Shown here piece by piece: positions 1-64,000 of a DNA stretch of 64,000 nucleotides. Location of the stretch: assembly GCF_021631985.1 (NCBI RefSeq), contig NZ_CP070225.1, forward strand, positions 9,486,001-9,550,000. Reading direction: 5' to 3'. The position numbers were made by a program, and so were the translations under genes. Source of the stretch: Sandaracinus amylolyticus. GTDB taxonomy: Bacteria; Myxococcota_A; Polyangia; Polyangiales; Sandaracinaceae. Position 1 is the first letter of the stretch. Every line of letters begins with the position of its first letter. The notes beneath the pieces are model-generated. The model saw only the letters and a list, made by a program, of their open reading frames with translations, was not told the origin of the DNA and did not search any database.

Positions 1-191
1 TCGCCCGAGCTGGTCCACACGCCGACGTGGAACCGCTCGAGCACGTGCTCGAGGAACGTGCGCACCCCCGGCCGCTCGTACACGTGATACCCGAAGAGCA
101 CGTGATCGGCGGGCCGCTCGAGCGCGTCCTCGCGCGCATGCACGAGCGTCTCGTCGAGATCGAGCACGAGCAGCTTCTCGAAGCGCGGCAC
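1..191 (-). CDS. FCP1/SCP-like HAD phosphatase, N-terminal part (cut by window edge)
   Basis: The reverse strand reads from a GTG at 191 into a frame that stays open to the window edge. It contains DLDETLVH near residue 10, the DxDxT phosphatase signature of NLI-interacting-factor/FCP1-type HAD enzymes. About 35 residues later come YERPGVRTFLE and VGVWTSSG, which match the second conserved block of that family. In eukaryotes these enzymes dephosphorylate Ser residues; bacterial substrates are mostly unknown. The start lies 16 nt after the stop of the upstream HEAT-repeat gene, so the two are probably co-transcribed. Only about 63 codons are visible. GTG was chosen because it directly precedes the conserved core. 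Confidence 0.75.
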   Translation of the reverse strand, partial: MPRFEKLLVLDLDETLVHAREDALERPADHVLFGYHVYERPGVRTFLEHVLERFHVGVWTSSG

Positions 192-207
192 GCTCCGAGG
201 ATGGCGC

Positions 208-1845
208 TCACCCCTCGCCTGCGCTCGCGAGCCCGAGCTTGTTCTTCGCGGCCTTGCCGATCTTCGTGCGACCGGCCTGCTTCATCACGTGCGTGAGCAG
301 CTCTTCGCCGAGCGGATGGCCCGCCTCGGCGAAGTGGAAGCCGGCGTAGTAGAGGTGCTCCAGCTCGAGCGCCTTGTCCTTCTTGAGCGCCGCGCCGACG
401 TCGAAGCCGCGATCCGCGAGCGCCTCGAGCTGGGTGAGCCCCTCGTCGCCGCTGCGCATCGCGGGGCGGGTGTCGAGGTGCGAGGCGCGCAGCGCGAGCG
501 AGGCGAGCGCGTAACGATCGTCGTCGCTCGCGTGCTCGGTGCGCGCCAGGAGACCGAGCGCGATGCGCAGCTCGCTCTCCTTGTTCCTGCTGCGCTTGAG
601 CTTCGCGACCAGCTCGCGCAGCCCCTCGGCGAACGACTTGCTGTCGGCGTCGCGCGCGACGTCGGCGTGGGCCTGCCATCCCTCGCCGCTCGAGAGCCGC
701 GCCAGCGCCGCCTCGACCAGCTTCTTGCGCGCCGCGGGCGGCAGCTTCTTGGTGTGGGGGCGCAGCGCGTAGCGCAGGGTGTTCGCGCGATCGGCGTCGG
801 TCTCCGCCGCGAGCGCGGTCGCGAGCGCGGGGCCCGCGTCGTCGCGCGTCTCGAGCGCCTTTGCCGCGAGCTCGCCGCGTCGTCGATCCGCCTTCGCGAC
901 CACCTCGACCAGCGCCTTCGTCACCTCGCCGCCGGGCTGCCTCGAGAGCTTCTCGATCGCGATGCGCGCGCGCTCGGGATCGGGGTGCGCCGCGAGCCGC
1001 GCGATGCGTCCCGCGTGCTTCGCGGGCAGCTCCACCGCGGCGAGCCCCATGATCGCCGCCTGCGCGAGCATGCGATCGTCGGCCTCCGCGGCGTCGACCA
1101 TCGCGTCGATCACGTCGGCGGTGCGCGCCTCGTCCTTCGCGATCACGTACCGCAGCGCGATCAGCGCTTCCTGCCGCACCGCGAACGGCGCGCGGGGATC
1201 GCGCGCGTACTCGAGCAGGATCTCGGTGCCCTCGTCGCGCTCGAGGTAGCCGAGGATCTTCACCGCGGTCGCGATCGGGATCGGCGAGACCGGCGGGCTC
1301 TTCTTCATCTTCTCGAGGATGCGCGTGACCTCGGAGAGCCACATGCGCCGCGTCTTCGCGTCGGCGTCCTTGATGCGCGGCCGCACCTGCAGGGCGACGG
1401 CGCGCGCGACCTCGGGATCGGCGGCCTCGAGGTTCGCGAGCAGCGTGTTCACCGCGTCCTTGCGATCGCCGAAGCGCGCGAGGATCGCATCGAGCGCCTT
1501 GCGCTCTTCGCCCTGCGCGGTGGGCACCCGCGCCTTCACCTGCTCGACGACCTCCTCGCCGCACGCGACGATCGCGTCGATCGCGAGGCGCCGCACGTCG
1601 GGATCGCGCGCGCCGGCGAGCGGCAACATCGCGGGCAGCGCGCGCGGCGCGCCGATGCGGGCGAGCGCCTCGAGGGCAGGGCGCTGCAGCGGCGGCGCGC
1701 CGGTCTCGAGCATCGCGACGAGCCCTTTGATCACCTCGGGCCCGCGCGCCTTCAGCTCACCGAGCACGATCGCCGCGGCGATGCGGCGCTCCGGCGCTTC
1801 GTGCGTGAGCAGCTGAGCGATCTCGTCGATCGGCGACTTGGCCAT
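208..1845 (-). CDS. HEAT-repeat protein
   Basis: A 545-residue, Ala/Leu/Arg/Glu-rich, apparently all-helical soluble protein. Repeating units such as RRIAAAIVLGELKARGPEVI and VRRLAIDAIVACGEE fit HEAT/PBS-lyase-type repeats across most of the length. There is no signal peptide or membrane segment, so a cytoplasmic protein-binding scaffold is the likely role. ATG at 1845 is preferred over upstream codons because they would run into the divergent glycosyltransferase gene. The FCP1-like phosphatase follows directly, hinting at a scaffold-phosphatase pair, but this is only context. No enzymatic motif was seen. Confidence 0.8.
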   Translation of the reverse strand: MAKSPIDEIAQLLTHEAPERRIAAAIVLGELKARGPEVIKGLVAMLETGAPPLQRPALEALARIGAPRALPAMLPLAGARDPDVRRLAIDAIVACGEEVVEQVKARVPTAQGEERKALDAILARFGDRKDAVNTLLANLEAADPEVARAVALQVRPRIKDADAKTRRMWLSEVTRILEKMKKSPPVSPIPIATAVKILGYLERDEGTEILLEYARDPRAPFAVRQEALIALRYVIAKDEARTADVIDAMVDAAEADDRMLAQAAIMGLAAVELPAKHAGRIARLAAHPDPERARIAIEKLSRQPGGEVTKALVEVVAKADRRRGELAAKALETRDDAGPALATALAAETDADRANTLRYALRPHTKKLPPAARKKLVEAALARLSSGEGWQAHADVARDADSKSFAEGLRELVAKLKRSRNKESELRIALGLLARTEHASDDDRYALASLALRASHLDTRPAMRSGDEGLTQLEALADRGFDVGAALKKDKALELEHLYYAGFHFAEAGHPLGEELLTHVMKQAGRTKIGKAAKNKLGLASAGEG

Positions 1846-1886
1846 GCGAAGAGGATACGCCGTTGCTCCGAGCGGAGAGCACGAGC

Positions 1887-4022
1887 ATGCTCGCGCGCCG
1901 GTCGATGCTGGATCTCGCGAGCACACGCGCACGCTGGGCGCTCCGGGGCGTCGTGATCGCGTCGGTCCTCGTCGCGGTGGCGCTGCTCGTCGATGCGATC
2001 ACACCGGCGCGCGGTCGCGGGCTCGTGCAGCGCACGTGGCGTCCTCGCGGCGAGGTCTGCGCAGAGCCGCCCGGCGATGCATCGCGCGAGGTGGTGCGCG
2101 ACGCGGTGGTGCTCCCGCGCGAGCGCGCGCGGCGGTGCATCACGTGGAGCGCGGCGTTCGTCACGCGCTTCCGCACCCCGGTGCGCTTCGAGATCGAGAC
2201 GAACCGCGCATTCGTGCTGCGCGTCGAAGGCGACGAGGTGCTGCGCGCGCCCGATGGCGCGATCGAGGTGCACGCGCACGAGATCGATCTCGCGCGCGGC
2301 GCGCACCCGATCGAGCTCGCGCTCGCCGCGCCCACCGGGCCGGGGTCGTACCTCCGGGTGCGCACGCTCCTGATGAACGGCGCGCGTCCCTGGGGCTCGC
2401 GTCCCGTCGATCTCGACGAGTGGCACGTCTCGGCGTCGAGCGATCCCGGGCCCCGCACCGCCGCGCGCACGATCGCGTTCGCGCTCGCGCTGATCGTCGC
2501 GCTCTCCGGGCTCGTGATCGCGCGGCGGCGATCGATCCCGACCTGGCTCTCCGACGCGCTGATCGTCTTCGTCCTCACGAGCCTGTACTTCGTCCCTCGC
2601 GCGCTCTCCGCGGGGTTCTCGATCGACGAGCTCGCGTACGTGAAGGCCGGCGAGAACTACGTCGCGAACCTCCTCGCGGGCGACTTCGAGACCGCGGCGT
2701 GGCGCTGGAACATGGAGCACCCGCCGGTCGCGAAGTGGGTGTACGGCTGGGGCGCGCTGCTCGGTGGATGGAGCGGCGCGCGCGCGACCGCCGCTCTCTG
2801 TGGCGCGCTCGCGGTCGCGCTGATCGCGATCGCAGGACGCGTCCTCGTCTCGCGCCGCGTCGGCCTGCTCGCGGCCGCGCTGCTCGTGTGCACGCCGCAC
2901 TACGCGGGGCTGATGCGCACCTGCACGCTCGAGGCGGTCACGTGCCTGGTCTGGGCCGCGCTGCTCGTCGTGCTCGCGCTCTGGGTGCGCGACGCGGGCA
3001 TCGGCGATCACGTCGCGCGTCGCGCCCACCAGCCGCGCGAGCGCGTGCTGCGTGCGCTCGCGGGCGCGCTGCCGATCGTCGGCACGTTCGCGCGCGCGAC
3101 CTCGGTGTGGTCGGGCCCGCTCTCGCTGCTCGCGGCGTGTTTGGTGTCGCGCCGTCGCGGCCAGGGCGGGCTGTGGATCCCCTGGGAGATGATCGCGGGC
3201 GGCCTGCTCGCGGTGCTGATCGTCTACGCGGGATGGCCCTGGCTCTGGCCCGATCCGCGCGAGCAATTCGGGCACGCGGTGCGGCACTTCACCGACTATC
3301 TGCCGCTCGAGTGGTACCGCGGGCATCTCCATCACCCGGGCCGCGGCTACTTCACCCACGCGTTCCTCGCGACCACCCCCGAGCTCCATCTGATCGCGGG
3401 CGCGCTCGGCGCGATCGTGCTCGCGCGACGCTCGCCCTCGTCGGCGCTGCTCGTCGTCGCGGCGTTCCTCCTGCCCTTCGCGCAGAGCCTCTCGCACGTG
3501 CGCCAGGACCTCTCGCGCTACGTGATCACCGCGTGGCTCGGCCTCGCGCTGCTCGCCGCGATCGGCACCGACGCGCTCGGCGTGCTGCTCGCGAAGCGGA
3601 ACGAGCGCGCGCGTCTCGTGCCCGCGCTCGTCGTGATCTTCGTCGCGACGTTCGGCCTGCTTCGCGCCGAGCCCCATCCCCGCACCTACTTCGCGCCGTG
3701 GACCGGCGGTGCGCCGCACGTCGCGGAAACGCGCGCGTTCGAGATCGCCGACTGGTGCGAGGGCCTCGAGGACGCGACCGCGCACGTGAACGCGCACGCC
3801 GGGCAGGGCGAGCGCGTCGAGTACCGCACGAGCTGTCGCGACCTCCACGATCCGCTGCGCGACGATCTGATCGAGCATCGCGGCGCGGGCGCGCAGTGGG
3901 TGATCTCGCAGCGCTTCGCCTACGAGCTCGACCAGCACGAGCCCGCGCTCGCGTCGTGCACGATCGCGCACGACACCGTGTCCTCCGGTGTCGTCGTCGC
4001 GCGCGTCTGGGACTGCCGCTGA
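1887..4022 (+). CDS. GT39/PMT-like membrane glycosyltransferase
   Basis: A 711-residue protein with an N-terminal signal-anchor, a periplasmic domain of about 160 residues, then some ten hydrophobic segments. The block SIDELAYVKAGENYV followed by MEHPPVAKWVYG matches the acidic loop and HPP motif of the ArnT/PMT (GT39, PMT_2) superfamily, which transfers sugars from polyprenyl-phosphate donors on the outer face of the inner membrane. ATG 1887 has GGAGAG seven bases upstream, whereas TTG 1863 has no ribosome site. It is divergent from the HEAT gene with 41 bp between starts. The acceptor (lipid, protein or polysaccharide) cannot be told. The N-terminal periplasmic domain before the first PMT block is unusual for ArnT. 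Confidence 0.8.
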   Translation: MLARRSMLDLASTRARWALRGVVIASVLVAVALLVDAITPARGRGLVQRTWRPRGEVCAEPPGDASREVVRDAVVLPRERARRCITWSAAFVTRFRTPVRFEIETNRAFVLRVEGDEVLRAPDGAIEVHAHEIDLARGAHPIELALAAPTGPGSYLRVRTLLMNGARPWGSRPVDLDEWHVSASSDPGPRTAARTIAFALALIVALSGLVIARRRSIPTWLSDALIVFVLTSLYFVPRALSAGFSIDELAYVKAGENYVANLLAGDFETAAWRWNMEHPPVAKWVYGWGALLGGWSGARATAALCGALAVALIAIAGRVLVSRRVGLLAAALLVCTPHYAGLMRTCTLEAVTCLVWAALLVVLALWVRDAGIGDHVARRAHQPRERVLRALAGALPIVGTFARATSVWSGPLSLLAACLVSRRRGQGGLWIPWEMIAGGLLAVLIVYAGWPWLWPDPREQFGHAVRHFTDYLPLEWYRGHLHHPGRGYFTHAFLATTPELHLIAGALGAIVLARRSPSSALLVVAAFLLPFAQSLSHVRQDLSRYVITAWLGLALLAAIGTDALGVLLAKRNERARLVPALVVIFVATFGLLRAEPHPRTYFAPWTGGAPHVAETRAFEIADWCEGLEDATAHVNAHAGQGERVEYRTSCRDLHDPLRDDLIEHRGAGAQWVISQRFAYELDQHEPALASCTIAHDTVSSGVVVARVWDCR

Positions 4023-5420
4023 TCAGCGCACTTCGGTCGGCGCGCCGGTGGTGGCCGGCGTCGTCGTCCCGGTGATCTCGCGCGGCGGGGTGGGGGGCGG
4101 CGTCGCGGCCTGCTGCGCGCGTCGCTGCGCCTCGAGCGCGACTCGCTCGCGCGCCGCGAGCTCGTCGGTCCAGATCTGCGCGACCGTCGTCTCCTCGCGC
4201 ACGCGCTCGCCCTCCATGCGCCCGCGGATCGTCACCCGCCCTTCGCCCGCGAAGCGCACCGCGACGCTCTCGACGCGCTCTTCCTCACCACCGTGGCTCT
4301 CCTCGCGCGTGACGATGTCGGCGCAGAGCATGTCGGTCGCGCCCTCGGGCACGCCGCAGATCGAGAGCTCGCCGTGGGTGCCGTAGGTGTCGCTCGACTC
4401 GTAGTCCTCGTCGTCGTCGGCCTCCATGTACCACTCGTCCTCGACCATCACGAGGACCTCGGGCTCCCCGCCCGGCTGCACGTCCTGGAAGCGCACCTCG
4501 ATCGTGACCGTCGAGTCCATCCCTTCGACCGAGTACACCGGCCCCCGCGTGATCCAGCTCTGCCCGTCGAACGTGAGCAGCTCGTACGAGGTCTCGCCGC
4601 GATCGTCCCAGGCCTGCTCGGGCGTGCCCGCGTCGTCGTAGTCGCCGATCGAGATCACCGCGGCCTGACGTCGCTCGCGGCCGCGCGCGACCGCCTCGAC
4701 GTGCACCGCGCAGCTGCCCTCGGTCGAGTCCTCGCCGATCGTGTCCGAGCCCTGCTCGACCGGCGCGCCGCACGCCTCGTTCTCCCGCCCGGTCGCGTAG
4801 GTCCAGAGCGTCGCGGGCACGGTCTCGGGTCGCTCACCGCGCCGTCCGAGCTCGGTCGCGACGTCGTTCCATCGCCCGCGCACCGCCTCGTTCTCGCGAT
4901 ACCAGAGCGAGCGCTCGTAGTCGCTCAGCGCGCCCGTGAGCCCGGTGCGCGTCCCCTCCGCGTCGGTCAGCGCGCGCGCCCGCGCCTCCGCGATCCGACC
5001 GCGGTTGTACAGGCACGCGCCGAGCGTGTTGCGCTTCGCCGCGTCGGCGAGACGGAAGTCGTTCTCGAGCGTCGAGACGCCGCGCCGCGTCTCCGCGTCC
5101 GCGCCGTCGAGGTTGCCCACGTCGAAGTAGAGCCACCCGAGCTCGCAGCGCGCCTGCGCGTCGTTGGGGTCGGCCTGGATGCGCGCGCGCAGCGGATCGG
5201 CCTGCGCCGCGGCGGGCTCGGGTGGCGGCGTCGGAGGCGGCGTGGTCGCGGCGGGCTCGGTCGTCGCGGCCGGCTCGCTCGTCGCGGGCGTCGTCGGTGG
5301 AGGTGTCGTCGGATGCGTGGCGGCCGGCCGGGTCGGTGTGGGCGGCGCCTCGCTCCCACCGCTGCACGCACCGAGTCCCATCGCGATCGTGACCAGGATC
5401 GTCCGCGTCGTCGCCTTCAC
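4023..5420 (-). CDS. Lipoprotein with Pro/Thr-rich linker and TPR-like region
   Basis: A 465-residue predicted lipoprotein: a signal peptide ends in the lipobox LGAC, followed by a Thr/Pro-rich linker of about 55 residues. A TPR-like stretch follows (DPNDAQARCELGWLYFDVGN and the region after it). The middle part has Asp/Glu-rich sequence and several Cys (CGAPVEQ, GSCAVHV, SICGVPE, DMLCADI). The C-terminal tail is again Pro/Thr rich. GTG 5420 is chosen because a strong purine-rich Shine-Dalgarno (GGAGGGGG) lies just upstream. The gene is divergent from the FHA regulator with 108 bp between starts. The function is unknown; an outer-membrane or periplasmic location is inferred from the lipobox. 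Confidence 0.75.
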   Translation of the reverse strand: MKATTRTILVTIAMGLGACSGGSEAPPTPTRPAATHPTTPPPTTPATSEPAATTEPAATTPPPTPPPEPAAAQADPLRARIQADPNDAQARCELGWLYFDVGNLDGADAETRRGVSTLENDFRLADAAKRNTLGACLYNRGRIAEARARALTDAEGTRTGLTGALSDYERSLWYRENEAVRGRWNDVATELGRRGERPETVPATLWTYATGRENEACGAPVEQGSDTIGEDSTEGSCAVHVEAVARGRERRQAAVISIGDYDDAGTPEQAWDDRGETSYELLTFDGQSWITRGPVYSVEGMDSTVTIEVRFQDVQPGGEPEVLVMVEDEWYMEADDDEDYESSDTYGTHGELSICGVPEGATDMLCADIVTREESHGGEEERVESVAVRFAGEGRVTIRGRMEGERVREETTVAQIWTDELAARERVALEAQRRAQQAATPPPTPPREITGTTTPATTGAPTEVR

Positions 5421-5528
5421 GCTCCCCCTCCCGGCGCCCGAGGATACCGATCGGCGCGCACGCATGACACGTACGCTCGGCATCGCGATTCCGCGCCTCG
5501 CTCGCGCATCCGGAGTAGACTGGTCCCG

Positions 5529-7354
<1,826 letters not shown>

Positions 7355-7355
<1 letters not shown>

Positions 7356-7401
7356 TCACGGGAGCCGTGATGACGCATCGCGTCGATCCCATCACGGGAT
7401 C
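7355..7401 (+). promoter_or_regulatory. Two small hairpins between regulator and lipoprotein genes
   Basis: ATCACGG/CCGTGAT with a 3-nt loop (7355-7371) and GATCCC/GGGATC with a 5-nt loop (7385-7401) lie between the regulator stop and the GGAGG ribosome site of the next gene. There is no T-tract. They could damp read-through or translation; the function is inference only. Confidence 0.35.
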
Positions 7402-7416
7402 GGAGGTCTGACATCG

Positions 7417-8058
7417 ATGTCGTGGGCGGCTCGGGCAACGTTCGACGCGATCGCGCGAATTGCCGGGCGATCCGTGGGCACCGTGGCACGCGCAGCGCGT
7501 GGCACTCGCGCTGCATTCGCGTGCGCAGGAATGGTCGCGTCCGGTGCGCTGATGGTGACGCTCCCGGGCTGCCTGACGCAGAACGTGCAGTACGACGTCC
7601 CGCAGAACTACCCGCCCTCGATCGAGTCCGCGGACACCGCGCTGTTCCCGCTGAACAGCCTCATCCAGTTCCCGAGCGAGCTGGAGGTCGAGGCCGACGG
7701 GGGCACGACGACGCTGGAGCGGATCCCGCTGCGCATCGACGTGCGCGACCCCAACGTCGAGCAGCGTCTCGAGTACCGGCTCTACATCGACTTCGACTCG
7801 GAGGCGCCGATGCTCACCGGGAACGCGCCGATCCCGCCGAACCCGCCGAGCCTGCGTCGCGAGCTCGAGATCTTCGTGCCCCGGACGTTCCTCGAGCCCG
7901 AGGGCTGCCACCGGATCGAGGTCGTGGTGTCGAGCGCGTTCGCCGGCCCGATCGGCCGCGCGCCGCAGACCCAGGGAGACGTCGCGACCGCGACGTGGTG
8001 GGTCGTCTCGGACACCGACGGCATCAACGGCGTCGACGCGACGGTGTGCCGATGGTGA
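7417..8058 (+). CDS. Predicted lipoprotein, unknown function
   Basis: A 213-residue protein. A long N-terminal region ends in a hydrophobic stretch and lipobox LPGC near residue 51, so the working signal peptide may start at an internal Met around residue 39. ATG 7417 has GGAGG about ten bases upstream. The mature part is acidic and beta-rich and ends DATVCRW. It overlaps the next gene by 7 nt, which implies translational coupling and a shared job, possibly at the outer membrane. No family was recognised. Confidence 0.7.
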   Translation: MSWAARATFDAIARIAGRSVGTVARAARGTRAAFACAGMVASGALMVTLPGCLTQNVQYDVPQNYPPSIESADTALFPLNSLIQFPSELEVEADGGTTTLERIPLRIDVRDPNVEQRLEYRLYIDFDSEAPMLTGNAPIPPNPPSLRRELEIFVPRTFLEPEGCHRIEVVVSSAFAGPIGRAPQTQGDVATATWWVVSDTDGINGVDATVCRW

Positions 8059-9779
8059 GCCGCGCGCACCTCGCACTGCTCCTCGCGGGCGCGCTCTCGG
8101 GCTGCACGCTGACGATCGATTCGCCGCGCACGCCGCCGACGAATTCCTGCGGCGAGGACGCGGACTGCGACACGTCGCGCTGCGATCGCGAGATGGGCAT
8201 CTGCGTCGCCGACACGACCGCGCCCTACGCGTTCAACGTCCAGATGGTGCTGCCGGCGTCGATCGACGAAGGGCGTCCCGCGCTCGTCACCTCGAGCGGC
8301 TCGTTCGCCGCGAGCGGCGCCGACGCGAGCATCCAGATCGCGGTGCGCGCGCCGGTGCCGGTCACCGGCTGGGTGCGCGAGGGCGGCACGCGGCCGGTCG
8401 AGGCCGACGTCGTGTTCTCGCCGCGCACGACCGTGGTCGTGCCGGTCGCGCCGCGGGTGACGGTCACCACGCCCGGCGTCGAGACCGCGGGCATCGTGCC
8501 GATGCGGGCCCACGAGTTCGCGACGCAGCTCGTGCCCGGCCTCGTCTACGACGTGGAGGTCCGGCCGCGCGGTGAGGACGCGCGCCGCCTCGCGCCGACG
8601 CGCGCGGTGCTCGATCTGATGGGCGGCCAGCGATACGACGTGACGCTGCGCCCGAACGAGGAGCACTTCCGGCTCGCGGGCACGCTCGTCGATCTGGTGG
8701 GCACCGGGCACGACGGCCTCGAGGTGCGTGCGATCGACGAGAGCGGACGTCTCGTCTCGTCGGTCGCGACGACCTCGACGATGGGCGAGGACGAAGGGGT
8801 GTTCGTGCTCTTCGTCGATCCGGCCGCGACCAACTGGCGGCTCGTGGTCTCGGCGCCTCCCGCCTATCAGGAGGCAGCGGCGTTCCCGACGATCACGGTC
8901 GACCCGGCGGTGCTCGTCTACGAAGGCCCGACCGACGACCCGCGGGTGCGCGTGCTGGTTCCGGTGCCCGACCAGACCGGCGCGTGCTTGGCCGGGACGG
9001 TGGAGATGCCGGGCGGCGGCGCGGCGATCGGCGCGACGATCACGCTGCGCTCGCGCGCGCTCGAGGACGAGGAGACCGGGCTGACCGGCACGTTCTCACT
9101 GCAGCTCACGACCTCGGCGGGCGCGTCTCCCGAGGCGCCGATCGGGTGCTCGCTCGCGCCGCTGCCGCCGGGCGGCTTCGAGGCGCGGGTCCTTCCCGGC
9201 GAGTACGACATCGAGATCCGCCCCCTCGAGCCGGAGGTCGGGGTCTACGTCGAGCACCGCCGGATCACCGACGACACGGTCGGCCCGGTGTTCGTGCTCC
9301 CGGAGCGCGCGCAGCTGAGCGGCATCCTCCAGCGCTCGGCCGGCGAGCCGGTCTTCGACGCGCGCGTGCGCGCGGTCCCGCTCAATGCGCCGCTGCCGGG
9401 CCCGCGCACCGACGAGGCCTCGCTGCTCAACCGGGCGAACGAGACGATCACGGATCCGCTCGGCAACTTCCGACTGCTGCTCGACGTCGGGGTCTACGAC
9501 CTGATCGCCGAGCCGCCCGACGGCAGCGGATGGCCGTGGGTGGTGCGCCCGGCGTTCGCGATGGCGGCGCGAGAGTGGACGGAAGTGCTCGACGTCGGGC
9601 ACCCGATCGCGGTTCGTGGGCGCGCGAGCTTCGACGACGGCGCGCTGATCGCGGGCGCCGAGATCACGGCGTACGCGGTGGTCGGCGAGGCGGGGGCCGA
9701 GCGGGCGGTGCCGATCGGGCGCGCGACGAGCGACGCCGAGGGCCGTTTCCTCCTGCTCCTCCCGCCCGAGCTGCGGTGA
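8052..9779 (+). CDS. Lipoprotein with carboxypeptidase-regulatory-like repeats
   Basis: A 575-residue lipoprotein with lipobox LSGC at residue 18 and a Cys-rich start to the mature chain (NSCGEDADCDTSRCDREMGIC), reminiscent of small disulphide modules. The rest is built of several beta-sandwich-like units of about 90-100 residues with phrases such as FRLAGTLVDLVGTGHDGLEV and AQLSGILQRSAGEPVFDARV, resembling carboxypeptidase-regulatory-like or Cna-B-type folds. These usually act as structural or adhesive surface modules. It starts inside the previous gene (ATG overlapping its stop) and ends just before a hairpin. Catalytic residues were not seen. Confidence 0.75.
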   Translation: MVSRAHLALLLAGALSGCTLTIDSPRTPPTNSCGEDADCDTSRCDREMGICVADTTAPYAFNVQMVLPASIDEGRPALVTSSGSFAASGADASIQIAVRAPVPVTGWVREGGTRPVEADVVFSPRTTVVVPVAPRVTVTTPGVETAGIVPMRAHEFATQLVPGLVYDVEVRPRGEDARRLAPTRAVLDLMGGQRYDVTLRPNEEHFRLAGTLVDLVGTGHDGLEVRAIDESGRLVSSVATTSTMGEDEGVFVLFVDPAATNWRLVVSAPPAYQEAAAFPTITVDPAVLVYEGPTDDPRVRVLVPVPDQTGACLAGTVEMPGGGAAIGATITLRSRALEDEETGLTGTFSLQLTTSAGASPEAPIGCSLAPLPPGGFEARVLPGEYDIEIRPLEPEVGVYVEHRRITDDTVGPVFVLPERAQLSGILQRSAGEPVFDARVRAVPLNAPLPGPRTDEASLLNRANETITDPLGNFRLLLDVGVYDLIAEPPDGSGWPWVVRPAFAMAAREWTEVLDVGHPIAVRGRASFDDGALIAGAEITAYAVVGEAGAERAVPIGRATSDAEGRFLLLLPPELR

Positions 9780-9788
9780 GCTTCGGAA

Positions 9789-9806
9789 GGGGTCTTGGAA
9801 GACCCC
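9789..9806 (+). terminator. Hairpin after lipoprotein pair
   Basis: GGGGTCTT-GG-AAGACCCC forms a perfect 8-bp inverted repeat ten bases after the TGA at 9777-9779. It has no T-run, so intrinsic termination is plausible but unproven. From here to 10088 there is no convincing gene; the stretch holds the leader of the MNIO operon. Confidence 0.5.
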
Positions 9807-9958
9807 TCCCCGAACGCTGCGCGCGGGTCCCAGCCCGGCTTGCTCTCGCTCGGCGAAGCCGTGCTCGACCCAGTCACGCGAATGCGGCGGATCGCGGCCA
9901 GATCCGTGGGCGGTTCACGCTGGATACAAACACTGCGAGCGGAAACGGCCGTTCGGCC

Positions 9959-9983
9959 GGAACCTGTTCGCAGCCTCTTGTCA
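9959..9983 (+). promoter_or_regulatory. Possible ECF-type promoter of the MNIO operon
   Basis: GGAACC, 15 bases, then GTCA resembles the GGAAC/GTC pattern of many ECF sigma promoters. It lies about 105 bp before the precursor start and just after the palindrome CGGCCGTTCGGCCG. Some bufferin operons are known to be ECF-controlled. The match is short and could be chance. Confidence 0.25.
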
Positions 9984-10088
9984 GCCGGCGTGTGTTTCGG
10001 CTTAGGATTCGGCCACCGGACCGGGAGCCGGGCCCTGCAAGGCCCCGAGTGCGGCTCGAACCCCAATGGAACCGGGAGATCTGAGACC

Positions 10089-10349
10089 ATGAACAGCAAG
10101 CTGAAGACCTCGCTCGTGGTGGCTGCGTCGGCCCTGCTCGGCCTGAGCGCGTGTGGCGGCGGCAGCGCCCAGAGCTCGGAGTCGACGGGCGAGACCGCCT
10201 CGTCGGGCAGCGAGACCACGACCGAGACGACGACGACCGAGTCGGGCGACGCGACGGGCACCCAGGCGTCGTGCGGCGCGGGTAGCTGCGGTGGCGCGGC
10301 CGAGGGCGAGTCGACCGGCGAGGCGCCGGCCGAGGGCTCGGGGACCTGA
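10089..10349 (+). CDS. Small lipoprotein, candidate MNIO RiPP precursor
   Basis: An 86-residue protein with a signal peptide and lipobox LSAC (lipidated Cys22), a Ser/Thr/Glu-rich low-complexity spacer of about 38 residues, and then the only other cysteines in SCGAGSCGG (Cys62 and Cys67). The DUF692 (MNIO) enzyme and a partner protein follow on the same strand, the layout of bufferin and HvfA-type operons. In those, MNIO enzymes convert Cys in short Gly-flanked motifs to oxazolone/thioamide or related groups that bind copper. The lipobox suggests membrane anchoring instead of a free periplasmic peptide. Function is inferred from context and motif; no sequence identity to a named precursor was established. 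Confidence 0.7.
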   Translation: MNSKLKTSLVVAASALLGLSACGGGSAQSSESTGETASSGSETTTETTTTESGDATGTQASCGAGSCGGAAEGESTGEAPAEGSGT

Positions 10350-10359
10350 TCTCCCTGCG

Positions 10360-10444
10360 CTGCTCTCGTTCATGAGAGCAGGGCGCGCAGACCGCGCGCC
10401 TCGATCGCGAACGAGAGCCGGCGTACAGAGGTGCGCCGGCTCTC
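10360..10444 (+). terminator. Two hairpins between precursor and enzyme genes (attenuator-like)
   Basis: CTGCTCTC/GAGAGCAG (10360-10381, 6-nt loop) and GAGAGCCGGCG/CGCCGGCTCTC (10413-10444, perfect 11-bp stem, 10-nt loop) fill the gap before the ribosome site of the MNIO gene. Neither has a T-run. Partial termination or 3' stabilisation here would give more precursor than enzyme, as is common in RiPP operons. Confidence 0.55.
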
Positions 10445-10461
10445 GCCGTTCCAGGAGCAGG

Positions 10462-11292
10462 ATGGCAGCGAAGGAAGCACGAGGGATCGGGCTCGGCCTG
10501 CGGCAGGAGATCGCCGCGGAGATGCTCGCGCGCAGGCCCGACGAGATCGAATGGGTGGAGATCCACCCCGAGAACTACGTCGAGCGCGCCGGCTCGTTCG
10601 AGCGGCACCTCGCGGATGCGCGCGCGATCTGGCCGGTGGTGCCCCACGGGCTCTCGCTCTGCTTCGGCTCGATCGAGCCCTTCGAGCCGGCGTACCTGCG
10701 CAAGCTGCGCGCGTTCCTCGATGCGATCGACGCGCCCTGGTACAGCGACCACCTCTGCTGGGGCGGGGTCGACGGAGTCGCGCTGCACGACCTGATGCCG
10801 ATGCCCTTCGTGCGCGAGTCGGTCGACGTCGCGTGCGCGCGCATCGCCCAGGTCGAGGACGCGATCGGTCGCCCGGTCGCGATCGAGAACGTCAGCTACT
10901 ACGTGCACCCCGGCGCGCCGGAGATGCACGAGATCGACTTCGTGCTCGAGGTCCTCGAGCGATCCGGATGCCGGATGATGCTCGACGTGAACAACGTCTA
11001 CGTGAACGCGCGCAACCACGGGTTCGACGCGCGCACGTACCTCGATCGCATCCCCGCCGATCGCGTGGTGCAGATCCACGTCGCGGGGCACCTCGTGCGG
11101 GCGGGACAGCCGATCATCGACACCCACGCCGAGCCGATCTGCGACGACGTCTACGCGCTGATCGGGCACACCCTCGCGCGCATGCCCGACGTGCCGGTGC
11201 TGCTCGAGCGCGACGGCAATTTCCCCGCGCTCGACGTGCTGCTCGAGGAGCTGCGGCGCCTCCGCGCGATCGCGGACGGAGCGCGCGCGTGA
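10462..11292 (+). CDS. MNIO (DUF692) multinuclear iron oxidase
   Basis: A 276-residue protein covering the full length of the DUF692 family, now called MNIO. Conserved metal-site blocks are visible: IHPENY (34-39), SDHLCW (95-100), IENVSYY (141-147), LDVNNVYVN (174-182), HVAGH (206-210), DTHAEP (220-225) and ERDGNFP (249-255). Family members use two or three irons on a TIM barrel and O2 to remodel cysteine residues of precursor peptides. AGGAG lies a few bases before ATG 10462. It overlaps its partner gene by 4 nt (GTGA). The likely substrate is the Cys motif of the small lipoprotein 110 bp upstream. Confidence 0.9.
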   Translation: MAAKEARGIGLGLRQEIAAEMLARRPDEIEWVEIHPENYVERAGSFERHLADARAIWPVVPHGLSLCFGSIEPFEPAYLRKLRAFLDAIDAPWYSDHLCWGGVDGVALHDLMPMPFVRESVDVACARIAQVEDAIGRPVAIENVSYYVHPGAPEMHEIDFVLEVLERSGCRMMLDVNNVYVNARNHGFDARTYLDRIPADRVVQIHVAGHLVRAGQPIIDTHAEPICDDVYALIGHTLARMPDVPVLLERDGNFPALDVLLEELRRLRAIADGARA

Positions 11293-12005
11293 CCGTCGCC
11301 GAGCTCCAGCGCGCGATGCAGCGGGTGTGCTTCGATCGCGCGCCCTCGCCCGAGGATCTCGCGCTGCTGGGGAGCGAGCGCGCGCTCCTGTACCGCGACC
11401 TCGTGCGGTCGCGGCTGCGCGAGCTCGTGTCGAAGGTGCTGCCGAAGACCGAGGCCGCGATCGGTCGCGCCCGGACGAGCGCGCTCTTCGATGGGTTCCT
11501 CGCCGAGGCGCCGCCGCGATCGCGCTTCTTCCGCGAGGTGATCCCGGACTTCGTGTCGTTCGCGCTGCTGCGCATCGAGGGGCCTGCGCACGCGCGCGAC
11601 GTGCTCGCGCTGGAGTCGACGCGCTGGGAGCTCGCGTGGCGCGCCGGGGAGACGCCGGACGAGATCGTCGAGTTCGATCTCGAGAAGACGCCGGTGCCGC
11701 ATCCCACGCTGCGCGTGCTCGCGCTGGGGCACGCGGTGCATCGCGACGTCGACCCGCCGCCGGCGGGTGCGTTCTTCGTGAGCGTGCATCGGCGCCCCGA
11801 TCACGTGGTGGAGACGCGCACGCTCGACGCGACGTCGTTCGCGCTGGTGCGCGCCTGGGCGCGTGGGGATCGCCCCGCGATCGACGGCGTGCGCGAGGTG
11901 CTCGCGGCCGAGGGACGCGCGCCCGACGCCGCGTTCGTCGAGAAGATGAGCGCCCTGCTGACCGCGCTCCTCGAGGCGGGCGCGCTGCTCGGCTCGCGCG
12001 CCTGA
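11289..12005 (+). CDS. MNIO partner protein (DUF2063/BufC-like)
   Basis: A 238-residue protein starting at a GTG that overlaps the MNIO stop. The N-terminal half (LRELVSKVLPKTEAAIG, then FLAEAPPRSRFFREVIPDFV) follows the pattern of DUF2063-type partners, which recruit the precursor to the MNIO enzyme. The C-terminal half is alpha/beta with a possible winged-helix-like or substrate-binding role. Cytoplasmic, no signal peptide. Assignment rests mainly on the tight coupling to the MNIO gene and the N-terminal pattern, so a divergent partner is the safe reading. Confidence 0.7.
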   Translation: MTVAELQRAMQRVCFDRAPSPEDLALLGSERALLYRDLVRSRLRELVSKVLPKTEAAIGRARTSALFDGFLAEAPPRSRFFREVIPDFVSFALLRIEGPAHARDVLALESTRWELAWRAGETPDEIVEFDLEKTPVPHPTLRVLALGHAVHRDVDPPPAGAFFVSVHRRPDHVVETRTLDATSFALVRAWARGDRPAIDGVREVLAAEGRAPDAAFVEKMSALLTALLEAGALLGSRA

Positions 12006-12033
12006 GGACGCGCCGGGGCACCGAGTCGGGCCT

Positions 12034-13506
12034 ATGCTGTCGTGGACGGTGCGGTTCGCCATCACGATCTCGGCCGCGCTCGTGATGATCTCGTGCGGCG
12101 CGCGCGCGCCCGCGAGCCCGCCATCGCCGCCTCCGGCGGGCACCGTGCGGTACACGTTCGCGCTCGAGCCCGACCTCGAGCACATCCACGCGACGGTGTG
12201 CTTCGAGGGCGGCGTGCCCGACGCGCTGGTCGCGATCCACGAGGAAGGGCGGGCGCGCGTCGAGACCGCGGTCGTGCTGCGCGAAGGCGCGACGCACCCG
12301 CTCCCGATCGACGAGGAGATCGATCTGCGCGGCGTCGCGCCCGGCGAGTGTGTGCGCTATCGCGTCGATCTCTCGCCCGGGCGCCGCGCCGCGCCGGGCG
12401 CGCCCGGGAGCTATCGCGTGGGCGACGATCTCGTCGCGCCCACGAGCCTCTGGCTGCGCGCGCCCTCGCCGCGCGACGAGTCGACGGCGATGCTCGCGCG
12501 CTTCGTGCTGCCCGAGGGCGTGCGCGTCTCGACGGTGTGGCCCGACGCCGACGAAGAAGGCTGGATGCGCATCGACGAGCGCGCGTTCCGCTACATCGCG
12601 TACGTCGCGTTCGGCGAGCTCGAGGTGGAGCGTGTGTCGGTGCCGGGCGGGTGCATCGACGCGGTGGTGCTCGACGGCGCGCTGAACGTCGACGCGGACC
12701 AACGTCGCGCGTGGCTCGGTACTGCGGGGCGCGCGGTGTCGCGGGTGCTCGGTCACTTCCCCGCGGAGCGCGCGGGCGTGATCGTCGTGCCCACGCCGTT
12801 CGCCGACACGCCGGTGCTCTTCGGGATCGTCGGGCGCGGTGCGCTGCCGACGATCGCGCTGCTCGTCGGCGAGAACGCGCGCCCCGACGCGCTGGTGCCC
12901 GACTGGACCGCGGTGCACGAGTTCACGCACCTCGCGAGCCCGTTCGTCGAGCGCGACGAGGCGTGGATCACCGAGGGCCTCGCGACCTACTACCAGCAGG
13001 TCCTGCGCGCGCGCGAAGGGATGCTCACGCCCGAGCAGGCGTGGAACGAGATGCTCCACGGGTTCGCGCGCGGACGCAGCGAGGGCACCGGTCGGACCCT
13101 CCGCGACGAGTCGCGGGACATGTTGCGTACATACGCTTTCGGGCGGGTCTACTGGTCCGGCGCCGCGCTCGCGCTGATGGCCGACGTCGCGTATCGCCGC
13201 AGCTCGGACGGACAGGGCTCGCTCGACGACGCCATGGTGCGCGCGTCCGATCGACGCGACGAGACGCTGCGCGCCGACGAGCTCGTGCGCGCGATGGACG
13301 GACGCGACGGAGGCCCGTTCGCCCGCGTGATCGCGAGCTGGATCGACCGCGCGGAGTTCCCCGACGTCGACGAGACCCTGGCGTGGCTCGGGGTGCGCAG
13401 GGGGGTCGCGGGTGTCGAGCTGCACGATGCGCCAGGTGCGGCGATCCGCGACGCGATCATGAATCGCGGCGCTCCGCTCGCGTCGAACCCCGACGGGTGC
13501 CGGTAA
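12034..13506 (+). CDS. Gluzincin-like metallopeptidase lipoprotein
   Basis: A 490-residue predicted lipoprotein with lipobox MISC near residue 21. HEFTH at residues 295-299 gives the zinc-binding HExxH motif, and WITEGLATYY (Glu314) supplies a downstream glutamate as in M61 and peptidase-MA-like enzymes. The first 250 residues look beta-rich, as in M61 proteins. It lies 28 nt after the MNIO partner gene and may belong to the same transcript; a role in trimming the exported precursor is possible but speculative. The spacing between motif and third ligand is short for M1, so peptidase-MA/M61-like is the better label. Confidence 0.75.
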   Translation: MLSWTVRFAITISAALVMISCGARAPASPPSPPPAGTVRYTFALEPDLEHIHATVCFEGGVPDALVAIHEEGRARVETAVVLREGATHPLPIDEEIDLRGVAPGECVRYRVDLSPGRRAAPGAPGSYRVGDDLVAPTSLWLRAPSPRDESTAMLARFVLPEGVRVSTVWPDADEEGWMRIDERAFRYIAYVAFGELEVERVSVPGGCIDAVVLDGALNVDADQRRAWLGTAGRAVSRVLGHFPAERAGVIVVPTPFADTPVLFGIVGRGALPTIALLVGENARPDALVPDWTAVHEFTHLASPFVERDEAWITEGLATYYQQVLRAREGMLTPEQAWNEMLHGFARGRSEGTGRTLRDESRDMLRTYAFGRVYWSGAALALMADVAYRRSSDGQGSLDDAMVRASDRRDETLRADELVRAMDGRDGGPFARVIASWIDRAEFPDVDETLAWLGVRRGVAGVELHDAPGAAIRDAIMNRGAPLASNPDGCR

Positions 13507-13521
13507 CGAATTCCGGGGAAA

Positions 13522-13539
13522 TCCCTCTTGTTCGAGGGA
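13522..13539 (+). terminator. Hairpin after peptidase gene
   Basis: TCCCTC-ttgttc-GAGGGA lies 16 bases after the stop at 13504-13506, with no T-run. The 13540-13666 interval shows no gene and probably holds the YceI promoter. Confidence 0.35.
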
Positions 13540-13666
13540 CTTCGTGCTGCGAACCTTCGCGCGAGCAGAGATGCTCGTTTCGCTGTTCGGACGTCTGCTC
13601 CGGTCCTTCGAGCCCGGATCTGACGTGCGGGCGGAAGACGAAGAACTCGTGAGGAGCAAGGAAAGC

Positions 13667-14305
13667 ATGCGACTGCGCACGTCCGGTTGGTTCATCTCGA
13701 TGCTCGCGTTCGTCGCGGCGATCTCGTTCGTCGCGGCGGATGCGTCGGCGCAGGCGCGCACGTTCCGCATGACGCGCGGGGGCGGGAGCCGGATCCAGTG
13801 GGTCTCGGACGCGCCGCTCGAGCGCATCACCGGCGTGAACAACGCGGTCACCGGCGAGCTCACGGTCGACCCCGCGAACCTCGCGACGGCGCGCGGCACG
13901 GTGAGCGTCGACATCGCGCAGATGCGCACCGGGCTCGACCTCCGCGACGAGCACCTTCGCGGCAGCGACTGGCTCGATGCCCAGCGCTTCCCGAACGCGA
14001 CGCTCGAGATCACCGGCATCGAGGGCGCGACCGCGCTGCGCCCGAACGAGACGCAGCGGGTGACGATCCGCGGCCGCTTCACGCTGCACGGCGTGACCCG
14101 CGACATCACGGCGAGCGCGCAGGTGCGCCTCGTCCCGCTCAACGACGAGCTGCGCGCCGAGGGCGTCACCGGCGACGTGATCCGCGCGCAGGCGAGCTTC
14201 GACATCGCGCTCGCCGATCACCAGGTGTCGATCAGCGCGCCGGTGCGCCTCAAGGTCGCGAACACGATCCGCGTGAACGTGACCATCCGCGCCGTCGCGA
14301 GCTGA
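13667..14305 (+). CDS. YceI-family periplasmic protein
   Basis: A 212-residue protein with a clear Sec signal peptide ending in ADASAQA. The mature part shows YceI features: TGVNNAVTGELTVDPANLAT, MRTGLDLRDEHLRGSDWLDA, FPNATLEITGI and RGRFTLHGVTRDITASAQV. YceI proteins are lipocalin-like beta barrels that bind polyisoprenoids or other amphiphiles in the periplasm. ATG 13667 has GGAAAG upstream and begins exactly at the signal peptide; an in-frame extension back to 13544 lacks features. Ends in a hairpin shared with the convergent LysR gene. Confidence 0.92.
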   Translation: MRLRTSGWFISMLAFVAAISFVAADASAQARTFRMTRGGGSRIQWVSDAPLERITGVNNAVTGELTVDPANLATARGTVSVDIAQMRTGLDLRDEHLRGSDWLDAQRFPNATLEITGIEGATALRPNETQRVTIRGRFTLHGVTRDITASAQVRLVPLNDELRAEGVTGDVIRAQASFDIALADHQVSISAPVRLKVANTIRVNVTIRAVAS

Positions 14306-14314
14306 GTCGGTGAC

Positions 14315-14339
14315 GAGGCCGCGCGATCGCCGCGGCCTC
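14315..14339. terminator. Bidirectional hairpin between convergent genes
   Basis: GAGGCCGCG-cgatcgc-CGCGGCCTC is a perfect 9-bp stem in the 36-bp gap between the YceI and LysR stops. It lacks a T-run but its position suggests bidirectional termination. Confidence 0.55.
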
Positions 14340-14341
14340 GC

Positions 14342-15256
14342 TCAATTCTCCAACGACCGGCCCACGGCGCGCATCGTCTCGCGCAGCCAGGTGTGGGCCG
14401 CGTCGCTCTCGACGCGCGGGTGCCAGATCATCAGGTAGCGCATCGTGCCGAGCTCGCGCGGTGCGCCGACGACGCGGACCGCGGCGCTCTTCGCCGCCTC
14501 GCGCGCCATCCGCTCGGGCACCGTCGCGACGAGATCGGTGCCCACGACGCTGCGGATCGCCGCGCCGATGTACGGCACGCGGATCGCGAAGCGACGGTGC
14601 TCGCCGATCGCCGCGAGGCGCTGCTCGAGGTGGGTCTGTCGGCCGCCGAGGATGCCGACGCCGATGTGCCGCGCGGCGACGTACTGCGCGAGCGTGAGCC
14701 GCTTGCGATGGCGGCTCTTCGCGTCGACGACGCAGACGAACTGGGTGTCGAAGAGCACCTCGCGCGAGAGGTGATCCGGCACGTGCCCGTCGTCGCCGTA
14801 GAACAGCATGTCGATGCTGCCGTGGGCGAGCGCGTCGAAGAGCCCGTCGTGCCACGGCACGAGCTCGAACGAGACCTGGCTCTCGAGCGGTAGGTGCTCG
14901 CGGCAGAGCGGCGGGCCGAGCACGTGGGTCGCCTGCTCGGTCGCGCCGATGCGGAAGCTCGCCTCCTCGCGCATCGGATCGAAGCGCTCGCCGCTCAGCA
15001 GACGATCGAGCCGCGGCAGCATCAGCGAGAGCTCGGCCGCGAGGCGCTGTCCCTTGGGCGTCGTCTCGTAGCCCGCGGGCGTGCGCACCAAGAGGTCGTC
15101 GTCGAACGTGTCGCGCAGGCGCTGGAGCGCGCGGCTGACCGCGGGCTGGCTGATGAAGAGCCGCGCCGCGGTGCGCGAGACGCTGCGCTCTTCCGCGAGC
15201 ACCGCGAACACGACGAGCAGGTTCAGGTCCGCCTGGCGAAGTTGCGTCACGCGCAT
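14342..15256 (-). CDS. LysR-family transcription regulator
   Basis: A 304-residue LysR protein. The N-terminal winged helix reads LNLLVVFAVLAEERSVSRTA and FISQPAVSRALQRLRDTF, followed by the usual substrate-binding domain. It resembles NodD/NahR-type regulators in the DLLVRTPAGYETTPKGQRLA stretch. ATG 15256 is preferred because it starts a few residues before the helix-turn-helix; ATG 15271 is possible. The gene is divergent from the two dehydrogenase genes and probably controls them through the intergenic palindromes. Confidence 0.92.
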   Translation of the reverse strand: MRVTQLRQADLNLLVVFAVLAEERSVSRTAARLFISQPAVSRALQRLRDTFDDDLLVRTPAGYETTPKGQRLAAELSLMLPRLDRLLSGERFDPMREEASFRIGATEQATHVLGPPLCREHLPLESQVSFELVPWHDGLFDALAHGSIDMLFYGDDGHVPDHLSREVLFDTQFVCVVDAKSRHRKRLTLAQYVAARHIGVGILGGRQTHLEQRLAAIGEHRRFAIRVPYIGAAIRSVVGTDLVATVPERMAREAAKSAAVRVVGAPRELGTMRYLMIWHPRVESDAAHTWLRETMRAVGRSLEN

Positions 15257-15287
15257 ATTCGACTTCCGCATTATGCATTGGGCGCAT
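15251..15287. promoter_or_regulatory. Probable LysR operator region
   Basis: Within 37 bp are GCGCAT (15251), the palindrome GCATTATGC (15268-15276), ATGCAT (15273) and a second GCGCAT (15282). It is the only AT-richer patch between the divergent LysR and SDR starts. LysR proteins usually bind T-N11-A dyads in exactly this position. The exact box is inferred. Confidence 0.45.
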
Positions 15288-15353
15288 ACACGCCGCGACG
15301 TCATCGTCTCTTCGTCGGCAGCACCAGCGCTGCCCGGAGCAGAGGAGAGCGCG

Positions 15354-16079
15354 ATGAGATCGGCCATCGTCACCGGCGCGTCCCGCGGGATCGGGCGCGC
15401 GATCGCGAAGCGGCTCGCGTCGGACGGATACGGGATCGCGGTGGGCTACGGAGGCGGCGCCGACGAGGCGCGCGCCGTGGTCAAGGAGATCGAGGCAGCG
15501 GGCGGTCGTGCGATCGCGATCGGTGCCGACGTCGCGAGCGCGCCCGACGTCGAGCGGCTGTACCGCGAGACCACCGCTGCGTTCGGCGGGGTCGACGTGG
15601 TGGTGCACAGCGCGGGCATCATGCCGCTCTCGCCGATCGCGGCGGGCGACGTCGAGCTCTTCGATCGCGTCGTCCGCGTGAACCTGCGCGGCGCGTTCCT
15701 CGTGATGAGCGAGGCCGCGAAGCACGTGTCGACGGGCGGGCGCATCATCGCGCTCTCGACGAGCGTGATCGCGAAGTCGCTGCCGACGTACGGCGCGTAC
15801 ATCGCGTCCAAGGCGGGCGTCGAGGGCCTCGTGCACGTGCTCGCGAACGAGCTGCGGGGGCGCGAGATCTCGGTGAACGCGGTCGCGCCGGGCCCGGTCG
15901 GGACCGATCTGTTCCTGCGCGGCAAGAGCGACGCGCAGATCGACGCGCTGCGGAAGATGGCGCCGCTCGAGCGGCTCGGACGGCCCGAGGACATCGCGGA
16001 CGTCGTGTCGTTCCTCGCGGGGCCGCAGGGCGGATGGGTCAACGCGCAGGTCGTGCGCGCCAACGGTGGATTCGCGTGA
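15354..16079 (+). CDS. Short-chain dehydrogenase/reductase
   Basis: A 241-residue classical SDR. The NAD(P)-binding TGASRGIG motif is at residues 8-15, the HSAGIM block replaces NNAG, catalytic Ser is in ALSTSV and Tyr/Lys in YIASK. The end is PEDIADVVSFLAGPQGGWVN and then RANGGFA, typical of 3-oxoacyl-ACP-reductase-like members. ATG 15354 has GAGGAGAG upstream. It is first in a two-gene unit divergent from LysR. The substrate is not predictable. Confidence 0.92.
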   Translation: MRSAIVTGASRGIGRAIAKRLASDGYGIAVGYGGGADEARAVVKEIEAAGGRAIAIGADVASAPDVERLYRETTAAFGGVDVVVHSAGIMPLSPIAAGDVELFDRVVRVNLRGAFLVMSEAAKHVSTGGRIIALSTSVIAKSLPTYGAYIASKAGVEGLVHVLANELRGREISVNAVAPGPVGTDLFLRGKSDAQIDALRKMAPLERLGRPEDIADVVSFLAGPQGGWVNAQVVRANGGFA

Positions 16080-16096
16080 GCGGAGTGGAGGCAGCC

Positions 16097-16993
16097 ATGA
16101 GCCAGAACGTCGTTCTCATCACCGGTGCATCGAGTGGGTTCGGAGCGCTCGCGGCGCGCGCGCTCGCGCGTGCGGGGCACGTCGTCTACGCGAGCATGCG
16201 CGAGACCACGGGGCGCAACGCGCCGCAGGTCGAGGCGGCGCGCGCGTACTCGGCGGAGCACCACGTCGAGCTGCGCGCGCTCGAGCTCGACGTCGCGTCG
16301 CAGCCCTCGGTCGACGCGGCGATCGCGAAGATCGTCGCGGAGAGCGGGCGCATCGACGTCGTGATCCACAACGCGGGTCACATGGTGTTCGGGCCCGCGG
16401 AGGCGTTCACGCCGGAGCAGCTCGCGGAGCTCTACGACGTGAACGTGCTGGGCACGCAACGGGTGAACCGCGCCGCGCTGCCGGTGCTGCGCGGGCAGCG
16501 GCGCGGGCTCGTGCTCTGGGTCGGGAGCAGCAGCACGCGCGGCGGCACGCCGCCCTATCTCGCGCCCTACTTCGCGGCGAAGGCGGCGATGGACGCGCTC
16601 GCGGTGAGCTACGCGGGCGAGCTCGCGCGGTGGGGCATCGAGACGACGATCCTCGTGCCCGGCGCGTTCACCAAGGGCACGAACCACTTCGCGCATGCGG
16701 GCGCGCCCGCGGACCAGGCCCGCGCGGCCGAGTACGCGAGCGGGCCCGATGCGTCGCTCGCCGAGCAGATCCAGCGCGGCCTCGCGGCGAGCGAGCCGCC
16801 CGACGCCGACGTCGCATCGGTCGCCGAGGCGATCGTGCAGATCGTCGATGCGCCGGCGGGGGCGCGTCCGTTCCGCGTGCACGTCGATCCCGCGAGCGAT
16901 GGTGCGGAGGTCGTGAACGCGGTCGCGGATCGGGTGCGCGCCGAGTTCCTCCGGCGCATCGGGCTGGGCGATCTGCTCGAATCTAGGGCGTAG
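16097..16993 (+). CDS. Short-chain dehydrogenase/reductase (extended C-terminus)
   Basis: A 298-residue SDR with TGASSGFG near the N-terminus, HNAGHM, the catalytic Ser region VGSSSTRGG and YFAAK as the Tyr/Lys pair. The C-terminal part is longer than in the preceding SDR, with a variable substrate loop around FTKGTNHFAHAG. It begins 17 nt after the previous stop, preceded by GGAGTGGAGG, so the two SDRs are one operon under the divergent LysR regulator. Its 3' end overlaps the convergent lipoprotein gene by 11 nt. Confidence 0.92.
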   Translation: MSQNVVLITGASSGFGALAARALARAGHVVYASMRETTGRNAPQVEAARAYSAEHHVELRALELDVASQPSVDAAIAKIVAESGRIDVVIHNAGHMVFGPAEAFTPEQLAELYDVNVLGTQRVNRAALPVLRGQRRGLVLWVGSSSTRGGTPPYLAPYFAAKAAMDALAVSYAGELARWGIETTILVPGAFTKGTNHFAHAGAPADQARAAEYASGPDASLAEQIQRGLAASEPPDADVASVAEAIVQIVDAPAGARPFRVHVDPASDGAEVVNAVADRVRAEFLRRIGLGDLLESRA

Positions 16994-17885
16994 CGCGGAT
17001 CGCGAGCTCGCCGCGCGATGCGAGCACCTCGAGCACCGGCGTGATCTCGCCGAAGGGCACGCTGGGCGCGGCGGACACCGCGAAGAGCGGGCGCTCGTCG
17101 AGCACCAGCGATGTCGTGGTGCGCGCGACGTCGAGGCAGCGCACGAGCGCGTCGACGTCGACGTGATGATCGCGCGCCGGGATCGTCGGCGGCGCCGAGG
17201 GCTGGGTCGTGTCGCACGAGGGCGCGAGCGGCTGGTCGCGCAGCGTGATGCGCACCTCGAGCGACGGCGTGATCGTGATCGCGGGCCACGCGGGCTCGAG
17301 CGAGTCGCTCGGCTCCGGGGCGACCTCACCGGCGAGCGCGGCCGCGACCTCGCGCTCGATGCCCGCGCGCCGCCCGCGATGCGATGGCGGCAGCGCGAGC
17401 ACCACCTCGCGCTCGCCCTCGAGCAGCACGACGCGCGGCTCGGTCCAGCCCTCGCGCCCCGCGCTCCACATCGCCTGCGACACGCGCCGCCACGACACCT
17501 CGGGGGCGGCCCGCAGCGCGTACGCGATCGGGATTCCCGCGCCCTCGGCGCGCGCGTCTTCGATGCGGCGTGCCCGCACCATGATCTCGGAGAGCGCGGG
17601 CACCTCGAGCGCTTCGCTCGAAGCGGGCACGTCGACGGCGATCTCCGCGTCGGGCACCCGCGCGCGATCGCCCTCGGGCCACGTCGCGATCAGCGCGCGA
17701 TTGTCGACGGTGAACCCGTCCTCGCGCACGTCGACGCGCACCATCGGCGTGGCGGCGGGCAGATCGTCGCGGGTCGCGCGTGGCAGCGCGTCGCGCGGCG
17801 CTTCGATCGTCGGTGGGGCGGTGGGCGCGGGCTCGCAGGTGCACGCGCTCGCGATGCCGAGCATCGCGAGCGCGGCTGCGATCAC
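16983..17885 (-). CDS. Predicted lipoprotein, unknown function
   Basis: A 300-residue lipoprotein with signal peptide and lipobox ASAC, followed by a Pro-rich linker. Two regions have weak ExbD-like character (VDVREDGFTVDNRALIATW and LVLDERPLFAVSAAP), but no transmembrane partner genes are present, so this is only a resemblance. GTG 17885 overlaps the nuclease stop as GTGA, which suggests coupling with the nuclease operon upstream. It is the last gene of a five-gene minus-strand cluster. Confidence 0.65.
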   Translation of the reverse strand: MIAAALAMLGIASACTCEPAPTAPPTIEAPRDALPRATRDDLPAATPMVRVDVREDGFTVDNRALIATWPEGDRARVPDAEIAVDVPASSEALEVPALSEIMVRARRIEDARAEGAGIPIAYALRAAPEVSWRRVSQAMWSAGREGWTEPRVVLLEGEREVVLALPPSHRGRRAGIEREVAAALAGEVAPEPSDSLEPAWPAITITPSLEVRITLRDQPLAPSCDTTQPSAPPTIPARDHHVDVDALVRCLDVARTTTSLVLDERPLFAVSAAPSVPFGEITPVLEVLASRGELAIRATP

Positions 17886-18511
17886 TCGCACGCCGACCAG
17901 AGGCCCAGTCCCGCTGCCTGCGCCGCCGCGCTGTCCTCGGCGAGCACCGGCGCGTTCGACGAGTTCGGCTCGATCGTCAGCGTCTCGGCGAACCCACGCG
18001 AGACGAGCTGGCGGTTCCACATGTCCCCGGGGCCCGAGCCGACCCACGCGTACGCGAGGTCGCGACCGAAGTGGTCCTGACACTCGGCGTCGTAGGTCAG
18101 CCACACGTAGCGTCCGCGCAGCAGCTCGGTGAATGCCCACGCCTCGTTGCCGTAGCAGTCGGCGGGCGTGATCTCGCCGGTCTCCTCGTTGCGCTTCTCG
18201 GTCTCCGGCGTGTCCACGCCGATCAGGCGCACGCCGATCGACACGCTGTCCGACTCGCGCACCGCGTCGAAGGTGTCGCCGTCGCGGATGTTCGTGATCA
18301 CGACGCGCTGCGGCGGCTGACACGGCGCGGGCGTCGCCGGCAGATCGCTCGCGTCGAGCTCGAGCACCCGCTGGTCCGAGAGCTGGATCGAGCCCTCGAA
18401 GAGATTGCCGACCTCGGGGTCGTACGTGCCGTCGTCCACCGGCTCGGGCTCGCCGAGACATCCGGCCAGCCCGAGCAGCAGCGCGATCGCGAGACAGGGT
18501 CTCAGCACCAC
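17882..18511 (-). CDS. Thermonuclease-like (SNase) lipoprotein
   Basis: A 209-residue lipoprotein (lipobox LAGC) with a staphylococcal-nuclease fold. Key residues can be placed: IRDGDTFDAV supplies the calcium-site Asp, VRLIGVDTPE carries the catalytic Arg and Glu plus Asp-Thr, and HFGRDLAYAWVG carries the second catalytic Arg. All active-site positions are therefore conserved, predicting a secreted Ca-dependent nuclease acting on DNA or RNA. The start is GTG 18511, or GTG 18508 with better spacing to GAGGA. It lies 18 nt after a calcium-repeat outer-membrane-type protein. Confidence 0.88.
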   Translation of the reverse strand: MVLRPCLAIALLLGLAGCLGEPEPVDDGTYDPEVGNLFEGSIQLSDQRVLELDASDLPATPAPCQPPQRVVITNIRDGDTFDAVRESDSVSIGVRLIGVDTPETEKRNEETGEITPADCYGNEAWAFTELLRGRYVWLTYDAECQDHFGRDLAYAWVGSGPGDMWNRQLVSRGFAETLTIEPNSSNAPVLAEDSAAAQAAGLGLWSACE

Positions 18512-18529
18512 ATCCTCACTCTCGTCCGC

Positions 18530-20227
18530 TCAGAAGCGGAAGCGCGCCTCGAGGCGCAGCTCGCGCTCGAGCTCGGGCGCGTCCTCGTCCGACGGGTTCT
18601 CCTCGTTGTGCGCCTCGCGGTACATGAGCGCGAGGATCCCGGTGCTGCGGAAGAAGTACCAGTGGAGCGCGGCGCGCCACTGGAACGTGTCGAGCTGCTC
18701 GCGGTACGCCGGATCGCTCACCGGCTCCGAGCCCGCCGACCACGGCTGCACCTGCCACACGCCGCCGACGTCCGCCGCGAAGAAGAGCACGCGCGGGATG
18801 AGCAGCACGCCGAGCTGCACGTTGAACGCGCTCTGCACCGGGATGGTCTGGGGGTCGTCCATCACGAAGCGCGTGTAGTTCTCGACGCGCAGCGAGAAGT
18901 GCCAGACCTGCAGGAGCGAGAACGCGTTCGTCGCCGCGAAGCGCTCCGCCGGGCGCTGGTCGTACTTGCCGCCGACCGCGACGCCCCAGGTGAGCGGCAC
19001 CGCGGTGTAGAGGAACGGCGAGTCGAAGCGATCGAAGAAGCCGATCAGGTTGAACTGGAACGCGCCGCCCGCGGCCCACGCGAAGTTGCGATCGTCGCTG
19101 CGGAAGAAGCGACCGCCGACGTTGCCGGTGAACTCACCCGCGCCCGCCGCGCCCCACGCGCGGAAGCGAATCACGCCGCGCTCGTCGATCGGACCACCGA
19201 CCTCGAGGGCCGCGCCGTTCCCCTGCTCGAACGCGCGGTACATGTAGAACGGCGGATCGAGCAGCGGCTGGCGCGCCGCCGAGATGATCAGGCCCGGCGA
19301 CAGACCGCCGAAGCCGCTGTTGATCGAGATGTAGTGGCCGAGATCCGAGATCGGGATCTGGAAGTTCGCGAACGTGAGGCGGACGCGATCCTCGGCGCGC
19401 ACGTTGATGAGGAAGAACGAGTTCTCGATGAACGGGATCGGGCCGAGGGCACGCAGCTGCAGCAGCGTGAAGCCCGCCTCGGGCGTGTTCGTGATGCGCT
19501 CTTCGCTGCCCGACTGGTCGTAGTCCCAGCCGATGTTCGCGCCGACGCCGGCGACCACCGAGAAGCGCAGGCCGGGCGTGCCGTTGCACACCGTGACCTG
19601 GGGATCGAAGCGGCAGCCGAAGTCCGCGCAGTCGCTGCGACCGTCGAAGTCGTTGTCGATGCCGTCGCTGCAGAGCTCGTCGGTGCGCTCGCCGTTCGCG
19701 TCGCCGCCGCGGCCGATCAGATCCTCGACGCTCTGGCCCTCGCCGAGCTCGGGGAGATCCTCCTCGCTGCCCAGCGCCGCCGCACCGCTCGCGCTGCCGC
19801 TCGTCTGCGCGCCGCCGCGCCAGCTGCCCTGACACGCCGCGATCTGCGGGGTCTGGCAGTCGGCGTCCTCGCAGTCGACCATCTGGTCGCCGTCGTTGTC
19901 GATCCAGTCGCCACACGCCGCGCTGGTGCGCTCCTCGCCGCCGCCCGCGTGGCAGAGCTCGTTCTCGAAGCACTCCGCGTCGGCGCAGTCGACCAGGCCG
20001 TCGCCGTCGTCGTCGCGGCGATCGTTGCAGACCGTCTCGCTCGTGCTCGTCGGCGTGGGCGACGTCGCGGGAGTCGTCTCGGGCGAGCTCGGCGGCGGCG
20101 GCACCGGGGTCGCCTCGGTCGTCGTCGCGTCGTCCTGTGCGCGCGCGACGCTTGGCGGGCAGGCGATCGCGAGCGCGATCACGGGCAGGAGGAGCGCGGC
20201 CGCGCCGCGCAGTCGGAGGTGCTTCAT
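18530..20227 (-). CDS. Secreted protein with Asp/Cys calcium-type repeats and probable beta-barrel
   Basis: A 565-residue exported protein. After a signal peptide ending SVARAQ and a Pro/Thr/Ser linker come four Cys-containing repeats of the type CNDRRDDDGDGLVDCADAEC, like thrombospondin type 3 calcium loops (DxDxDGxxDC). The remaining 350 residues alternate aromatic and small residues and end in LRLEARFRF, an aromatic C-terminus typical of outer-membrane beta-barrels. It is probably an outer-membrane protein displaying calcium-binding repeats. Alternative starts upstream to 20317 lack a signal peptide. The 43-nt gap to the preceding repeat lipoprotein supports one operon. Confidence 0.8.
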   Translation of the reverse strand: MKHLRLRGAAALLLPVIALAIACPPSVARAQDDATTTEATPVPPPPSSPETTPATSPTPTSTSETVCNDRRDDDGDGLVDCADAECFENELCHAGGGEERTSAACGDWIDNDGDQMVDCEDADCQTPQIAACQGSWRGGAQTSGSASGAAALGSEEDLPELGEGQSVEDLIGRGGDANGERTDELCSDGIDNDFDGRSDCADFGCRFDPQVTVCNGTPGLRFSVVAGVGANIGWDYDQSGSEERITNTPEAGFTLLQLRALGPIPFIENSFFLINVRAEDRVRLTFANFQIPISDLGHYISINSGFGGLSPGLIISAARQPLLDPPFYMYRAFEQGNGAALEVGGPIDERGVIRFRAWGAAGAGEFTGNVGGRFFRSDDRNFAWAAGGAFQFNLIGFFDRFDSPFLYTAVPLTWGVAVGGKYDQRPAERFAATNAFSLLQVWHFSLRVENYTRFVMDDPQTIPVQSAFNVQLGVLLIPRVLFFAADVGGVWQVQPWSAGSEPVSDPAYREQLDTFQWRAALHWYFFRSTGILALMYREAHNEENPSDEDAPELERELRLEARFRF

Positions 20228-20270
20228 CGGACCCTTGTCTTTCTGAGGAGCGAGCGGAGCGAGGAGTAAG

Positions 20271-22028
20271 TCAGCCGCAGACGCGCGAGCGACCGCCTGC
20301 GTCGACGCAGAGGTCACGGGTCAGCGGGTCGTAGTTGCAGTCCCAGTCGTCGCAGTCGACGAAGCCGTCGCCGTCGCCGTCGACGCCGTCCTCGCACGCA
20401 TCGCGTGCCTGGGTGGAGGGATCCTGGAGGACGTAGCCGCCGCTCAGCTCGGGCAGCGGCTGCTCGAAGATCGCGCTCTCGCGGCAGGGCGCGCGGATCA
20501 CCGCGCACACGGTGAGCGGCTCTTCGGGCCGCTCCTCGCTGGTCGCCGCGTAGCAGTGCGCCGGCGTCCCGTCGCCGAGCATGCAGCCCTGGCCCACGGT
20601 GCACGGCAGCGCGATCGTGAACGAGATGTCGACGACGTCGCGGCACGAGAAGTCCGAGCAGTCGCCGAACCCGTTGCCGTCGTTGTCGCGTCCGTCGCGG
20701 CAGCGATCGAAGCTGCGCTCGCCCTGGAGGCGGCACGCCGCGACGATCGCGCGATCGGTCGAGCGCGAGCACGAGTAGTCGCCGCAGTCCGCGAAGCCGT
20801 TGCCGTCGTTGTCGATGCCGTCGGTGCAGCGCGTGAGGTCGGTCTCCGCGCGGCTCGTGCAGTACTCGACCGCCTCGGGGCTCGCGCCGCGATCCGCCAT
20901 CGTGCAGGAGAAGTCCGCGCAGTCGATGAAACGATCGCCCTCGTTGTCGACGCCGTCGCTGCACTCCTCGAGCGTCGTCTCGTCGGCCTGGGCGCAGAAC
21001 TCCATGATCTCCGGCGCCCCACGCGAGCACCCGAAGTCGTTGCAGTCGACGAACCCGTTGCGGTCGTTGTCGACGCCGTCCATGCACCGCTCGAGGGTGT
21101 TCTCGAGCACGCTCGCGCAGAACTCGGCGATCGCGGGCTCGGTCGAGCGCGAGCAGCCGAAGTCGGCGCAGTCGATGAAGTTGTTAGCGTCGTTGTCGAC
21201 GCCGTCCATGCAGCGATCGAGCGTGTTCTCCGGCCCGTTGCGGCCCTCGCAGTACAGGACGATGCGCATGTCGGTGCTGGTCGCGCACTGCTGGTCCGCG
21301 CAGTCGACCGCCATGTCGCCGTCGTTGTCGATCGCGTCGCTGCAGCGCGCGATCGTGTCCTCTCCGCCCTGGCACGCCGCGTTGGTGCGGCAGTCGGGGT
21401 CGCGGCAGTCGGTCGCGCCGTCCGCGTCGTCGTCCGCGCCGTTGCCGCAGTCGAGCTCGCCGCCGGTGCACACCGCCGCGCTCGCGCAGTCGGTGTCGTC
21501 GCAGTCGAAGAGGCCGTCGCCGTCGTCGTCGCGATCGTCGCCGCACTCGGTCTCGCGCTCGCACACCGTCACGAACGCGTTGTTGCGGCAGCCGTTGTCC
21601 GCGCAGTCCGCGAAGCCGTTGCCGTCGTCGTCGTAGCCGTTGCTGCAGAGCTCGTCGGTGAGCTCGATCGAGCAGCAGAGCTCGAGGATCCCCTGGCAGC
21701 TGCGATCACCGCAGTCGAACTGACCGTCGTCGTCGTTGTCGATGCGATCGCTGCACGAGACCGCGTCGTCCTCGGGCTCGATCGTCGGGACCTGGCGGAT
21801 GATCTCGTCGCACCACCCGCGCATGATGCAGTCCTCGTCGAGGCAGTCGACGAGGCGATCGAAGTCGTCGTCGTGCCCGTTCTGGCACGTCTCTTCGTCG
21901 GTCTCGTAGCCGAGCGGCGGGCCCTCGGGGACCAGGTTCGGGTCGAAGCAGCCGGGCAGCAGCGTGGCGGTCAGCGCGAGCAGGGCCGCGATCGACGCAC
22001 GAGAACGTTGGAGGTCCAAGCGATTCAC
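20271..22028 (-). CDS. Cys-rich lipoprotein with many Asp/Gly calcium-type repeats
   Basis: A 585-residue lipoprotein (lipobox LPGC) made almost entirely of a dozen or more units with the pattern C-x-DGxDNDxDGxxDCxDxxC, for example CSDGVDNEGDRFIDCADFSC. Each carries paired cysteines and acidic oxygen ligands like thrombospondin type 3 repeats, so a rigid, calcium-loaded, disulphide-bonded rod on the cell surface is the likely structure. The start is a GTG (22028). It lies between a secreted nuclease-like gene and the repeat-bearing barrel gene, and may concentrate Ca for the nucleases or bind a ligand; both roles are inference. Confidence 0.82.
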   Translation of the reverse strand: MNRLDLQRSRASIAALLALTATLLPGCFDPNLVPEGPPLGYETDEETCQNGHDDDFDRLVDCLDEDCIMRGWCDEIIRQVPTIEPEDDAVSCSDRIDNDDDGQFDCGDRSCQGILELCCSIELTDELCSNGYDDDGNGFADCADNGCRNNAFVTVCERETECGDDRDDDGDGLFDCDDTDCASAAVCTGGELDCGNGADDDADGATDCRDPDCRTNAACQGGEDTIARCSDAIDNDGDMAVDCADQQCATSTDMRIVLYCEGRNGPENTLDRCMDGVDNDANNFIDCADFGCSRSTEPAIAEFCASVLENTLERCMDGVDNDRNGFVDCNDFGCSRGAPEIMEFCAQADETTLEECSDGVDNEGDRFIDCADFSCTMADRGASPEAVEYCTSRAETDLTRCTDGIDNDGNGFADCGDYSCSRSTDRAIVAACRLQGERSFDRCRDGRDNDGNGFGDCSDFSCRDVVDISFTIALPCTVGQGCMLGDGTPAHCYAATSEERPEEPLTVCAVIRAPCRESAIFEQPLPELSGGYVLQDPSTQARDACEDGVDGDGDGFVDCDDWDCNYDPLTRDLCVDAGGRSRVCG

Positions 22029-22058
22029 TTTTCAGCAGAGGCCGCGCGAACGGCGGTG

Positions 22059-23072
22059 TCAGTGGGATGCGTGCGACCAGCGCGTGCCGTCGGGCGCGGT
22101 GCCGTGACCGCGGAGGCAGGACGCGCGCTCGCGGCCGTACCAGCGGCCGAAGGGAACGGCGATCATGCAGGAGCCCTGCTCGGTGCGCGTGGTGCCGAGC
22201 TGTCCCGACGCGCGCTCCGAGGCCAGGCGCGCGCGCAGCGGCTCGGCGAGCGCGGGCGGGGTGTACGCGGGGAGCTCTCCGAGGCGCGCGTAGCGGCGCA
22301 CCATCTCGAGCAGCTGGTAGTTCGGGACGTCGGCGGCGAGCGTCGCGAGCGTCGCGTCCTCGCGCACCCGGCGGGCACCGGCCTCGACCGCGCTCTCGTC
22401 GGCGCGGATCTCGTCGTTGCAGACCCACGCGCACTCCGCGTAGGTGTCGTTGTGCTGCATCGACTCCGAGTGGCCGTCGTGGGTCGAGATGAGGCGGTTG
22501 TAGTGGTGCTCGCGGCTCGGGTCCTCGTCGGCCGAGTGCACCGAGGTCATCACGTAGTCGGGCACGCCGTGGGCCCACATGCCGCGGCGGTTCTCGATCG
22601 CCTCGCGCTGCGCGCGGATGTACTCGGGGCGCGTCGGGCTGTCGTCGACCATGTAGGCCATCGCGAAGCCCTGCGAGATGTGGCTCATCGCGAGGTCGGG
22701 GCAGTCCATCAGGAGGCGCCCGTAGCCGTCGCGATTGCCGTCGGTCGTGCAGTGCCAGGTGCCGCGACGCCCGTTGGCCAGCGCCTGCTTCGCGATCACG
22801 AAGAGCTCGTAGGGGTGCCAGTCGCCCCACTGGTGCGCGGGGCCGAAGCTCTCGAGGGTGTTGAACCCGCCGAGGCGGCACTGCGAGCCCGAGAGCGGGC
22901 CGCCCTGCACGCGGAAGCTGTCGCCGTCGTTGAAGCGAACGGGGACGAGCTGGCCGTTGACGAACACGCGCGTCCACTCGTCGGCGATCGCGTGAGGTGG
23001 CGTGCCGGCCGAGCTCCCGAGCACGAGGGCGAGCACGAGCAGGACCGCGAGATTCAGGACGCTCTTCCGCAC
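22059..23072 (-). CDS. Secreted SNase-like nuclease, divergent
   Basis: A 337-residue protein with a signal peptide and an SNase-like domain: RFNDGDSFRV, then CRLGGFNTLESFG and GYGRLLMDCPD. The two Arg and the Glu of the nuclease site are kept, while the usual Asp of VDTPE is Asn here, so activity or metal use may differ. The C-terminal 150 residues contain extra Cys and His. GTG start at 23072. First gene of the five-gene minus-strand cluster ending at 16983. Confidence 0.8.
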   Translation of the reverse strand: MRKSVLNLAVLLVLALVLGSSAGTPPHAIADEWTRVFVNGQLVPVRFNDGDSFRVQGGPLSGSQCRLGGFNTLESFGPAHQWGDWHPYELFVIAKQALANGRRGTWHCTTDGNRDGYGRLLMDCPDLAMSHISQGFAMAYMVDDSPTRPEYIRAQREAIENRRGMWAHGVPDYVMTSVHSADEDPSREHHYNRLISTHDGHSESMQHNDTYAECAWVCNDEIRADESAVEAGARRVREDATLATLAADVPNYQLLEMVRRYARLGELPAYTPPALAEPLRARLASERASGQLGTTRTEQGSCMIAVPFGRWYGRERASCLRGHGTAPDGTRWSHASH

Positions 23073-23103
23073 CGGATGGGCTCCGCGACACGGCTCGGGG
23101 CCG

Positions 23104-23142
23104 AAAAAAAGAAGCCGCCATCCAACGACGTCGGAGGGCGGC
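23104..23142 (-). terminator. Rho-independent terminator
   Basis: On the minus strand a GCCGCC/GGCGGC stem is followed by TTCTTTTTTT. It lies about 215 bp after the XRE gene stop and just before the nuclease operon start, so it would end XRE transcripts. This is the clearest intrinsic terminator in the window. The 23143-23359 stretch shows no gene. Confidence 0.72.
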
Positions 23143-23359
23143 TGTCAACCTGACTTGGAGGTACCCGGTCACAGGGCCAGCGGCGGGGCGATCCGGTGAC
23201 GTGTGGCCATCACTGCGCGAGCGGCGAGCGGCGTGTCGGTCGTTGGCGGTGGGGCAGACGTGCCACGCGCACGGCTGTTCCCGCTTCGCAGATCACCTCC
23301 GGGACGCAGGTGCGCGCCACAGCGCTTGCGAGTCGAGGGTCGCGGCGCGAGCGCGCGGA

Positions 23360-23806
23360 TCACGACCTCAGTCGCGCCCGGGCTTCGTCGAGCGAGATGC
23401 GCGATGCCGTGAGGTGCAGCAGGAAGCGCGCGAGCACCGGGCGCAGCGCGGCCGCCGGTACGCCGAGCGCGTCGGCGGCGAGATAGACCGCCGCCTGGAG
23501 CGCTTCGATCGTGGGAGCTTCGTCGCTCGGCGGAGGCGGTTTCGACGCGTCGACCGGCGGGGCGGGCGGCGCGGGGAGGGTGACCCCGATCGCCTCGGCG
23601 ACGGTGGCGGCGATCGCCGAGTCGCGCTCCGCGATCGCCGCGACGAGCGCCGTGCGCATCGGCCCCTGCGGCACGGTCTCGCCCGCCTCCCACCGCGCCA
23701 CGGTGCGCGGAGCGAGGCCGAGGAGGGCGGCGAGCTCCTTCTGCCGGAGACCGATCGTCACCCGTGCGTCGCGAAGGGTCTCGTGGATCGAGCGACGGCG
23801 CGCCAT
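23360..23806 (-). CDS. XRE-family helix-turn-helix regulator
   Basis: A 148-residue cytoplasmic protein. Residues 5-60 form a Cro/CI-type helix-turn-helix (IGLRQKELAALLGLAPRTVA, then RWEAGETVP). A Pro/Ala-rich linker leads to an all-helical C-terminal part (EALQAAVYLAADALGVPAAA) that may dimerise. ATG 23806 begins right before the domain. A remarkable array of palindromes (23890-24164) sits directly upstream, so the protein may bind those sites and control itself; this is inference from position. Confidence 0.82.
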   Translation of the reverse strand: MARRRSIHETLRDARVTIGLRQKELAALLGLAPRTVARWEAGETVPQGPMRTALVAAIAERDSAIAATVAEAIGVTLPAPPAPPVDASKPPPPSDEAPTIEALQAAVYLAADALGVPAAALRPVLARFLLHLTASRISLDEARARLRS

Positions 23807-23889
23807 GAGGCGACGGTACGACAGCAGGACGACATCTGTCATGCCCACGCCGCCTCCGAGCTCGCGGTCCTACGACACCGCGCATGGAG

Positions 23890-24164
23890 TGTCGTCCGCG
23901 CGACGACAGCGACCAGGGTCGAGCCCTCGGCTCGTCTCCTCCGCGATGACAGGGCGACCTAGTCGTGTCGCCCGCCGTCATCGCGCGAGGGACAGGGTCG
24001 CGGTGACGCCTCCAAGATGTCATCCCGACATGACATGGTGAACGCTCGACGCTTCGTGCTGTCGTCGGCGCGAGGACATCGCGAAGACGTGACCCTTCGT
24101 GCTGTCGTCCGCGCGACGACGCGGACAGGCTCGCAGGGCTCGCGGTGTCATCCGCGCGATGACA
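23890..24164. repeat. Array of seven ~19-bp palindromes at 42-43 bp spacing
   Basis: Units begin at 23890, 23933, 23976, 24018, 24060, 24103 and 24146. The best units are TGTCGTCCGCGCGACGACA (first) and TGTCATCCGCGCGATGACA (last), with 7-bp arms TGTCRTC/GAYGACA around a 5-bp CGCGC-like centre. Unit 4 is ATGTCAT/ATGACAT with a 6-bp centre; units 2, 3, 5 and 6 have one to a few arm mismatches. Spacings are 43, 43, 42, 42, 43, 43, close to four helical turns, while the intervening 23-24 bp differ. Units 2 and 3 together form a 44-bp inverted repeat (23942-23985). The array fills the gap between the lnt stop and the XRE start and looks like an operator array. Confidence 0.85.
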
Positions 24165-24168
24165 GCCG

Positions 24169-25776
24169 TCAGGTGCTGGTCGAGTCGAGCCCCGACGGAC
24201 GCGCGCGCTTCGGAAGATAGCGAGCGGGCAAGAAGCCCATCAGCGCGATCGCGAGCAGCGCGACCCAGCCCGGCCATGCGCCGAGCAGCTCGTAGAGCGT
24301 GGTGCCGCCCTCGAGCATCGCGACCGAGCCCACCAGATTCGCGCGCACGAACGTGCCGCTCTGCTCGGTGATGCGCCCCGCGGCGTCGATGATCGCGCTC
24401 ACGCCCGAGTTCGTCGCGCGGATGAGGTATCGGCGGTGCTCGACCGCGCGGAAGCGCGCGAGGTGCAGGTGCACCCAGGGCTCCTGGGTGTCGCCGAACC
24501 ACGAGTCGTTCGTGATGTTCACGAGCAGGTGGGGATCACCCTGGGCCTCGGCGCGGCGCACGAACGCCGAGACGATGTCCTCGTAGCAGATGAGCACCGA
24601 GAGCCGGTACGTGTTGCCGTCGCGCGCGGTGAACGGGACCGCCGCGGGATCGTCGCCCGGCGTGAACCGGCCGCTCATCGGCGAGATCTCGTAGACGATC
24701 GGGAACCAGTCGCCGAAGGGGATGTACTCGCCGAACGCGAGCAGATACGTCTTGTCGTAGACGCCGACGATCTCGCCGCTCGCGTCGGTCACGAACGCGG
24801 TGTTGCGATCCTGCTCGGCGCCCTCGGCGGTCACGTGCTGGCGCAGCGCGCCGAACACGATCGGCACCCGCACCTGGTCGAGCCCGAGGCGCCGCGCCCA
24901 GCGCCAGTCGCGCACGTTCGTGAGCCCGTTGGGCAGGAAGTACGTCACCGCCGACTCGGGCCACACGACGAGATCGGGATCGTGCTCCGCGGCGATCTCC
25001 GCGGTCTGCTCGACGTGGCGGCGCACGCCCATCGCGGGGTTCTGCCACTTCTCGAAGAGCCCCATGTTCGTCTGCACGACGCCCACGGTGAGCTGCGGCG
25101 CGGCCGCGATGCGCGCATCGGTCTCGTGGAGGCGATACGCGCCGTACCCGCACGCGAAGAGCACCGACGCGAGCGCGATGCCGGGCCAGAGCTTCGGGAT
25201 GCGGCGCTCGCGCGTCCACGTGCTGCCCGCGTCGTAGAGCGCGCCCGCGACGACCATCGCGAGCGCGGTGCACATCATCGGGCCGCCGAGATCGGCGATC
25301 TGCATCAGCAGCGGGACCGGGTGGAACGCGCTCCCGTAGTAGTGCTCGAAGAGCATCGGGAAGAGCGCCTCGGTCGCGAGGTACGCCGCGACGAGCGCCG
25401 GGGTCGCCGAGAACCCGCGGGCGCGGGCGCGCGCCCAGAGCGCGAGGATCGCGACGAACTGCAGGCCCTGGAACAGATAGAAGATCGACGCGAAGAGCAG
25501 GCAGACGACGACCGGGAACCCCGAGAAGTCCACCAGCGTGTTGGTCAGCCAGTAGAAGCCGCCGAGCTCCGCGACGTAGCCGAAGAAGAGCGCGCGCCAG
25601 AAGAACCACTTCCCCTGGGGGCGCTCGAAGCCGCCGCGCGTCTCGAGCGGATCGAAGACGAAGAGCGCGGGGATGATGCCGAAGAACGCGAGCGGCCAGA
25701 TGCCGAACCCCGCGAACCCGAGGAACATCAGCACCGCGGAGATCACGAGCAGCGCCCAGGGGCGCGCGCGGATCAC
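24169..25776 (-). CDS. lnt: Apolipoprotein N-acyltransferase
   Basis: A 535-residue protein with about seven hydrophobic segments in the first 200 residues, then a periplasmic nitrilase domain and a final membrane helix. The catalytic triad can be placed at Glu274 (WPESAV), Lys342 (YDKTYL) and Cys397 (LICYED). Lnt adds the third acyl chain to lipoproteins at the inner membrane, fitting the many lipoproteins here. GTG 25776 is chosen; TTG 25839 would overlap the response regulator by 41 nt. It follows that regulator by 22 nt, so co-transcription is likely. Confidence 0.92.
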   Translation of the reverse strand: MIRARPWALLVISAVLMFLGFAGFGIWPLAFFGIIPALFVFDPLETRGGFERPQGKWFFWRALFFGYVAELGGFYWLTNTLVDFSGFPVVVCLLFASIFYLFQGLQFVAILALWARARARGFSATPALVAAYLATEALFPMLFEHYYGSAFHPVPLLMQIADLGGPMMCTALAMVVAGALYDAGSTWTRERRIPKLWPGIALASVLFACGYGAYRLHETDARIAAAPQLTVGVVQTNMGLFEKWQNPAMGVRRHVEQTAEIAAEHDPDLVVWPESAVTYFLPNGLTNVRDWRWARRLGLDQVRVPIVFGALRQHVTAEGAEQDRNTAFVTDASGEIVGVYDKTYLLAFGEYIPFGDWFPIVYEISPMSGRFTPGDDPAAVPFTARDGNTYRLSVLICYEDIVSAFVRRAEAQGDPHLLVNITNDSWFGDTQEPWVHLHLARFRAVEHRRYLIRATNSGVSAIIDAAGRITEQSGTFVRANLVGSVAMLEGGTTLYELLGAWPGWVALLAIALMGFLPARYLPKRARPSGLDSTST

Positions 25777-25798
25777 CAGCGGGGTCTTCGGGGCCGAC

Positions 25799-26200
25799 TC
25801 ACTTGCCGCGTGCGGCGAGCGCTTTGCGGACCTTGCCAACGAGCTCCTCGGTCTTGAAGGGCTTGGTGACGTAGTGCCGCGCGCCGGCGTTGATGCCGGC
25901 GATCACGTCGCGCGCCTGGGTCTTCGCGGTGAGCATCACGACCGGCACACGGCCGAGCACCGGGTCCGCCTTCAGCTTGGTCGCGAGCGTGAGCCCGTCC
26001 ATGCGCGGCATCATCAGGTCCGTGACGATCACGTCGGGCACGAACCCGCCGGTGAGGCGTGTGTACGCGTCCTGTCCGTCGACCGCGGTCGTCACGTCGC
26101 CCACCGTGCCGAGGATCTTGCTCAGCATGCGCCGCAGATCGTCTTCGTCCTCGACGACGAAGATCTTCGGGCGGCCGGTGGTCGGAGGCGCGGACACCAT
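25799..26200 (-). CDS. Single-domain response regulator
   Basis: A 133-residue CheY-like receiver. The acidic pair is in VVEDEDD, the phosphoacceptor Asp in VIVTDLMMPRMDG, Thr in MLTAKT and the conserved Lys in YVTKPFKTEEL, so it should be fully phosphorylatable. There is no output domain. ATG 26200 has no clear ribosome site. It sits between a lipoprotein gene and lnt, with no histidine kinase nearby, so its partner is encoded elsewhere. Confidence 0.92.
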   Translation of the reverse strand: MVSAPPTTGRPKIFVVEDEDDLRRMLSKILGTVGDVTTAVDGQDAYTRLTGGFVPDVIVTDLMMPRMDGLTLATKLKADPVLGRVPVVMLTAKTQARDVIAGINAGARHYVTKPFKTEELVGKVRKALAARGK

Positions 26201-26253
26201 CGGAGGGCAGCGAGGCTAGCATACGACCGGGTCGGGGTCCGGGTCGCGGCGGG

Positions 26254-27417
26254 CTACCGAGCGCAGCGGAGCGGGGTCGCGACGACGAGCGGGCGCGTGG
26301 TGGGGTCGTCCTGCTCGACGGCGACGACCAACGCGCCGGTGTCGGTGCGGAGGACCTCGGCGTCGCGCGCGTCGGCGGACATCGGGACGAGCGCGCGACG
26401 CGCGCCGTCGGGCGCGAACACGCCGACGTACCACTGGGTGTCATCGGCGACCGGGACGAGATAGCTGCCGCCGGTCCAGGTGACCTCGAAGCGATGGAGC
26501 GGGCGGGTGTCGCCGAGCTCGAGCTCGATACGCGCCGCGATCTCGCCTCCGGCGTCGACCTGCACGGCGTGCAGCGCGTCGGGGGGATCGGCGGGCGTCT
26601 CGCGCTCGCTCCACACGACCCAGAGCGCGCCGTCGCGCAGCACCGAGGACGCGTGTCCGAGCGCGCGAGCCGAGAGCTGCGTGGTCGCGATGCGTGCTCC
26701 GGCGCGGTCGAACTGGTCGATCCCGATCCCGTCGGTCTTGAAGCCGACGAGCACGAAGCTGCCGTCCTCGTGCAGCTGGCGCCGCGACGAACCGAGCAGC
26801 AGGCCGAGCGTCCTCCGGAGCGGGACGCGCTCGAGCACGCGGCCCGCACGATCGGCGCGCACGAGCTGGAAGGCATCGGGGACGACGCCGCGCCGCATCG
26901 CGAGCCAGGTGAGGGTCTCGCCGTCAGAGCGCAGGTCCCACACGACTTCGTCGGTGTCGAGCGCGACCGTGCGGGTGTAGCCGTCGGGGTCGACGATCGC
27001 GAGCGTGCTCGCCCTCGCCGCGTCGGTGTCCTCGTGGGCCAACGCGTGGAGCGCGCAGTCGCCCGCGGCGGTCGGCTCGATCGCCAACGACGACACGTTC
27101 ACGCGCACGCTCGACACGGTGAGCGCGGGCCCGCGCGGCATGCCGTCGGAGTCGATCTCGAGGGCACGGACCTCGTTCGCGCCGTCCAGGACTCGGCGAT
27201 ACGCCACCGCCGCGCCGCCGCGGTGTGCGCCGAAGCCCACCTCGCTTCCGAGGTCGAGCACCACCGACTCACCGCGCTCCCAGGTCTCGCAAAGGTCGAG
27301 CGGCGCGGGCGGTGGTGGCGCCGCGCAGGGTGGGGGCGGCGGGATCTCGAGCGCGGTCTTGGCTCCACAACCGGTCGTCGCGAGCGCCACGAGGAGCACC
27401 GTCCAACAACGAGGCAT
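26254..27417 (-). CDS. Predicted lipoprotein, beta-propeller-like
   Basis: A 387-residue lipoprotein with lipobox TTGC and a short Pro-rich linker. The body has repeated beta-strand units ending in WDLRSDGETLTWL, GSFVLVGFKTDGIGI and ALWVVWSERETP, suggesting a six- or seven-bladed propeller. No catalytic motif was seen. ATG 27417 starts the signal peptide. It is divergent from the debranching-like enzyme (108 bp between starts) and 53 nt before the response regulator. Confidence 0.72.
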   Translation of the reverse strand: MPRCWTVLLVALATTGCGAKTALEIPPPPPCAAPPPPAPLDLCETWERGESVVLDLGSEVGFGAHRGGAAVAYRRVLDGANEVRALEIDSDGMPRGPALTVSSVRVNVSSLAIEPTAAGDCALHALAHEDTDAARASTLAIVDPDGYTRTVALDTDEVVWDLRSDGETLTWLAMRRGVVPDAFQLVRADRAGRVLERVPLRRTLGLLLGSSRRQLHEDGSFVLVGFKTDGIGIDQFDRAGARIATTQLSARALGHASSVLRDGALWVVWSERETPADPPDALHAVQVDAGGEIAARIELELGDTRPLHRFEVTWTGGSYLVPVADDTQWYVGVFAPDGARRALVPMSADARDAEVLRTDTGALVVAVEQDDPTTRPLVVATPLRCAR

Positions 27418-27524
27418 GCCGCCAGATAGCGAATCCAGGCACGAGGCGCACGCCCGAGGCGAGGTGCCTCGCACTCGTCCGAGGGCATCGCGCGTGCTTC
27501 GGTCGTCGGGCGGAGGGCTCCTGC

Positions 27525-29741
27525 TTGGTCCTGCGCGCCGAGATCAGACCCGAGGTGCGGCTCGCCTGGCGCGGGCCGACGATGCTCGTGACCGACGTGC
27601 GCGGGGAGCTCGGGCGTGGGGTGACCAGCACCGGGCTGTGGTTCCGCGAGACCCGCTATCTCCGCACGATGCGGCTGCTCGTGAACGGGCGCGCGCCGCA
27701 CCTCTGCGCGCTCGGGGGACAGGACGCGCGCACGCTCGATCTCGTCTACGTGCACCCCGAGCTCGAGCAGTTCGGCGGCGGCGGCTCGGGGCTCGCGCGC
27801 TCCGAGGAGTCGCTCGCGTCCGACGGACTGCCCCATCGCTCGATCGACGTGCGGGTCTCGCACGCGGTGCAGCTCGACGGGCTCGAGTCGCGCTACGTGG
27901 TCGCGAACCGATCGCGACGGGTCGCGCGCCTGGTGATCGACGTCGCGCTCGACTGCGACTGGGCCGACATCGGCGACACGATCGGCGATCGCGAGGCGCC
28001 GGTGCGCATCTGGGCGCGCGCGGTGTGCGACGGGTCGTCGCTCGAGCTCCGCTCGACGCATCCGCAGCTGCGCTACGTCACGCACGTCGAGGCACCGGGC
28101 GCGAGCGCGCACCAGAGCGGGGTGCGGTGGACGCTCGAGCTCGCGCCGCGCGACGAGGTCGTGCTCCCGCTGCGGGTGCGCGCGATCGACTTCGAGGACG
28201 CGCTCACCGGCGAGGGGATCGCGGCGCGCGAGGACGCGCTCGCGCGATGGCGCGCGTCGCACGTCGTCGTCGACACGACGGGGCACGGCGTGGAGCCGCT
28301 GGTGATCGCGGCCGCGCTCGAAGATCTCGCGTCGCTGCCGCTGCTCGAGGGGCGCCCGCGCGAGTGGCTCGCGCCGCAGGCCGGGCTGCCGATCTATCCC
28401 GCGCTCTTCGGTCGCGACGCGCTCACCACGGGATGGCAGGCGTCGTGTGTGGACGGCGGCGCGATGCTCGACGCCGCGCTCGCGCGCCTCGGACGGCTGC
28501 AGTGCACGCGCGACGATCCGCGCATCGACGCGCAGCCGGGTCGCATCCCGCAGCAGGTGCGGCGCGGTCCGCGCGCGCGCCTCGGCGACGGTGCGTTCGC
28601 GGTGAGCTACGCCGACGTCGCGAGCCCGCTCATGTACGTGATCTCGCTCGCGCAGCTCTTCGCGCTGCGCGGTGACGAGGCGCTGATCCGCCCGCACCTC
28701 GACACCGCGCGACGCATCCTCGACTGGGCGCACGAGCAGGCGCAGGGCGGCTTCCTCCACTACCACACCCGCTCGTCCGACGGGCCCGAGCACCAGGGCT
28801 GGAAGGACAGCGGCGGCGCGATGGTGCACGCCGACGGATCGTCGGCGCGCTCGCCGATCGCGGCGTGCGAGATCCAGGGCTACTGGTTCGCGGCGCAGGA
28901 GCTCCTCGCGCTCGTGCTGTGGATGCTCGGACGTCGCGGCGACGCGCGCGCGCTCTGGGACTCGGCGCGCGATCTGAAGCGGCGCTTCCATCGCGCGTTC
29001 TGGATGGAGGACGAGAGCTTCTACGGCCTCGGGATCGATCGTGAAGGGCGCCTCCTGCGCAGCGTCACGTCGAACGTCGGGCACTGCATCGCGTCGGGCA
29101 TCGTCGCGCAGCCGGTGATCGAGCGCGTGGTCGAGCGGATGTTCGCGCCCGATCTCTGGAGCGGCTGGGGCTTCCGCACGCTCTCGTCGGCGCACCCTGC
29201 GTACGAGCCGCTCTCGTACCACTGCGGCTCGGTGTGGAGCGTGGAGAGCACGACGATCGCGCTCGGGCTTCGTCGCTTCGGGCTCGATCGGCGCGCGCTG
29301 CAGCTCGCGGACGCGACGCTCGCGCTCGCGTCGCTGTACCCGGGGTTCCGGGTGCCCGAGTGCGTCGGTGGCTACGCGAAGGACGAGATGCCGCACCCCG
29401 GCGCGTATCCGCGCGCCGATCTGATCCAGGCGTGGAACGTGAGCGCGATCCCCGGCTTGCTCCACGCGATGATGGGGTTCTTCAACGTCGCGCCGCTCGA
29501 TCTGCTCACGATCGATCCGATCCTGCCGACGTGCCTCGATCGCGTCCGGGTGAAGGGGCTGCGGGTGGGGCGCGGGGTGATCGATCTCGACGTGTGGCGC
29601 GATCGCGACGGGCGCTCGCACTTCGACGTGACGCGACGCGAAGGGACGCTGCACGTCGTGCGACAGCCGCCGCCCGAGTCGATCTCGGTCGGCATCGCGG
29701 GGCGGGTGCGCGCGCTGGTGGAGGGACTGCTCCCGTCGTGA
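27525..29741 (+). CDS. Glycogen-debranching-type (amylo-alpha-1,6-glucosidase) enzyme
   Basis: A 738-residue protein. The N-terminal domain (TMLVTDVRGEL, then GLWFRETRYL and LVNGRAPHL) matches the GDE N-terminal domain, and the C-terminal (alpha/alpha)6 barrel shows LPIYPALFGRDALTTGWQ, WKDSGGAMVHADG, CEIQGYW and WSGWGFRTLS, as in the GH63/amylo-alpha-1,6-glucosidase group. Such proteins hydrolyse alpha-glucosidic links in glycogen or related glucans. TTG 27525 is chosen because GGAGGG stands seven bases upstream and the next in-frame starts cut into the domain. No signal peptide. The gene downstream starts 16 nt later. Confidence 0.85.
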   Translation: MVLRAEIRPEVRLAWRGPTMLVTDVRGELGRGVTSTGLWFRETRYLRTMRLLVNGRAPHLCALGGQDARTLDLVYVHPELEQFGGGGSGLARSEESLASDGLPHRSIDVRVSHAVQLDGLESRYVVANRSRRVARLVIDVALDCDWADIGDTIGDREAPVRIWARAVCDGSSLELRSTHPQLRYVTHVEAPGASAHQSGVRWTLELAPRDEVVLPLRVRAIDFEDALTGEGIAAREDALARWRASHVVVDTTGHGVEPLVIAAALEDLASLPLLEGRPREWLAPQAGLPIYPALFGRDALTTGWQASCVDGGAMLDAALARLGRLQCTRDDPRIDAQPGRIPQQVRRGPRARLGDGAFAVSYADVASPLMYVISLAQLFALRGDEALIRPHLDTARRILDWAHEQAQGGFLHYHTRSSDGPEHQGWKDSGGAMVHADGSSARSPIAACEIQGYWFAAQELLALVLWMLGRRGDARALWDSARDLKRRFHRAFWMEDESFYGLGIDREGRLLRSVTSNVGHCIASGIVAQPVIERVVERMFAPDLWSGWGFRTLSSAHPAYEPLSYHCGSVWSVESTTIALGLRRFGLDRRALQLADATLALASLYPGFRVPECVGGYAKDEMPHPGAYPRADLIQAWNVSAIPGLLHAMMGFFNVAPLDLLTIDPILPTCLDRVRVKGLRVGRGVIDLDVWRDRDGRSHFDVTRREGTLHVVRQPPPESISVGIAGRVRALVEGLLPS

Positions 29742-29757
29742 GCGAGAGGAGGAGACG

Positions 29758-29955
29758 ATGACGAGGCGATGGATGTGGCCGGTGATCGCGATCACTGGGA
29801 TCGCGGGGGCGTTGTGGCCGGTGGCGACGCGGTGGTGGGCGAGGCGACGCGAGCGGCTCGAGCTCGATCGGAGGATCGCGAACGCGCTGGGCGACGGACC
29901 GACCGAGCGCGAGGCGTTCACCGACGCGCTGAGGACGCTCGAGAGCGAGCGCTAG
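29758..29955 (+). CDS. Small membrane-anchored protein
   Basis: A 65-residue protein with one N-terminal hydrophobic helix (VIAITGIAGALWPVA) followed by an Arg-rich and helical tail ending LRTLESER. A strong AGGAGGAG ribosome site precedes ATG 29758. It follows the debranching-type enzyme by 16 nt. No family recognised; the good ribosome site and operon position are the reasons for calling it real. Confidence 0.55.
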   Translation: MTRRWMWPVIAITGIAGALWPVATRWWARRRERLELDRRIANALGDGPTEREAFTDALRTLESER

Positions 29956-29963
29956 ACGAGACG

Positions 29964-31304
29964 TCAGCCGACGAGGCCGGGGATGGGGCCGCGCGTGCCC
30001 CCGGTCGAGTCGCCGAAGTGCTCGTCGGTCTGGCCGAACGCGCGCAGGATCGACGTGAAGAGGTTCGCCTGCGTGTATTGCGAGGCGCCCCAGAGCTGCT
30101 CGGGATCCGCGTAGGTGATGCAGCGACCGAGCTGCGTCTCCGCGCCGAGCGAGCCGGCGAGGGTGAACGTCGTCGAGAGGCCGTTGTGCCCGGCGCCGTA
30201 GCCGAAGTCGCTGCTCCAGAGCACGCACGTGCTGTCGAGCAGCGTGCCGCCGTCCTCTTCGATCTCCTGCAGGCGCTGGAGGAAATACGCCATGTGCGTC
30301 GCGTAGTAGCGATAGCCGTCGTGGAGGCCGGTGATGCCGCGCCTCGACTCACCCGAGTGCACCATCTCGTGCCAGTTCGAGTAGGAGCCGATGAACGGCG
30401 CGAAGAGCGCGGGGTCGTGATCCTCGGTCCACTCGATCGTCGCGACCGGCGTCACGTCGCACGCGAACGCGAGCGCGACGACCTCGGCGACGTTGCGCGC
30501 GGTCACGTCCCAGTCGCGCGTCGGCACGTAGCCCGAGGGCTGCTCGAGCACCGGCCGCGCGCAGGTGCGCCCCGACGCGAGGCGGGTCTCGAGGTCGTCG
30601 AGGCGCGCCGCGTGGCGATCGAGGCGATCGCGATCCTCGGTGCCGAGGCCGCGCCGGAACGTCCCGAACGACTCGCGGACCGCGTCGAGCGCGCGTCGGC
30701 GACGCAGGCGCAGGCGCTCGAGCTCGGCCGACGCGCCGTCGTCGCCCGCGAAGAACGTGTCGAGCATCGCGCGGGGATCGCCGATCGAGTCGACCGGGTC
30801 TCCGGCGGCGGCGAGGAAGCGCCCGCTGCGCGCCGAGGATCCGATCGCGAGCCGCAGCGGGCCCAGCTGCCCCTCGGTGCGCAGGCGCTGGTGCACCACG
30901 GTGTCGATCGAGGGCCCGCCGGAGTTCGGCGTCGCGCACAGGATCGACCGGATCGCGGACTGGTGGCCGTCGCCCTCGGTGCGGTCCTTCGCGCGGTTGT
31001 CGATGCCGCGCATGAACACGAAGCGGTCGCGCAGATCGGCGAGCGGCTCGAGGATGCGGCCGAGGCGGAAGTCGGTCTGGCTGCTGCCGGGGATCGCCCA
31101 CTGATCCCACTGCGTGCCCTGGCCCTGGTGCCAGACCACGAAGCGTCGAGGCGTGCGCGGCGCCGCGCGCGCGCGACCGTGGATGGCCTCGAGGAAGGGC
31201 AGCGCGAGCACCACGCCGCCGGCGCCCGCGAGGAACGCGCGGCGTCCTGCGACGAACGCGCCGGTGCGATGGCGATCGGCTCGTCCGCGGAGATCGTTCG
31301 TCAT
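29964..31304 (-). CDS. DUF1552 protein with Tat signal
   Basis: A 446-residue protein of the DUF1552 family, with characteristic phrases FVVWHQGQGTQWD, FVFMRGIDNRAK, GDGHQSAIRSIL and VLWSSDFGYGAGHNGLSTTF. A twin-arginine signal (RRAFLAGAGGVVLALPFLEA) predicts folded export. It resembles alkaline-phosphatase-superfamily DUF1501-like proteins. ATG 31304 has GGAG at good spacing; GTG 31313, overlapping the upstream stop, is an alternative. DUF1552 genes are usually paired with DUF1592 genes, as here; the biochemical role is unknown. Confidence 0.9.
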   Translation of the reverse strand: MTNDLRGRADRHRTGAFVAGRRAFLAGAGGVVLALPFLEAIHGRARAAPRTPRRFVVWHQGQGTQWDQWAIPGSSQTDFRLGRILEPLADLRDRFVFMRGIDNRAKDRTEGDGHQSAIRSILCATPNSGGPSIDTVVHQRLRTEGQLGPLRLAIGSSARSGRFLAAAGDPVDSIGDPRAMLDTFFAGDDGASAELERLRLRRRRALDAVRESFGTFRRGLGTEDRDRLDRHAARLDDLETRLASGRTCARPVLEQPSGYVPTRDWDVTARNVAEVVALAFACDVTPVATIEWTEDHDPALFAPFIGSYSNWHEMVHSGESRRGITGLHDGYRYYATHMAYFLQRLQEIEEDGGTLLDSTCVLWSSDFGYGAGHNGLSTTFTLAGSLGAETQLGRCITYADPEQLWGASQYTQANLFTSILRAFGQTDEHFGDSTGGTRGPIPGLVG

Positions 31305-31309
31305 GTCGG

Positions 31310-33007
31310 TCACTCCGGAAGGGTCCGCGAGAGGAAGGGGTCGCTCGTCGCGATCGCGACGAGCAGCTCGCGCAGATCGCCGTCGCTCGCGGCGAAGCGC
31401 TCGGTGACGCGCTCGAGCACGCACTCGTCGCCGCCCGCGGCGACGCGTGCCTGTGCGTACTGGTAGACCTGACGCGCGACGCAGTCGCGCACGGCGTCGC
31501 TCTGCGAGAGACGCTCCGCGAGCTCGGCGCCGCCGACGAACGCACCGTCCGCGCCGTCGCCCGCGCCGAGCAGCACGCCGCTGGTGTCGATCGGCAGCCC
31601 GCTCGGCTCGGTGGTGCGGAAGCCGCCGATCGCGTCGAAGCCCTCGAGCCCGAACCCGATGGGATCGATGCGGTCGTGACACCCGGCGCACGCGGGATCG
31701 GCGCGGTGCTCCTCGAAGCGCTCGCGCGTGGTGCGGGTGGGATCGGGCGCCGGCGAGGTGACCATGAGGCCGGGCGGGAGCTCCATCGGCAGGCACAGCA
31801 CGTTGCGCAGGATCGTCGCGCCGCGGACCACCGGCGCGGGCTCGGTGGCGCCGGAGTGCGACGCGAGGAAGCCCGCCTGCGTGAGCACGCCGCGGCGCTC
31901 GCTGGGATCGAGCTCGAGCACGCCCCAGCCGCCGTTGGCGGGCGCGGCCACGCCGTAGAGCTTCGCGAGCCCGGCATCGCCGACCGTGAAGCTCGCGGAG
32001 AGCAGCGTCTCGAGGCGCGCGTCGCGGCGCAGCACGACCTCCTCGGTGAAGCGCGCGGCCTCGGCGGCGATCGACGCCGAGACGCTGCGCCAGTCGGGGA
32101 ACTCGTCGTCGCTCTTGGCGGCGCGCTCGAGGCGCTGCAGCTCGAGCCAGTCCTCGACGAAGCGGCCGAGCACCGACGCGACGCGCGGGTCCGCGACCAT
32201 GCGGCGCGCCTGGGCCTCGAGCGTCGCGGGCTCGTGCAGCGTGCCCTCGTCGGCGAGCCGGGTCAGCTCGGCGTCGGGCGGTGCGTCCCACAGGAAGAAC
32301 GAGAGGCGCTGCGCGATCTCGTGATCGCCGAGCGCGACGACGGTGCCCGGCGCGGTCGCGTCGCTCGCGCCGCGCTCGGAGACGTAGAGGAACGCCGGCG
32401 CCTGCAGCACGGCTTCGATCACTGCGGCGACACCCTCGCGCGGCGAGTATCCGTCCCCGCGCAGATCGCCGTAGAGCGCGAGCATCGTCGCGCGCTCGTC
32501 CGCGGTGGGCGTGCGTCGCTGCGCGCGCGTGAGGAACGACTCGACGAAGCCCGCGGCGCACGCGTCGTCGGGCGCATCACCGGGCGTGCAGCCGAGCAGC
32601 GCCGAGAGATCGGCGGTCGCGGACTCGGCGATCTCGAGCGCGAGATCCGCGACGACGGCGGCGATCTCGGGGCTCGGCGTGCCCAGCGCGCCGTAGGTGC
32701 GGTAGCCCCGCACGACGAGCGGATCGGGGTAGCCGTCGGGCACCTCGACGCGGCCGTCGAAGAGCGCGTCCACGGTCGCGCGCCACTGGGCCTCGGTGAG
32801 GCGGCGCATCGGCGCGGCGATCACCGGCGTGCGTGGGTTGCACGTCCCGGAGAGCGGCGGAGGTCCGTCCGATGGTGCGCCGCCACCGCCGCCGGATCCA
32901 TCACCGGGGCCAGCTGCCGAGCTGCCGAGCACACCGGTGCAGGCCGAGAGTCCGAGCACGGACGCGGCGACTGCCGCGACGGCTCCGAGATGCATTCGGA
33001 GTCCCAT
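31310..33007 (-). CDS. DUF1592-family lipoprotein (Planctomycete-type cytochrome C-like domains)
   Basis: A 565-residue lipoprotein (lipobox LSAC) carrying the DUF1587/1595/1592/1588/1585 series: RRLTEAQWRATVDALF, LTRAQRRTPTADE, AQRLSFFLWDAPPDAEL, and CAGCHDRIDPIGFGLEGFDA with its CxxCH motif. The end (RQVYQYAQARV, then LRELLVAIATSDPFL) fits DUF1585. CxxCH suggests haem or metal binding. The stop is 6-8 nt before the DUF1552 ATG, so the pair is co-transcribed and probably acts together in the periplasm. Confidence 0.9.
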   Translation of the reverse strand: MGLRMHLGAVAAVAASVLGLSACTGVLGSSAAGPGDGSGGGGGAPSDGPPPLSGTCNPRTPVIAAPMRRLTEAQWRATVDALFDGRVEVPDGYPDPLVVRGYRTYGALGTPSPEIAAVVADLALEIAESATADLSALLGCTPGDAPDDACAAGFVESFLTRAQRRTPTADERATMLALYGDLRGDGYSPREGVAAVIEAVLQAPAFLYVSERGASDATAPGTVVALGDHEIAQRLSFFLWDAPPDAELTRLADEGTLHEPATLEAQARRMVADPRVASVLGRFVEDWLELQRLERAAKSDDEFPDWRSVSASIAAEAARFTEEVVLRRDARLETLLSASFTVGDAGLAKLYGVAAPANGGWGVLELDPSERRGVLTQAGFLASHSGATEPAPVVRGATILRNVLCLPMELPPGLMVTSPAPDPTRTTRERFEEHRADPACAGCHDRIDPIGFGLEGFDAIGGFRTTEPSGLPIDTSGVLLGAGDGADGAFVGGAELAERLSQSDAVRDCVARQVYQYAQARVAAGGDECVLERVTERFAASDGDLRELLVAIATSDPFLSRTLPE

Positions 33008-33115
33008 GAGCGGTTGGTACCGTCAGGGGACTTAACGGCTCACGACGCGAGCAGATCGGGAGGCTCGAGTCCGACCACGTGCGAGACGAGGAGACCAGTG
33101 CTCCGATGGGCGCGA

Positions 33116-34447
33116 TCACGCGCGGATCGACTCCTCGAAGACGTCGAGCAACTGCTCGAGCTCTTCGAAGCTCACGTTCAGCGGCGGCGCGACGTACACG
33201 GTGTCACCGAGCGGGCGCAGGTACGCGCCGCGGCGCAGCGCTTCTTCGTACACGCGGTGACCCATCGCGCCGGAGTAGCCACCTTCGCCGAGATCGGCCG
33301 CGCCGATCATCCCGAGCGCGCGCACCCGACGCACGCCGGGGATCTCCGCGATGCGCGCGAAGCGTCGCTCGATGATCGCGGCGCGCGGCGCGACGCCCTC
33401 GACGATTTTTTCATCGCGATAAATGGCGAGGACCTCACGCGCGATCGCTGCGCCCAGCGGGTGCCCGCAGAACGTGTGGCCGTGCATCAGCGCGCGCGAC
33501 GGGCCGCCGCGGAATCCGTCGTACACACGATCGGTCGCCATCGTCGCGGCCATCGGGAGGATGCCCGCGGTGAAGCCCTTCGCGATGCACATCAGGTCCG
33601 GCGTGATGCCCGCGCGCTGACACGCGAACATGTGCCCGGTGCGGCCGTACCCGGTGAACACCTCGTCGGCGATCAGGAACGTGTCGATCTCGCGGGTGAT
33701 CGCGCGCAGGCGCTGCAGCACCTCGGGCGGGTGCATGCGCATGCCGGCCGCGCCCTGGATCAGCGGCTCGACCACCACGCCCGCGATCTCGTCGGGGCGC
33801 GCCCGCAGCTCGCGCTCGACGTGATCGATCACCGCGTCCCAGCCCTGATCGGGCGGCGGCGGGCGCACGATCTCGAAGAGCAGCGGGCCGAACACGCCGC
33901 TGAACTCCTCGAGCGCCGCGAGGCTCGCCGCACCGATCGTGTCGCCGTGGTACGCGCCCGCGAGCGCGACGAAACGATGGCGCTTCGCGCGGCCGTTCTG
34001 CTGCCAGTGCTGGAACGCGATCTTGATCGCGACCTCGACCGAGGTGCTGCCGTCGTCGCTGAAGTGCGTGCGCGTCAGGCCCGCGGGCGCGACCTCGGTG
34101 AGCTCCTTCGCGAGCAGCGCGATCGGCGCGTGGGTGATCCCGCCCGCCGCGACGTGGATCAGCTGCTCCGCCTGCTCGCGCAGCACGCGCCGCAGGCGCG
34201 GCGGGTCGTGGCCGAGCGTGCAGGTCCACCACGACGAGACCCCGTCGAGGTAGCGGCGCTCGTCGGCGTCGACGATCCACGCGCCCTCGCCGCGCACGAT
34301 CACGAGCGGCTCCTGCTGCTCGTGCTTCTCGCTCGACGTGTACGGGGGCCAGACGTGACGGCGCTCGAGCGCGATCACGTCCTCGCGGGACAGGCCGGAA
34401 GGGAGTCGCACGCCCGCGTCGTAGCGCGCGGATCGGGCGCCGGACAT
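33116..34447 (-). CDS. bioA: Adenosylmethionine-8-amino-7-oxononanoate aminotransferase
   Basis: A 443-residue class III aminotransferase. HVWPPYTSSEKHEQQEPLVI and LDGVSSWWTCTLGHDPPRL are typical of BioA, which makes 7,8-diaminopelargonate for biotin using S-adenosylmethionine as amino donor. The PLP lysine is in CIAKGFTAG, with LIADEVFTGYGRTG upstream and HGHTFCGHPLGAA downstream. ATG 34447 is chosen; a longer GTG start exists at 34468. No other biotin genes are in the window. It is divergent from a GST gene. Confidence 0.93.
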   Translation of the reverse strand: MSGARSARYDAGVRLPSGLSREDVIALERRHVWPPYTSSEKHEQQEPLVIVRGEGAWIVDADERRYLDGVSSWWTCTLGHDPPRLRRVLREQAEQLIHVAAGGITHAPIALLAKELTEVAPAGLTRTHFSDDGSTSVEVAIKIAFQHWQQNGRAKRHRFVALAGAYHGDTIGAASLAALEEFSGVFGPLLFEIVRPPPPDQGWDAVIDHVERELRARPDEIAGVVVEPLIQGAAGMRMHPPEVLQRLRAITREIDTFLIADEVFTGYGRTGHMFACQRAGITPDLMCIAKGFTAGILPMAATMATDRVYDGFRGGPSRALMHGHTFCGHPLGAAIAREVLAIYRDEKIVEGVAPRAAIIERRFARIAEIPGVRRVRALGMIGAADLGEGGYSGAMGHRVYEEALRRGAYLRPLGDTVYVAPPLNVSFEELEQLLDVFEESIRA

Positions 34448-34506
34448 ATCCTGACAATCACCTGACACACGTGCGCGGCATCGTCCGGGTCGAAGGAGAA
34501 CGACCC

Positions 34507-35115
34507 ATGATCAAGCTCTTCCACGCCCCCTACTCGCGCTCGTCCGCCATCGTCTGGCTCCTCGAGGAGCTCGGCGTCCCCTATCAGCTCGAGATCGTGC
34601 CCATCCGCGCCCAGGGCGGCGCGCCCGAGGGCTATCGCGAGATCCAGGCGCACAAGAAGGTGCCCGCGGTCGTGCTGAACGGCGTCACGATCACCGAGCG
34701 CGCCGCGATCGCGCTGCACCTCGCGGAGAGCTTTCCCGAGACCGGGCTCGCGCCCCGCTTCGGCGATCCGCGCCGCGCCGCGTTCCTGAGCTGGCTCGTC
34801 TACTCCGACGCGGTGCTCGACCCCGCGATCGCCGCTCGGCTCTCGGACTGGTCGTACCTGCCGCTCGGCATCTCGTTCGGCACGCTCGACGACGCGGTAC
34901 GACACCTCGATCGCGCGCTCTCCGCGTCGCCGTACCTCGTGGGCGATCGCTTCACCGCGGCCGACGTGCAGATCGGCGCGATGCTGCACTACGCGGTGAG
35001 CATCGGGGAGGCGATCACGCCGACGCCCGCGATGCGCGCGTACCTCGATCGCGTGCGCGCGCGGCCCGCGTTCCAGAAGCGCGAGGCGATCGATCGCGAG
35101 CACGCCGCGACGTGA
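34507..35115 (+). CDS. Glutathione S-transferase-like protein
   Basis: A 202-residue GST with a thioredoxin-like N-terminal domain (KLFHAPYSRSSAIVWLLEEL, then KVPAVVLNGVTITERAAI with the usual cis-Pro and Glu-Ser/Arg glutathione site) and a helical C-terminal domain. The catalytic position is Ser/Arg-rich (YSRSSA). ATG 34507 has AGGAG upstream. Divergent from bioA; the 59-bp gap holds the direct repeat CCTGACA twice, 11 bp apart (34450 and 34461). Ends next to copy 1 of the dispersed repeat. Confidence 0.88.
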   Translation: MIKLFHAPYSRSSAIVWLLEELGVPYQLEIVPIRAQGGAPEGYREIQAHKKVPAVVLNGVTITERAAIALHLAESFPETGLAPRFGDPRRAAFLSWLVYSDAVLDPAIAARLSDWSYLPLGISFGTLDDAVRHLDRALSASPYLVGDRFTAADVQIGAMLHYAVSIGEAITPTPAMRAYLDRVRARPAFQKREAIDREHAAT

Positions 35116-35127
35116 TTCGCAAGAAAC

Positions 35128-35210
35128 GAATCGGCTCGCCGCTCCGGTCCCTTCCGTCCGCGCGCGCCGCGCGCTTCCGTCCGGGCCCTCCGGGACGAGC
35201 ACTCAGGCAA
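35128..35210 (-). repeat. Dispersed inverted-repeat element, copy 1
   Basis: From ATCGGCTCGCC to GACGAGCACTC this segment matches copies at 36880, 36943, 50317 and 61092. This copy is the most diverged in its middle (CGCGCGCGCCGCGCGC region). It fills the gap between two convergent gene ends. See copy 4 for the structure. Confidence 0.8.
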
Positions 35211-35942
35211 TCAGTCGCCGAAGCGCACGACGTACGAGTACACCGCGCGGCCGCGCTGGCCGCGCACCACCATCTCGACCGCGGCGCGCTCCACGCACTG
35301 GCGCATCGCGGTGTCGAAGCCGCCCGCGCCGCCCTCGATCTGCGCGCTGCCGACGCGCCCGCCATCGCTCGCGGTGAAGGTCAGCGTGACCTCGGCGCTG
35401 CGATGCGCGGCGCGATCGAGGTACTGGTCGTAACAGACCGCGAGGCGCGATCCGATCGTGCGCATCGCCGCGCGCACGTTCTCGTCGGGCGCCTGGCCCG
35501 ATCCGTCGACGCGCTCGCCGCGCATGACGCGCACCGACGGCGCGAGCTGGGTGCCGCTCTCGATCTCGTGCACCGTGCCGCGATCGGTCGCGAGCGAGTC
35601 GTGCGCGGGGTCGGCGGTGGTCTCGGTGACGGTGCCGTCGACGTGGACCGGGATCGGATGGCGCTCGATGCAGTGCCGCACCTGCTGTGCGTGGGCCCGG
35701 ATGCGATCGACGACCGCGGTGATCGACGCGACCGCGTCGCGCCGCACGTCGTCGGCCACGCCGGGCGCGCGCGAGCGGGTCTCGGCCTGCTCGAGGAGGT
35801 GCATCAGGCGCTGCACCTGCTCGTCGTGCTCGCGCAGGCACTGCGCGACGGTGCGCGCGTTCGCCGCAGGGTCCTGCGCGTGGGCGGTGGTCGCGAGCGA
35901 CGACAACGAGAGCGCGAGACCGAGAAGGAAGGCGGTGCGCAT
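35211..35942 (-). CDS. Secreted AgmX/PglI-type C-terminal domain protein
   Basis: A 243-residue exported protein with a Sec signal peptide ending TTAHAQ. The central region is helical (HDEQVQRLMHLLEQAETRS). The last 95 residues follow the AgmX/PglI C-terminal (TonB-like) pattern: IGSRLAVCYDQYLDRAAHRS, VTLTFTASDGGRVGSAQIEG and a final MRQCVERAAVEM with the two Cys expected. In myxobacteria such domains occur in gliding and polysaccharide proteins, but the role of stand-alone ones is unknown. A paralogous architecture is divergent, 136 bp upstream. Confidence 0.8.
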   Translation of the reverse strand: MRTAFLLGLALSLSSLATTAHAQDPAANARTVAQCLREHDEQVQRLMHLLEQAETRSRAPGVADDVRRDAVASITAVVDRIRAHAQQVRHCIERHPIPVHVDGTVTETTADPAHDSLATDRGTVHEIESGTQLAPSVRVMRGERVDGSGQAPDENVRAAMRTIGSRLAVCYDQYLDRAAHRSAEVTLTFTASDGGRVGSAQIEGGAGGFDTAMRQCVERAAVEMVVRGQRGRAVYSYVVRFGD

Positions 35943-36078
35943 GAGTCCTCAGACGCCGGAGGCGTGTGCCGCCATTCAAGCATGCAGCGTCGCGGTTCGA
36001 TCCGAGGGCCCGTCGGAACGGACGGGAACACCGTGTGCGGATCGAATGAACGGACGCTCGGGGGCTACATTGGTGGTG

Positions 36079-36858
36079 ATGCAGCGACGAATCATCCCCA
36101 TCGTGGTGATCTCTCTCGCGATCTTCGCCCCCATCGGCGCGGCTCACGCCCAAGGGACCGCCGCGTCGCCCGGTCCGGCGACGGGCATCCCACGCACCGC
36201 GTCGGGCGCCGCGGTCGGGTACGAGATGAGCGGTGCATCGATCCCGCAGTCGCAGCTGGACGAGCTGCCCGATCGCGTGACCGAGGCGCTCGCGTCGTGC
36301 GCGAGCGAGGCGGCGCCGCTGATCGGACGCCCGGTGAACGCGGTGCTCACGGTGTCGCCGCCGGGACGGGTGACCGAGGTCCGCTTCGACGGCGACCCGC
36401 GTCCCGACGAGCAGAACGCACGCGCGTGCGTGCAGCGCGCGCTGAGCGGGCTGCGCTTCGCGTCGCGAGCGCGCCCCACGACGCTCACGCTCGAGCTCGC
36501 GTTCCGCGAGCAGCGCGGAGGCGGCCGGAGCGGCGGTGGCGCGGCGGCGGCCGATCCTCGCACCGCGGCCTATCGCGAGTCGGTGGTGCGCGCGATCGAG
36601 TCGCACCAGCCCGCGGTGCACGCGTGCTTCGAGCGCTCGCGTCGTGCGTTCGAGTCCCCGGAGCGACAGCTGCGCGTCGAGCTGACGATCCAGGCCGACG
36701 GACGGGTGCGCGGCGCGGTGCCGGCGGGCGATCTCTTTCCGCAGCTCACGGAGTGCCTGAACCGCGAGATCGGCCGGTGGACGGTGCCGCGCCCGCCGAC
36801 CGCGCCGTTCCCGATGGATCACCGCTTCGACGGGAACGTCGCGGCTTACGGCGAGTGA
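36079..36858 (+). CDS. Secreted protein with two AgmX/PglI-type domains
   Basis: A 259-residue exported protein with signal peptide ending IGAAHAQG. Two tandem units of about 100 residues have the AgmX/PglI pattern: VTEALASCASEAAPLIGRP then VSPPGRVTEVRFDGD, and AIESHQPAVHACFERSRRAF then LTIQADGRVRGAVP. Paired Cys in each unit fit a disulphide. It shares architecture with the divergent gene at 35942, so they may work together in the periplasm. ATG 36079 is used; no strong ribosome site is visible, and GTG 36076 is an alternative. Confidence 0.78.
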   Translation: MQRRIIPIVVISLAIFAPIGAAHAQGTAASPGPATGIPRTASGAAVGYEMSGASIPQSQLDELPDRVTEALASCASEAAPLIGRPVNAVLTVSPPGRVTEVRFDGDPRPDEQNARACVQRALSGLRFASRARPTTLTLELAFREQRGGGRSGGGAAAADPRTAAYRESVVRAIESHQPAVHACFERSRRAFESPERQLRVELTIQADGRVRGAVPAGDLFPQLTECLNREIGRWTVPRPPTAPFPMDHRFDGNVAAYGE

Positions 36859-36879
36859 CGCGCGCTCGACGACCGGCGA

Positions 36880-36940
36880 GAAATCGGCTCGCCCGCCGGT
36901 CCCGACCGTCCGGGACCGTCGGGACGAGCACTCCCGCAAG
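36880..36940 (-). repeat. Dispersed inverted-repeat element, copy 2 (internally deleted)
   Basis: Matches copy 3 at both ends but lacks 23 bp of the centre, exactly the interval between two CCGTCC repeats present in copy 3. This is what a slipped deletion between short direct repeats would leave. It lies in tandem with copy 3. Confidence 0.8.
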
Positions 36941-36942
36941 GG

Positions 36943-37034
36943 CTGTCGAAAGATCGGCTCGCCCGCCGGTCCCTCCCGTCCGCGCGCTTCGCGCGCTCCC
37001 GTCCGGGACCTGCGGGACGAGCACTCCCGCAAGC
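36943..37034 (-). repeat. Dispersed inverted-repeat element, copy 3
   Basis: Full-length copy between a plus-strand gene and the encapsulin gene stop. It contains GGTCCC, GCGCGC-TTC-GCGCGC (wording differs slightly between copies) and GGGACGAGCACTCCCGCAAG. Same orientation as copies 1 and 2. Confidence 0.85.
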
Positions 37035-37036
37035 GT

Positions 37037-37858
37037 TCACTCGATCGTGCAGATCGCGCTCGGCCGCTTGATGCGCAGCGCGAGGCACTCGTAGACGCGG
37101 AACGGATAGTCCTGATCGCGCTCGCCGAGGTACGCGATGGTCAGGTCCTCGGTGACCGCGATGTCGAAGTTCTGATCGCCCGTCGAGAGGAGCACCGCCT
37201 TGCCCTGCGGGATCGTCGGCGTCGTGTACACGCCGTCGTCGCAGAGGCGCAGGATCGAGTCGATCTCGGGCGCGAACTGGCCCTCGAGCTGCTGCACGAG
37301 GCGCGCGTAGTCCTGGGCCGAGACCGCGAGCGCGAACGGACGGTGGTGGTTGCTCTCGAGCAGCACCTCCGTCGCGCGCACCACGTCGCGGTACGCGTTG
37401 CCGTACTTGGTCCAGTCGCTGCGCGCGACCGTCTTGCGACCGCGCGCGTTGAGCAGGCCCTCGATCCCGAGCCGCGGATCGCCGTTGAAGATCAGCGTGT
37501 CCTCGCGATCCGCGACCGCGTGCGCCGCGCGGATGGCGCGCGACGCGTCGAGCGGGGCGCCGAGCTTCTTGCTGAACGAGACGTCGCGCCAGTGCAGGAC
37601 GAAGTCCTTGTAGAGGATCGGCACGCGGAGGATGACCTCGTTCGCGCCGTGGATCGGCTTGGGATCGGTCCGGCTCAGGAACTCGATCTCCGCGTCCTCG
37701 TCGGGACCGTATTGCTCGACCGAGACCGACTCGAGGCCGGCGCCGAGTGGACCGTAGATGCCGAGGAGGCGGCGGCCGACCAATGTGCGGCGCGCTTCAC
37801 GCACGACCTCTTGCTGGAGGAACTCCCACTGCTCGTCGGTGAGCGGGCTCTGGTTCAT
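37037..37858 (-). CDS. Family 1 encapsulin shell protein
   Basis: A 273-residue protein of usual encapsulin length (about 265-290). Diagnostic blocks are LTDEQWEFLQQEVVREARRT, GRRLLGIYGPLGAGLESVSV, SFSKKLGAPLD and LIFNGDPRLGIEGLLNARG. It assembles into HK97-fold icosahedral compartments that enclose proteins bearing a short targeting peptide. ATG 37858 gives the expected N-terminus. Upstream on the same strand are a coiled-coil membrane protein (41 nt gap) and a small protein with two TVGSLR motifs, so the three form a putative nanocompartment operon. Confidence 0.95.
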   Translation of the reverse strand: MNQSPLTDEQWEFLQQEVVREARRTLVGRRLLGIYGPLGAGLESVSVEQYGPDEDAEIEFLSRTDPKPIHGANEVILRVPILYKDFVLHWRDVSFSKKLGAPLDASRAIRAAHAVADREDTLIFNGDPRLGIEGLLNARGRKTVARSDWTKYGNAYRDVVRATEVLLESNHHRPFALAVSAQDYARLVQQLEGQFAPEIDSILRLCDDGVYTTPTIPQGKAVLLSTGDQNFDIAVTEDLTIAYLGERDQDYPFRVYECLALRIKRPSAICTIE

Positions 37859-37898
37859 GGCGCGAGAGTAGACGAACGCGCGCGCCGCTGCAGCGCCG

Positions 37899-38606
37899 TC
37901 AGCGTCGTCCGCGGGGGCCGGGCGCGCCGTCACCGCACTCCGCGGCCATGCCGAGCGCGCGCATGCCGCCTTCGTCCTCGAGCCGGGCCATTCGCTCGGG
38001 GCCGAGCGCGGTCTCGACCTCTTCGCGCATCGGGCGCGTCGCCTCGCGCAGCGCGCGCCGTCCACCGCGCACGCCCGCGTCGCCCTCACCGCCGCCTCCG
38101 GCGCGCCGGTCCTGCCACGCTTGCCGGTACACGTCGCGGATCGCGCAGAGCGTCGGCGTGACCTCGTTCATCGTCGCGTCGTCGATCCCGATCGCGCGCA
38201 ATCGCTCGCGCAGCTCCGCACGGCGTGCCGCCCACTCGGCCTCGCGCCGCGCGCGCTCCTGCTCGACGCGCTCGGTGAGGCGACGCTCGACCTCGGCGTC
38301 GATCGCGCGCGAGACCTCGGGCGACTCGAGCACGACGCGCGCAGGCTCGGGCAGCGTCGCAGGATCGATCGCCGGGCCCTCGGTGCGCGCAGGGCGCAGC
38401 GCGAGCGCGGCCTCGGCCGAGGCGAGGCGATCCTCGCAGGCCTGCAGCGCGGACGGATCGGACTCGAGCGCGAGCGCGTCGTCCTCTTCGGGCTCCTCGC
38501 GATCGCGATCGATCGCCGGGGGAGGCGTGCTCGAGGAGCCGACCGCGTAGCCCGCGACCCCGGCGAGCAGCGCGGCGACGATCGTGATCGCGATGGTGCG
38601 CGCCAC
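37899..38606 (-). CDS. Membrane-anchored coiled-coil protein in encapsulin operon
   Basis: A 235-residue protein with one N-terminal membrane helix (IAITIVAALLAGVAGYAVG), an acidic linker and long charged heptad-like segments (VSRAIDAEVERRLTERVEQE and the next 30 residues). A Gly-rich break precedes a second helix and an Arg-rich tail. No targeting peptide is seen at its C-terminus. It starts 1 nt after the cargo-like gene stop. It may resemble periplasmic Spy/CpxP-like metal-sensing helical proteins in the MREEVETALGPERMARL area, but that is a weak likeness. Role in the compartment system unknown. Confidence 0.75.
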   Translation of the reverse strand: MARTIAITIVAALLAGVAGYAVGSSSTPPPAIDRDREEPEEDDALALESDPSALQACEDRLASAEAALALRPARTEGPAIDPATLPEPARVVLESPEVSRAIDAEVERRLTERVEQERARREAEWAARRAELRERLRAIGIDDATMNEVTPTLCAIRDVYRQAWQDRRAGGGGEGDAGVRGGRRALREATRPMREEVETALGPERMARLEDEGGMRALGMAAECGDGAPGPRGRR

Positions 38607-38607
38607 G

Positions 38608-38949
38608 TTACTTGCGCAGCGAGCCCACGGTCCCGCGCCCGTTGCTCCCGACCGCGCCGCGCTCGACCCGCAGCGAGCCCACCGTCGAGCCCGGGCGCGC
38701 GCTCGCGGCCGAGGCTGCCTCGACGCTCGAGTGCCCCGCCTTCACGCGCGAGAGCGCGGTCTGGAGGCGCGTGTCCTCTTCTTCGAGGAGGTGCTCGACC
38801 AGCGTCTCGAGCGTCGCGGCCGCCATGCCCGAGTCGGCCAGCAGCGTGCGGAGGAGCTGCTGGTGCTCGGGCTTGAGGGACGAGAGGTTCTGGATCGCGA
38901 CCCGCGTCGCGGGGCCGTGCGCGCGCTCTTCGCTCGCCATGCGGCGCAT
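38608..38949 (-). CDS. Candidate encapsulin cargo with tandem targeting peptides
   Basis: A 113-residue protein. Residues 15-70 are predicted helical (LKPEHQQLLRTLLADSG, then LETLVEHLLEEEDTRLQTAL). The C-terminal 26 residues carry STVGSLR (88-94) and GTVGSLRK (106-113), both matching the LTVGSLRR-type targeting peptide known from Myxococcus xanthus encapsulin cargos. No ferritin-like, haemerythrin or peroxidase signature is visible, so the cargo type is not recognised. The Glu/His-rich helix (EHLLEEED) could bind metal. ATG 38949 or 38940 are both possible starts. It is first in the encapsulin operon. Confidence 0.85.
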   Translation of the reverse strand: MRRMASEERAHGPATRVAIQNLSSLKPEHQQLLRTLLADSGMAAATLETLVEHLLEEEDTRLQTALSRVKAGHSSVEAASAASARPGSTVGSLRVERGAVGSNGRGTVGSLRK

Positions 38950-39028
38950 CGTGGGATGTGCCGTCGAAGCCCGTCAAGCGCTCGTCGCGTGAGGTGAGCG
39001 GACGCGGCGCGCGTGTCACGCTCGCCGC

Positions 39029-39916
39029 GTGCGATGGAAGGACGTCGAGGGCGGAGGTCTCGCGATCGAGGTGGACGCGCCTCGCGTGCCCACGCTCTTC
39101 CTCGAGTCGTTCCCAGGCTGGCGCATCCGCTTGATGCGACGAGGTACGCCGGTGTTGTGGGCGCGCATGAAGGGCGCAGCCGAAGGCGTGTGGATCGCGC
39201 GTGCCGAGGGCGCCGCGAGCCCGGGCGTGCTGCCGCCGATCACCGCGCGCGAGGCACGCGCGACGACGCGCATCGAGGACTGGATGCGCTTCGTCGCGCG
39301 CGGGCTCGACGAGAGCGCGGCGTCGCCGCTCCGCGTTGGGCCCTGGCAGCTCACCGAGCTGCGTTCCGTCGGTCGCGACGCGCTCGAACCGATCGACGTC
39401 CATCGTCGACCCTCGAGGGCGCTCGACGTCCGCGCCGTCTTCGACGTCGCGCCGGTGCACTACCTGCGCTGGGGTCTGAACGGTGCACGCACGATCGTCC
39501 CGCTCCGCACGGGCTCCGCGATCGATGCGTCGCGCGTGAAGGCGTGGCGCAAGCACGTGCGCGACGGAACGCTGCCGCCGATCGTGCTCTGGTGGGTGTC
39601 GATGCTCGACGCGTACGTCCTGCTGGACGGGCACGATCGATTGCGCGCGGCGCTCGCGGAAGACGTGCTGCCACGCGCGATCGCGCTGTGGGAGCCGCGC
39701 GGGCGAGCGCGCTGGCGCATGCCGGAGGAAGACGCGGTCCGCGGCTACGAGCGCGCGTTCCGCGCCGAGCACCGGCTTTCGGAGAACTCCCGGCGGACGA
39801 TGACGGCCTTCCTCCTGCGGCACTTCGCGCCCGATCAGGACGTCGCGACCACCGCGCGCGGCCGTCCGAGCCCGGAAGAGTGGAGTGCGTCGTCGCCTAT
39901 CCGTTCATGCGGATGA
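39029..39916 (+). CDS. Hypothetical protein with ParB-like fold signature
   Basis: A 295-residue soluble protein. Near residue 190-215, IVLWWVSMLDAYVLLDGHDR and the following LRAA match the DGHHRLRAA motif of ParB/sulfiredoxin-like domains, which bind nucleotides. The N-terminal 150 residues are not recognised. GTG 39029 is the first start with a sensible N-terminus. It is divergent from the encapsulin operon (79 bp between starts) and ends within a strong hairpin shared with the convergent anti-sigma-like gene. Confidence 0.65.
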   Translation: MRWKDVEGGGLAIEVDAPRVPTLFLESFPGWRIRLMRRGTPVLWARMKGAAEGVWIARAEGAASPGVLPPITAREARATTRIEDWMRFVARGLDESAASPLRVGPWQLTELRSVGRDALEPIDVHRRPSRALDVRAVFDVAPVHYLRWGLNGARTIVPLRTGSAIDASRVKAWRKHVRDGTLPPIVLWWVSMLDAYVLLDGHDRLRAALAEDVLPRAIALWEPRGRARWRMPEEDAVRGYERAFRAEHRLSENSRRTMTAFLLRHFAPDQDVATTARGRPSPEEWSASSPIRSCG

Positions 39917-39924
39917 GCGGATAG
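39897..39924. terminator. Strong hairpin at convergent gene ends
   Basis: CTATCCG-t-TCAT-gcgg-ATGA-g-CGGATAG folds into a 12-bp stem (one T-G wobble) with a GCGG tetraloop. It overlaps the last codons of the plus-strand gene and precedes the minus-strand stop at 39937, suggesting a bidirectional terminator. Confidence 0.6.
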
Positions 39925-39936
39925 CCACGCTCGACT

Positions 39937-40689
39937 TCACTCCTCGATCGCGCGGCGCACGCGCTCGGCGTGCGGGCTCTCGGGGTGCGCCGACAGGAAG
40001 CGCTCGCCGCGGCGGGTTGCTTCGGTGTCGCGATCGAGGGCTGCGAGCGCGAGCACGCTGAGCGCCTCGCGCTCCTCGGCGAAGAGGCTGCGCGCGCCGT
40101 GCTCACGCCGGCCGCGCTCGAGGATCGCGAGCGCATGCGCCGGGTCGCTCGCCAGCGAGCGGCGCGCTTCGGCGAGCTCGCGCATCTCGGCCGCGAGCGC
40201 GTCCTCGTCGCTCGGCGCCGCGGCCGCGCGACGCGTCGTGCTCGGACGCGCTCCGGGCACCGGCTCCACCTCGACCTCGGGCACCGGCACGACCTCGGGC
40301 TCGGGCAGCACCTCGGGTGCGGCCTCGGGCTCGGGCGCGGTCTCGGTCCGGGTCTCGACGGTGGTCGCGCTCGCGGTCTCGGCCGCGGTCTCGTCGGGCG
40401 CCCTCGCGGTGTCCCCCCCGCTCGTGGCCCAGATCACCGCGCCGCCGATCACCGCGAGCGCGACCACCACTGCGGCGACGCCGGCGGCCCCCGCCGCGCC
40501 GGCACCACCGCCACCCGTTCCCGCCGCGCTCCCGCCGCTCTGGATCGACTGCTCGAGCCTCGCGAGCCCCCCACTCGCGTCGAACGGCGGAACGATCGCG
40601 GCCGACCGGCGCAGCGCATCGCGCAGCTCCGGCGGCGTGCCGAGGTCTTCCATGAGGCGCGGCGGATCCTGCAGCTCGCGATCGGTCAC
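39937..40689 (-). CDS. Anti-sigma-like single-pass membrane protein
   Basis: A 250-residue protein: about 55 cytoplasmic residues (DLGTPPELRDALRRSAAIVP), a Gly/Ala stretch, one membrane helix (GVAAVVVALAVIGGAVIWAT), a Pro/Glu/Val-rich periplasmic linker and a helical C-terminal region with TPR-like LASDPAHALAILERGRREHG. It starts at a GTG overlapping the stop of the ECF sigma gene (GTGA). Genes in this position usually encode anti-sigma factors, though no ZAS motif is present. Inferred role: sequesters the preceding sigma factor and senses a periplasmic signal. Confidence 0.75.
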   Translation of the reverse strand: MTDRELQDPPRLMEDLGTPPELRDALRRSAAIVPPFDASGGLARLEQSIQSGGSAAGTGGGGAGAAGAAGVAAVVVALAVIGGAVIWATSGGDTARAPDETAAETASATTVETRTETAPEPEAAPEVLPEPEVVPVPEVEVEPVPGARPSTTRRAAAAPSDEDALAAEMRELAEARRSLASDPAHALAILERGRREHGARSLFAEEREALSVLALAALDRDTEATRRGERFLSAHPESPHAERVRRAIEE

Positions 40690-41249
40690 GGCGTACCCCC
40701 TCCCCACGCGTCGGTGAACTTCTTCCGGGCGTGATGCAGCCGTGAGTACACGGTGCCCACGGGGATCCCGAGCGCCCCAGCGATCGCGCTGCAAGGCTCG
40801 CCCTCGAGCTCGAAGAGCACGAACACGGCCCGGTGCTCCTCGTCGAGGCCCTCGAGACAGCGCTGGACGCGAGCCAGCGCACGTCGGGCCGAGACCTGAT
40901 CGTCCGCGGCCGCGCGATCCGAGATCATTGCGTCGAGCTCGTCGCCCGCCATCTTCTCGGGCTTGCGGCGCTTGGTCCGACGATGGGTCGAGAGCACGCG
41001 CAGCGCGATCTCCGCGAGCCAGGTCGTGGGGCGCGCCGGACCGGCGACGTACCCGCCGCGGCGGTGCGCCACCAAGAAGACCTCTTGCGTGAGATCGTCG
41101 ACGTCCACGTTGCTCGCACCCATGCGCGTGAGGAATCCCGCCACGAAACCAGCATGGGCACGGAACAGCTCCGCGGCTCCGGTGCGCTCCGGCTCCGTGC
41201 TGTCCGTGCTCGCAATGGCTGCATGACCGGGGGTCGCGGGGGCCTTCAT
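40686..41249 (-). CDS. ECF-type RNA polymerase sigma factor
   Basis: A 187-residue sigma-70 family ECF protein. Region 2 contains VDDLTQEVFLVAHRRGGYV and TTWLAEIALRVLSTHRR; region 4 contains LEGLDEEHRAVFVLFELEGE and IPVGTVYSRLHHARKKF. ATG 41249 overlaps the stop of the upstream envelope-protein gene (ATGA), and its own stop overlaps the anti-sigma-like gene, so three proteins are tightly coupled. Confidence 0.93.
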   Translation of the reverse strand: MKAPATPGHAAIASTDSTEPERTGAAELFRAHAGFVAGFLTRMGASNVDVDDLTQEVFLVAHRRGGYVAGPARPTTWLAEIALRVLSTHRRTKRRKPEKMAGDELDAMISDRAAADDQVSARRALARVQRCLEGLDEEHRAVFVLFELEGEPCSAIAGALGIPVGTVYSRLHHARKKFTDAWGGGTP

Positions 41250-42241
41250 TCGATCACCAACGCTGTGCCGATCACGATGGCGAGCCCGGCCGTCGAGAGC
41301 GAGCGCGATGCGATCACACCGCCGGTTCCGTCGCCGACGTCGAGCCTGGGCTGCACGAACGAGAACACTCCCTCGGCGCCGATGGTGAGCGCAAGCGGGT
41401 CGAGGGGGAGCCAGCGCAGCTCGGCGCGCACGATGGCACCAGCCCAGGGTAGGGCGGGGGCGTAGACGACCGGGAGATCGTGTCCGCTCGTGAGGAGCGC
41501 GCCCCCGAGCACGCCCGCGCACCCGCCGAGGAGGACGTGGGGGAGGACGCTGCGATCGAGGCACGCGTCGATGCGGCCGGTGAGGAGCGAGACATCGGCG
41601 GCGCCGGGGACGACCGAGGCACCGACGAGCGCCGTCGCGAGCACTCCGGCGCGGAGGCGCACGCCTTGTCCGGCGATCCACGAGACCGCGAGGACGCCGC
41701 CGAGCGCGGGATCGGGGAGGAGCTCGAGCGCGAGCCACGCCTCGGCCTCGATCGAGAAGGCGGGACGCTCACCGGCAGGCGGAGGCGGAGGCGGAGCCGG
41801 CGGTGGGGGCTCGACGGGCGGTGGCTCGACGGGCGGGGGCGGTGTGGGCTCGGGCGGTGGGATGCCGATCGACTCGAGGATCGCGGCGTCGAGCGCGAGC
41901 GCGATCGCGAGGGCGACCGCGGCGCGACGGTCGGGGCACTCGGCGGGCAGGCGATCGAAGCGTCGGGTCGCGACCTCGTCGCCGCCGTGGGTGATGACGA
42001 ACGAGGTGGTGCAGGCGTCGGTGCGCACCGAGACGCCGAGCGCATCGGCGATGTGATCGCGCTCGAGCCAGGCGCCGACCTGCGCGGCGAGGCGCGGCGC
42101 TTCGAGGCAGGGATCGGTGCCGTCGACGGTGATCGCGTCGGTGATCGGGCGCTCCTGGGCGTGGGCCGGCGCGGGCGCGAGGAAGCACGCGGCGGTGGCG
42201 GTCAGGAGCGCGAGGCGCAGCACGCGCGAAGGATGCCCCAT
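41246..42241 (-). CDS. Secreted protein with Pro-rich linker, probable outer-membrane domain
   Basis: A 331-residue exported protein with signal peptide ending PAPAHAQ. The first mature domain of about 100 residues contains two Cys-rich points (DPCLEAPRLAAQVGAWLERD, DACTTSFVIT) and looks like domains found before beta-barrels in myxobacterial proteins. A long Pro-rich linker leads to a C-terminal region of alternating hydrophobic strands (AWLALELLPDPALGGVLAVS) that may form a barrel. It is first in the sigma/anti-sigma operon. Confidence 0.72.
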   Translation of the reverse strand: MGHPSRVLRLALLTATAACFLAPAPAHAQERPITDAITVDGTDPCLEAPRLAAQVGAWLERDHIADALGVSVRTDACTTSFVITHGGDEVATRRFDRLPAECPDRRAAVALAIALALDAAILESIGIPPPEPTPPPPVEPPPVEPPPPAPPPPPPAGERPAFSIEAEAWLALELLPDPALGGVLAVSWIAGQGVRLRAGVLATALVGASVVPGAADVSLLTGRIDACLDRSVLPHVLLGGCAGVLGGALLTSGHDLPVVYAPALPWAGAIVRAELRWLPLDPLALTIGAEGVFSFVQPRLDVGDGTGGVIASRSLSTAGLAIVIGTALVIE

Positions 42242-42270
42242 CGGGGTGGGGGAGCGTGAGGGTGTGAGCG

Positions 42271-43638
42271 TCAGGGTGTCCACTCGATGCGCGCGAGCAT
42301 CGCTGCGAGCTTCGCTCGCCGGTGCTCGCTCCACTGGCCGATCCACGCGATGCGACCTTCGAGGTGGGCGCGCAGATCGCGATGCGCGGCGAGATCCTCG
42401 GCGCGCGGGCCTTCGATCGCGGCGCGATGGAGGATCGCGCGCAGGCGCTCGTACTCCTCGCGCGGGACCGCGGGCTTCTCGTTCACGACCACGCCCGCGA
42501 GCGATTGGCGCGCGCCGTGGCGCATCACCCGCGTCTTGTGCGGCGCGACGCGGAACCCCTCCTCGCGTGCGATCTCGGCGATGCGCGCGATCACGCGATC
42601 GATCGCGACGTGCGACTGCGGGCGCTCGAACGAGAGCGCGATGTCGTCCGCGTACCTCGTGCATCGCGCGTCGATCGCGCGTGCGAGCCCTTCGACGCGC
42701 GCGTCGAGCCGGAACGCCGCGAGGCTCGCGAGCGCGGGCGAGGTCGGTGCGCCCTGCGGCAGGTGCGGCACCCGGAGCCGCGCGCGCACCGCGTGCTCGA
42801 TGCCGCGCATCTCGCGCGATGGGGTGCGCGTCGTGCACGACGCCGCGAGCGTGCGCGCGACCTCCTCGGGATACCCGGCGCTCCGGAAGATCCCGATCAC
42901 GCGACCGCGGGTGACGCTCGCGAAGAAGTCCTCGAGGTCGACCCGCACCACCACCGCGCGCCCGACGTGCGGGGCGACGAACGTCGCGACCGAGCGCCCG
43001 CGGCGGAAGCCGTGCGCGACGTCGTGCATCGGGATGCGCTCGACGATCTCGCGCAGCACGCGACGCTGGATCGACGCGAGCCGCGACTTGGGCGCTTCGA
43101 TCAGGCGCGCACCTCCGCTCGGCTTCGGCACCCAGGTGCGCAGGTAGTGGTGCAGCGGTCCGAGCGGGGCGCGCACCAGCATCGCGCGTCGATCGGCGAG
43201 CCAGTCGAGCTCGCCGATCTCGACCTCGAGCCAACGCGCGAGATCGCCCACCGTGTCGATGCGCGGCACGTCCCATCGCGTCTCGAGCGGCGCGCCGGGC
43301 GTGACCACCCAGCGCACGATCTCCGCGTCGCGGTCGTATCGTGCCAGCGCGCGGCTGTGCGCGATCGTCGTCGTCAGCTCGTCGAGCGAGGCACGCGGGA
43401 GCGGATCGAACGTGCGGCGCACCAGCGCGACGAGCCCTCCGAGCCAGGCCCTCGCGCGCGCCTCGTGGGGCACGCGAAGCGCCGCGAGCGCAGCGTCGAT
43501 CATCGCGCGCCGGCTTCCGTCGGTCCCGAGGAACGCGAGCGCGAGCGCGCGCGACAAGCGCCACGCCCTGCGCCCGGGTGGGAGATCCTCCGGGTCGTCG
43601 TCGTCGTCTTCCCAGTCGTCGAACGTCGAGTCGGTCAT
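42271..43638 (-). CDS. Retron reverse transcriptase
   Basis: A 455-residue retron-type RT. Motifs in order: HGFRRGRS (209-216), VRVDLEDFFASV (231-242, catalytic Asp234), LPQGAPTSPALASL (293-306), YADDIALS (329-336, catalytic DD) and GVVVNEKP near 382-389. The fingers/palm are preceded by about 150 residues of unrecognised N-terminal sequence, a size also seen in the Myxococcus Mx162 RT as I recall it. It copies msd from the msr-msd RNA to make branched msDNA. The ncRNA with matching a1/a2 repeats ends 7 nt upstream of ATG 43638. No effector gene is obvious next to it. Confidence 0.95.
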   Translation of the reverse strand: MTDSTFDDWEDDDDDPEDLPPGRRAWRLSRALALAFLGTDGSRRAMIDAALAALRVPHEARARAWLGGLVALVRRTFDPLPRASLDELTTTIAHSRALARYDRDAEIVRWVVTPGAPLETRWDVPRIDTVGDLARWLEVEIGELDWLADRRAMLVRAPLGPLHHYLRTWVPKPSGGARLIEAPKSRLASIQRRVLREIVERIPMHDVAHGFRRGRSVATFVAPHVGRAVVVRVDLEDFFASVTRGRVIGIFRSAGYPEEVARTLAASCTTRTPSREMRGIEHAVRARLRVPHLPQGAPTSPALASLAAFRLDARVEGLARAIDARCTRYADDIALSFERPQSHVAIDRVIARIAEIAREEGFRVAPHKTRVMRHGARQSLAGVVVNEKPAVPREEYERLRAILHRAAIEGPRAEDLAAHRDLRAHLEGRIAWIGQWSEHRRAKLAAMLARIEWTP

Positions 43639-43645
43639 CGGAGAG

Positions 43646-43806
43646 GGCGGCGGCGCGCGTCGACGATTCCGGTCCTGCGCGCCGGAGCGGCGCTCGTGGG
43701 CGCCCGACTGGCGTGCGACGTCGATGCTGGAGGTACGAAGCGTCCGCGAGGGTGCCTCGCGGAGACCGAGGCGTGCGCCTCGATCGGCTCGACGCGCGCC
43801 GCCGCC
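43646..43806 (-). ncRNA. Retron msr-msd RNA
   Basis: Reading the minus strand, a1 (43806-43789) and a2 (43663-43646) are perfect 18-nt complements: GGCGGCGGCGCGCGTCGA and TCGACGCGCGCCGCCGCC. AGC directly follows a1, matching the branching-G context of retrons. Then come two hairpins typical of msr: CGAGGC/GCCTCG (43782-43767) and the 9-bp TCCGCGAGG/CCTCGCGGA (43763-43743). The msd region folds as GCGCGCC/GGCGTGC (43677-43683 with 43710-43716, one G-T) around a 5x5 internal loop and a GGCGC/GCGCC stem with a 6-nt loop. The RNA starts 12 nt after the amidohydrolase stop. Confidence 0.88.
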
Positions 43807-43818
43807 ATCGCGCGCAGC

Positions 43819-44634
43819 CTACCCGAAGCCGTAGAGTCGCGCGGGGTTGTCGACGAGGATCGCGTCGCGTCGCGCGGCATCGGGCGCCCACTCGCCGAGC
43901 AGCTCGAGCAGCGCAGCGATCCGCGGCGTCGGCCCGGTGTGGGCGGTGTGCGGCCAGTCACTGCCCCACACCACGCGATCGGGCCGCGCAGCGACGAGCG
44001 CGCGCGCGAACGGGATCGTGTCTTGATGCGGCGGGCCGGTCGCGGACACGCGGTACGCGGCGGAGAGCTTCACCCAGCAGTCGGCATGTCGCAGCAGCGC
44101 GAGCATCGCCTGGAACGCGGGGTGCGCGATCCCCGCCGACATCGGGACGTGCCCCAGATGATCGAGCACGAAGGGGACCGGCAGTCGCTCGAGGCGCGGC
44201 GCGAGATCCGGCAGCGCACGACGATCGAGGAGCAGCTCGAGGTGCCAGTCGAGCTCGCGACAGCGCGCGGCGATGCGCTCGAGCTCGTCGAGCCTCGGGC
44301 CTCCGCCGAACGCCGCGTTGAGCCGCAGCCCGACGATGCCCGCGCGCTTCATCCGCTCGAGCTCGTCATCGGGCGCGCCGGCGTCGACCACCGCGATCCC
44401 GCGCAGTCGCTCGCGATGTGCGCCCAGCGCCGCGAGCAGCACGCGGTTGTCGGTCCCGTGCACGCTGATCTGCACCAGCACGCCGCGCGCGATGCCGTGC
44501 GCGTCGAGCATCGCGAGGTACTCGGCGACCGAGGCCTCACGAGGCGTGTAGCTCCGCGATGCGATCATCGTCGGCCCGATCACGTGGGCGTGCGCATCAC
44601 ACGCGTGCGCCGGGATCGCGCGATCAGCCGGCAC
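43819..44634 (-). CDS. Amidohydrolase-2 family hydrolase (LigI-like)
   Basis: A 271-residue TIM-barrel hydrolase. CDAHAHVIGP at the N-terminus, the SYTPREASVAEYLAML loop, FVLDHLGHVP and VVWGSDWPHT are the pattern of 2-pyrone-4,6-dicarboxylate lactonase (LigI)-like members of cog3618. Such enzymes open lactones from aromatic-acid breakdown. The GTG start overlaps the MFS stop by 11 nt, so the transporter and hydrolase are coupled. The retron RNA follows after 12 nt but is probably unrelated. Confidence 0.85.
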   Translation of the reverse strand: MPADRAIPAHACDAHAHVIGPTMIASRSYTPREASVAEYLAMLDAHGIARGVLVQISVHGTDNRVLLAALGAHRERLRGIAVVDAGAPDDELERMKRAGIVGLRLNAAFGGGPRLDELERIAARCRELDWHLELLLDRRALPDLAPRLERLPVPFVLDHLGHVPMSAGIAHPAFQAMLALLRHADCWVKLSAAYRVSATGPPHQDTIPFARALVAARPDRVVWGSDWPHTAHTGPTPRIAALLELLGEWAPDAARRDAILVDNPARLYGFG

Positions 44635-45853
44635 GGAGGATCCGTCCTCTCGTCTCGGGCAGCAGCACGGCGGCCACGATCAGCAGCGCGTACGCGCCCA
44701 CTGCGAACGCGCCGATCGCGCGGCCGAGCGGCATCGTCGCGCCGAGCACGCCGACCAGCATCGGGAAGAACGCGCCCACGCCGCGCCCGACGCCGTAGGC
44801 GAACCCTTGTCCCGTGCCGCGCACCCGCGTCGGAAAGAGCTCGGTCAGGAAGGGCCCGATGCCGCTGAAGTATCCGGAGCCGAAGAACCCGAGGGGAAAG
44901 CCGAGCGCCAGCATCGCCCCGTCGTCGAGCTCGACGCTCGTGTACACGAAGACGATCGCGGTGGCGCAGATCGCGAACACGACGAAGAGCCCGCGACGCC
45001 CGATGCGATCCGCGAGGTGCGCGCCCGCGAGATAGCCGGTGAACGAGCCTGCGATCACGACCGCGAGCGACGCGCTCGTGTGCAGCGCGCCGAAGCCGCG
45101 CTCGGTCTCGAGGTAGGTCGGGAGCCAGGTCGCGATCGCGTAGTAGCCGCCCTGCGCGCCCGTGGTGAGCAGCGACGTCAGGATCGTGATGCGCAGCACC
45201 GGTCGCGCGAAGATCTCGCGCACCCGAGGGCGCTCGCCGAGCTCTCGCGTCTCTTCGAACACGCGAGGCTCGGTCACGAAGCGGCGGAGGAAGAAGACCA
45301 TCACCGCCGGCGCGACCCCCACGACGAAGAGCGCGCGCCATGCGATCTCCGGCTCGAAGATCTGGAACGTCACGGTCTGCGCGACGAGCGCGAGCGCCCA
45401 GCCGACCGCCCATCCCGACTGCACCGTTCCGACCGCGCGACCGCGGTGCTCGGGGCGGATCACCTCGCCGATCAGCACGGCGCCCGCGGTCCACTCGCCG
45501 CCGAAGCCGAGCCCCATGAGCGTGCGCGCGAGCAGCAGGTGCTCGAAGCGCTGCGCGACGCTGCACACCAGCGTGAAGATCGAGAACCACAGGATCGTGA
45601 GCTGCAGCGTGCGCACCCGGCCGATGCGATCGGCGAGCGCGCCCGCGATCCATCCGCCGACCGCCGAGGACACCAGCGTCGCGGTCGCGATCTCGCCCGC
45701 TTCGCTCGTCGAGAGGCTCCAGACCGCGAGGATCGTCGGGATCACGAGGCTGTAGATCTGGACGTCCATCGCATCGAGGGCCCAGCCCCAGAAGCACGAC
45801 CAGAACGTGCGCCGCTCGGGCGGCGACATCCCCGTGAACCACCCGCTCGTCAT
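44624..45853 (-). CDS. MFS transporter, AAHS/metabolite:H+ symporter-like
   Basis: A 409-residue protein with twelve predicted membrane helices. GALADRIGRVRTL between helices 2 and 3 and LADRIGRRGLF in the second half are the MFS signature loops, and WALDAMDVQIYSLVIPTI fits the aromatic-acid:H+ symporter or sugar-transporter branch (helix 1 Asp). Likely imports an organic acid that the downstream amidohydrolase processes. ATG 45853. The overlap with the next gene marks one operon. Confidence 0.9.
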   Translation of the reverse strand: MTSGWFTGMSPPERRTFWSCFWGWALDAMDVQIYSLVIPTILAVWSLSTSEAGEIATATLVSSAVGGWIAGALADRIGRVRTLQLTILWFSIFTLVCSVAQRFEHLLLARTLMGLGFGGEWTAGAVLIGEVIRPEHRGRAVGTVQSGWAVGWALALVAQTVTFQIFEPEIAWRALFVVGVAPAVMVFFLRRFVTEPRVFEETRELGERPRVREIFARPVLRITILTSLLTTGAQGGYYAIATWLPTYLETERGFGALHTSASLAVVIAGSFTGYLAGAHLADRIGRRGLFVVFAICATAIVFVYTSVELDDGAMLALGFPLGFFGSGYFSGIGPFLTELFPTRVRGTGQGFAYGVGRGVGAFFPMLVGVLGATMPLGRAIGAFAVGAYALLIVAAVLLPETRGRILRAG

Positions 45854-45889
45854 CGCGACGAGACAGATAGGCTCGGGGAGCGGCTCGGA

Positions 45890-46837
45890 TCAGAACGTGC
45901 CGAAGACCGACGCGCCCGCCGCGAACCCACCCGAGTCACTGGGGGCCGCCATCGGCAGGATCGACCACGCGAAGTCGGAGCGCGGCTCGTCGCTGAAGCC
46001 CTCGAGGCGCGACGTGCGCGAGGGGATCACGAGCATCGGCACCAGGTAGCCCACCGCGAAGCCGAGCAGGCCGCCGATCACCACGTCGGAGAGGTAGTGA
46101 CGGTCCGCGACGACGCGCAGCAGACCGGTGACCGTCGCCGCCGCGATCGACCCGCCGCACGACGCGATGTCGTGGCCCACGTCGCCGTAGAGGTTGCGCT
46201 CGAGGTGCAGCGCGCACGAGAAGCCCGCGGACGTCGCCGCGAGGCCGGTGTGCAGGCTGTAGAAGCTCTCGTAGATGTCGTGCGACTGGCAGCCCGGCGC
46301 GTCCGGGTTCGCGGCGCACTCGCGCTCGTAGGGGCGCGCGCGGTTGGCGAGGCGCTTCACGATGCCGCCCGCGGTCAGCGTGAGACCGAACGCGAGCGAG
46401 TGCGCGAGCGAGGCCTGCCACGCGAGATCGAGATCGCCCTGCACCAGCGGCACGAGCAGCGAGTCGACGAGCGCGGTGTACGCGATCGTGCCGAGCATGA
46501 GCGCGTCGCTCACGTGGCCGGCGATGCTGATCCCGCGCGGGCTCGACGCGCGCAGCAGATCGCGGAACGGCTCGTCGGCGACGATGCCGCCGCGCCACAC
46601 GCCGGCCTCGGGCGAGCTCTGCGACGTCGGCGCGACGTAGATGCCGACGCCCGCGCCGAGCGCGGCCGCTGCGAGGCCGCCGGTGATCGGCGCCGCGACA
46701 CCGTCGATCCGTGTGCGGAGCGGCGCGCGGTGGGGCGGCTCCGGCTGGTCCTGCGCAGCGGCTGGCACCGTGGTGACGCCGAGCGCGCAGAGGATGATCC
46801 CCGAGACGAACGCGGTGGCGGTGCTGCTGCGGGTCAC
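45890..46837 (-). CDS. PAP2-family phosphatase
   Basis: A 315-residue protein with signal sequence and PAP2 (acid phosphatase/VanZ-like) motifs: KRLANRARPYE, SFYSLHTG (His in the second motif) and RVVADRHYLSDVVIGGLLG with the catalytic His and Asp. About five hydrophobic segments. It probably dephosphorylates a lipid phosphate such as undecaprenyl diphosphate on the periplasmic face. The start is a GTG (46837) without a clear ribosome site. Divergent from the acyl-CoA dehydrogenase gene. Confidence 0.88.
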   Translation of the reverse strand: MTRSSTATAFVSGIILCALGVTTVPAAAQDQPEPPHRAPLRTRIDGVAAPITGGLAAAALGAGVGIYVAPTSQSSPEAGVWRGGIVADEPFRDLLRASSPRGISIAGHVSDALMLGTIAYTALVDSLLVPLVQGDLDLAWQASLAHSLAFGLTLTAGGIVKRLANRARPYERECAANPDAPGCQSHDIYESFYSLHTGLAATSAGFSCALHLERNLYGDVGHDIASCGGSIAAATVTGLLRVVADRHYLSDVVIGGLLGFAVGYLVPMLVIPSRTSRLEGFSDEPRSDFAWSILPMAAPSDSGGFAAGASVFGTF

Positions 46838-46875
46838 GAAGAGAGGAGATTATTACGGGTCTCGGCCCCGCGGTC

Positions 46876-46914
46876 CTCCCCCGATCGGTCAGGTCGGCCT
46901 GATCGGTGGGGGAG
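46876..46914. promoter_or_regulatory. 39-bp palindrome in divergent promoter region
   Basis: CTCCCCC/GGGGGAG arms enclose GATC/GATC and AGG-tcgg-CCT in register, a multi-tier dyad. It stands 39 bp upstream of the PAP2 start and 83 bp upstream of the acyl-CoA dehydrogenase start. It could be an operator or a leader hairpin; the 46915-46996 stretch has no gene. Confidence 0.5.
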
Positions 46915-46996
46915 TGTGGGCCTTGCGGGGCGAACCGGGCGCCCCAGCGGCGGGCGCTCTGCTGGCGACCGCGACCCGCGCCTAGGTGCCCCGCCG

Positions 46997-49309
46997 ATGG
47001 ACCGCACCGGCGCGCTCGCGACCCCCGAGCTCCAACCCTTCCTCCCGATGCTCTACGTCGCGTGGGCCGACGATGCGCTCTCGGCCGACGACCTGCGCGT
47101 GCTGCGCGCGCGGCTCGAGGCGCAGCCGTGGCTGAAGCCCGCGCTGCGCCTCGCGCTCGAGGAGTGGCTCGACCCCGCGCGACCTCCGAGCGCGACGGAG
47201 CTCGCGATGCTGCGGCGCGCCCTCGAGCGTGCGGTCGGCACGATGCGCCCGACGCGTCGCGTCTCGCTCGCCCAGCTCGCGTCGGCGATGGTCGACGGTC
47301 ACGCGAGCGAGGCGGCGACCCACGCGCTCGCGGAGATCGAGTCGCTGCTCGCGCTCGACGCGGCCCACGCGATCGACGACGTGATCACGCCGTACGAGCA
47401 CGAGGCGCCGCGGCCCTTCGAGCGCGGACCGCGCCCCGACGTCGCCGCACTCCGCGCCTTGCTCGACGGCCGTCACGCCGGCGTGCGTGCGAAGGTCCGC
47501 GCGTTCCTCGCCGAGCCCGCGCGTCGCGCCGCGTACGGCCTGTCGAAGGAGGAGCATCGCGCGATGGTGCGCGGCTGGCTCGACGAGCTCGCGAAGGACG
47601 TCGGCATGGGCGCGCTCGCCTCTCCCGGCGTGACCACCGACGCCCCCGATCTCGGCGGCTATCTCGCCGCGTTCGAGACGCTCGCGTACGGCGATCTCTC
47701 GCTGCTCATCAAGAACGGCGTGCAGTGGGGGCTCTTCGGCGGATCGATCTTCTTCCTCGGCGACGACGCGCAGCGCGCGAAGTACCTGCCCGACGTCGCG
47801 TCGCTGCGCCTGCTCGGCTGCTTCGCGATGAGCGAGGTCGGGCACGGCTCGAACGTCGCCGACCTCGAGACGATCGCGCGCTACGACGCGGAGAGCGACG
47901 AGATCGTCGTGCACACGCCGAGCGAGAGCGCGCGCAAGGACTGGGCGGGCAACGCAGCTCGCGATGCGCGGATGGCGACGGTGTTCGCGCAGCTCGAGGT
48001 CGCGGGGGAGCGCCACGGCGTGCACGCCGTACTGGTGCCGATCCGCGACGCGAACGGCGCGGAGCTGCCCGGTGTCCGCACCGGCGACTGCGGGCACAAG
48101 ATGGGCCTCAACGGCGTCGACAACGGCCGCATCTGGTTCGACCACGTCCGGGTGCCGCGCGCGAGCCTGCTCTCGCGGCACGCGCGCATCACCGAGCTCG
48201 GCACCTACGAGAGCCCGATCGCGAGCCCCGGCAAGCGCTTCTTCACGATGCTCGGCACGCTGGTCGGCGGGCGCGTGTCGGTCGCGGCGGCCGCGGTGTC
48301 GGCGTCGAAGGTGGGCCTCGCGATCGCGATTCGTTATGCCTCGGAGCGCCGTCAATTCGGGCCGACGAAGGAGCCCGAGACGCTGCTGCTCGAGTATCCG
48401 ACGCACCAGCGCCGACTGCTGATCCCGCTCGCGACGACGTACGCGCTCTCGTTCGCGATCGACGAGCTGCGCGAGTCGTACCTGCACGCGCAGCGCGAGG
48501 GCGCGAAGGACACGCGCGAGCTCGAGGCGCACGCGGCGGGGCTCAAGGCGATCGCGACGTGGCACGCGACGAAGACGCTCCAGGCGTGTCGCGAGGCGTG
48601 CGGAGGGCAGGGCTATCTGTCGGTGAACCGGCTCGCCGATCTGAAGAGCGACACCGACGTGTTCACGACGTTCGAGGGCGACAACACGGTGCTGCTCCAG
48701 CTCGTCGCGCGCGAGCTGCTCGCGAAGTACGCGAAGCGCTTCACCGGAGGGCCGGTCGCGCTGGTGCGCGCGCTCGCGTCGGCCGCGGTGCTCACGATGC
48801 GCGAGAAGGCGCCGTTCCGCGCGCATCGCGCCGACGAGGCGAGCCTGCGCGATCCCGAGATGCAGCGCTCGGCGCTCGCGTGGCGCGAGGAGTCGCTGCT
48901 GCGCAGCGCGGCGGCGCGCGCGAAGAAGCGCAGCGACGCGGGCATGGACGCGCAGGACGTGTTGATGGAGCTCCAGGAGCACCTCGTCGCGCTCGCGGAG
49001 GCGCACGTCGAGCGCCGGGTGATGGACGCGATCGCGGGCGCGGTCGAGCGCGCGGAGGGCGACACGCGCGAGTGGCTCGCGAGGCTGCGCGATCTGCACG
49101 CGCTCTCGACGCTCGAAGCGCGCGCCGCGTGGTTCGTGGAGAACGGCGAGCTCGACGGAGGTCAGACCCGCGCGATCCGCAAGCTGGTCCCGAAGATCGC
49201 GCGCGAGCTGCGCGACGTCGCGGTCCCGCTGGTCGACGCGTTCGGCATCCCCGACGCCTGTCTCGCGGCACCGATCGCATTCCACGACCCGGCGCACCCC
49301 CGTTGGTGA
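46997..49309 (+). CDS. Acyl-CoA dehydrogenase/oxidase with N-terminal TerB-like domain
   Basis: A 770-residue protein. Residues about 12-115 (LYVAWADDALSADDLRVLRA onward) resemble a TerB/DUF533-type helical domain. The remainder is an acyl-CoA dehydrogenase/oxidase: FAMSEVGHGSNVADLETIA (FAD-side motif), MGLNGVDNGRIWFDHVRVPR, RRQFGPTKEPETLLLEYPTH and ACGGQGYLSVNRLADLKSDT then VFTTFEGDNTVLLQLVAREL, as in peroxisomal-type acyl-CoA oxidases. Thus it oxidises fatty acyl-CoA, possibly with O2 as acceptor. The TerB fusion is unusual. Start ATG 46997. Confidence 0.88.
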   Translation: MDRTGALATPELQPFLPMLYVAWADDALSADDLRVLRARLEAQPWLKPALRLALEEWLDPARPPSATELAMLRRALERAVGTMRPTRRVSLAQLASAMVDGHASEAATHALAEIESLLALDAAHAIDDVITPYEHEAPRPFERGPRPDVAALRALLDGRHAGVRAKVRAFLAEPARRAAYGLSKEEHRAMVRGWLDELAKDVGMGALASPGVTTDAPDLGGYLAAFETLAYGDLSLLIKNGVQWGLFGGSIFFLGDDAQRAKYLPDVASLRLLGCFAMSEVGHGSNVADLETIARYDAESDEIVVHTPSESARKDWAGNAARDARMATVFAQLEVAGERHGVHAVLVPIRDANGAELPGVRTGDCGHKMGLNGVDNGRIWFDHVRVPRASLLSRHARITELGTYESPIASPGKRFFTMLGTLVGGRVSVAAAAVSASKVGLAIAIRYASERRQFGPTKEPETLLLEYPTHQRRLLIPLATTYALSFAIDELRESYLHAQREGAKDTRELEAHAAGLKAIATWHATKTLQACREACGGQGYLSVNRLADLKSDTDVFTTFEGDNTVLLQLVARELLAKYAKRFTGGPVALVRALASAAVLTMREKAPFRAHRADEASLRDPEMQRSALAWREESLLRSAAARAKKRSDAGMDAQDVLMELQEHLVALAEAHVERRVMDAIAGAVERAEGDTREWLARLRDLHALSTLEARAAWFVENGELDGGQTRAIRKLVPKIARELRDVAVPLVDAFGIPDACLAAPIAFHDPAHPRW

Positions 49310-49339
49310 TCTCGCCGGAGTGCACGTGCACGTCGTCGG

Positions 49340-50257
49340 TCACCGCGCGTGAGACGTCGCCTTCAGCGCGGCGTGCAATCGCTCCGCGGCATCGCCCACC
49401 TCGGGCCGCCACGCCATCCGCCATCCCCGCCGCAGCGGCCCCGACGCGAGCCGCATCGCGACGAGGTCGCCCCGCCCGAGGTGCGGCCGCGCGATCCACT
49501 CCGAGAGCACTGCGATGCCCAGCCCGGCGCGGGTCACGTCGACGATCGCCTCGGTGAGCGGCAGTCGATCGAAGCGCAGCTTCGGTCGTCCGCGGCCGAA
49601 CACGCGGCGCATGAACCAGCGCCGCTCCTCCGCGGGCGCGAGCCCGGTGATCATCGTGTTCGCGCGCAGATCGTCGGGCGTGAGCGCGCGACGCGCCGCG
49701 AGCGGGTGCGTCGCCGCGACGACGAACACGATCTCGTCGCTGAAGAGCGGCTTCTGATCGATGCCGTGCGGCACCTGCGACGTCGTGAGCAGCGCGACGT
49801 CGACCTCGCTCGCCTCGAGCGACGCGACCGGCGCGCCGGTGTGCTCGACCGCGAGCGAGACGTCGAGATCGGGCAGCGAGCGACGCAGCGTGGTGAGCGT
49901 CGACGGCAGCCAGTGGTACGCCGTGTAGCACTCGCACACGATGCGCACGCGCGAGGGCGGCGCGGCCGGCAGCGCCACGCGACGCTCGAGATCGCCGAGC
50001 TCGATCAGCACGCGCGAAGCGCCGCTCACCAGCGCTTCGCCGGCCGCGGTCGGCACCAGGCCTCGCGGCGTCCGCGCGAAGAGCGGCACCCCGAGCCGCT
50101 CCTCCGCTGCGAGCAGCGCGCGGCTCACCGCGGGCTGCGTGAGGTGGAGGAGCGACGCCGCCTTCGCGGTCGTTCCCGCTTCCGCGATCGCGATGACGAC
50201 CCGCAGATCGCGCACGTCGAGGCGCGGCTCGGGCACTCGGTGAGCAATGCGTTCCAC
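49340..50257 (-). CDS. LysR-family transcription regulator (MetR-like)
   Basis: A 305-residue LysR protein with helix-turn-helix VIAIAEAGTTAKAASLLHLT then QPAVSRALLAAEERLG. The effector domain contains CECYTAYHWLPSTLTTLRRS, close to MetR-type regulators. The start is GTG 50257, which lies inside the ATGCGT/ACGCAT palindrome. It is divergent from a GST gene, the usual target arrangement. Translation would be affected by protein bound at its own start. Confidence 0.9.
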   Translation of the reverse strand: MERIAHRVPEPRLDVRDLRVVIAIAEAGTTAKAASLLHLTQPAVSRALLAAEERLGVPLFARTPRGLVPTAAGEALVSGASRVLIELGDLERRVALPAAPPSRVRIVCECYTAYHWLPSTLTTLRRSLPDLDVSLAVEHTGAPVASLEASEVDVALLTTSQVPHGIDQKPLFSDEIVFVVAATHPLAARRALTPDDLRANTMITGLAPAEERRWFMRRVFGRGRPKLRFDRLPLTEAIVDVTRAGLGIAVLSEWIARPHLGRGDLVAMRLASGPLRRGWRMAWRPEVGDAAERLHAALKATSHAR

Positions 50258-50297
50258 GCATCGACTCTACAAGAGCAATGCGTTGGATGCATTGCTC
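50247..50297. promoter_or_regulatory. Two LysR-type palindromes
   Basis: ATGCGT-tcc-ACGCAT (50247-50261) and GAGCAATGC-gttggat-GCATTGCTC (50273-50297, perfect 9-bp arms). The 12-mer GAGCAATGCGTT is repeated directly at 50242 and 50273, 31 bp apart. These are strong candidate sites for the divergent LysR protein. Confidence 0.7.
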
Positions 50298-50316
50298 GCC
50301 ACGGCGGAGAGTGAGT

Positions 50317-50410
50317 CCTTGCCGGAGTGCTCGTCCCGCAGGTCCCGGACGGGAGCGCGCGAAGCGCGCGGACGGTAGGGACCGGCGGGCGAGCCGATTT
50401 TTTCGACAGT
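50317..50410 (+). repeat. Dispersed inverted-repeat element, copy 4
   Basis: Reads CCTTGCCGGAGTGCTCGTCC at the left end, then GGTCCC, GGACGGGA, GCGCGC-GAA-GCGCGC, GGACGGTA, GGGACC and CGGCGGGCGAGCCGATTTTT. The stems GGTCCC/GGGACC and GCGCGC/GCGCGC enclose a symmetric purine-rich 8x8 internal loop. It lies between the LysR palindromes and the GST ribosome site, opposite in orientation to copies 1-3, and here ends in a T6 run. Confidence 0.88.
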
Positions 50411-50435
50411 CTCTGAACGCACCAGGAGGAAATCG

Positions 50436-51056
50436 ATGGAGCTCTTCTTCTCTCCGCTCGCGTGCTCGATGGCCACCCGCATCACGCTCTACGAGATCGG
50501 CGCCGAGGCCCGCTTCGTGCCGGTCGAGCCCCGCACCAAGACGCTGCCCGACGGGAGCGACTACCGCGCGCTGCATCCGCTCGGCCTCGTGCCCGCGCTG
50601 CGCACCGACGACGGCGCGCTGCTCACCGAGAACGCATCGATCCTGCAGCACCTCGCCGATCGCCACCCCGAGGCGCGCCTCGCGCCGAGCGATCCCGCGG
50701 GGCGCACGGAGCTGCACGAGTGGCTCAGCTTCGTCGGCACCGAGCTGCACAAGACCGTGTTCAATCCGCTGCTCGACACCGCGGCGTCCGATGTGGTGCG
50801 CGCCTACGCGATGTCGAAGGCCGAGCCGCGCCTCTCGTTCCTCGCGCAGCACCTCGAGGGCCGCGCGTTCCTCCTCGATGCGTTCAGCGTCGCCGATGCG
50901 TACGCGTCGACGGTGCTCGGCTGGGCCCCGGCGACGCCGATCGATCTCGCGAAGTGGCCGGCGCTCGCGGCGTACGTCGCGCGGGTGAGAGAGCGCCCTT
51001 CGGTGCAGCGCGCGCTCGCCGACGAGCTGCCTCTCTACCGCGCGTCCCTGCGGTGA
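50436..51056 (+). CDS. Glutathione S-transferase (beta-class-like)
   Basis: A 206-residue GST resembling bacterial beta-class enzymes: MELFFSPLACSMATRITLYE at the N-terminus with the catalytic Cys10, GLVPALRTDDGALLTENASI as the glutathione-binding cis-Pro and Glu/Asn-Ser site, and a helical C-terminal domain with FSVADAYA. ATG 50436 is preceded by AGGAGGA. Divergent LysR and palindromes suggest inducible control. Confidence 0.92.
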   Translation: MELFFSPLACSMATRITLYEIGAEARFVPVEPRTKTLPDGSDYRALHPLGLVPALRTDDGALLTENASILQHLADRHPEARLAPSDPAGRTELHEWLSFVGTELHKTVFNPLLDTAASDVVRAYAMSKAEPRLSFLAQHLEGRAFLLDAFSVADAYASTVLGWAPATPIDLAKWPALAAYVARVRERPSVQRALADELPLYRASLR

Positions 51057-51140
51057 GACTGGCTCCGCGTCGCGAGGCGAACGTGCGTAGGCCTTGTGAT
51101 GGGCATGTGCGGGCACAGATCCACCCTGCCAGGGAGCTGG

Positions 51141-51659
51141 ATGTCGGGGGGCCCGTCACCGTTTTCCCCGTCGGTCGTCGCGCCGGCGGTCCTCGTCGTG
51201 GACGACGTGCCGTCGCACGTCGAGCCCTTCGTGGATCGCCTGCGTGGCGTCGGCGCGCGGCCGATCGTCACGGCGACGATCGCGCAGGCCCTCGCGGTGA
51301 TCGGCAGCTTCCACGTCGACGTCGTCGTCACCTGCGAGGGCGTGCGCGGCGAGGACGCGCTGCGTTTCCTCCGCGCGCTCCGGCAGTCGTCGGATCAGCC
51401 GCGCGTGCCGGTGGTGCTGGTGTCGGGGCACGACGCGGACGGTGGGTTCGCGCGCGATGTGCGGGCGCTCGGCGCGCGCTTCGTCTCTGCGCCGGTCGAG
51501 CCCGACGCGCTCGTCGACGCGGTGCGCGCGGCGCTGCCGAGCCCGGTCGCGCCGCAGCCCGAGACGTCGCACCCCGAGACGTGGCTCGGGGCATATCGAC
51601 ACACGTCGTCGCCGCCGAGCGCGCCGACCGCGGACGAGTCGCCGATCGAGCGCGAGTGA
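51141..51659 (+). CDS. Degenerate (pseudo-)receiver domain protein
   Basis: A 172-residue CheY-like protein. VLVVDDVPSHVEPFVDRL keeps the acidic pair, but the phosphoacceptor position in VDVVVTCEGVRGEDALRFLR is Cys instead of Asp, and the conserved Lys of the beta5 loop is Ala in FVSAPVEPDAL. It therefore cannot be phosphorylated in the normal way and likely acts through constitutive binding. A Pro/Ser-rich tail of about 40 residues follows. ATG 51141 is chosen with AGGGAG upstream; earlier ATG/GTG codons exist from 51096. Confidence 0.72.
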   Translation: MSGGPSPFSPSVVAPAVLVVDDVPSHVEPFVDRLRGVGARPIVTATIAQALAVIGSFHVDVVVTCEGVRGEDALRFLRALRQSSDQPRVPVVLVSGHDADGGFARDVRALGARFVSAPVEPDALVDAVRAALPSPVAPQPETSHPETWLGAYRHTSSPPSAPTADESPIERE

Positions 51660-51775
51660 CGCGCTGAAGGCCGTCACCACCTCGGCCATCCACGCTCCGG
51701 TGAGGTGCGAGCGCTGCGCACGCAGCGCGATCCCGCGCCTTGAGGCCCACACGCCGCAGCGAGGATCGTGACGGG

Positions 51776-52435
51776 ATGATCGAGAAGCTCGAGCACTGGA
51801 AGTCGCCACGCCTGATCGCGGGCGCGAGCATCGGATGCGTGCTGATGGGCGCGCTCGCGTGCGGCAGCGAGCCCACCGCGGTCGTGGTGCCCGAGCCCGG
51901 CGCGCCGCCGGCGATCGCAGCCGCGGCCGCTCCGCCGGGCGTGGTGGTCGCGCCGGTCGCGCCGCCGCCGGTGGTCGTCGCGGCGCCGCCCGAGCCCTCG
52001 CACGGCGGCACCGTGGTGATGGCGGGTGCGTATCCCGTCGAGGTCGTGCCGCACGAGTCGGGCGAGGTCTACGCGTACGTCGTCGGCGATGCGCCGCCGC
52101 CGCCCGATGCGGAGCTCACGGTCGTGGTGCCGGTGACCGGCGGCGTGCGCACGGTCGAGCTCGCGTGGGAGCCGGGCGAGCGGCGCTTCGGAGGTCGCGT
52201 GCGTCGCGCGCAGATCGTGCCCGGGCCGGTCGACGTGGTGCTCGTCGTCGGCGGCGCGCGGTGGGTCGGTCACGTCGCGACGTTCGTCGTGTCGCCTGCG
52301 GTCGTCGTGGTCGAGACCGCGCCCGCGAGCGTGATCGTCGTCGAGGAGCACTGGCACGGGAAGCACCGCAAGCACCGCGGCCGGGGCCACGGGCGCGGGC
52401 ACGGTCGCGGTCACGGCGTGCGCGTTCACTTCTGA
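51776..52435 (+). CDS. Predicted lipoprotein with His/Arg/Gly-rich C-terminus
   Basis: A 219-residue lipoprotein (lipobox LACG region, LMGALAC) with Pro/Ala/Val-rich linker, a beta-rich central domain of about 110 residues and a tail of repeated RGHG units with eight or nine His ([19 protein letters not shown]). The tail could bind metal ions or nucleic acid/polyanions. It ends 2 nt before a membrane-protein gene, with which it is likely co-transcribed. Confidence 0.7.
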
Positions 52436-52437
52436 TC

Positions 52438-53076
52438 GTGGAGCGTGGCGGTCGTGACGCGATCGCGATCGGGCTCGTCGCGCTGACGAGCCTGGTCTCG
52501 ATCGCCGGTGCGTGCGCGGAGATCGGCGGGTACGCGCTCGGGTGGCCCGGCGCGCCGGTCGAGCTCTTCGCGCTGAGCTTCGAGTCGAACGTGCCGACCT
52601 GGTACGCGAGCTCGCTGCTCGTCCTCTCGAGCGCGGCGCTCGTGCTGTGCGCCGAGCGTGCACCTCGCGATCGCGGTGCGTGGCTCGCGCTCGCGGCGAT
52701 CTTCGCGTTCGCGTCGCTCGACGAGGCGATCGAGATCCACGAGCACCTCGGAGCTCTCGTCGACGGGCGCGGGGTCCTCTACTTCAGCTGGGTGATCCCG
52801 GGCGCGATCATCGTGGGGATCCTCGCGCTCGGGTTCGCGCGGTTCCTGCTGCGACTGCCCGCGATCGATCGAAGTCGCTTCGTGCTCGCCGCGGTGATCT
52901 TCGTGAGCGGCGCGCTGGGCATGGAGCTGCCGCTCGGTTGGTGGACCGAGCGCGCAGGCGACGACAACCTCGTGTACGGCATGCTCGACTGGGTCGAGGA
53001 GACGCTCGAGCTCGCCGGCACCACGACGTTCCTGCTCGCGCTGCGGGCGCGCCTGAGACGCGAGCGCGAGGCATGA
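52438..53076 (+). CDS. Multi-pass membrane protein with conserved acidic/His motif
   Basis: A 212-residue integral membrane protein with about six hydrophobic helices. [12 protein letters not shown] lies at a helix end and resembles motifs (LDE...HE) found in small bacterial membrane proteins of unknown function. GTG 52438 directly follows the preceding stop; its TGA overlaps the next ATG (ATGA). Co-transcribed with the larger membrane protein downstream. Confidence 0.68.
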
Positions 53077-54095
53077 GCCGCAAGCCGTGGATCGTCTCGG
53101 CGCGCTACGACGTCGCGTTCTTCCTCGCGCCGCCGGTGCTCGCGCTGCTCGCAGGCATCGCGATCTCGGGGACCGATCTGACGCGCGTCGCGCTCGCGAT
53201 CGGGCCCGGCGATCTCACGGCGTCGGGGCTCTTCATCGGCGTGCTGATCCACGCGCACCTGGTCGCGGTGGTGTTCCGCAGCCACGCGAACCCGACGGTG
53301 TTCCGCCGCCATCCGGTGCGCTTCCTGCTGGTGCCCGCTGCGCTGTGGGCCGCGCTGATGTGGTCGGAGTGGATCGCGGTGATCGCGACGATCGTCGCGA
53401 CGTTCTGGGACGTGTACCACTCGGGCGCGCAGACGTTCGGCTTCGCGCGCATCTACGATCGCAACGCGGGCGCGCCGGCGGATCGCGATCGCGCGCTCGA
53501 CTTCTGGATGAACCAGCTGCTCTACGCGGGGCCGATCCTCGCGGGCGCGACGCTGATCGATCACGTCGAGGTCTTCGGCGAGCTCGAGGGGTTCGAGGAC
53601 CCGCTCTCGGTGTTGCTCGCGTCGGTGCCGGCGCACGCGGAGGGACATCGCGGCGTGCTCGCGTGGTGCGTGATCGCGATCGGGACGGTGATGGTGATCG
53701 TGTACGTGATCGCGTCGCTGCGCCGAGTGAGACGCGGTGAGCCGATCTCACCGCTCAAGATCGGGCTCGTCGCGTCGACCGGGCTCTGCTCGATCTACAC
53801 GTGGGGCCTCAACTCGTGGGGCGAGGCGTTCTTCGTGATGAACCTGTTCCACGCGGTGCAGTACCTCGCGCTCGTGTGGTGGTCGGAGCGCGATCACATC
53901 GCGGGGATGCTGCGCGTGCCCGGCGCGCGGTCGATCGCGCTGGTGGTGTTCCTGGGATCGACGCTCGCGTACGGCGCGATGGCGGAGCTCTTCGAGCCCG
54001 ATCTGCACGCGTGGTGGGCGGTGACGATGGTCGTGTCGCTGATGCACTTCTGGTACGACGGATTCGTTTGGTCCGTTCGACGGGACGACGTCTGA
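53073..54095 (+). CDS. Multi-pass membrane protein with conserved His residues
   Basis: A 340-residue integral membrane protein with eight or more helices. His-bearing helix segments are [52 protein letters not shown] and [14 protein letters not shown]. Four clustered His groups in membrane helices are reminiscent of membrane di-iron or Brp/Blh-type oxygenases, but no family was confirmed. It overlaps the preceding gene by 4 nt. Confidence 0.68.
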
Positions 54096-54416
54096 TCGAT
54101 CTCGAGATCAGCGCGGCGTCGGCGGGGACGCGGCGTCTGCCGTCTCACTTGGTGAGGCTGAGGAGAGCTCGCGACCGAGACGCGCTCCGCGCGGCTCGGA
54201 CGCTCGCGGGTCGCAGCGCGCGCCTTCGGCGCCCGACTGCGCGCCTGGTGGCGCGAGATTGGTGCTCGGGTCGGCGCACAGGCGTGAGGTCGAACGTGAC
54301 GTTTGCGTGTCACGCGCGCGCAATGACGCGGTTGCTCGGAAAATCGTCAGCACGCCCGTGACCCGGTCGGCCGATCGGGATGCTCATTGGCCCGACGAAC
54401 CGGGGGGATCGCGTTC
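54096..54416. other. Intergenic region, no gene seen
   Basis: CTGATC-gatctcga-GATCAG (54092-54111) overlaps the preceding stop and may act as a weak terminator. The rest is GC-rich with a few short dyads (CTCAC-TTG-GTGAG) and no credible reading frame. The last 60 bp presumably hold the promoter of the monooxygenase-like gene. Confidence 0.5.
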
Positions 54417-55439
54417 ATGACCGTGCATTCGTTCGCCTTGGTGCAGCGCGCTGCGCGCACCACGCTCGCGCTCAGCAGCGCGCTCCTGCTCGCCGCCTGT
54501 GAGAGCGAGCCGCCTCCGACGATGATGGAGCCGCCTTCGCCCGGTGATCTCGCGCTGGCTCCGCCCGATCCTGCCGAGGGGTTCCAGATGGCGCTCGACG
54601 CGGTCGCGCAGCCCGGCGAGGAGCTGTGGCTCTGCCAGGTCGGGACGGCGCCGGGGCACGGCGCGGTCGGTCACGTGGTCTCGCGACAGCCCGAGGCCGT
54701 GCACCACATGGACATCATGGTCCTCACGCTCACCGGGCTCCGCATCCCCGACGGCGTCTACGACTGTGCCGATCTCTACGCCGATCACCCCGAGCTGATG
54801 GAGTCGGGGATCTTCCTCTACGCGGCGCAGCACGCGGAGCAGGAGATCGTGCTCCCCGAGGGGACGGCGGCCGTGCTCCCGCCGCGCCTCAGCGTCATGC
54901 ACGAGATCCACTTCATCAACACCGGCACCGAGCCGGTCGACGTGTGGTCGCGCGTGAATGCGTACACGGTGCCCTCCGACTCGGTCGAAGAGCGCATCTG
55001 GGGATTCACGGTGCGCGATGCGCACTTGAACGTCCCGCCGCGCGCCACCCACACCGAGTGGACTCGCTGCGTGATGAATCGCGACGTCGACGTGATCTTC
55101 CTGTCGTCGCACACCCACGAGCTCGGCCAGCGCGTCGAGATCCGCACCTTCGACGGCACGAACGTGGCGGAGGAGCCGGTCTACGTGAACACCGACTGGC
55201 ACGCACCGCTCCTGTTGCAGCTCGAGACTCCGCTCCACGTCGCCGCGGGCTCGGGATTCGAGTTCCGATGTGAGTACTCGAATCCGAACGCCGAGATGGT
55301 CAATTGGGGATTCCGCGCCGCTGACGAGATGTGTCAGATGGCGATGGTCTTCACGCCCCAGGATCTCACCGCCGACTGCGAGGTGGTCGAGACGAGCGAC
55401 GGAGTGATCGACACGACCGGTGGGGGCACGAACGAGTGA
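54417..55439 (+). CDS. Copper type II monooxygenase-like lipoprotein
   Basis: A 340-residue lipoprotein (lipobox LAAC). Copper ligands can be placed as in peptidylglycine alpha-hydroxylating monooxygenase: EAVHHMDIMV (His-His for CuA), RLSVMHEIHFINTG (third His), FLSSHTHELG (His-x-His for CuB) and EMCQMAMVF (Met ligand). Cysteine pairs (LWLCQV, YDCADL, RCVMNR, FRCEYS) fit the PHM disulphides. Bacterial members of this fold are of unknown substrate. ATG 54417 has a GGGGGGA block upstream. Probably anchored in the periplasm or outer membrane. Confidence 0.82.
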   Translation: MTVHSFALVQRAARTTLALSSALLLAACESEPPPTMMEPPSPGDLALAPPDPAEGFQMALDAVAQPGEELWLCQVGTAPGHGAVGHVVSRQPEAVHHMDIMVLTLTGLRIPDGVYDCADLYADHPELMESGIFLYAAQHAEQEIVLPEGTAAVLPPRLSVMHEIHFINTGTEPVDVWSRVNAYTVPSDSVEERIWGFTVRDAHLNVPPRATHTEWTRCVMNRDVDVIFLSSHTHELGQRVEIRTFDGTNVAEEPVYVNTDWHAPLLLQLETPLHVAAGSGFEFRCEYSNPNAEMVNWGFRAADEMCQMAMVFTPQDLTADCEVVETSDGVIDTTGGGTNE

Positions 55440-55448
55440 CGTCGTGAT

Positions 55449-57059
<1,611 letters not shown>

Positions 57060-57064
57060 CGGGC

Positions 57065-57958
<894 letters not shown>

Positions 57959-58058
57959 GGCTCGACGGGTATACCGCAGCGCGAGGTCCCGCCGCGATGT
58001 GGCTGTGTGGAGCACAGCCAGCGAGCCCGCGAGCGCATCGGCGGATAGACTGGCCACG

Positions 58059-58649
58059 ATGCCCGGAGACGCAGCCACGCTCGTGCGCATGACGCGTGCG
58101 GAGTACCTCGCAGCCGAGCGTGCCAGCTCCGAGAAGCACATCCTTTGGGACGGAGTGGTGTATGCGATGGCGGGTGCGTCGCTCGCGCACAACGCGATCG
58201 TCGCGAACGTCGTGATCGCGCTGGGCACGCGGCTCGATCCGCGCGCATGTCGGCCGTACCCGTCCGACCTCCGCGTGCGGATCCCCGGGACGGAGCGGTA
58301 CGTGTACCCCGATGCGACCGTGGTCTGCGGTCGAGCGCAGCTGGAAGACGATCATCAGGACGTGCTGCTGAACCCGACGGTCGTGATCGAGGTGCTCTCG
58401 GCAGGCACCGAGGCGTTCGACCGCGGCGAGAAGTTCGCCGCGTATCGCACGATCACGAGCATGCAGTCCTTCGTGCTGATCTCGCAGGACCGACACCGCG
58501 TCGAGATCTACACGCGCGGTCCGGAAGGCGTGTGGAGCTTTCGCGAGCATCGCGAAGGAGACGTGACGCTCACGCTCGGAAGCGACCGCACGGTCGCGGT
58601 GCCCGTCGACGCGCTCTACGCCGGGGTCGACGTCACCGCGACGGGCTGA
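58059..58649 (+). CDS. Uma2-family PD-(D/E)XK endonuclease-like protein
   Basis: A 196-residue Uma2 (DUF820) protein. YPSDLRVRIPGTERYVYPDA contains the first acidic residue, VVIEVLSAGTEAFDRGEKF carries the ExK-type active site and FAAYRTITSMQSFVLI the following helix. The Uma2 family is widespread in bacteria with large genomes and is of unknown function. Its 3' end overlaps the convergent methyltransferase by 17 nt. Confidence 0.9.
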   Translation: MPGDAATLVRMTRAEYLAAERASSEKHILWDGVVYAMAGASLAHNAIVANVVIALGTRLDPRACRPYPSDLRVRIPGTERYVYPDATVVCGRAQLEDDHQDVLLNPTVVIEVLSAGTEAFDRGEKFAAYRTITSMQSFVLISQDRHRVEIYTRGPEGVWSFREHREGDVTLTLGSDRTVAVPVDALYAGVDVTATG

Positions 58650-59352
58650 CTCGGCGCATCACGAGCATCACGTACCCGTACTCTCCCCGGGTCGCGCGCC
58701 ACAGCGCGATCTCGCGGCGCGCGCTCTCGATCGCCGCGTGCATCGTCGGGTCCGAGGCCAGCGCGTCGCAGCGCGCTTCGAGCGGCGCGTAGTACGCGTC
58801 CCATGCGCGCTCGGGCAGCACGAGCGTCTCGATCACCTCGAGCCCCGCGCTCTGCGCGCGTCGCGTCGTGCCCTCGACGTTGGTCATGTCGGGGTACGCC
58901 TCGGCCCAGAACGCGCGCGCCGTCTCGGACGGGGCGCGCAGCCAGCACAGCTCGCTCACCACCGCGTGCGCGCCCGGTCTCATCACCCGACGCCACGATC
59001 GCAGCGCGGCCTCGAAGCCCATCACGTACGCCGCGCCCTCGGACCAGATCAGATCGACGCTCTCGTCCGGGTCGGAGAGCGCGTCCATCGACTCGTTCCG
59101 CGTTCGCAGGCTCGGCGGCGCGCCCCGCGCCGCTTCCTCGAGGAAGGGCGGGTGCACGTCGATCGCGATCACCTCCGCGTCGGGCTGCTCCGCCGCGATC
59201 ATCCGTGCGCTGCGCCCGGTGCCGCACCCGATGTCGAGCACGCGTGCCCGCGGCGGCAGCGGCATCACCCGCCGCAGCGCCGCGCGCGAGGTCTCGTCGT
59301 CTCCGGGCGCCAGCAGCGCGAGCCGGTCGTAGAGCCGGAAGAGCGCGTCCAT
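58633..59352 (-). CDS. SAM-dependent methyltransferase
   Basis: A 239-residue class I methyltransferase with motif I VLDIGCGTGRSARMIA, acidic motif VIAIDVHPPFL, VDLIWSEGAAYVMGF and a motif near VVSELCWL. ATG 59352 is taken; ATG 59379 is a possible longer start. The gene is divergent from the ECF42 operon, with the ECF42-type promoter between the two. Substrate unknown. Confidence 0.88.
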   Translation of the reverse strand: MDALFRLYDRLALLAPGDDETSRAALRRVMPLPPRARVLDIGCGTGRSARMIAAEQPDAEVIAIDVHPPFLEEAARGAPPSLRTRNESMDALSDPDESVDLIWSEGAAYVMGFEAALRSWRRVMRPGAHAVVSELCWLRAPSETARAFWAEAYPDMTNVEGTTRRAQSAGLEVIETLVLPERAWDAYYAPLEARCDALASDPTMHAAIESARREIALWRATRGEYGYVMLVMRRVSPSR

Positions 59353-59392
59353 CGTCGCGATCTGCCATGGGACGCACATTCTGAAAATCGTC

Positions 59393-59419
59393 TGTCGGCT
59401 CCGGCCATACTCGTTCGTC
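59393..59419 (+). promoter_or_regulatory. ECF42-type promoter of the DGPF-sigma operon
   Basis: TGTCGG, 17 bases, CGTC. As I recall, ECF42 sigma factors recognise TGTCGA and CG(A/T)C with this spacing. It stands 27 bp before the DGPF gene. The nearly identical element at 61213 supports both. Confidence 0.72.
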
Positions 59420-59445
59420 TTACGAAAGGACGAGGTGCGATCCCC

Positions 59446-59838
59446 ATGCTCTACGCGATCCTCTGTTACGACTCGGAAGAGCTCGTCGAGGGCTGGCCCA
59501 AGGACCAGGACGAGGCCGTCATGAAGCGGCTCGGCGTCGTCCAGGACGAGCTGCGCGCGAAGGGACGCCTCGGTCCGGTCGCTCGCCTGATGCCCACCAC
59601 CGCGGCGACCTCGCTGCGCAAGGGACGCGAGACGATCGTGATGGACGGGCCCTTCGCCGAGACGAAGGAGCAGCTCCTCGGCTTCTACGTCGTCGAGTGC
59701 GAGTCGCTCGAAGAGGCGATCGAGACCGCGAAGAAGCTCGGCGGCGCGAGCGAGGGCCACGGCACCTTCGAGATCCGTCCGCTGCGCTACTTCGCACCGA
59801 ACGGGAGCACTGTGTCGACCGGGAGCCGCGTGACGTGA
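59446..59838 (+). CDS. YCII/DGPF-family protein
   Basis: A 130-residue YCII-related protein with the name-giving MDGPFAETKEQLLGFYVV motif and a small alpha/beta fold. DGPF proteins are regularly encoded beside ECF42 sigma factors and may act as enzymes or sensors; their biochemical role is unresolved. ATG 59446. The TGA overlaps the GTG start of the sigma gene (GTGA), so they are coupled. Confidence 0.92.
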   Translation: MLYAILCYDSEELVEGWPKDQDEAVMKRLGVVQDELRAKGRLGPVARLMPTTAATSLRKGRETIVMDGPFAETKEQLLGFYVVECESLEEAIETAKKLGGASEGHGTFEIRPLRYFAPNGSTVSTGSRVT

Positions 59839-61088
59839 CGGAGCTCGCGTGGATCGGCACGGCGCTCGGCGCGGCCCGCCCTCAGGTGGTCGCCGCGCTG
59901 CTGCGTTACTTCCGAGATCTCGACCTCGCCGAAGAGGCGTATCAGGAAGCGTGCCTCCGCGCGCTCAAGAATTGGCCGCAGAACGGGCCGCCGCGCGATC
60001 CCGCGTCGTGGCTGATCTTCGTCGGGCGCAACGCCGCGATGGACGTGGTGCGACGCCGCAAGAAGCAGCGCGAGCTGCCCGACGAGGACGCGATCTCCGA
60101 CACCGACGACGCCGAGACGTCGCTCGCGGAAGGGCTCGACGGAGCGCACTACCGCGACGACATCCTGCGCCTGCTCTTCATCTGCGTTCACCCCGAGCTC
60201 CCTGCGACCCAGCAGATCGCGCTCGCGCTGCGCATCGTGTGCGGCCTCTCGGTGCCCCAGATCGCGCGCGCGTTCCTGGTCAGCGAGAGCGCGATGGAGC
60301 AGCGCATCACCCGCGCGAAGGCGCGCATCGCGGACGCGAAGGTGCCCTACGAGACACCGGGCGAGCCCGAGCGCGCGGAGCGCCTCTCGGCGGTCGCGTC
60401 GGTGCTGTATCTGATGTTCAACGAGGGCTACTCCGCGCCCGACGGTGCGAGCGCCGATGCCCGCGCGCCGCTCTGCGACGAGGCGATCCGGCTCGCGCGC
60501 CTCTTGATGCGACTCTTCCGGCACGAGCCCGAGATCATGGGGCTCACCGCGCTCTTCTTGCTGCAGCACGCGCGCACCGCGGCGCGCTTCGACGGCCACG
60601 GCGAGATCGTCCTGCTCGAGGCGCAGGATCGCGGCCTCTGGGATCGCGCGCTGATCGACGAGGGCCTCGCGCTGCTCGACAAGGCGATGCGCCATCGGCG
60701 TCCCGACCCCTATCAGGTGCAGGCCGCGATCGCGGCGCTCCACGCACGCGCGGCGCGCGCCGAGGACACCGACTGGGCGCAGATCGATCGGCTCTACGCG
60801 ACGCTCGAGCGACTGACGCCGTCGCCGGTGATCACGCTGAACCGCGCGGTCGCGGTGTCGAAGACGCGCGGCGCGGCGGACGCGCTCGCGATGCTCGAGC
60901 CCCTGGCGCCCAAGCTCTCGGGGTACTTCCACTTCTTCGGCCTCAAGGGGGCGCTGCTCCTGCAGCTCGGTCGCGACGACGAGGCGCGCACCGCGTTCGG
61001 CCAGGCGATCGCGCTGGCGCGCACCCCCGCGGAGGCAGCCCACATTCGGATGCACCTCGACCGCCTCCAGTCCGACGCGAAGGTCTGA
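59835..61088 (+). CDS. ECF42-type sigma factor with TPR-like C-terminal domain
   Basis: A 417-residue sigma factor, much longer than usual ECFs. The N-terminus has sigma region 2 (LAEEAYQEACLRALKNWPQN and WLIFVGRNAAMDVVRR) and region 4 (QIALALRIVCGLSVPQIARA, then ESAMEQRITRAKARI). The C-terminal 230 residues are helical repeats (RLSAVASVLYLMFNEGYSA, LNRAVAVSKTRGAADALAML), as in ECF42/DUF6596 proteins, thought to control activity in place of an anti-sigma factor. Expected to drive its own operon and the 61.2 kb gene set. Confidence 0.93.
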   Translation: MTELAWIGTALGAARPQVVAALLRYFRDLDLAEEAYQEACLRALKNWPQNGPPRDPASWLIFVGRNAAMDVVRRRKKQRELPDEDAISDTDDAETSLAEGLDGAHYRDDILRLLFICVHPELPATQQIALALRIVCGLSVPQIARAFLVSESAMEQRITRAKARIADAKVPYETPGEPERAERLSAVASVLYLMFNEGYSAPDGASADARAPLCDEAIRLARLLMRLFRHEPEIMGLTALFLLQHARTAARFDGHGEIVLLEAQDRGLWDRALIDEGLALLDKAMRHRRPDPYQVQAAIAALHARAARAEDTDWAQIDRLYATLERLTPSPVITLNRAVAVSKTRGAADALAMLEPLAPKLSGYFHFFGLKGALLLQLGRDDEARTAFGQAIALARTPAEAAHIRMHLDRLQSDAKV

Positions 61089-61091
61089 CCC

Positions 61092-61183
61092 CTTGCCGGA
61101 GTGCTCGTCCCGCAGGTCCCGGACCGGAGCGCGCAAAGCACGCGGACGGTAGGGACCGGCGGGCGAGCCGATCTTCGACAGTC
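61092..61183 (+). repeat. Dispersed inverted-repeat element, copy 5
   Basis: Near-identical to copy 4 (CTTGCCGGAGTGCTCGTCCC, GGTCCC, GCGCGC-AAA-GCACGC, GGGACC, GGCGGGCGAGCCGATC, TTCGACAGTC). It lies right after the sigma stop and upstream of the second ECF42-type promoter. A few substitutions (GAA to AAA loop, one stem change) show that it has diverged from copy 4. Confidence 0.88.
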
Positions 61184-61212
61184 TTCGACCTCGAAAAAAA
61201 GATCGAAGCGCG

Positions 61213-61239
61213 TGTCGGGACGGTCAGGGCTCGTTCGTC
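61213..61239 (+). promoter_or_regulatory. Second ECF42-type promoter
   Basis: TGTCGG, 17 bases, CGTC, with identical CTCGTTCGTC at its 3' part to the promoter at 59393. It stands 23 bp before the glyoxalase-like gene, putting that gene and probably the two following in the ECF42 regulon. Confidence 0.72.
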
Positions 61240-61261
61240 CTGTGAGCACGAGGAGGCTCCC

Positions 61262-61690
61262 ATGACGATCCGGCAGGTCGATCCCTATCTCTCGTTCGAC
61301 GGTGATGCCACCGCGGCGATCGCGCTCTACGAGCGCGCGCTCGGTGCCGAGGTCGAGCGCATCATGCGCTACGGCGACGTGAAGGAGTTCGCGTTCGCGC
61401 CCGACCACGCGAGCCGCGTGATGCACTGCGTGTTGCGGCTCGGCGCGTCGCGCGTGCTGCTGAGCGACGCACCGCCCGGCATGGAGCTCGCCCCCGCGAG
61501 CCGCGTCCACGTGTCGCTCGACTTCGACGATCCCGCGGAGGCGGCCGCGAAGTTCGACGCGCTCGCGGCCGGTGGGCGCGTGCTCTACCCGCTCCACGAC
61601 ACGTTCTTCGGCGCGACGCTCGGCGGCCTCACCGATCGATTCGGCATCTCGTGGACGTTCCACTGCGCGGTCCCGGCGAACAAGGCCTGA
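61262..61690 (+). CDS. VOC/glyoxalase-family protein (PhnB-like)
   Basis: A 142-residue VOC-superfamily protein with the PhnB-like pattern: VDPYLSFDGDATAAIALYER at the N-terminus, VMHCVLRLGASRVLLSDAPP in the middle and FFGATLGGLTDRFGISWTFH at the end. Such proteins bind a metal in a paired beta-alpha-beta-beta-beta fold; the substrate is unknown. ATG 61262 has AGGAGG upstream. Confidence 0.9.
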   Translation: MTIRQVDPYLSFDGDATAAIALYERALGAEVERIMRYGDVKEFAFAPDHASRVMHCVLRLGASRVLLSDAPPGMELAPASRVHVSLDFDDPAEAAAKFDALAAGGRVLYPLHDTFFGATLGGLTDRFGISWTFHCAVPANKA

Positions 61691-61704
61691 GAGGAGAGAC
61701 GGAC

Positions 61705-62112
61705 ATGGAAATGGCCATCACGCAGCAGCAGCCCGTCTCGATCGCGCCGACCAAGGCGCGGCTCTGGGCAGGACGGATCCTCGGCGGCCTCGCGGTCGTG
61801 TTCCTGCTCACCGACGGGCTCGTGAAGTTCACCGCGCTCGAGGGCGTCGTCGAGGCGCACGCGCGGCTCGGCATCCCGATGCACCTCGCGCCGGTGATCG
61901 GCGCGCTCGAGCTCGCGTGTCTCGCGCTCTATCTGGTGCCGCGCACGTCGCTGATCGGTGCGCTGATGTTCACCGGATATCTCGGCGGCGCGGTCGCGAT
62001 CCACGTGCGCAGCGGGACGCCGTTCTGGTTCCCCCTGGTGATCGCCGCGATGCTCTGGGGCTCGCTCGCCCTGCGTGACTCGCGTGTGATCGCGCTGCTG
62101 CGAGGGAAGTGA
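61705..62112 (+). CDS. DoxX-like membrane protein
   Basis: A 135-residue four-helix membrane protein (GRILGGLAVVFLLTDGLVKF, APVIGALELACLALYLVPRT, ALMFTGYLGGAVAIHVRSGT) matching DoxX/DUF4870-like small membrane proteins. It starts 15 nt after the VOC gene stop with GGAGA upstream, and stops just before the next gene, so three genes form an operon from the ECF42 promoter. Confidence 0.85.
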   Translation: MEMAITQQQPVSIAPTKARLWAGRILGGLAVVFLLTDGLVKFTALEGVVEAHARLGIPMHLAPVIGALELACLALYLVPRTSLIGALMFTGYLGGAVAIHVRSGTPFWFPLVIAAMLWGSLALRDSRVIALLRGK

Positions 62113-62113
62113 G

Positions 62114-62527
62114 ATGCGCTCCTCGATCGCGCTCGTTCCCTCGGCGCTGCGCAGCACGCGCGCGGTGCTCGCCGGCGCCCTCGTCGTCGCGGTGGTGTCG
62201 ACCGCGATCGACATGGCGCTCCACGCGACCGGCATCTATCCGCCCTTCGGAGAGCCGATGTCGGAGTCGCTCTTCGTGCTCGCGCTCGGGTATCGAATCG
62301 TGGTGAGCGTCGCAGGCGGATGGCTCACCGCGCGCCTCGCCCCGTCGCGACCGATGACGCACGTGCACGTGCTCGGCGCGATCGGCCTCTTCGCGGGTGC
62401 CATCGGTGCGATCGCGACGTGGGACGCGGGCCCGGAGTTCGGCCCGAAATGGTACGCAATCGCGGTCGCGGCGACGTCGCTGCCGAGCGTGTGGATGGGC
62501 GGACGGCTGCGCGCGAAGCGGGCGTGA
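62114..62527 (+). CDS. Small four-helix membrane protein
   Basis: A 137-residue protein with four hydrophobic helices (STRAVLAGALVVAVVSTAID, LFVLALGYRIVVSVAGGWLT, VHVLGAIGLFAGAIGAIATW, WYAIAVAATSLPSVWMGGRL). The start lies 1 nt after the DoxX-like gene stop. No family recognised; likely part of the same ECF42-controlled unit. Confidence 0.7.
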   Translation: MRSSIALVPSALRSTRAVLAGALVVAVVSTAIDMALHATGIYPPFGEPMSESLFVLALGYRIVVSVAGGWLTARLAPSRPMTHVHVLGAIGLFAGAIGAIATWDAGPEFGPKWYAIAVAATSLPSVWMGGRLRAKRA

Positions 62528-62571
62528 ATGCGATCTGCGCTCTCGAGCGTCAGCGCGAGCGCGCGTCGCAA

Positions 62572-63294
62572 TCAGAGCGTCGGGATGCTCTCCGCGAAGC
62601 TCCGGTGCGCGACCGGCCCGTGCGCGAAGAGCGCGTCGAGCATCGCGCAGCGGTCGGGCTCTTCTTGCGCGCTACATGCGAGCCACTCGCTGCGCAGCAG
62701 GTCGAGCTCCACGAGATCGGTGTCGCGCGGCCGGAGCGCGCGCGACACGAACGCGTCGGTGAAGTCGATCGTCTCGTCGCGCACCTCGCCGCTGTGGCAC
62801 CCGCCGCACGTCGTGCCGCTCTCGTAGCGCACGCGCTCGTAGGGCGCGGCGGGCGAGACCGGCGTCTCGATCGGCAGGTGCAGCTCGGCCTTGCGGCTCC
62901 GCGTCTCCTCGACGAATTCGGCGAGCTCGAGCAGCGGCGCGCCCTCTCCGTCGGGCACGACCGAGAGCACCACGTCGCCGATGAACAGGAAGATGCGCGG
63001 GCTGCGCTCGCCGAACGCCGGCTGCGCGCTCACCCGGCTGAGCGTCGCCTCCACGTAGAGCGGCCGATCGAGCGCCTCGAGGAAGCACGGGATCGTGACC
63101 GGCGAGGGCAGCGCGTTGATCAGCGTGACGACCTCGTCGATCGTCCGGGGCGATCCGCTCACACCCTCGGGCGGCGTGCAGCGCCTGCTCGTCGATCCAT
63201 CGCTCTGGGTCGACGCATCACTCGTCGCCCGAGGCGGCGCCGTCGAACAGCCCACCAGCACGATTATCAGGAGCGCGAGCGACCCACGAGCCAT
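62572..63294 (-). CDS. Lipoprotein with single CxxCH haem motif
   Basis: A 240-residue lipoprotein (lipobox LVGC). GTTCGGCHSGEV contains a CxxCH c-type haem attachment motif, and later Cys (WLACSA, DRCAML) may form disulphides. The rest is acidic and mixed alpha/beta. It may be a periplasmic electron carrier or use CxxCH structurally. ATG 63294 starts the signal peptide; an upstream in-frame start at 63324 does not. Confidence 0.75.
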   Translation of the reverse strand: MARGSLALLIIVLVGCSTAPPRATSDASTQSDGSTSRRCTPPEGVSGSPRTIDEVVTLINALPSPVTIPCFLEALDRPLYVEATLSRVSAQPAFGERSPRIFLFIGDVVLSVVPDGEGAPLLELAEFVEETRSRKAELHLPIETPVSPAAPYERVRYESGTTCGGCHSGEVRDETIDFTDAFVSRALRPRDTDLVELDLLRSEWLACSAQEEPDRCAMLDALFAHGPVAHRSFAESIPTL

Positions 63295-63371
63295 CGAGGC
63301 GCGATCGTGCCGAGAGTCACCCACGTTTCAAGCGCACCTCACGGCACACCCGCGCCCCGGACGAATCCCGA

Positions 63372-64000
63372 TCACGACACCGGCGGCGTCGGCGGCAGCG
63401 GCTCGTCGCCGTCGTCGTCGACCGGCGTCTCGGGCTCGGTGCTCGCGCGCGTCGACGCGCGGTACGCATCGAGCGGGCTCACCGCGCGGCGGAACCGCGC
63501 GACCGACGTCTCGTCGTCCTCGTCGAGCTCTGCGACCAGCACGCGGCTGTACCCGGCGATCGACTTCATCGCGCGCGCGATGGCGTCCTGCACCGCTGTC
63601 GTGCTCGGCATCTCCGGCGTCGACCGACCGAGCCCCAGCGCCTCGCCGAGGCTGGCGTGGGTGATCCGCACGCCATCCAGGAACGGCGCGCCCGCGATCG
63701 TGATCACGTCGCGCTCGACCACGCCGCTCATCTTCGCGAGGCGCGTCTCGCCCTCGAAGAACGCGGTGTCGTAGTTGCCCGCGACGAACGCGAGCCCGCT
63801 CGGGAAGATCGCCTCGAGCACCTCCGCCGCACGCGGCGCGAGCGGATAGACGTCGGGCGCGAGCTTGGTGCCGGCGTCATGCAGCGCGCTCCACGCGCGA
63901 GCGTGCGCGATGCCGAAGGGGCGAGTGCGCGCCGGCTCGCCGAGTCGCGCTCGTGGATGACGACGCGCAGCGATTCGCCATCGCTGCGCATCTGCCGGAG
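63372..64000 (-). CDS. Hypothetical protein, C-terminal part (cut by window edge)
   Basis: The minus-strand frame ending at the TGA at 63372 stays open to the window edge (about 209 codons visible), so the start lies beyond 64000. The visible part is mixed alpha/beta: AFVAGNYDTAFFEGETRLAK, VITIAGAPFLDGVRITHASL, TTAVQDAIARAMKSIAGYSR, with an acidic and Pro-rich tail. No family recognised. No signal peptide can be judged. Confidence 0.6.
   Translation of the reverse strand, partial: PADAQRWRIAARRHPRARLGEPARTRPFGIAHARAWSALHDAGTKLAPDVYPLAPRAAEVLEAIFPSGLAFVAGNYDTAFFEGETRLAKMSGVVERDVITIAGAPFLDGVRITHASLGEALGLGRSTPEMPSTTAVQDAIARAMKSIAGYSRVLVAELDEDDETSVARFRRAVSPLDAYRASTRASTEPETPVDDDGDEPLPPTPPVS

Follow-up and report, generated by a model that had tools for sequence, protein, structure and literature searches.

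A family 1 encapsulin operon

The window analysed here is a 64,000-nucleotide stretch of Sandaracinus amylolyticus DNA (G000:C1:9486001-9550000, from a genome, G000, of 10.96 Mb). Three open reading frames lie on its minus strand within positions 37037-38949, encoding, in order of transcription, a small protein of 110-113 amino acids, a protein of 235 amino acids and an encapsulin shell protein of 273 amino acids, with intergenic gaps of 1 nt between the first two and 40 nt between the last two. The features discussed below are:

37037-37858, minus strand: gene for the 273 aa shell protein, an EncA-type family 1 encapsulin (Pfam, NCBIfam and solved-structure matches)
37899-38606, minus strand: 235 aa open reading frame with an N-terminal hydrophobic helix, probably exported and outside the conserved core (list of open reading frames, homologue search, hydropathy)
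38608-38949, minus strand: gene of the small cargo, which probably begins at 38940 (110 aa); six homologues, each 5' of an EncA-type shell
38743-38901, minus strand: cargo residues 14-66, predicted to be helical and containing the invariant K23, E25, H26, D36, H50, E53, E54 and E55 (alignment, AlphaFold2)
38668-38685, minus strand: first targeting peptide core TVGSLR, residues 86-91 (motif scan)
38614-38631, minus strand: second targeting peptide core TVGSLR, residues 104-109 (motif scan)
35191-35211, 36920-36940 and 37013-37033, plus strand: copies of a repeat core (core search)
50318-50338 and 61092-61112, minus strand: copies of the same repeat core (core search)

The shell gene is taken to start at the ATG at 37858, which yields 273 amino acids; the mechanical reading frame begins further upstream. 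Its product scores 242.9 bits against the NCBIfam family 1 encapsulin model (cut-off 100) and reaches 197.6 bits with Pfam Linocin_M18, whose cut-off is 24.3, placing it in family 1 by the curated cut-offs. The best solved-structure matches are 9fy6, M. xanthus EncA, 6nj8, and the identity to M. xanthus EncA is 42% (114 of 271 aligned residues). Judged by these matches, the locus is a family 1, EncA-type encapsulin operon of a known kind, and the claim of an encapsulin operon made by an earlier sequence-only reading of this DNA holds, with a shell above both the Pfam and NCBIfam cut-offs and three genes on one strand. No sigma-70 promoter or terminator pattern was found within 36850-39100. The window also carries a dispersed G+C-rich repeat of ~95 nt with the core CGGGACGAGCACTC, present in five copies versus 0.01 expected (21-base core, 3 mismatches); two of these copies are found a short way 3' of the shell gene.

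A small protein in the core-cargo slot

The reading frame of the small protein (38608-38949) spans 113 amino acids, while the internal methionine of MASEER is the start common to the same-genus relative and gives 110 amino acids, the numbering used here. Homologues occur in six genomes (289 genomes of the class searched). A profile search of 377 genomes of the phylum recovered five of the six together with one broken-frame match, and a scan of the genome collection returned four, belonging to the four species outside genus g1. The broken-frame match, in G024 (3.9e-4), was rejected as a homologue, the break lying on the reported strand.

In all six genomes the gene shares its strand with an EncA-type shell and lies 5' of it, at a spacing of 69-93 nt in four of them and of 749 nt in the two members of genus g1, where the 235 aa reading frame intervenes. 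Each of the five genomes of the phylum sample whose shell is at least 71% identical to that of the window carries the cargo. Beside ten of the 13 shells at 40-50% identity, the same upstream slot is occupied by an EncB-type ferritin-like protein, one of which (L044), when compared with solved structures, matched EncB at 3.4e-16. As for the other three, one locus is cut at a contig end with a tag still visible (L049), one encodes a protein ending in PLTVGELIGR (L039) and one has no tagged neighbour (L063). In M. xanthus, encB, the core cargo gene, precedes encA, according to the operon description in PMC8229669. Given the constant neighbourhood of cargo and shell, the TVGxLR tag kept in all six homologues, the presence of EncB in the same slot of related loci and the encB-encA order, the small protein almost certainly is the core cargo of this shell.

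The cargo is narrowly distributed and uncharacterised, although it is set in an encapsulin of known kind. No Pfam family reached its cut-off for the cargo, no NCBIfam model matched five cargo members at E 5, and PHROGs gave no match to the cargo or to the 235 aa protein at E 0.01. The earlier remark that the cargo has no ferritin-like or peroxidase motif is consistent with this lack of Pfam or NCBIfam assignment, qualified by the occupation of the slot by EncB in related loci and by a weak, unproven EncB-type likeness described below. In the part of the literature searched, no paper on a Sandaracinus encapsulin cargo was found, and the passages retrieved from a text naming both 'Sandaracin' and 'encapsulin' concern geosmin clusters.

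Several neighbouring observations were made in these related loci. The 148 aa protein of L039 (981-1424, plus strand), upstream of the next-closest shell (50%), is another, unassigned candidate cargo and had no PDB match; it was rejected as a distant relative of the window cargo, since its initial score of 8.4 bits fell to chance level once tag and linker were removed (49 and 72 of 500 shuffles as good). Genome G004 has two EncA-type shells, L040 and L063 (47% and 40% identical to the window shell), with no tagged cargo adjoining the second. Close 3' of EncA-type shells in two f14 genomes lie reading frames with long D/E runs (L041 1171-1488 and L043 1152-1571, both minus strand), which are possibly an acidic partner of the compartment.

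Tandem targeting peptides

Family 1 loading is generally described as using one short tag per cargo protein. The cargo of the window carries TVGSLR twice, at residues 86-91 and 104-109. When its 42-residue tail was shuffled 200,000 times, at least one TVGxLR appeared in 0.029% of the shuffles and two in none. The sequence-only reading had noticed the doubled motif at the end of a 113-residue protein and named its absence from homologues as one result that would refute its reading. TVGxLR is kept in all six homologues, as a tandem with a linker of 12 or 14 residues in four genomes from two Sandaracinaceae genera and as a single tag in the two genomes that belong to another family. Among the 11 tagged cargos beside related shells (the ten ferritin-like proteins and that of the cut L049), no protein has two tags. 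No paper on natural tandem targeting peptides was found in the part of the literature searched, and multi-tag cargos may exist in M. xanthus.

Between the window genome and G001, the two closest genomes, the 12 tag codons differ by no nonsynonymous and two synonymous changes and the 12 linker codons by seven nonsynonymous and three synonymous changes. The ratio of 0/12 to 7/12 nonsynonymous codons suggests, in this small sample, that both copies of the tag are constrained.

The likeness to a Myxococcus-type signal proposed by the earlier reading is borne out, as LTVGSLRR is given in the relevant passages of PMC5959871 as the minimal signal used with M. xanthus EncA. The consensus stated in PMC11202242 places L or F first, two residues before V. 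In the tandem copies the residue leading TVG is S, G, A, G, T, A, T or V, a bulky hydrophobic in none of the eight, whereas 11 of the 14 single tags have L, F or W at this place and the remaining three have R, R and T; the Fisher p value of 0.001 for this difference is descriptive only, because the sequences are related. As the tandem copies have no leading bulky hydrophobic residue, each would be a weak, sub-canonical tag, and the pattern suggests that two weak tags may do the work of one strong tag. Counting against a need for two tags, two of the six homologues are single-tagged and three of the 14 single tags are likewise without a bulky residue.

Predicted fold and likeness to ferritin-like cargos

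AlphaFold2, run with five sequences, predicts for the 85 aa homologue two helices (residues 2-28 and 33-57) and a disordered tail, with most of the helical part at a pLDDT of about 70-75 and an overall pTM of 0.36, while the helical part of the window protein is broken into four helices (pTM 0.42). The cargo is predicted, with moderate confidence, to be a helical hairpin with a flexible tail. The invariant charged residues of the alignment are K23, E25, H26, D36, H50, E53, E54 and E55, and a turn near residues 37-40 puts E25/H26 and H50-E54 at about the same level of this moderate-confidence hairpin, where a metal site could form. The invariant E25, H26, H50 and E53-E55 could bind metal. The EncFtn ferroxidase motif (E plus ExxH) is not found in the cargo: E25 and E55 keep its spacing, and the position of the histidine is not histidine in any of the six sequences.

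By sequence, the cargo matched neither the ferritin-like models of Pfam and NCBIfam nor any ferritin-like cargo in the PDB. In profile comparison with hhalign, the cargo scored 20.8 against EncB-type ferritin-like proteins, a value equalled by one of 150 column shuffles and by none of 150 heptad-preserving shuffles, and 17.2 under another match-state rule. The classical EncFtn profile gave a background score (reached by 101 of 150 shuffles in each control), and EncB and EncFtn pooled gave a score reached by five of 150 shuffles in both controls. Single sequences compared with the EncB model scored weakly, the score of the window protein being reached by 14 and 25 of 500 shuffles and that of one single-tag homologue by 2 and 15 of 500. 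The spacing E-x24-H-x3-EE matches four of the six conserved EncB positions, as do 0.2% of shuffles, and helix 2 alone supplies three of the four.

Foldseek searches with the cargo models gave best E values of 3.2 and 3.7 among the structures compared. In a second look at the top 74 chains for the 85 aa model, EncD (8vjn) aligned over all 52 of its residues with Z 5.5 and rmsd 3.4, EncB over 60 residues with Z 5.3 and rmsd 6.0, and EncC over 64 residues with Z 4.7 and rmsd 7.7; unrelated helical hairpins among the same chains had Z values of 5 to 7.8. A common origin of the cargo with the encapsulin hairpins of EncD, EncB and EncC is plausible and unproven.

Other tagged proteins and possible partners

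The TVGSLR pattern matched 20 times in the window genome versus 14 times in a reversed control, two of the 20 being the cargo's own. Nine of the other 18 matches to this pattern were fetched, and no convincing C-terminal tag was found among them. Two putative frames carry related motifs at or near their ends: one of 76 aa (L101) ends in SVGTLRV, and one of 94 aa (L094) has TVGTLR 10 residues from its end. When three other genomes were scanned for LTVG-type tags with the aim of finding EncD, the EncB-type cargo of G374 was the sole match.

An EncFtn/EncB profile searched against the six cargo genomes gave strong matches only to the EncFtn of a second shell, in G000 and G001, and no tagged EncFtn-type ferritin-like protein was found in the six beyond these. 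Six marginal matches in G001, G186, G234 and G204 (E 0.004-0.09) were set aside as other proteins without a tag-like motif in their last 40 residues. Conventional ferritins (PF00210) are present in five of the six genomes. The second encapsulin system of the window genome lies outside the window, at about 3.685 Mb of G000:C1 (L014 6254-7443, minus strand), and consists of an EncFtn with the tag SLGIGSLR and a shell.

Alternative readings

In one alternative the cargo is a reductase of the EncD kind: a small flavin-binding hairpin that would reduce stored iron and set it free. EncD reportedly folds as a dimer of hairpins, and its alignment over 52 residues to the 85 aa model would fit such a role, but unrelated hairpins in the same set score as well or better and no sequence match to EncD chains was found at E up to 10 with either profile. 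PMC11202242 describes EncD as a ferric reductase inside the encapsulin that binds flavin and depends on NAD(P)H, whereas the cargo proteins of G000 and G186 have no aromatic residue and that of G191 has none in its helical part. Moreover, the window cargo sits in the core-cargo slot, while EncD is encoded elsewhere in M. xanthus, by the account of that genome in PMC8229669. Since no recognised, tagged ferroxidase partner was found in the six cargo genomes for an iron-releasing cargo, a storing, binding or other primary role is favoured, not strongly. We regard a reductase of this kind as unlikely.

A non-catalytic liner or linker, in which an acidic hairpin, fixed to the shell through one tag or two, lends it stability or supplies carboxylates on which mineral can nucleate, would be in keeping with the invariant EEE, with the lack of a complete known catalytic motif and with two tags on a small protein that could link shell sites. 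However, the two invariant histidines, with E25 on the opposite helix, go beyond what a liner needs, and two homologues have a single tag, so that this reading too seems improbable to us.

The 235 aa protein begins at a GTG and has one hydrophobic segment (Kyte-Doolittle 19-mer mean of 2.17 from residue 5, at most 0.69 for starts past residue 30), in agreement with the membrane helix seen by the sequence-only reading, which had suggested that the protein could tether or regulate the compartment. Because the hydrophobic N-terminus follows a single arginine, the positive-inside rule points to export, with the charged body outside the cytosol; the protein is thus probably exported, as judged from its sequence. 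Its gene sits within the operon, and the counterpart in G001, a member of the same genus, is 90% identical, but nothing other than gene position ties the protein to the compartment. It is absent between cargo and shell in four of the six genomes, for which reason we reject its membership of the conserved operon core and find a tether role unsupported. The only match other than itself, among those listed from a search of 144 class genomes, is 32% identical (E 4.7e-5); this plausible distant relative (L139 1495-2019, minus strand, in G006) places it in a wider family of charged helical proteins. With its body predicted outside the cytosol, the tethering or regulating function is very improbable.

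Least credible is an origin of the helical domain in VIT1-type iron transporters, namely in their cytosolic metal-binding domain. Four of five cargo members do hit the Pfam VIT1 model with E values near 0.03, the window protein aligning to profile positions 65-126, but the scores of about 14 bits stay below the PF01988 cut-off of 28.1, and the profile comparison, made with only five sequences from 23 loci after a motif filter, was equalled by 3 and 5 of 150 shuffles.

Interpretation and comparison with known systems

Based on these results, we propose that the locus is an EncA-type operon with a small, unclassified hairpin cargo, which is held by the avidity of weak tags and handles iron or another metal in the place of EncB, a reading to which we assign a probability of roughly 0.5. 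The tags would dock on the inner face of the shell; each tandem copy, lacking a leading bulky hydrophobic residue, would bind weakly, and two copies would restore or raise binding by avidity, perhaps by bridging neighbouring shell subunits. The hairpins may pair up, and the invariant E25/H26 and H50/E53-E55, at about the same level of the hairpin, would bind metal, most likely iron, so that the compartment would handle iron with this cargo instead of EncB. Absence of the ExxH histidine, an EncFtn likeness at background and PF00210 ferritins in five of six genomes count against this reading, and it counts against the metal step that it rests on residue conservation and on a model with a pLDDT of about 70-75 in the helices and a pTM of 0.36. 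For the iron or metal function of the cargo, taken by itself, we see the chances as evenly divided. More tentatively, and on balance doubtfully, we speculate that a metal-binding hairpin without a classical ferroxidase centre forms a new core-cargo class that replaced EncB in one myxobacterial branch, with bivalent anchoring in Sandaracinaceae, where two weak tags bridging shell subunits would constitute a natural avidity code.

If the conserved tandem is indeed one of sub-canonical tags, it would allow the role of avidity in setting loading to be tested in a natural system, a question relevant to the design of nanoreactors. The locus also raises the question of how a shell of the EncA type can function when no ferritin-like cargo is recognisable. 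Cargos of this sort may account for some of the 90 family 1 systems left without an operon type in the 2021 survey, by the figure given in PMC8346489.

The locus shares with the EncA/EncB/EncC/EncD system of M. xanthus an EncA-type shell (42% identity), a core cargo gene upstream of the shell and a TVGSLR-type tag. However, EncB is a ferritin-like ferroxidase, whereas the window cargo is a predicted hairpin that lacks the ExxH histidine and, in four of the six genomes, bears two tags. With EncFtn and EncB in general, the cargo has in common the predicted two-helix hairpin, the disordered tail, the C-terminal tag and E, H, E and E at matching spacing; it differs in that histidine and in the lack of a family-level sequence match. 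EncD is likewise a small tagged cargo of an EncA-type shell with a hairpin of similar size, but profile searches at E up to 10 found no sequence relation between it and the window cargo, which alone of the two occupies the core-operon position. The second encapsulin of the same cell also has a tagged cargo upstream of a family 1 shell, yet that cargo is a classical EncFtn with the tag SLGIGSLR, and the two shells are 26% identical. This low identity, together with the different tags, suggests separate cargo codes, and we infer that each tag matches its own shell in the window genome.
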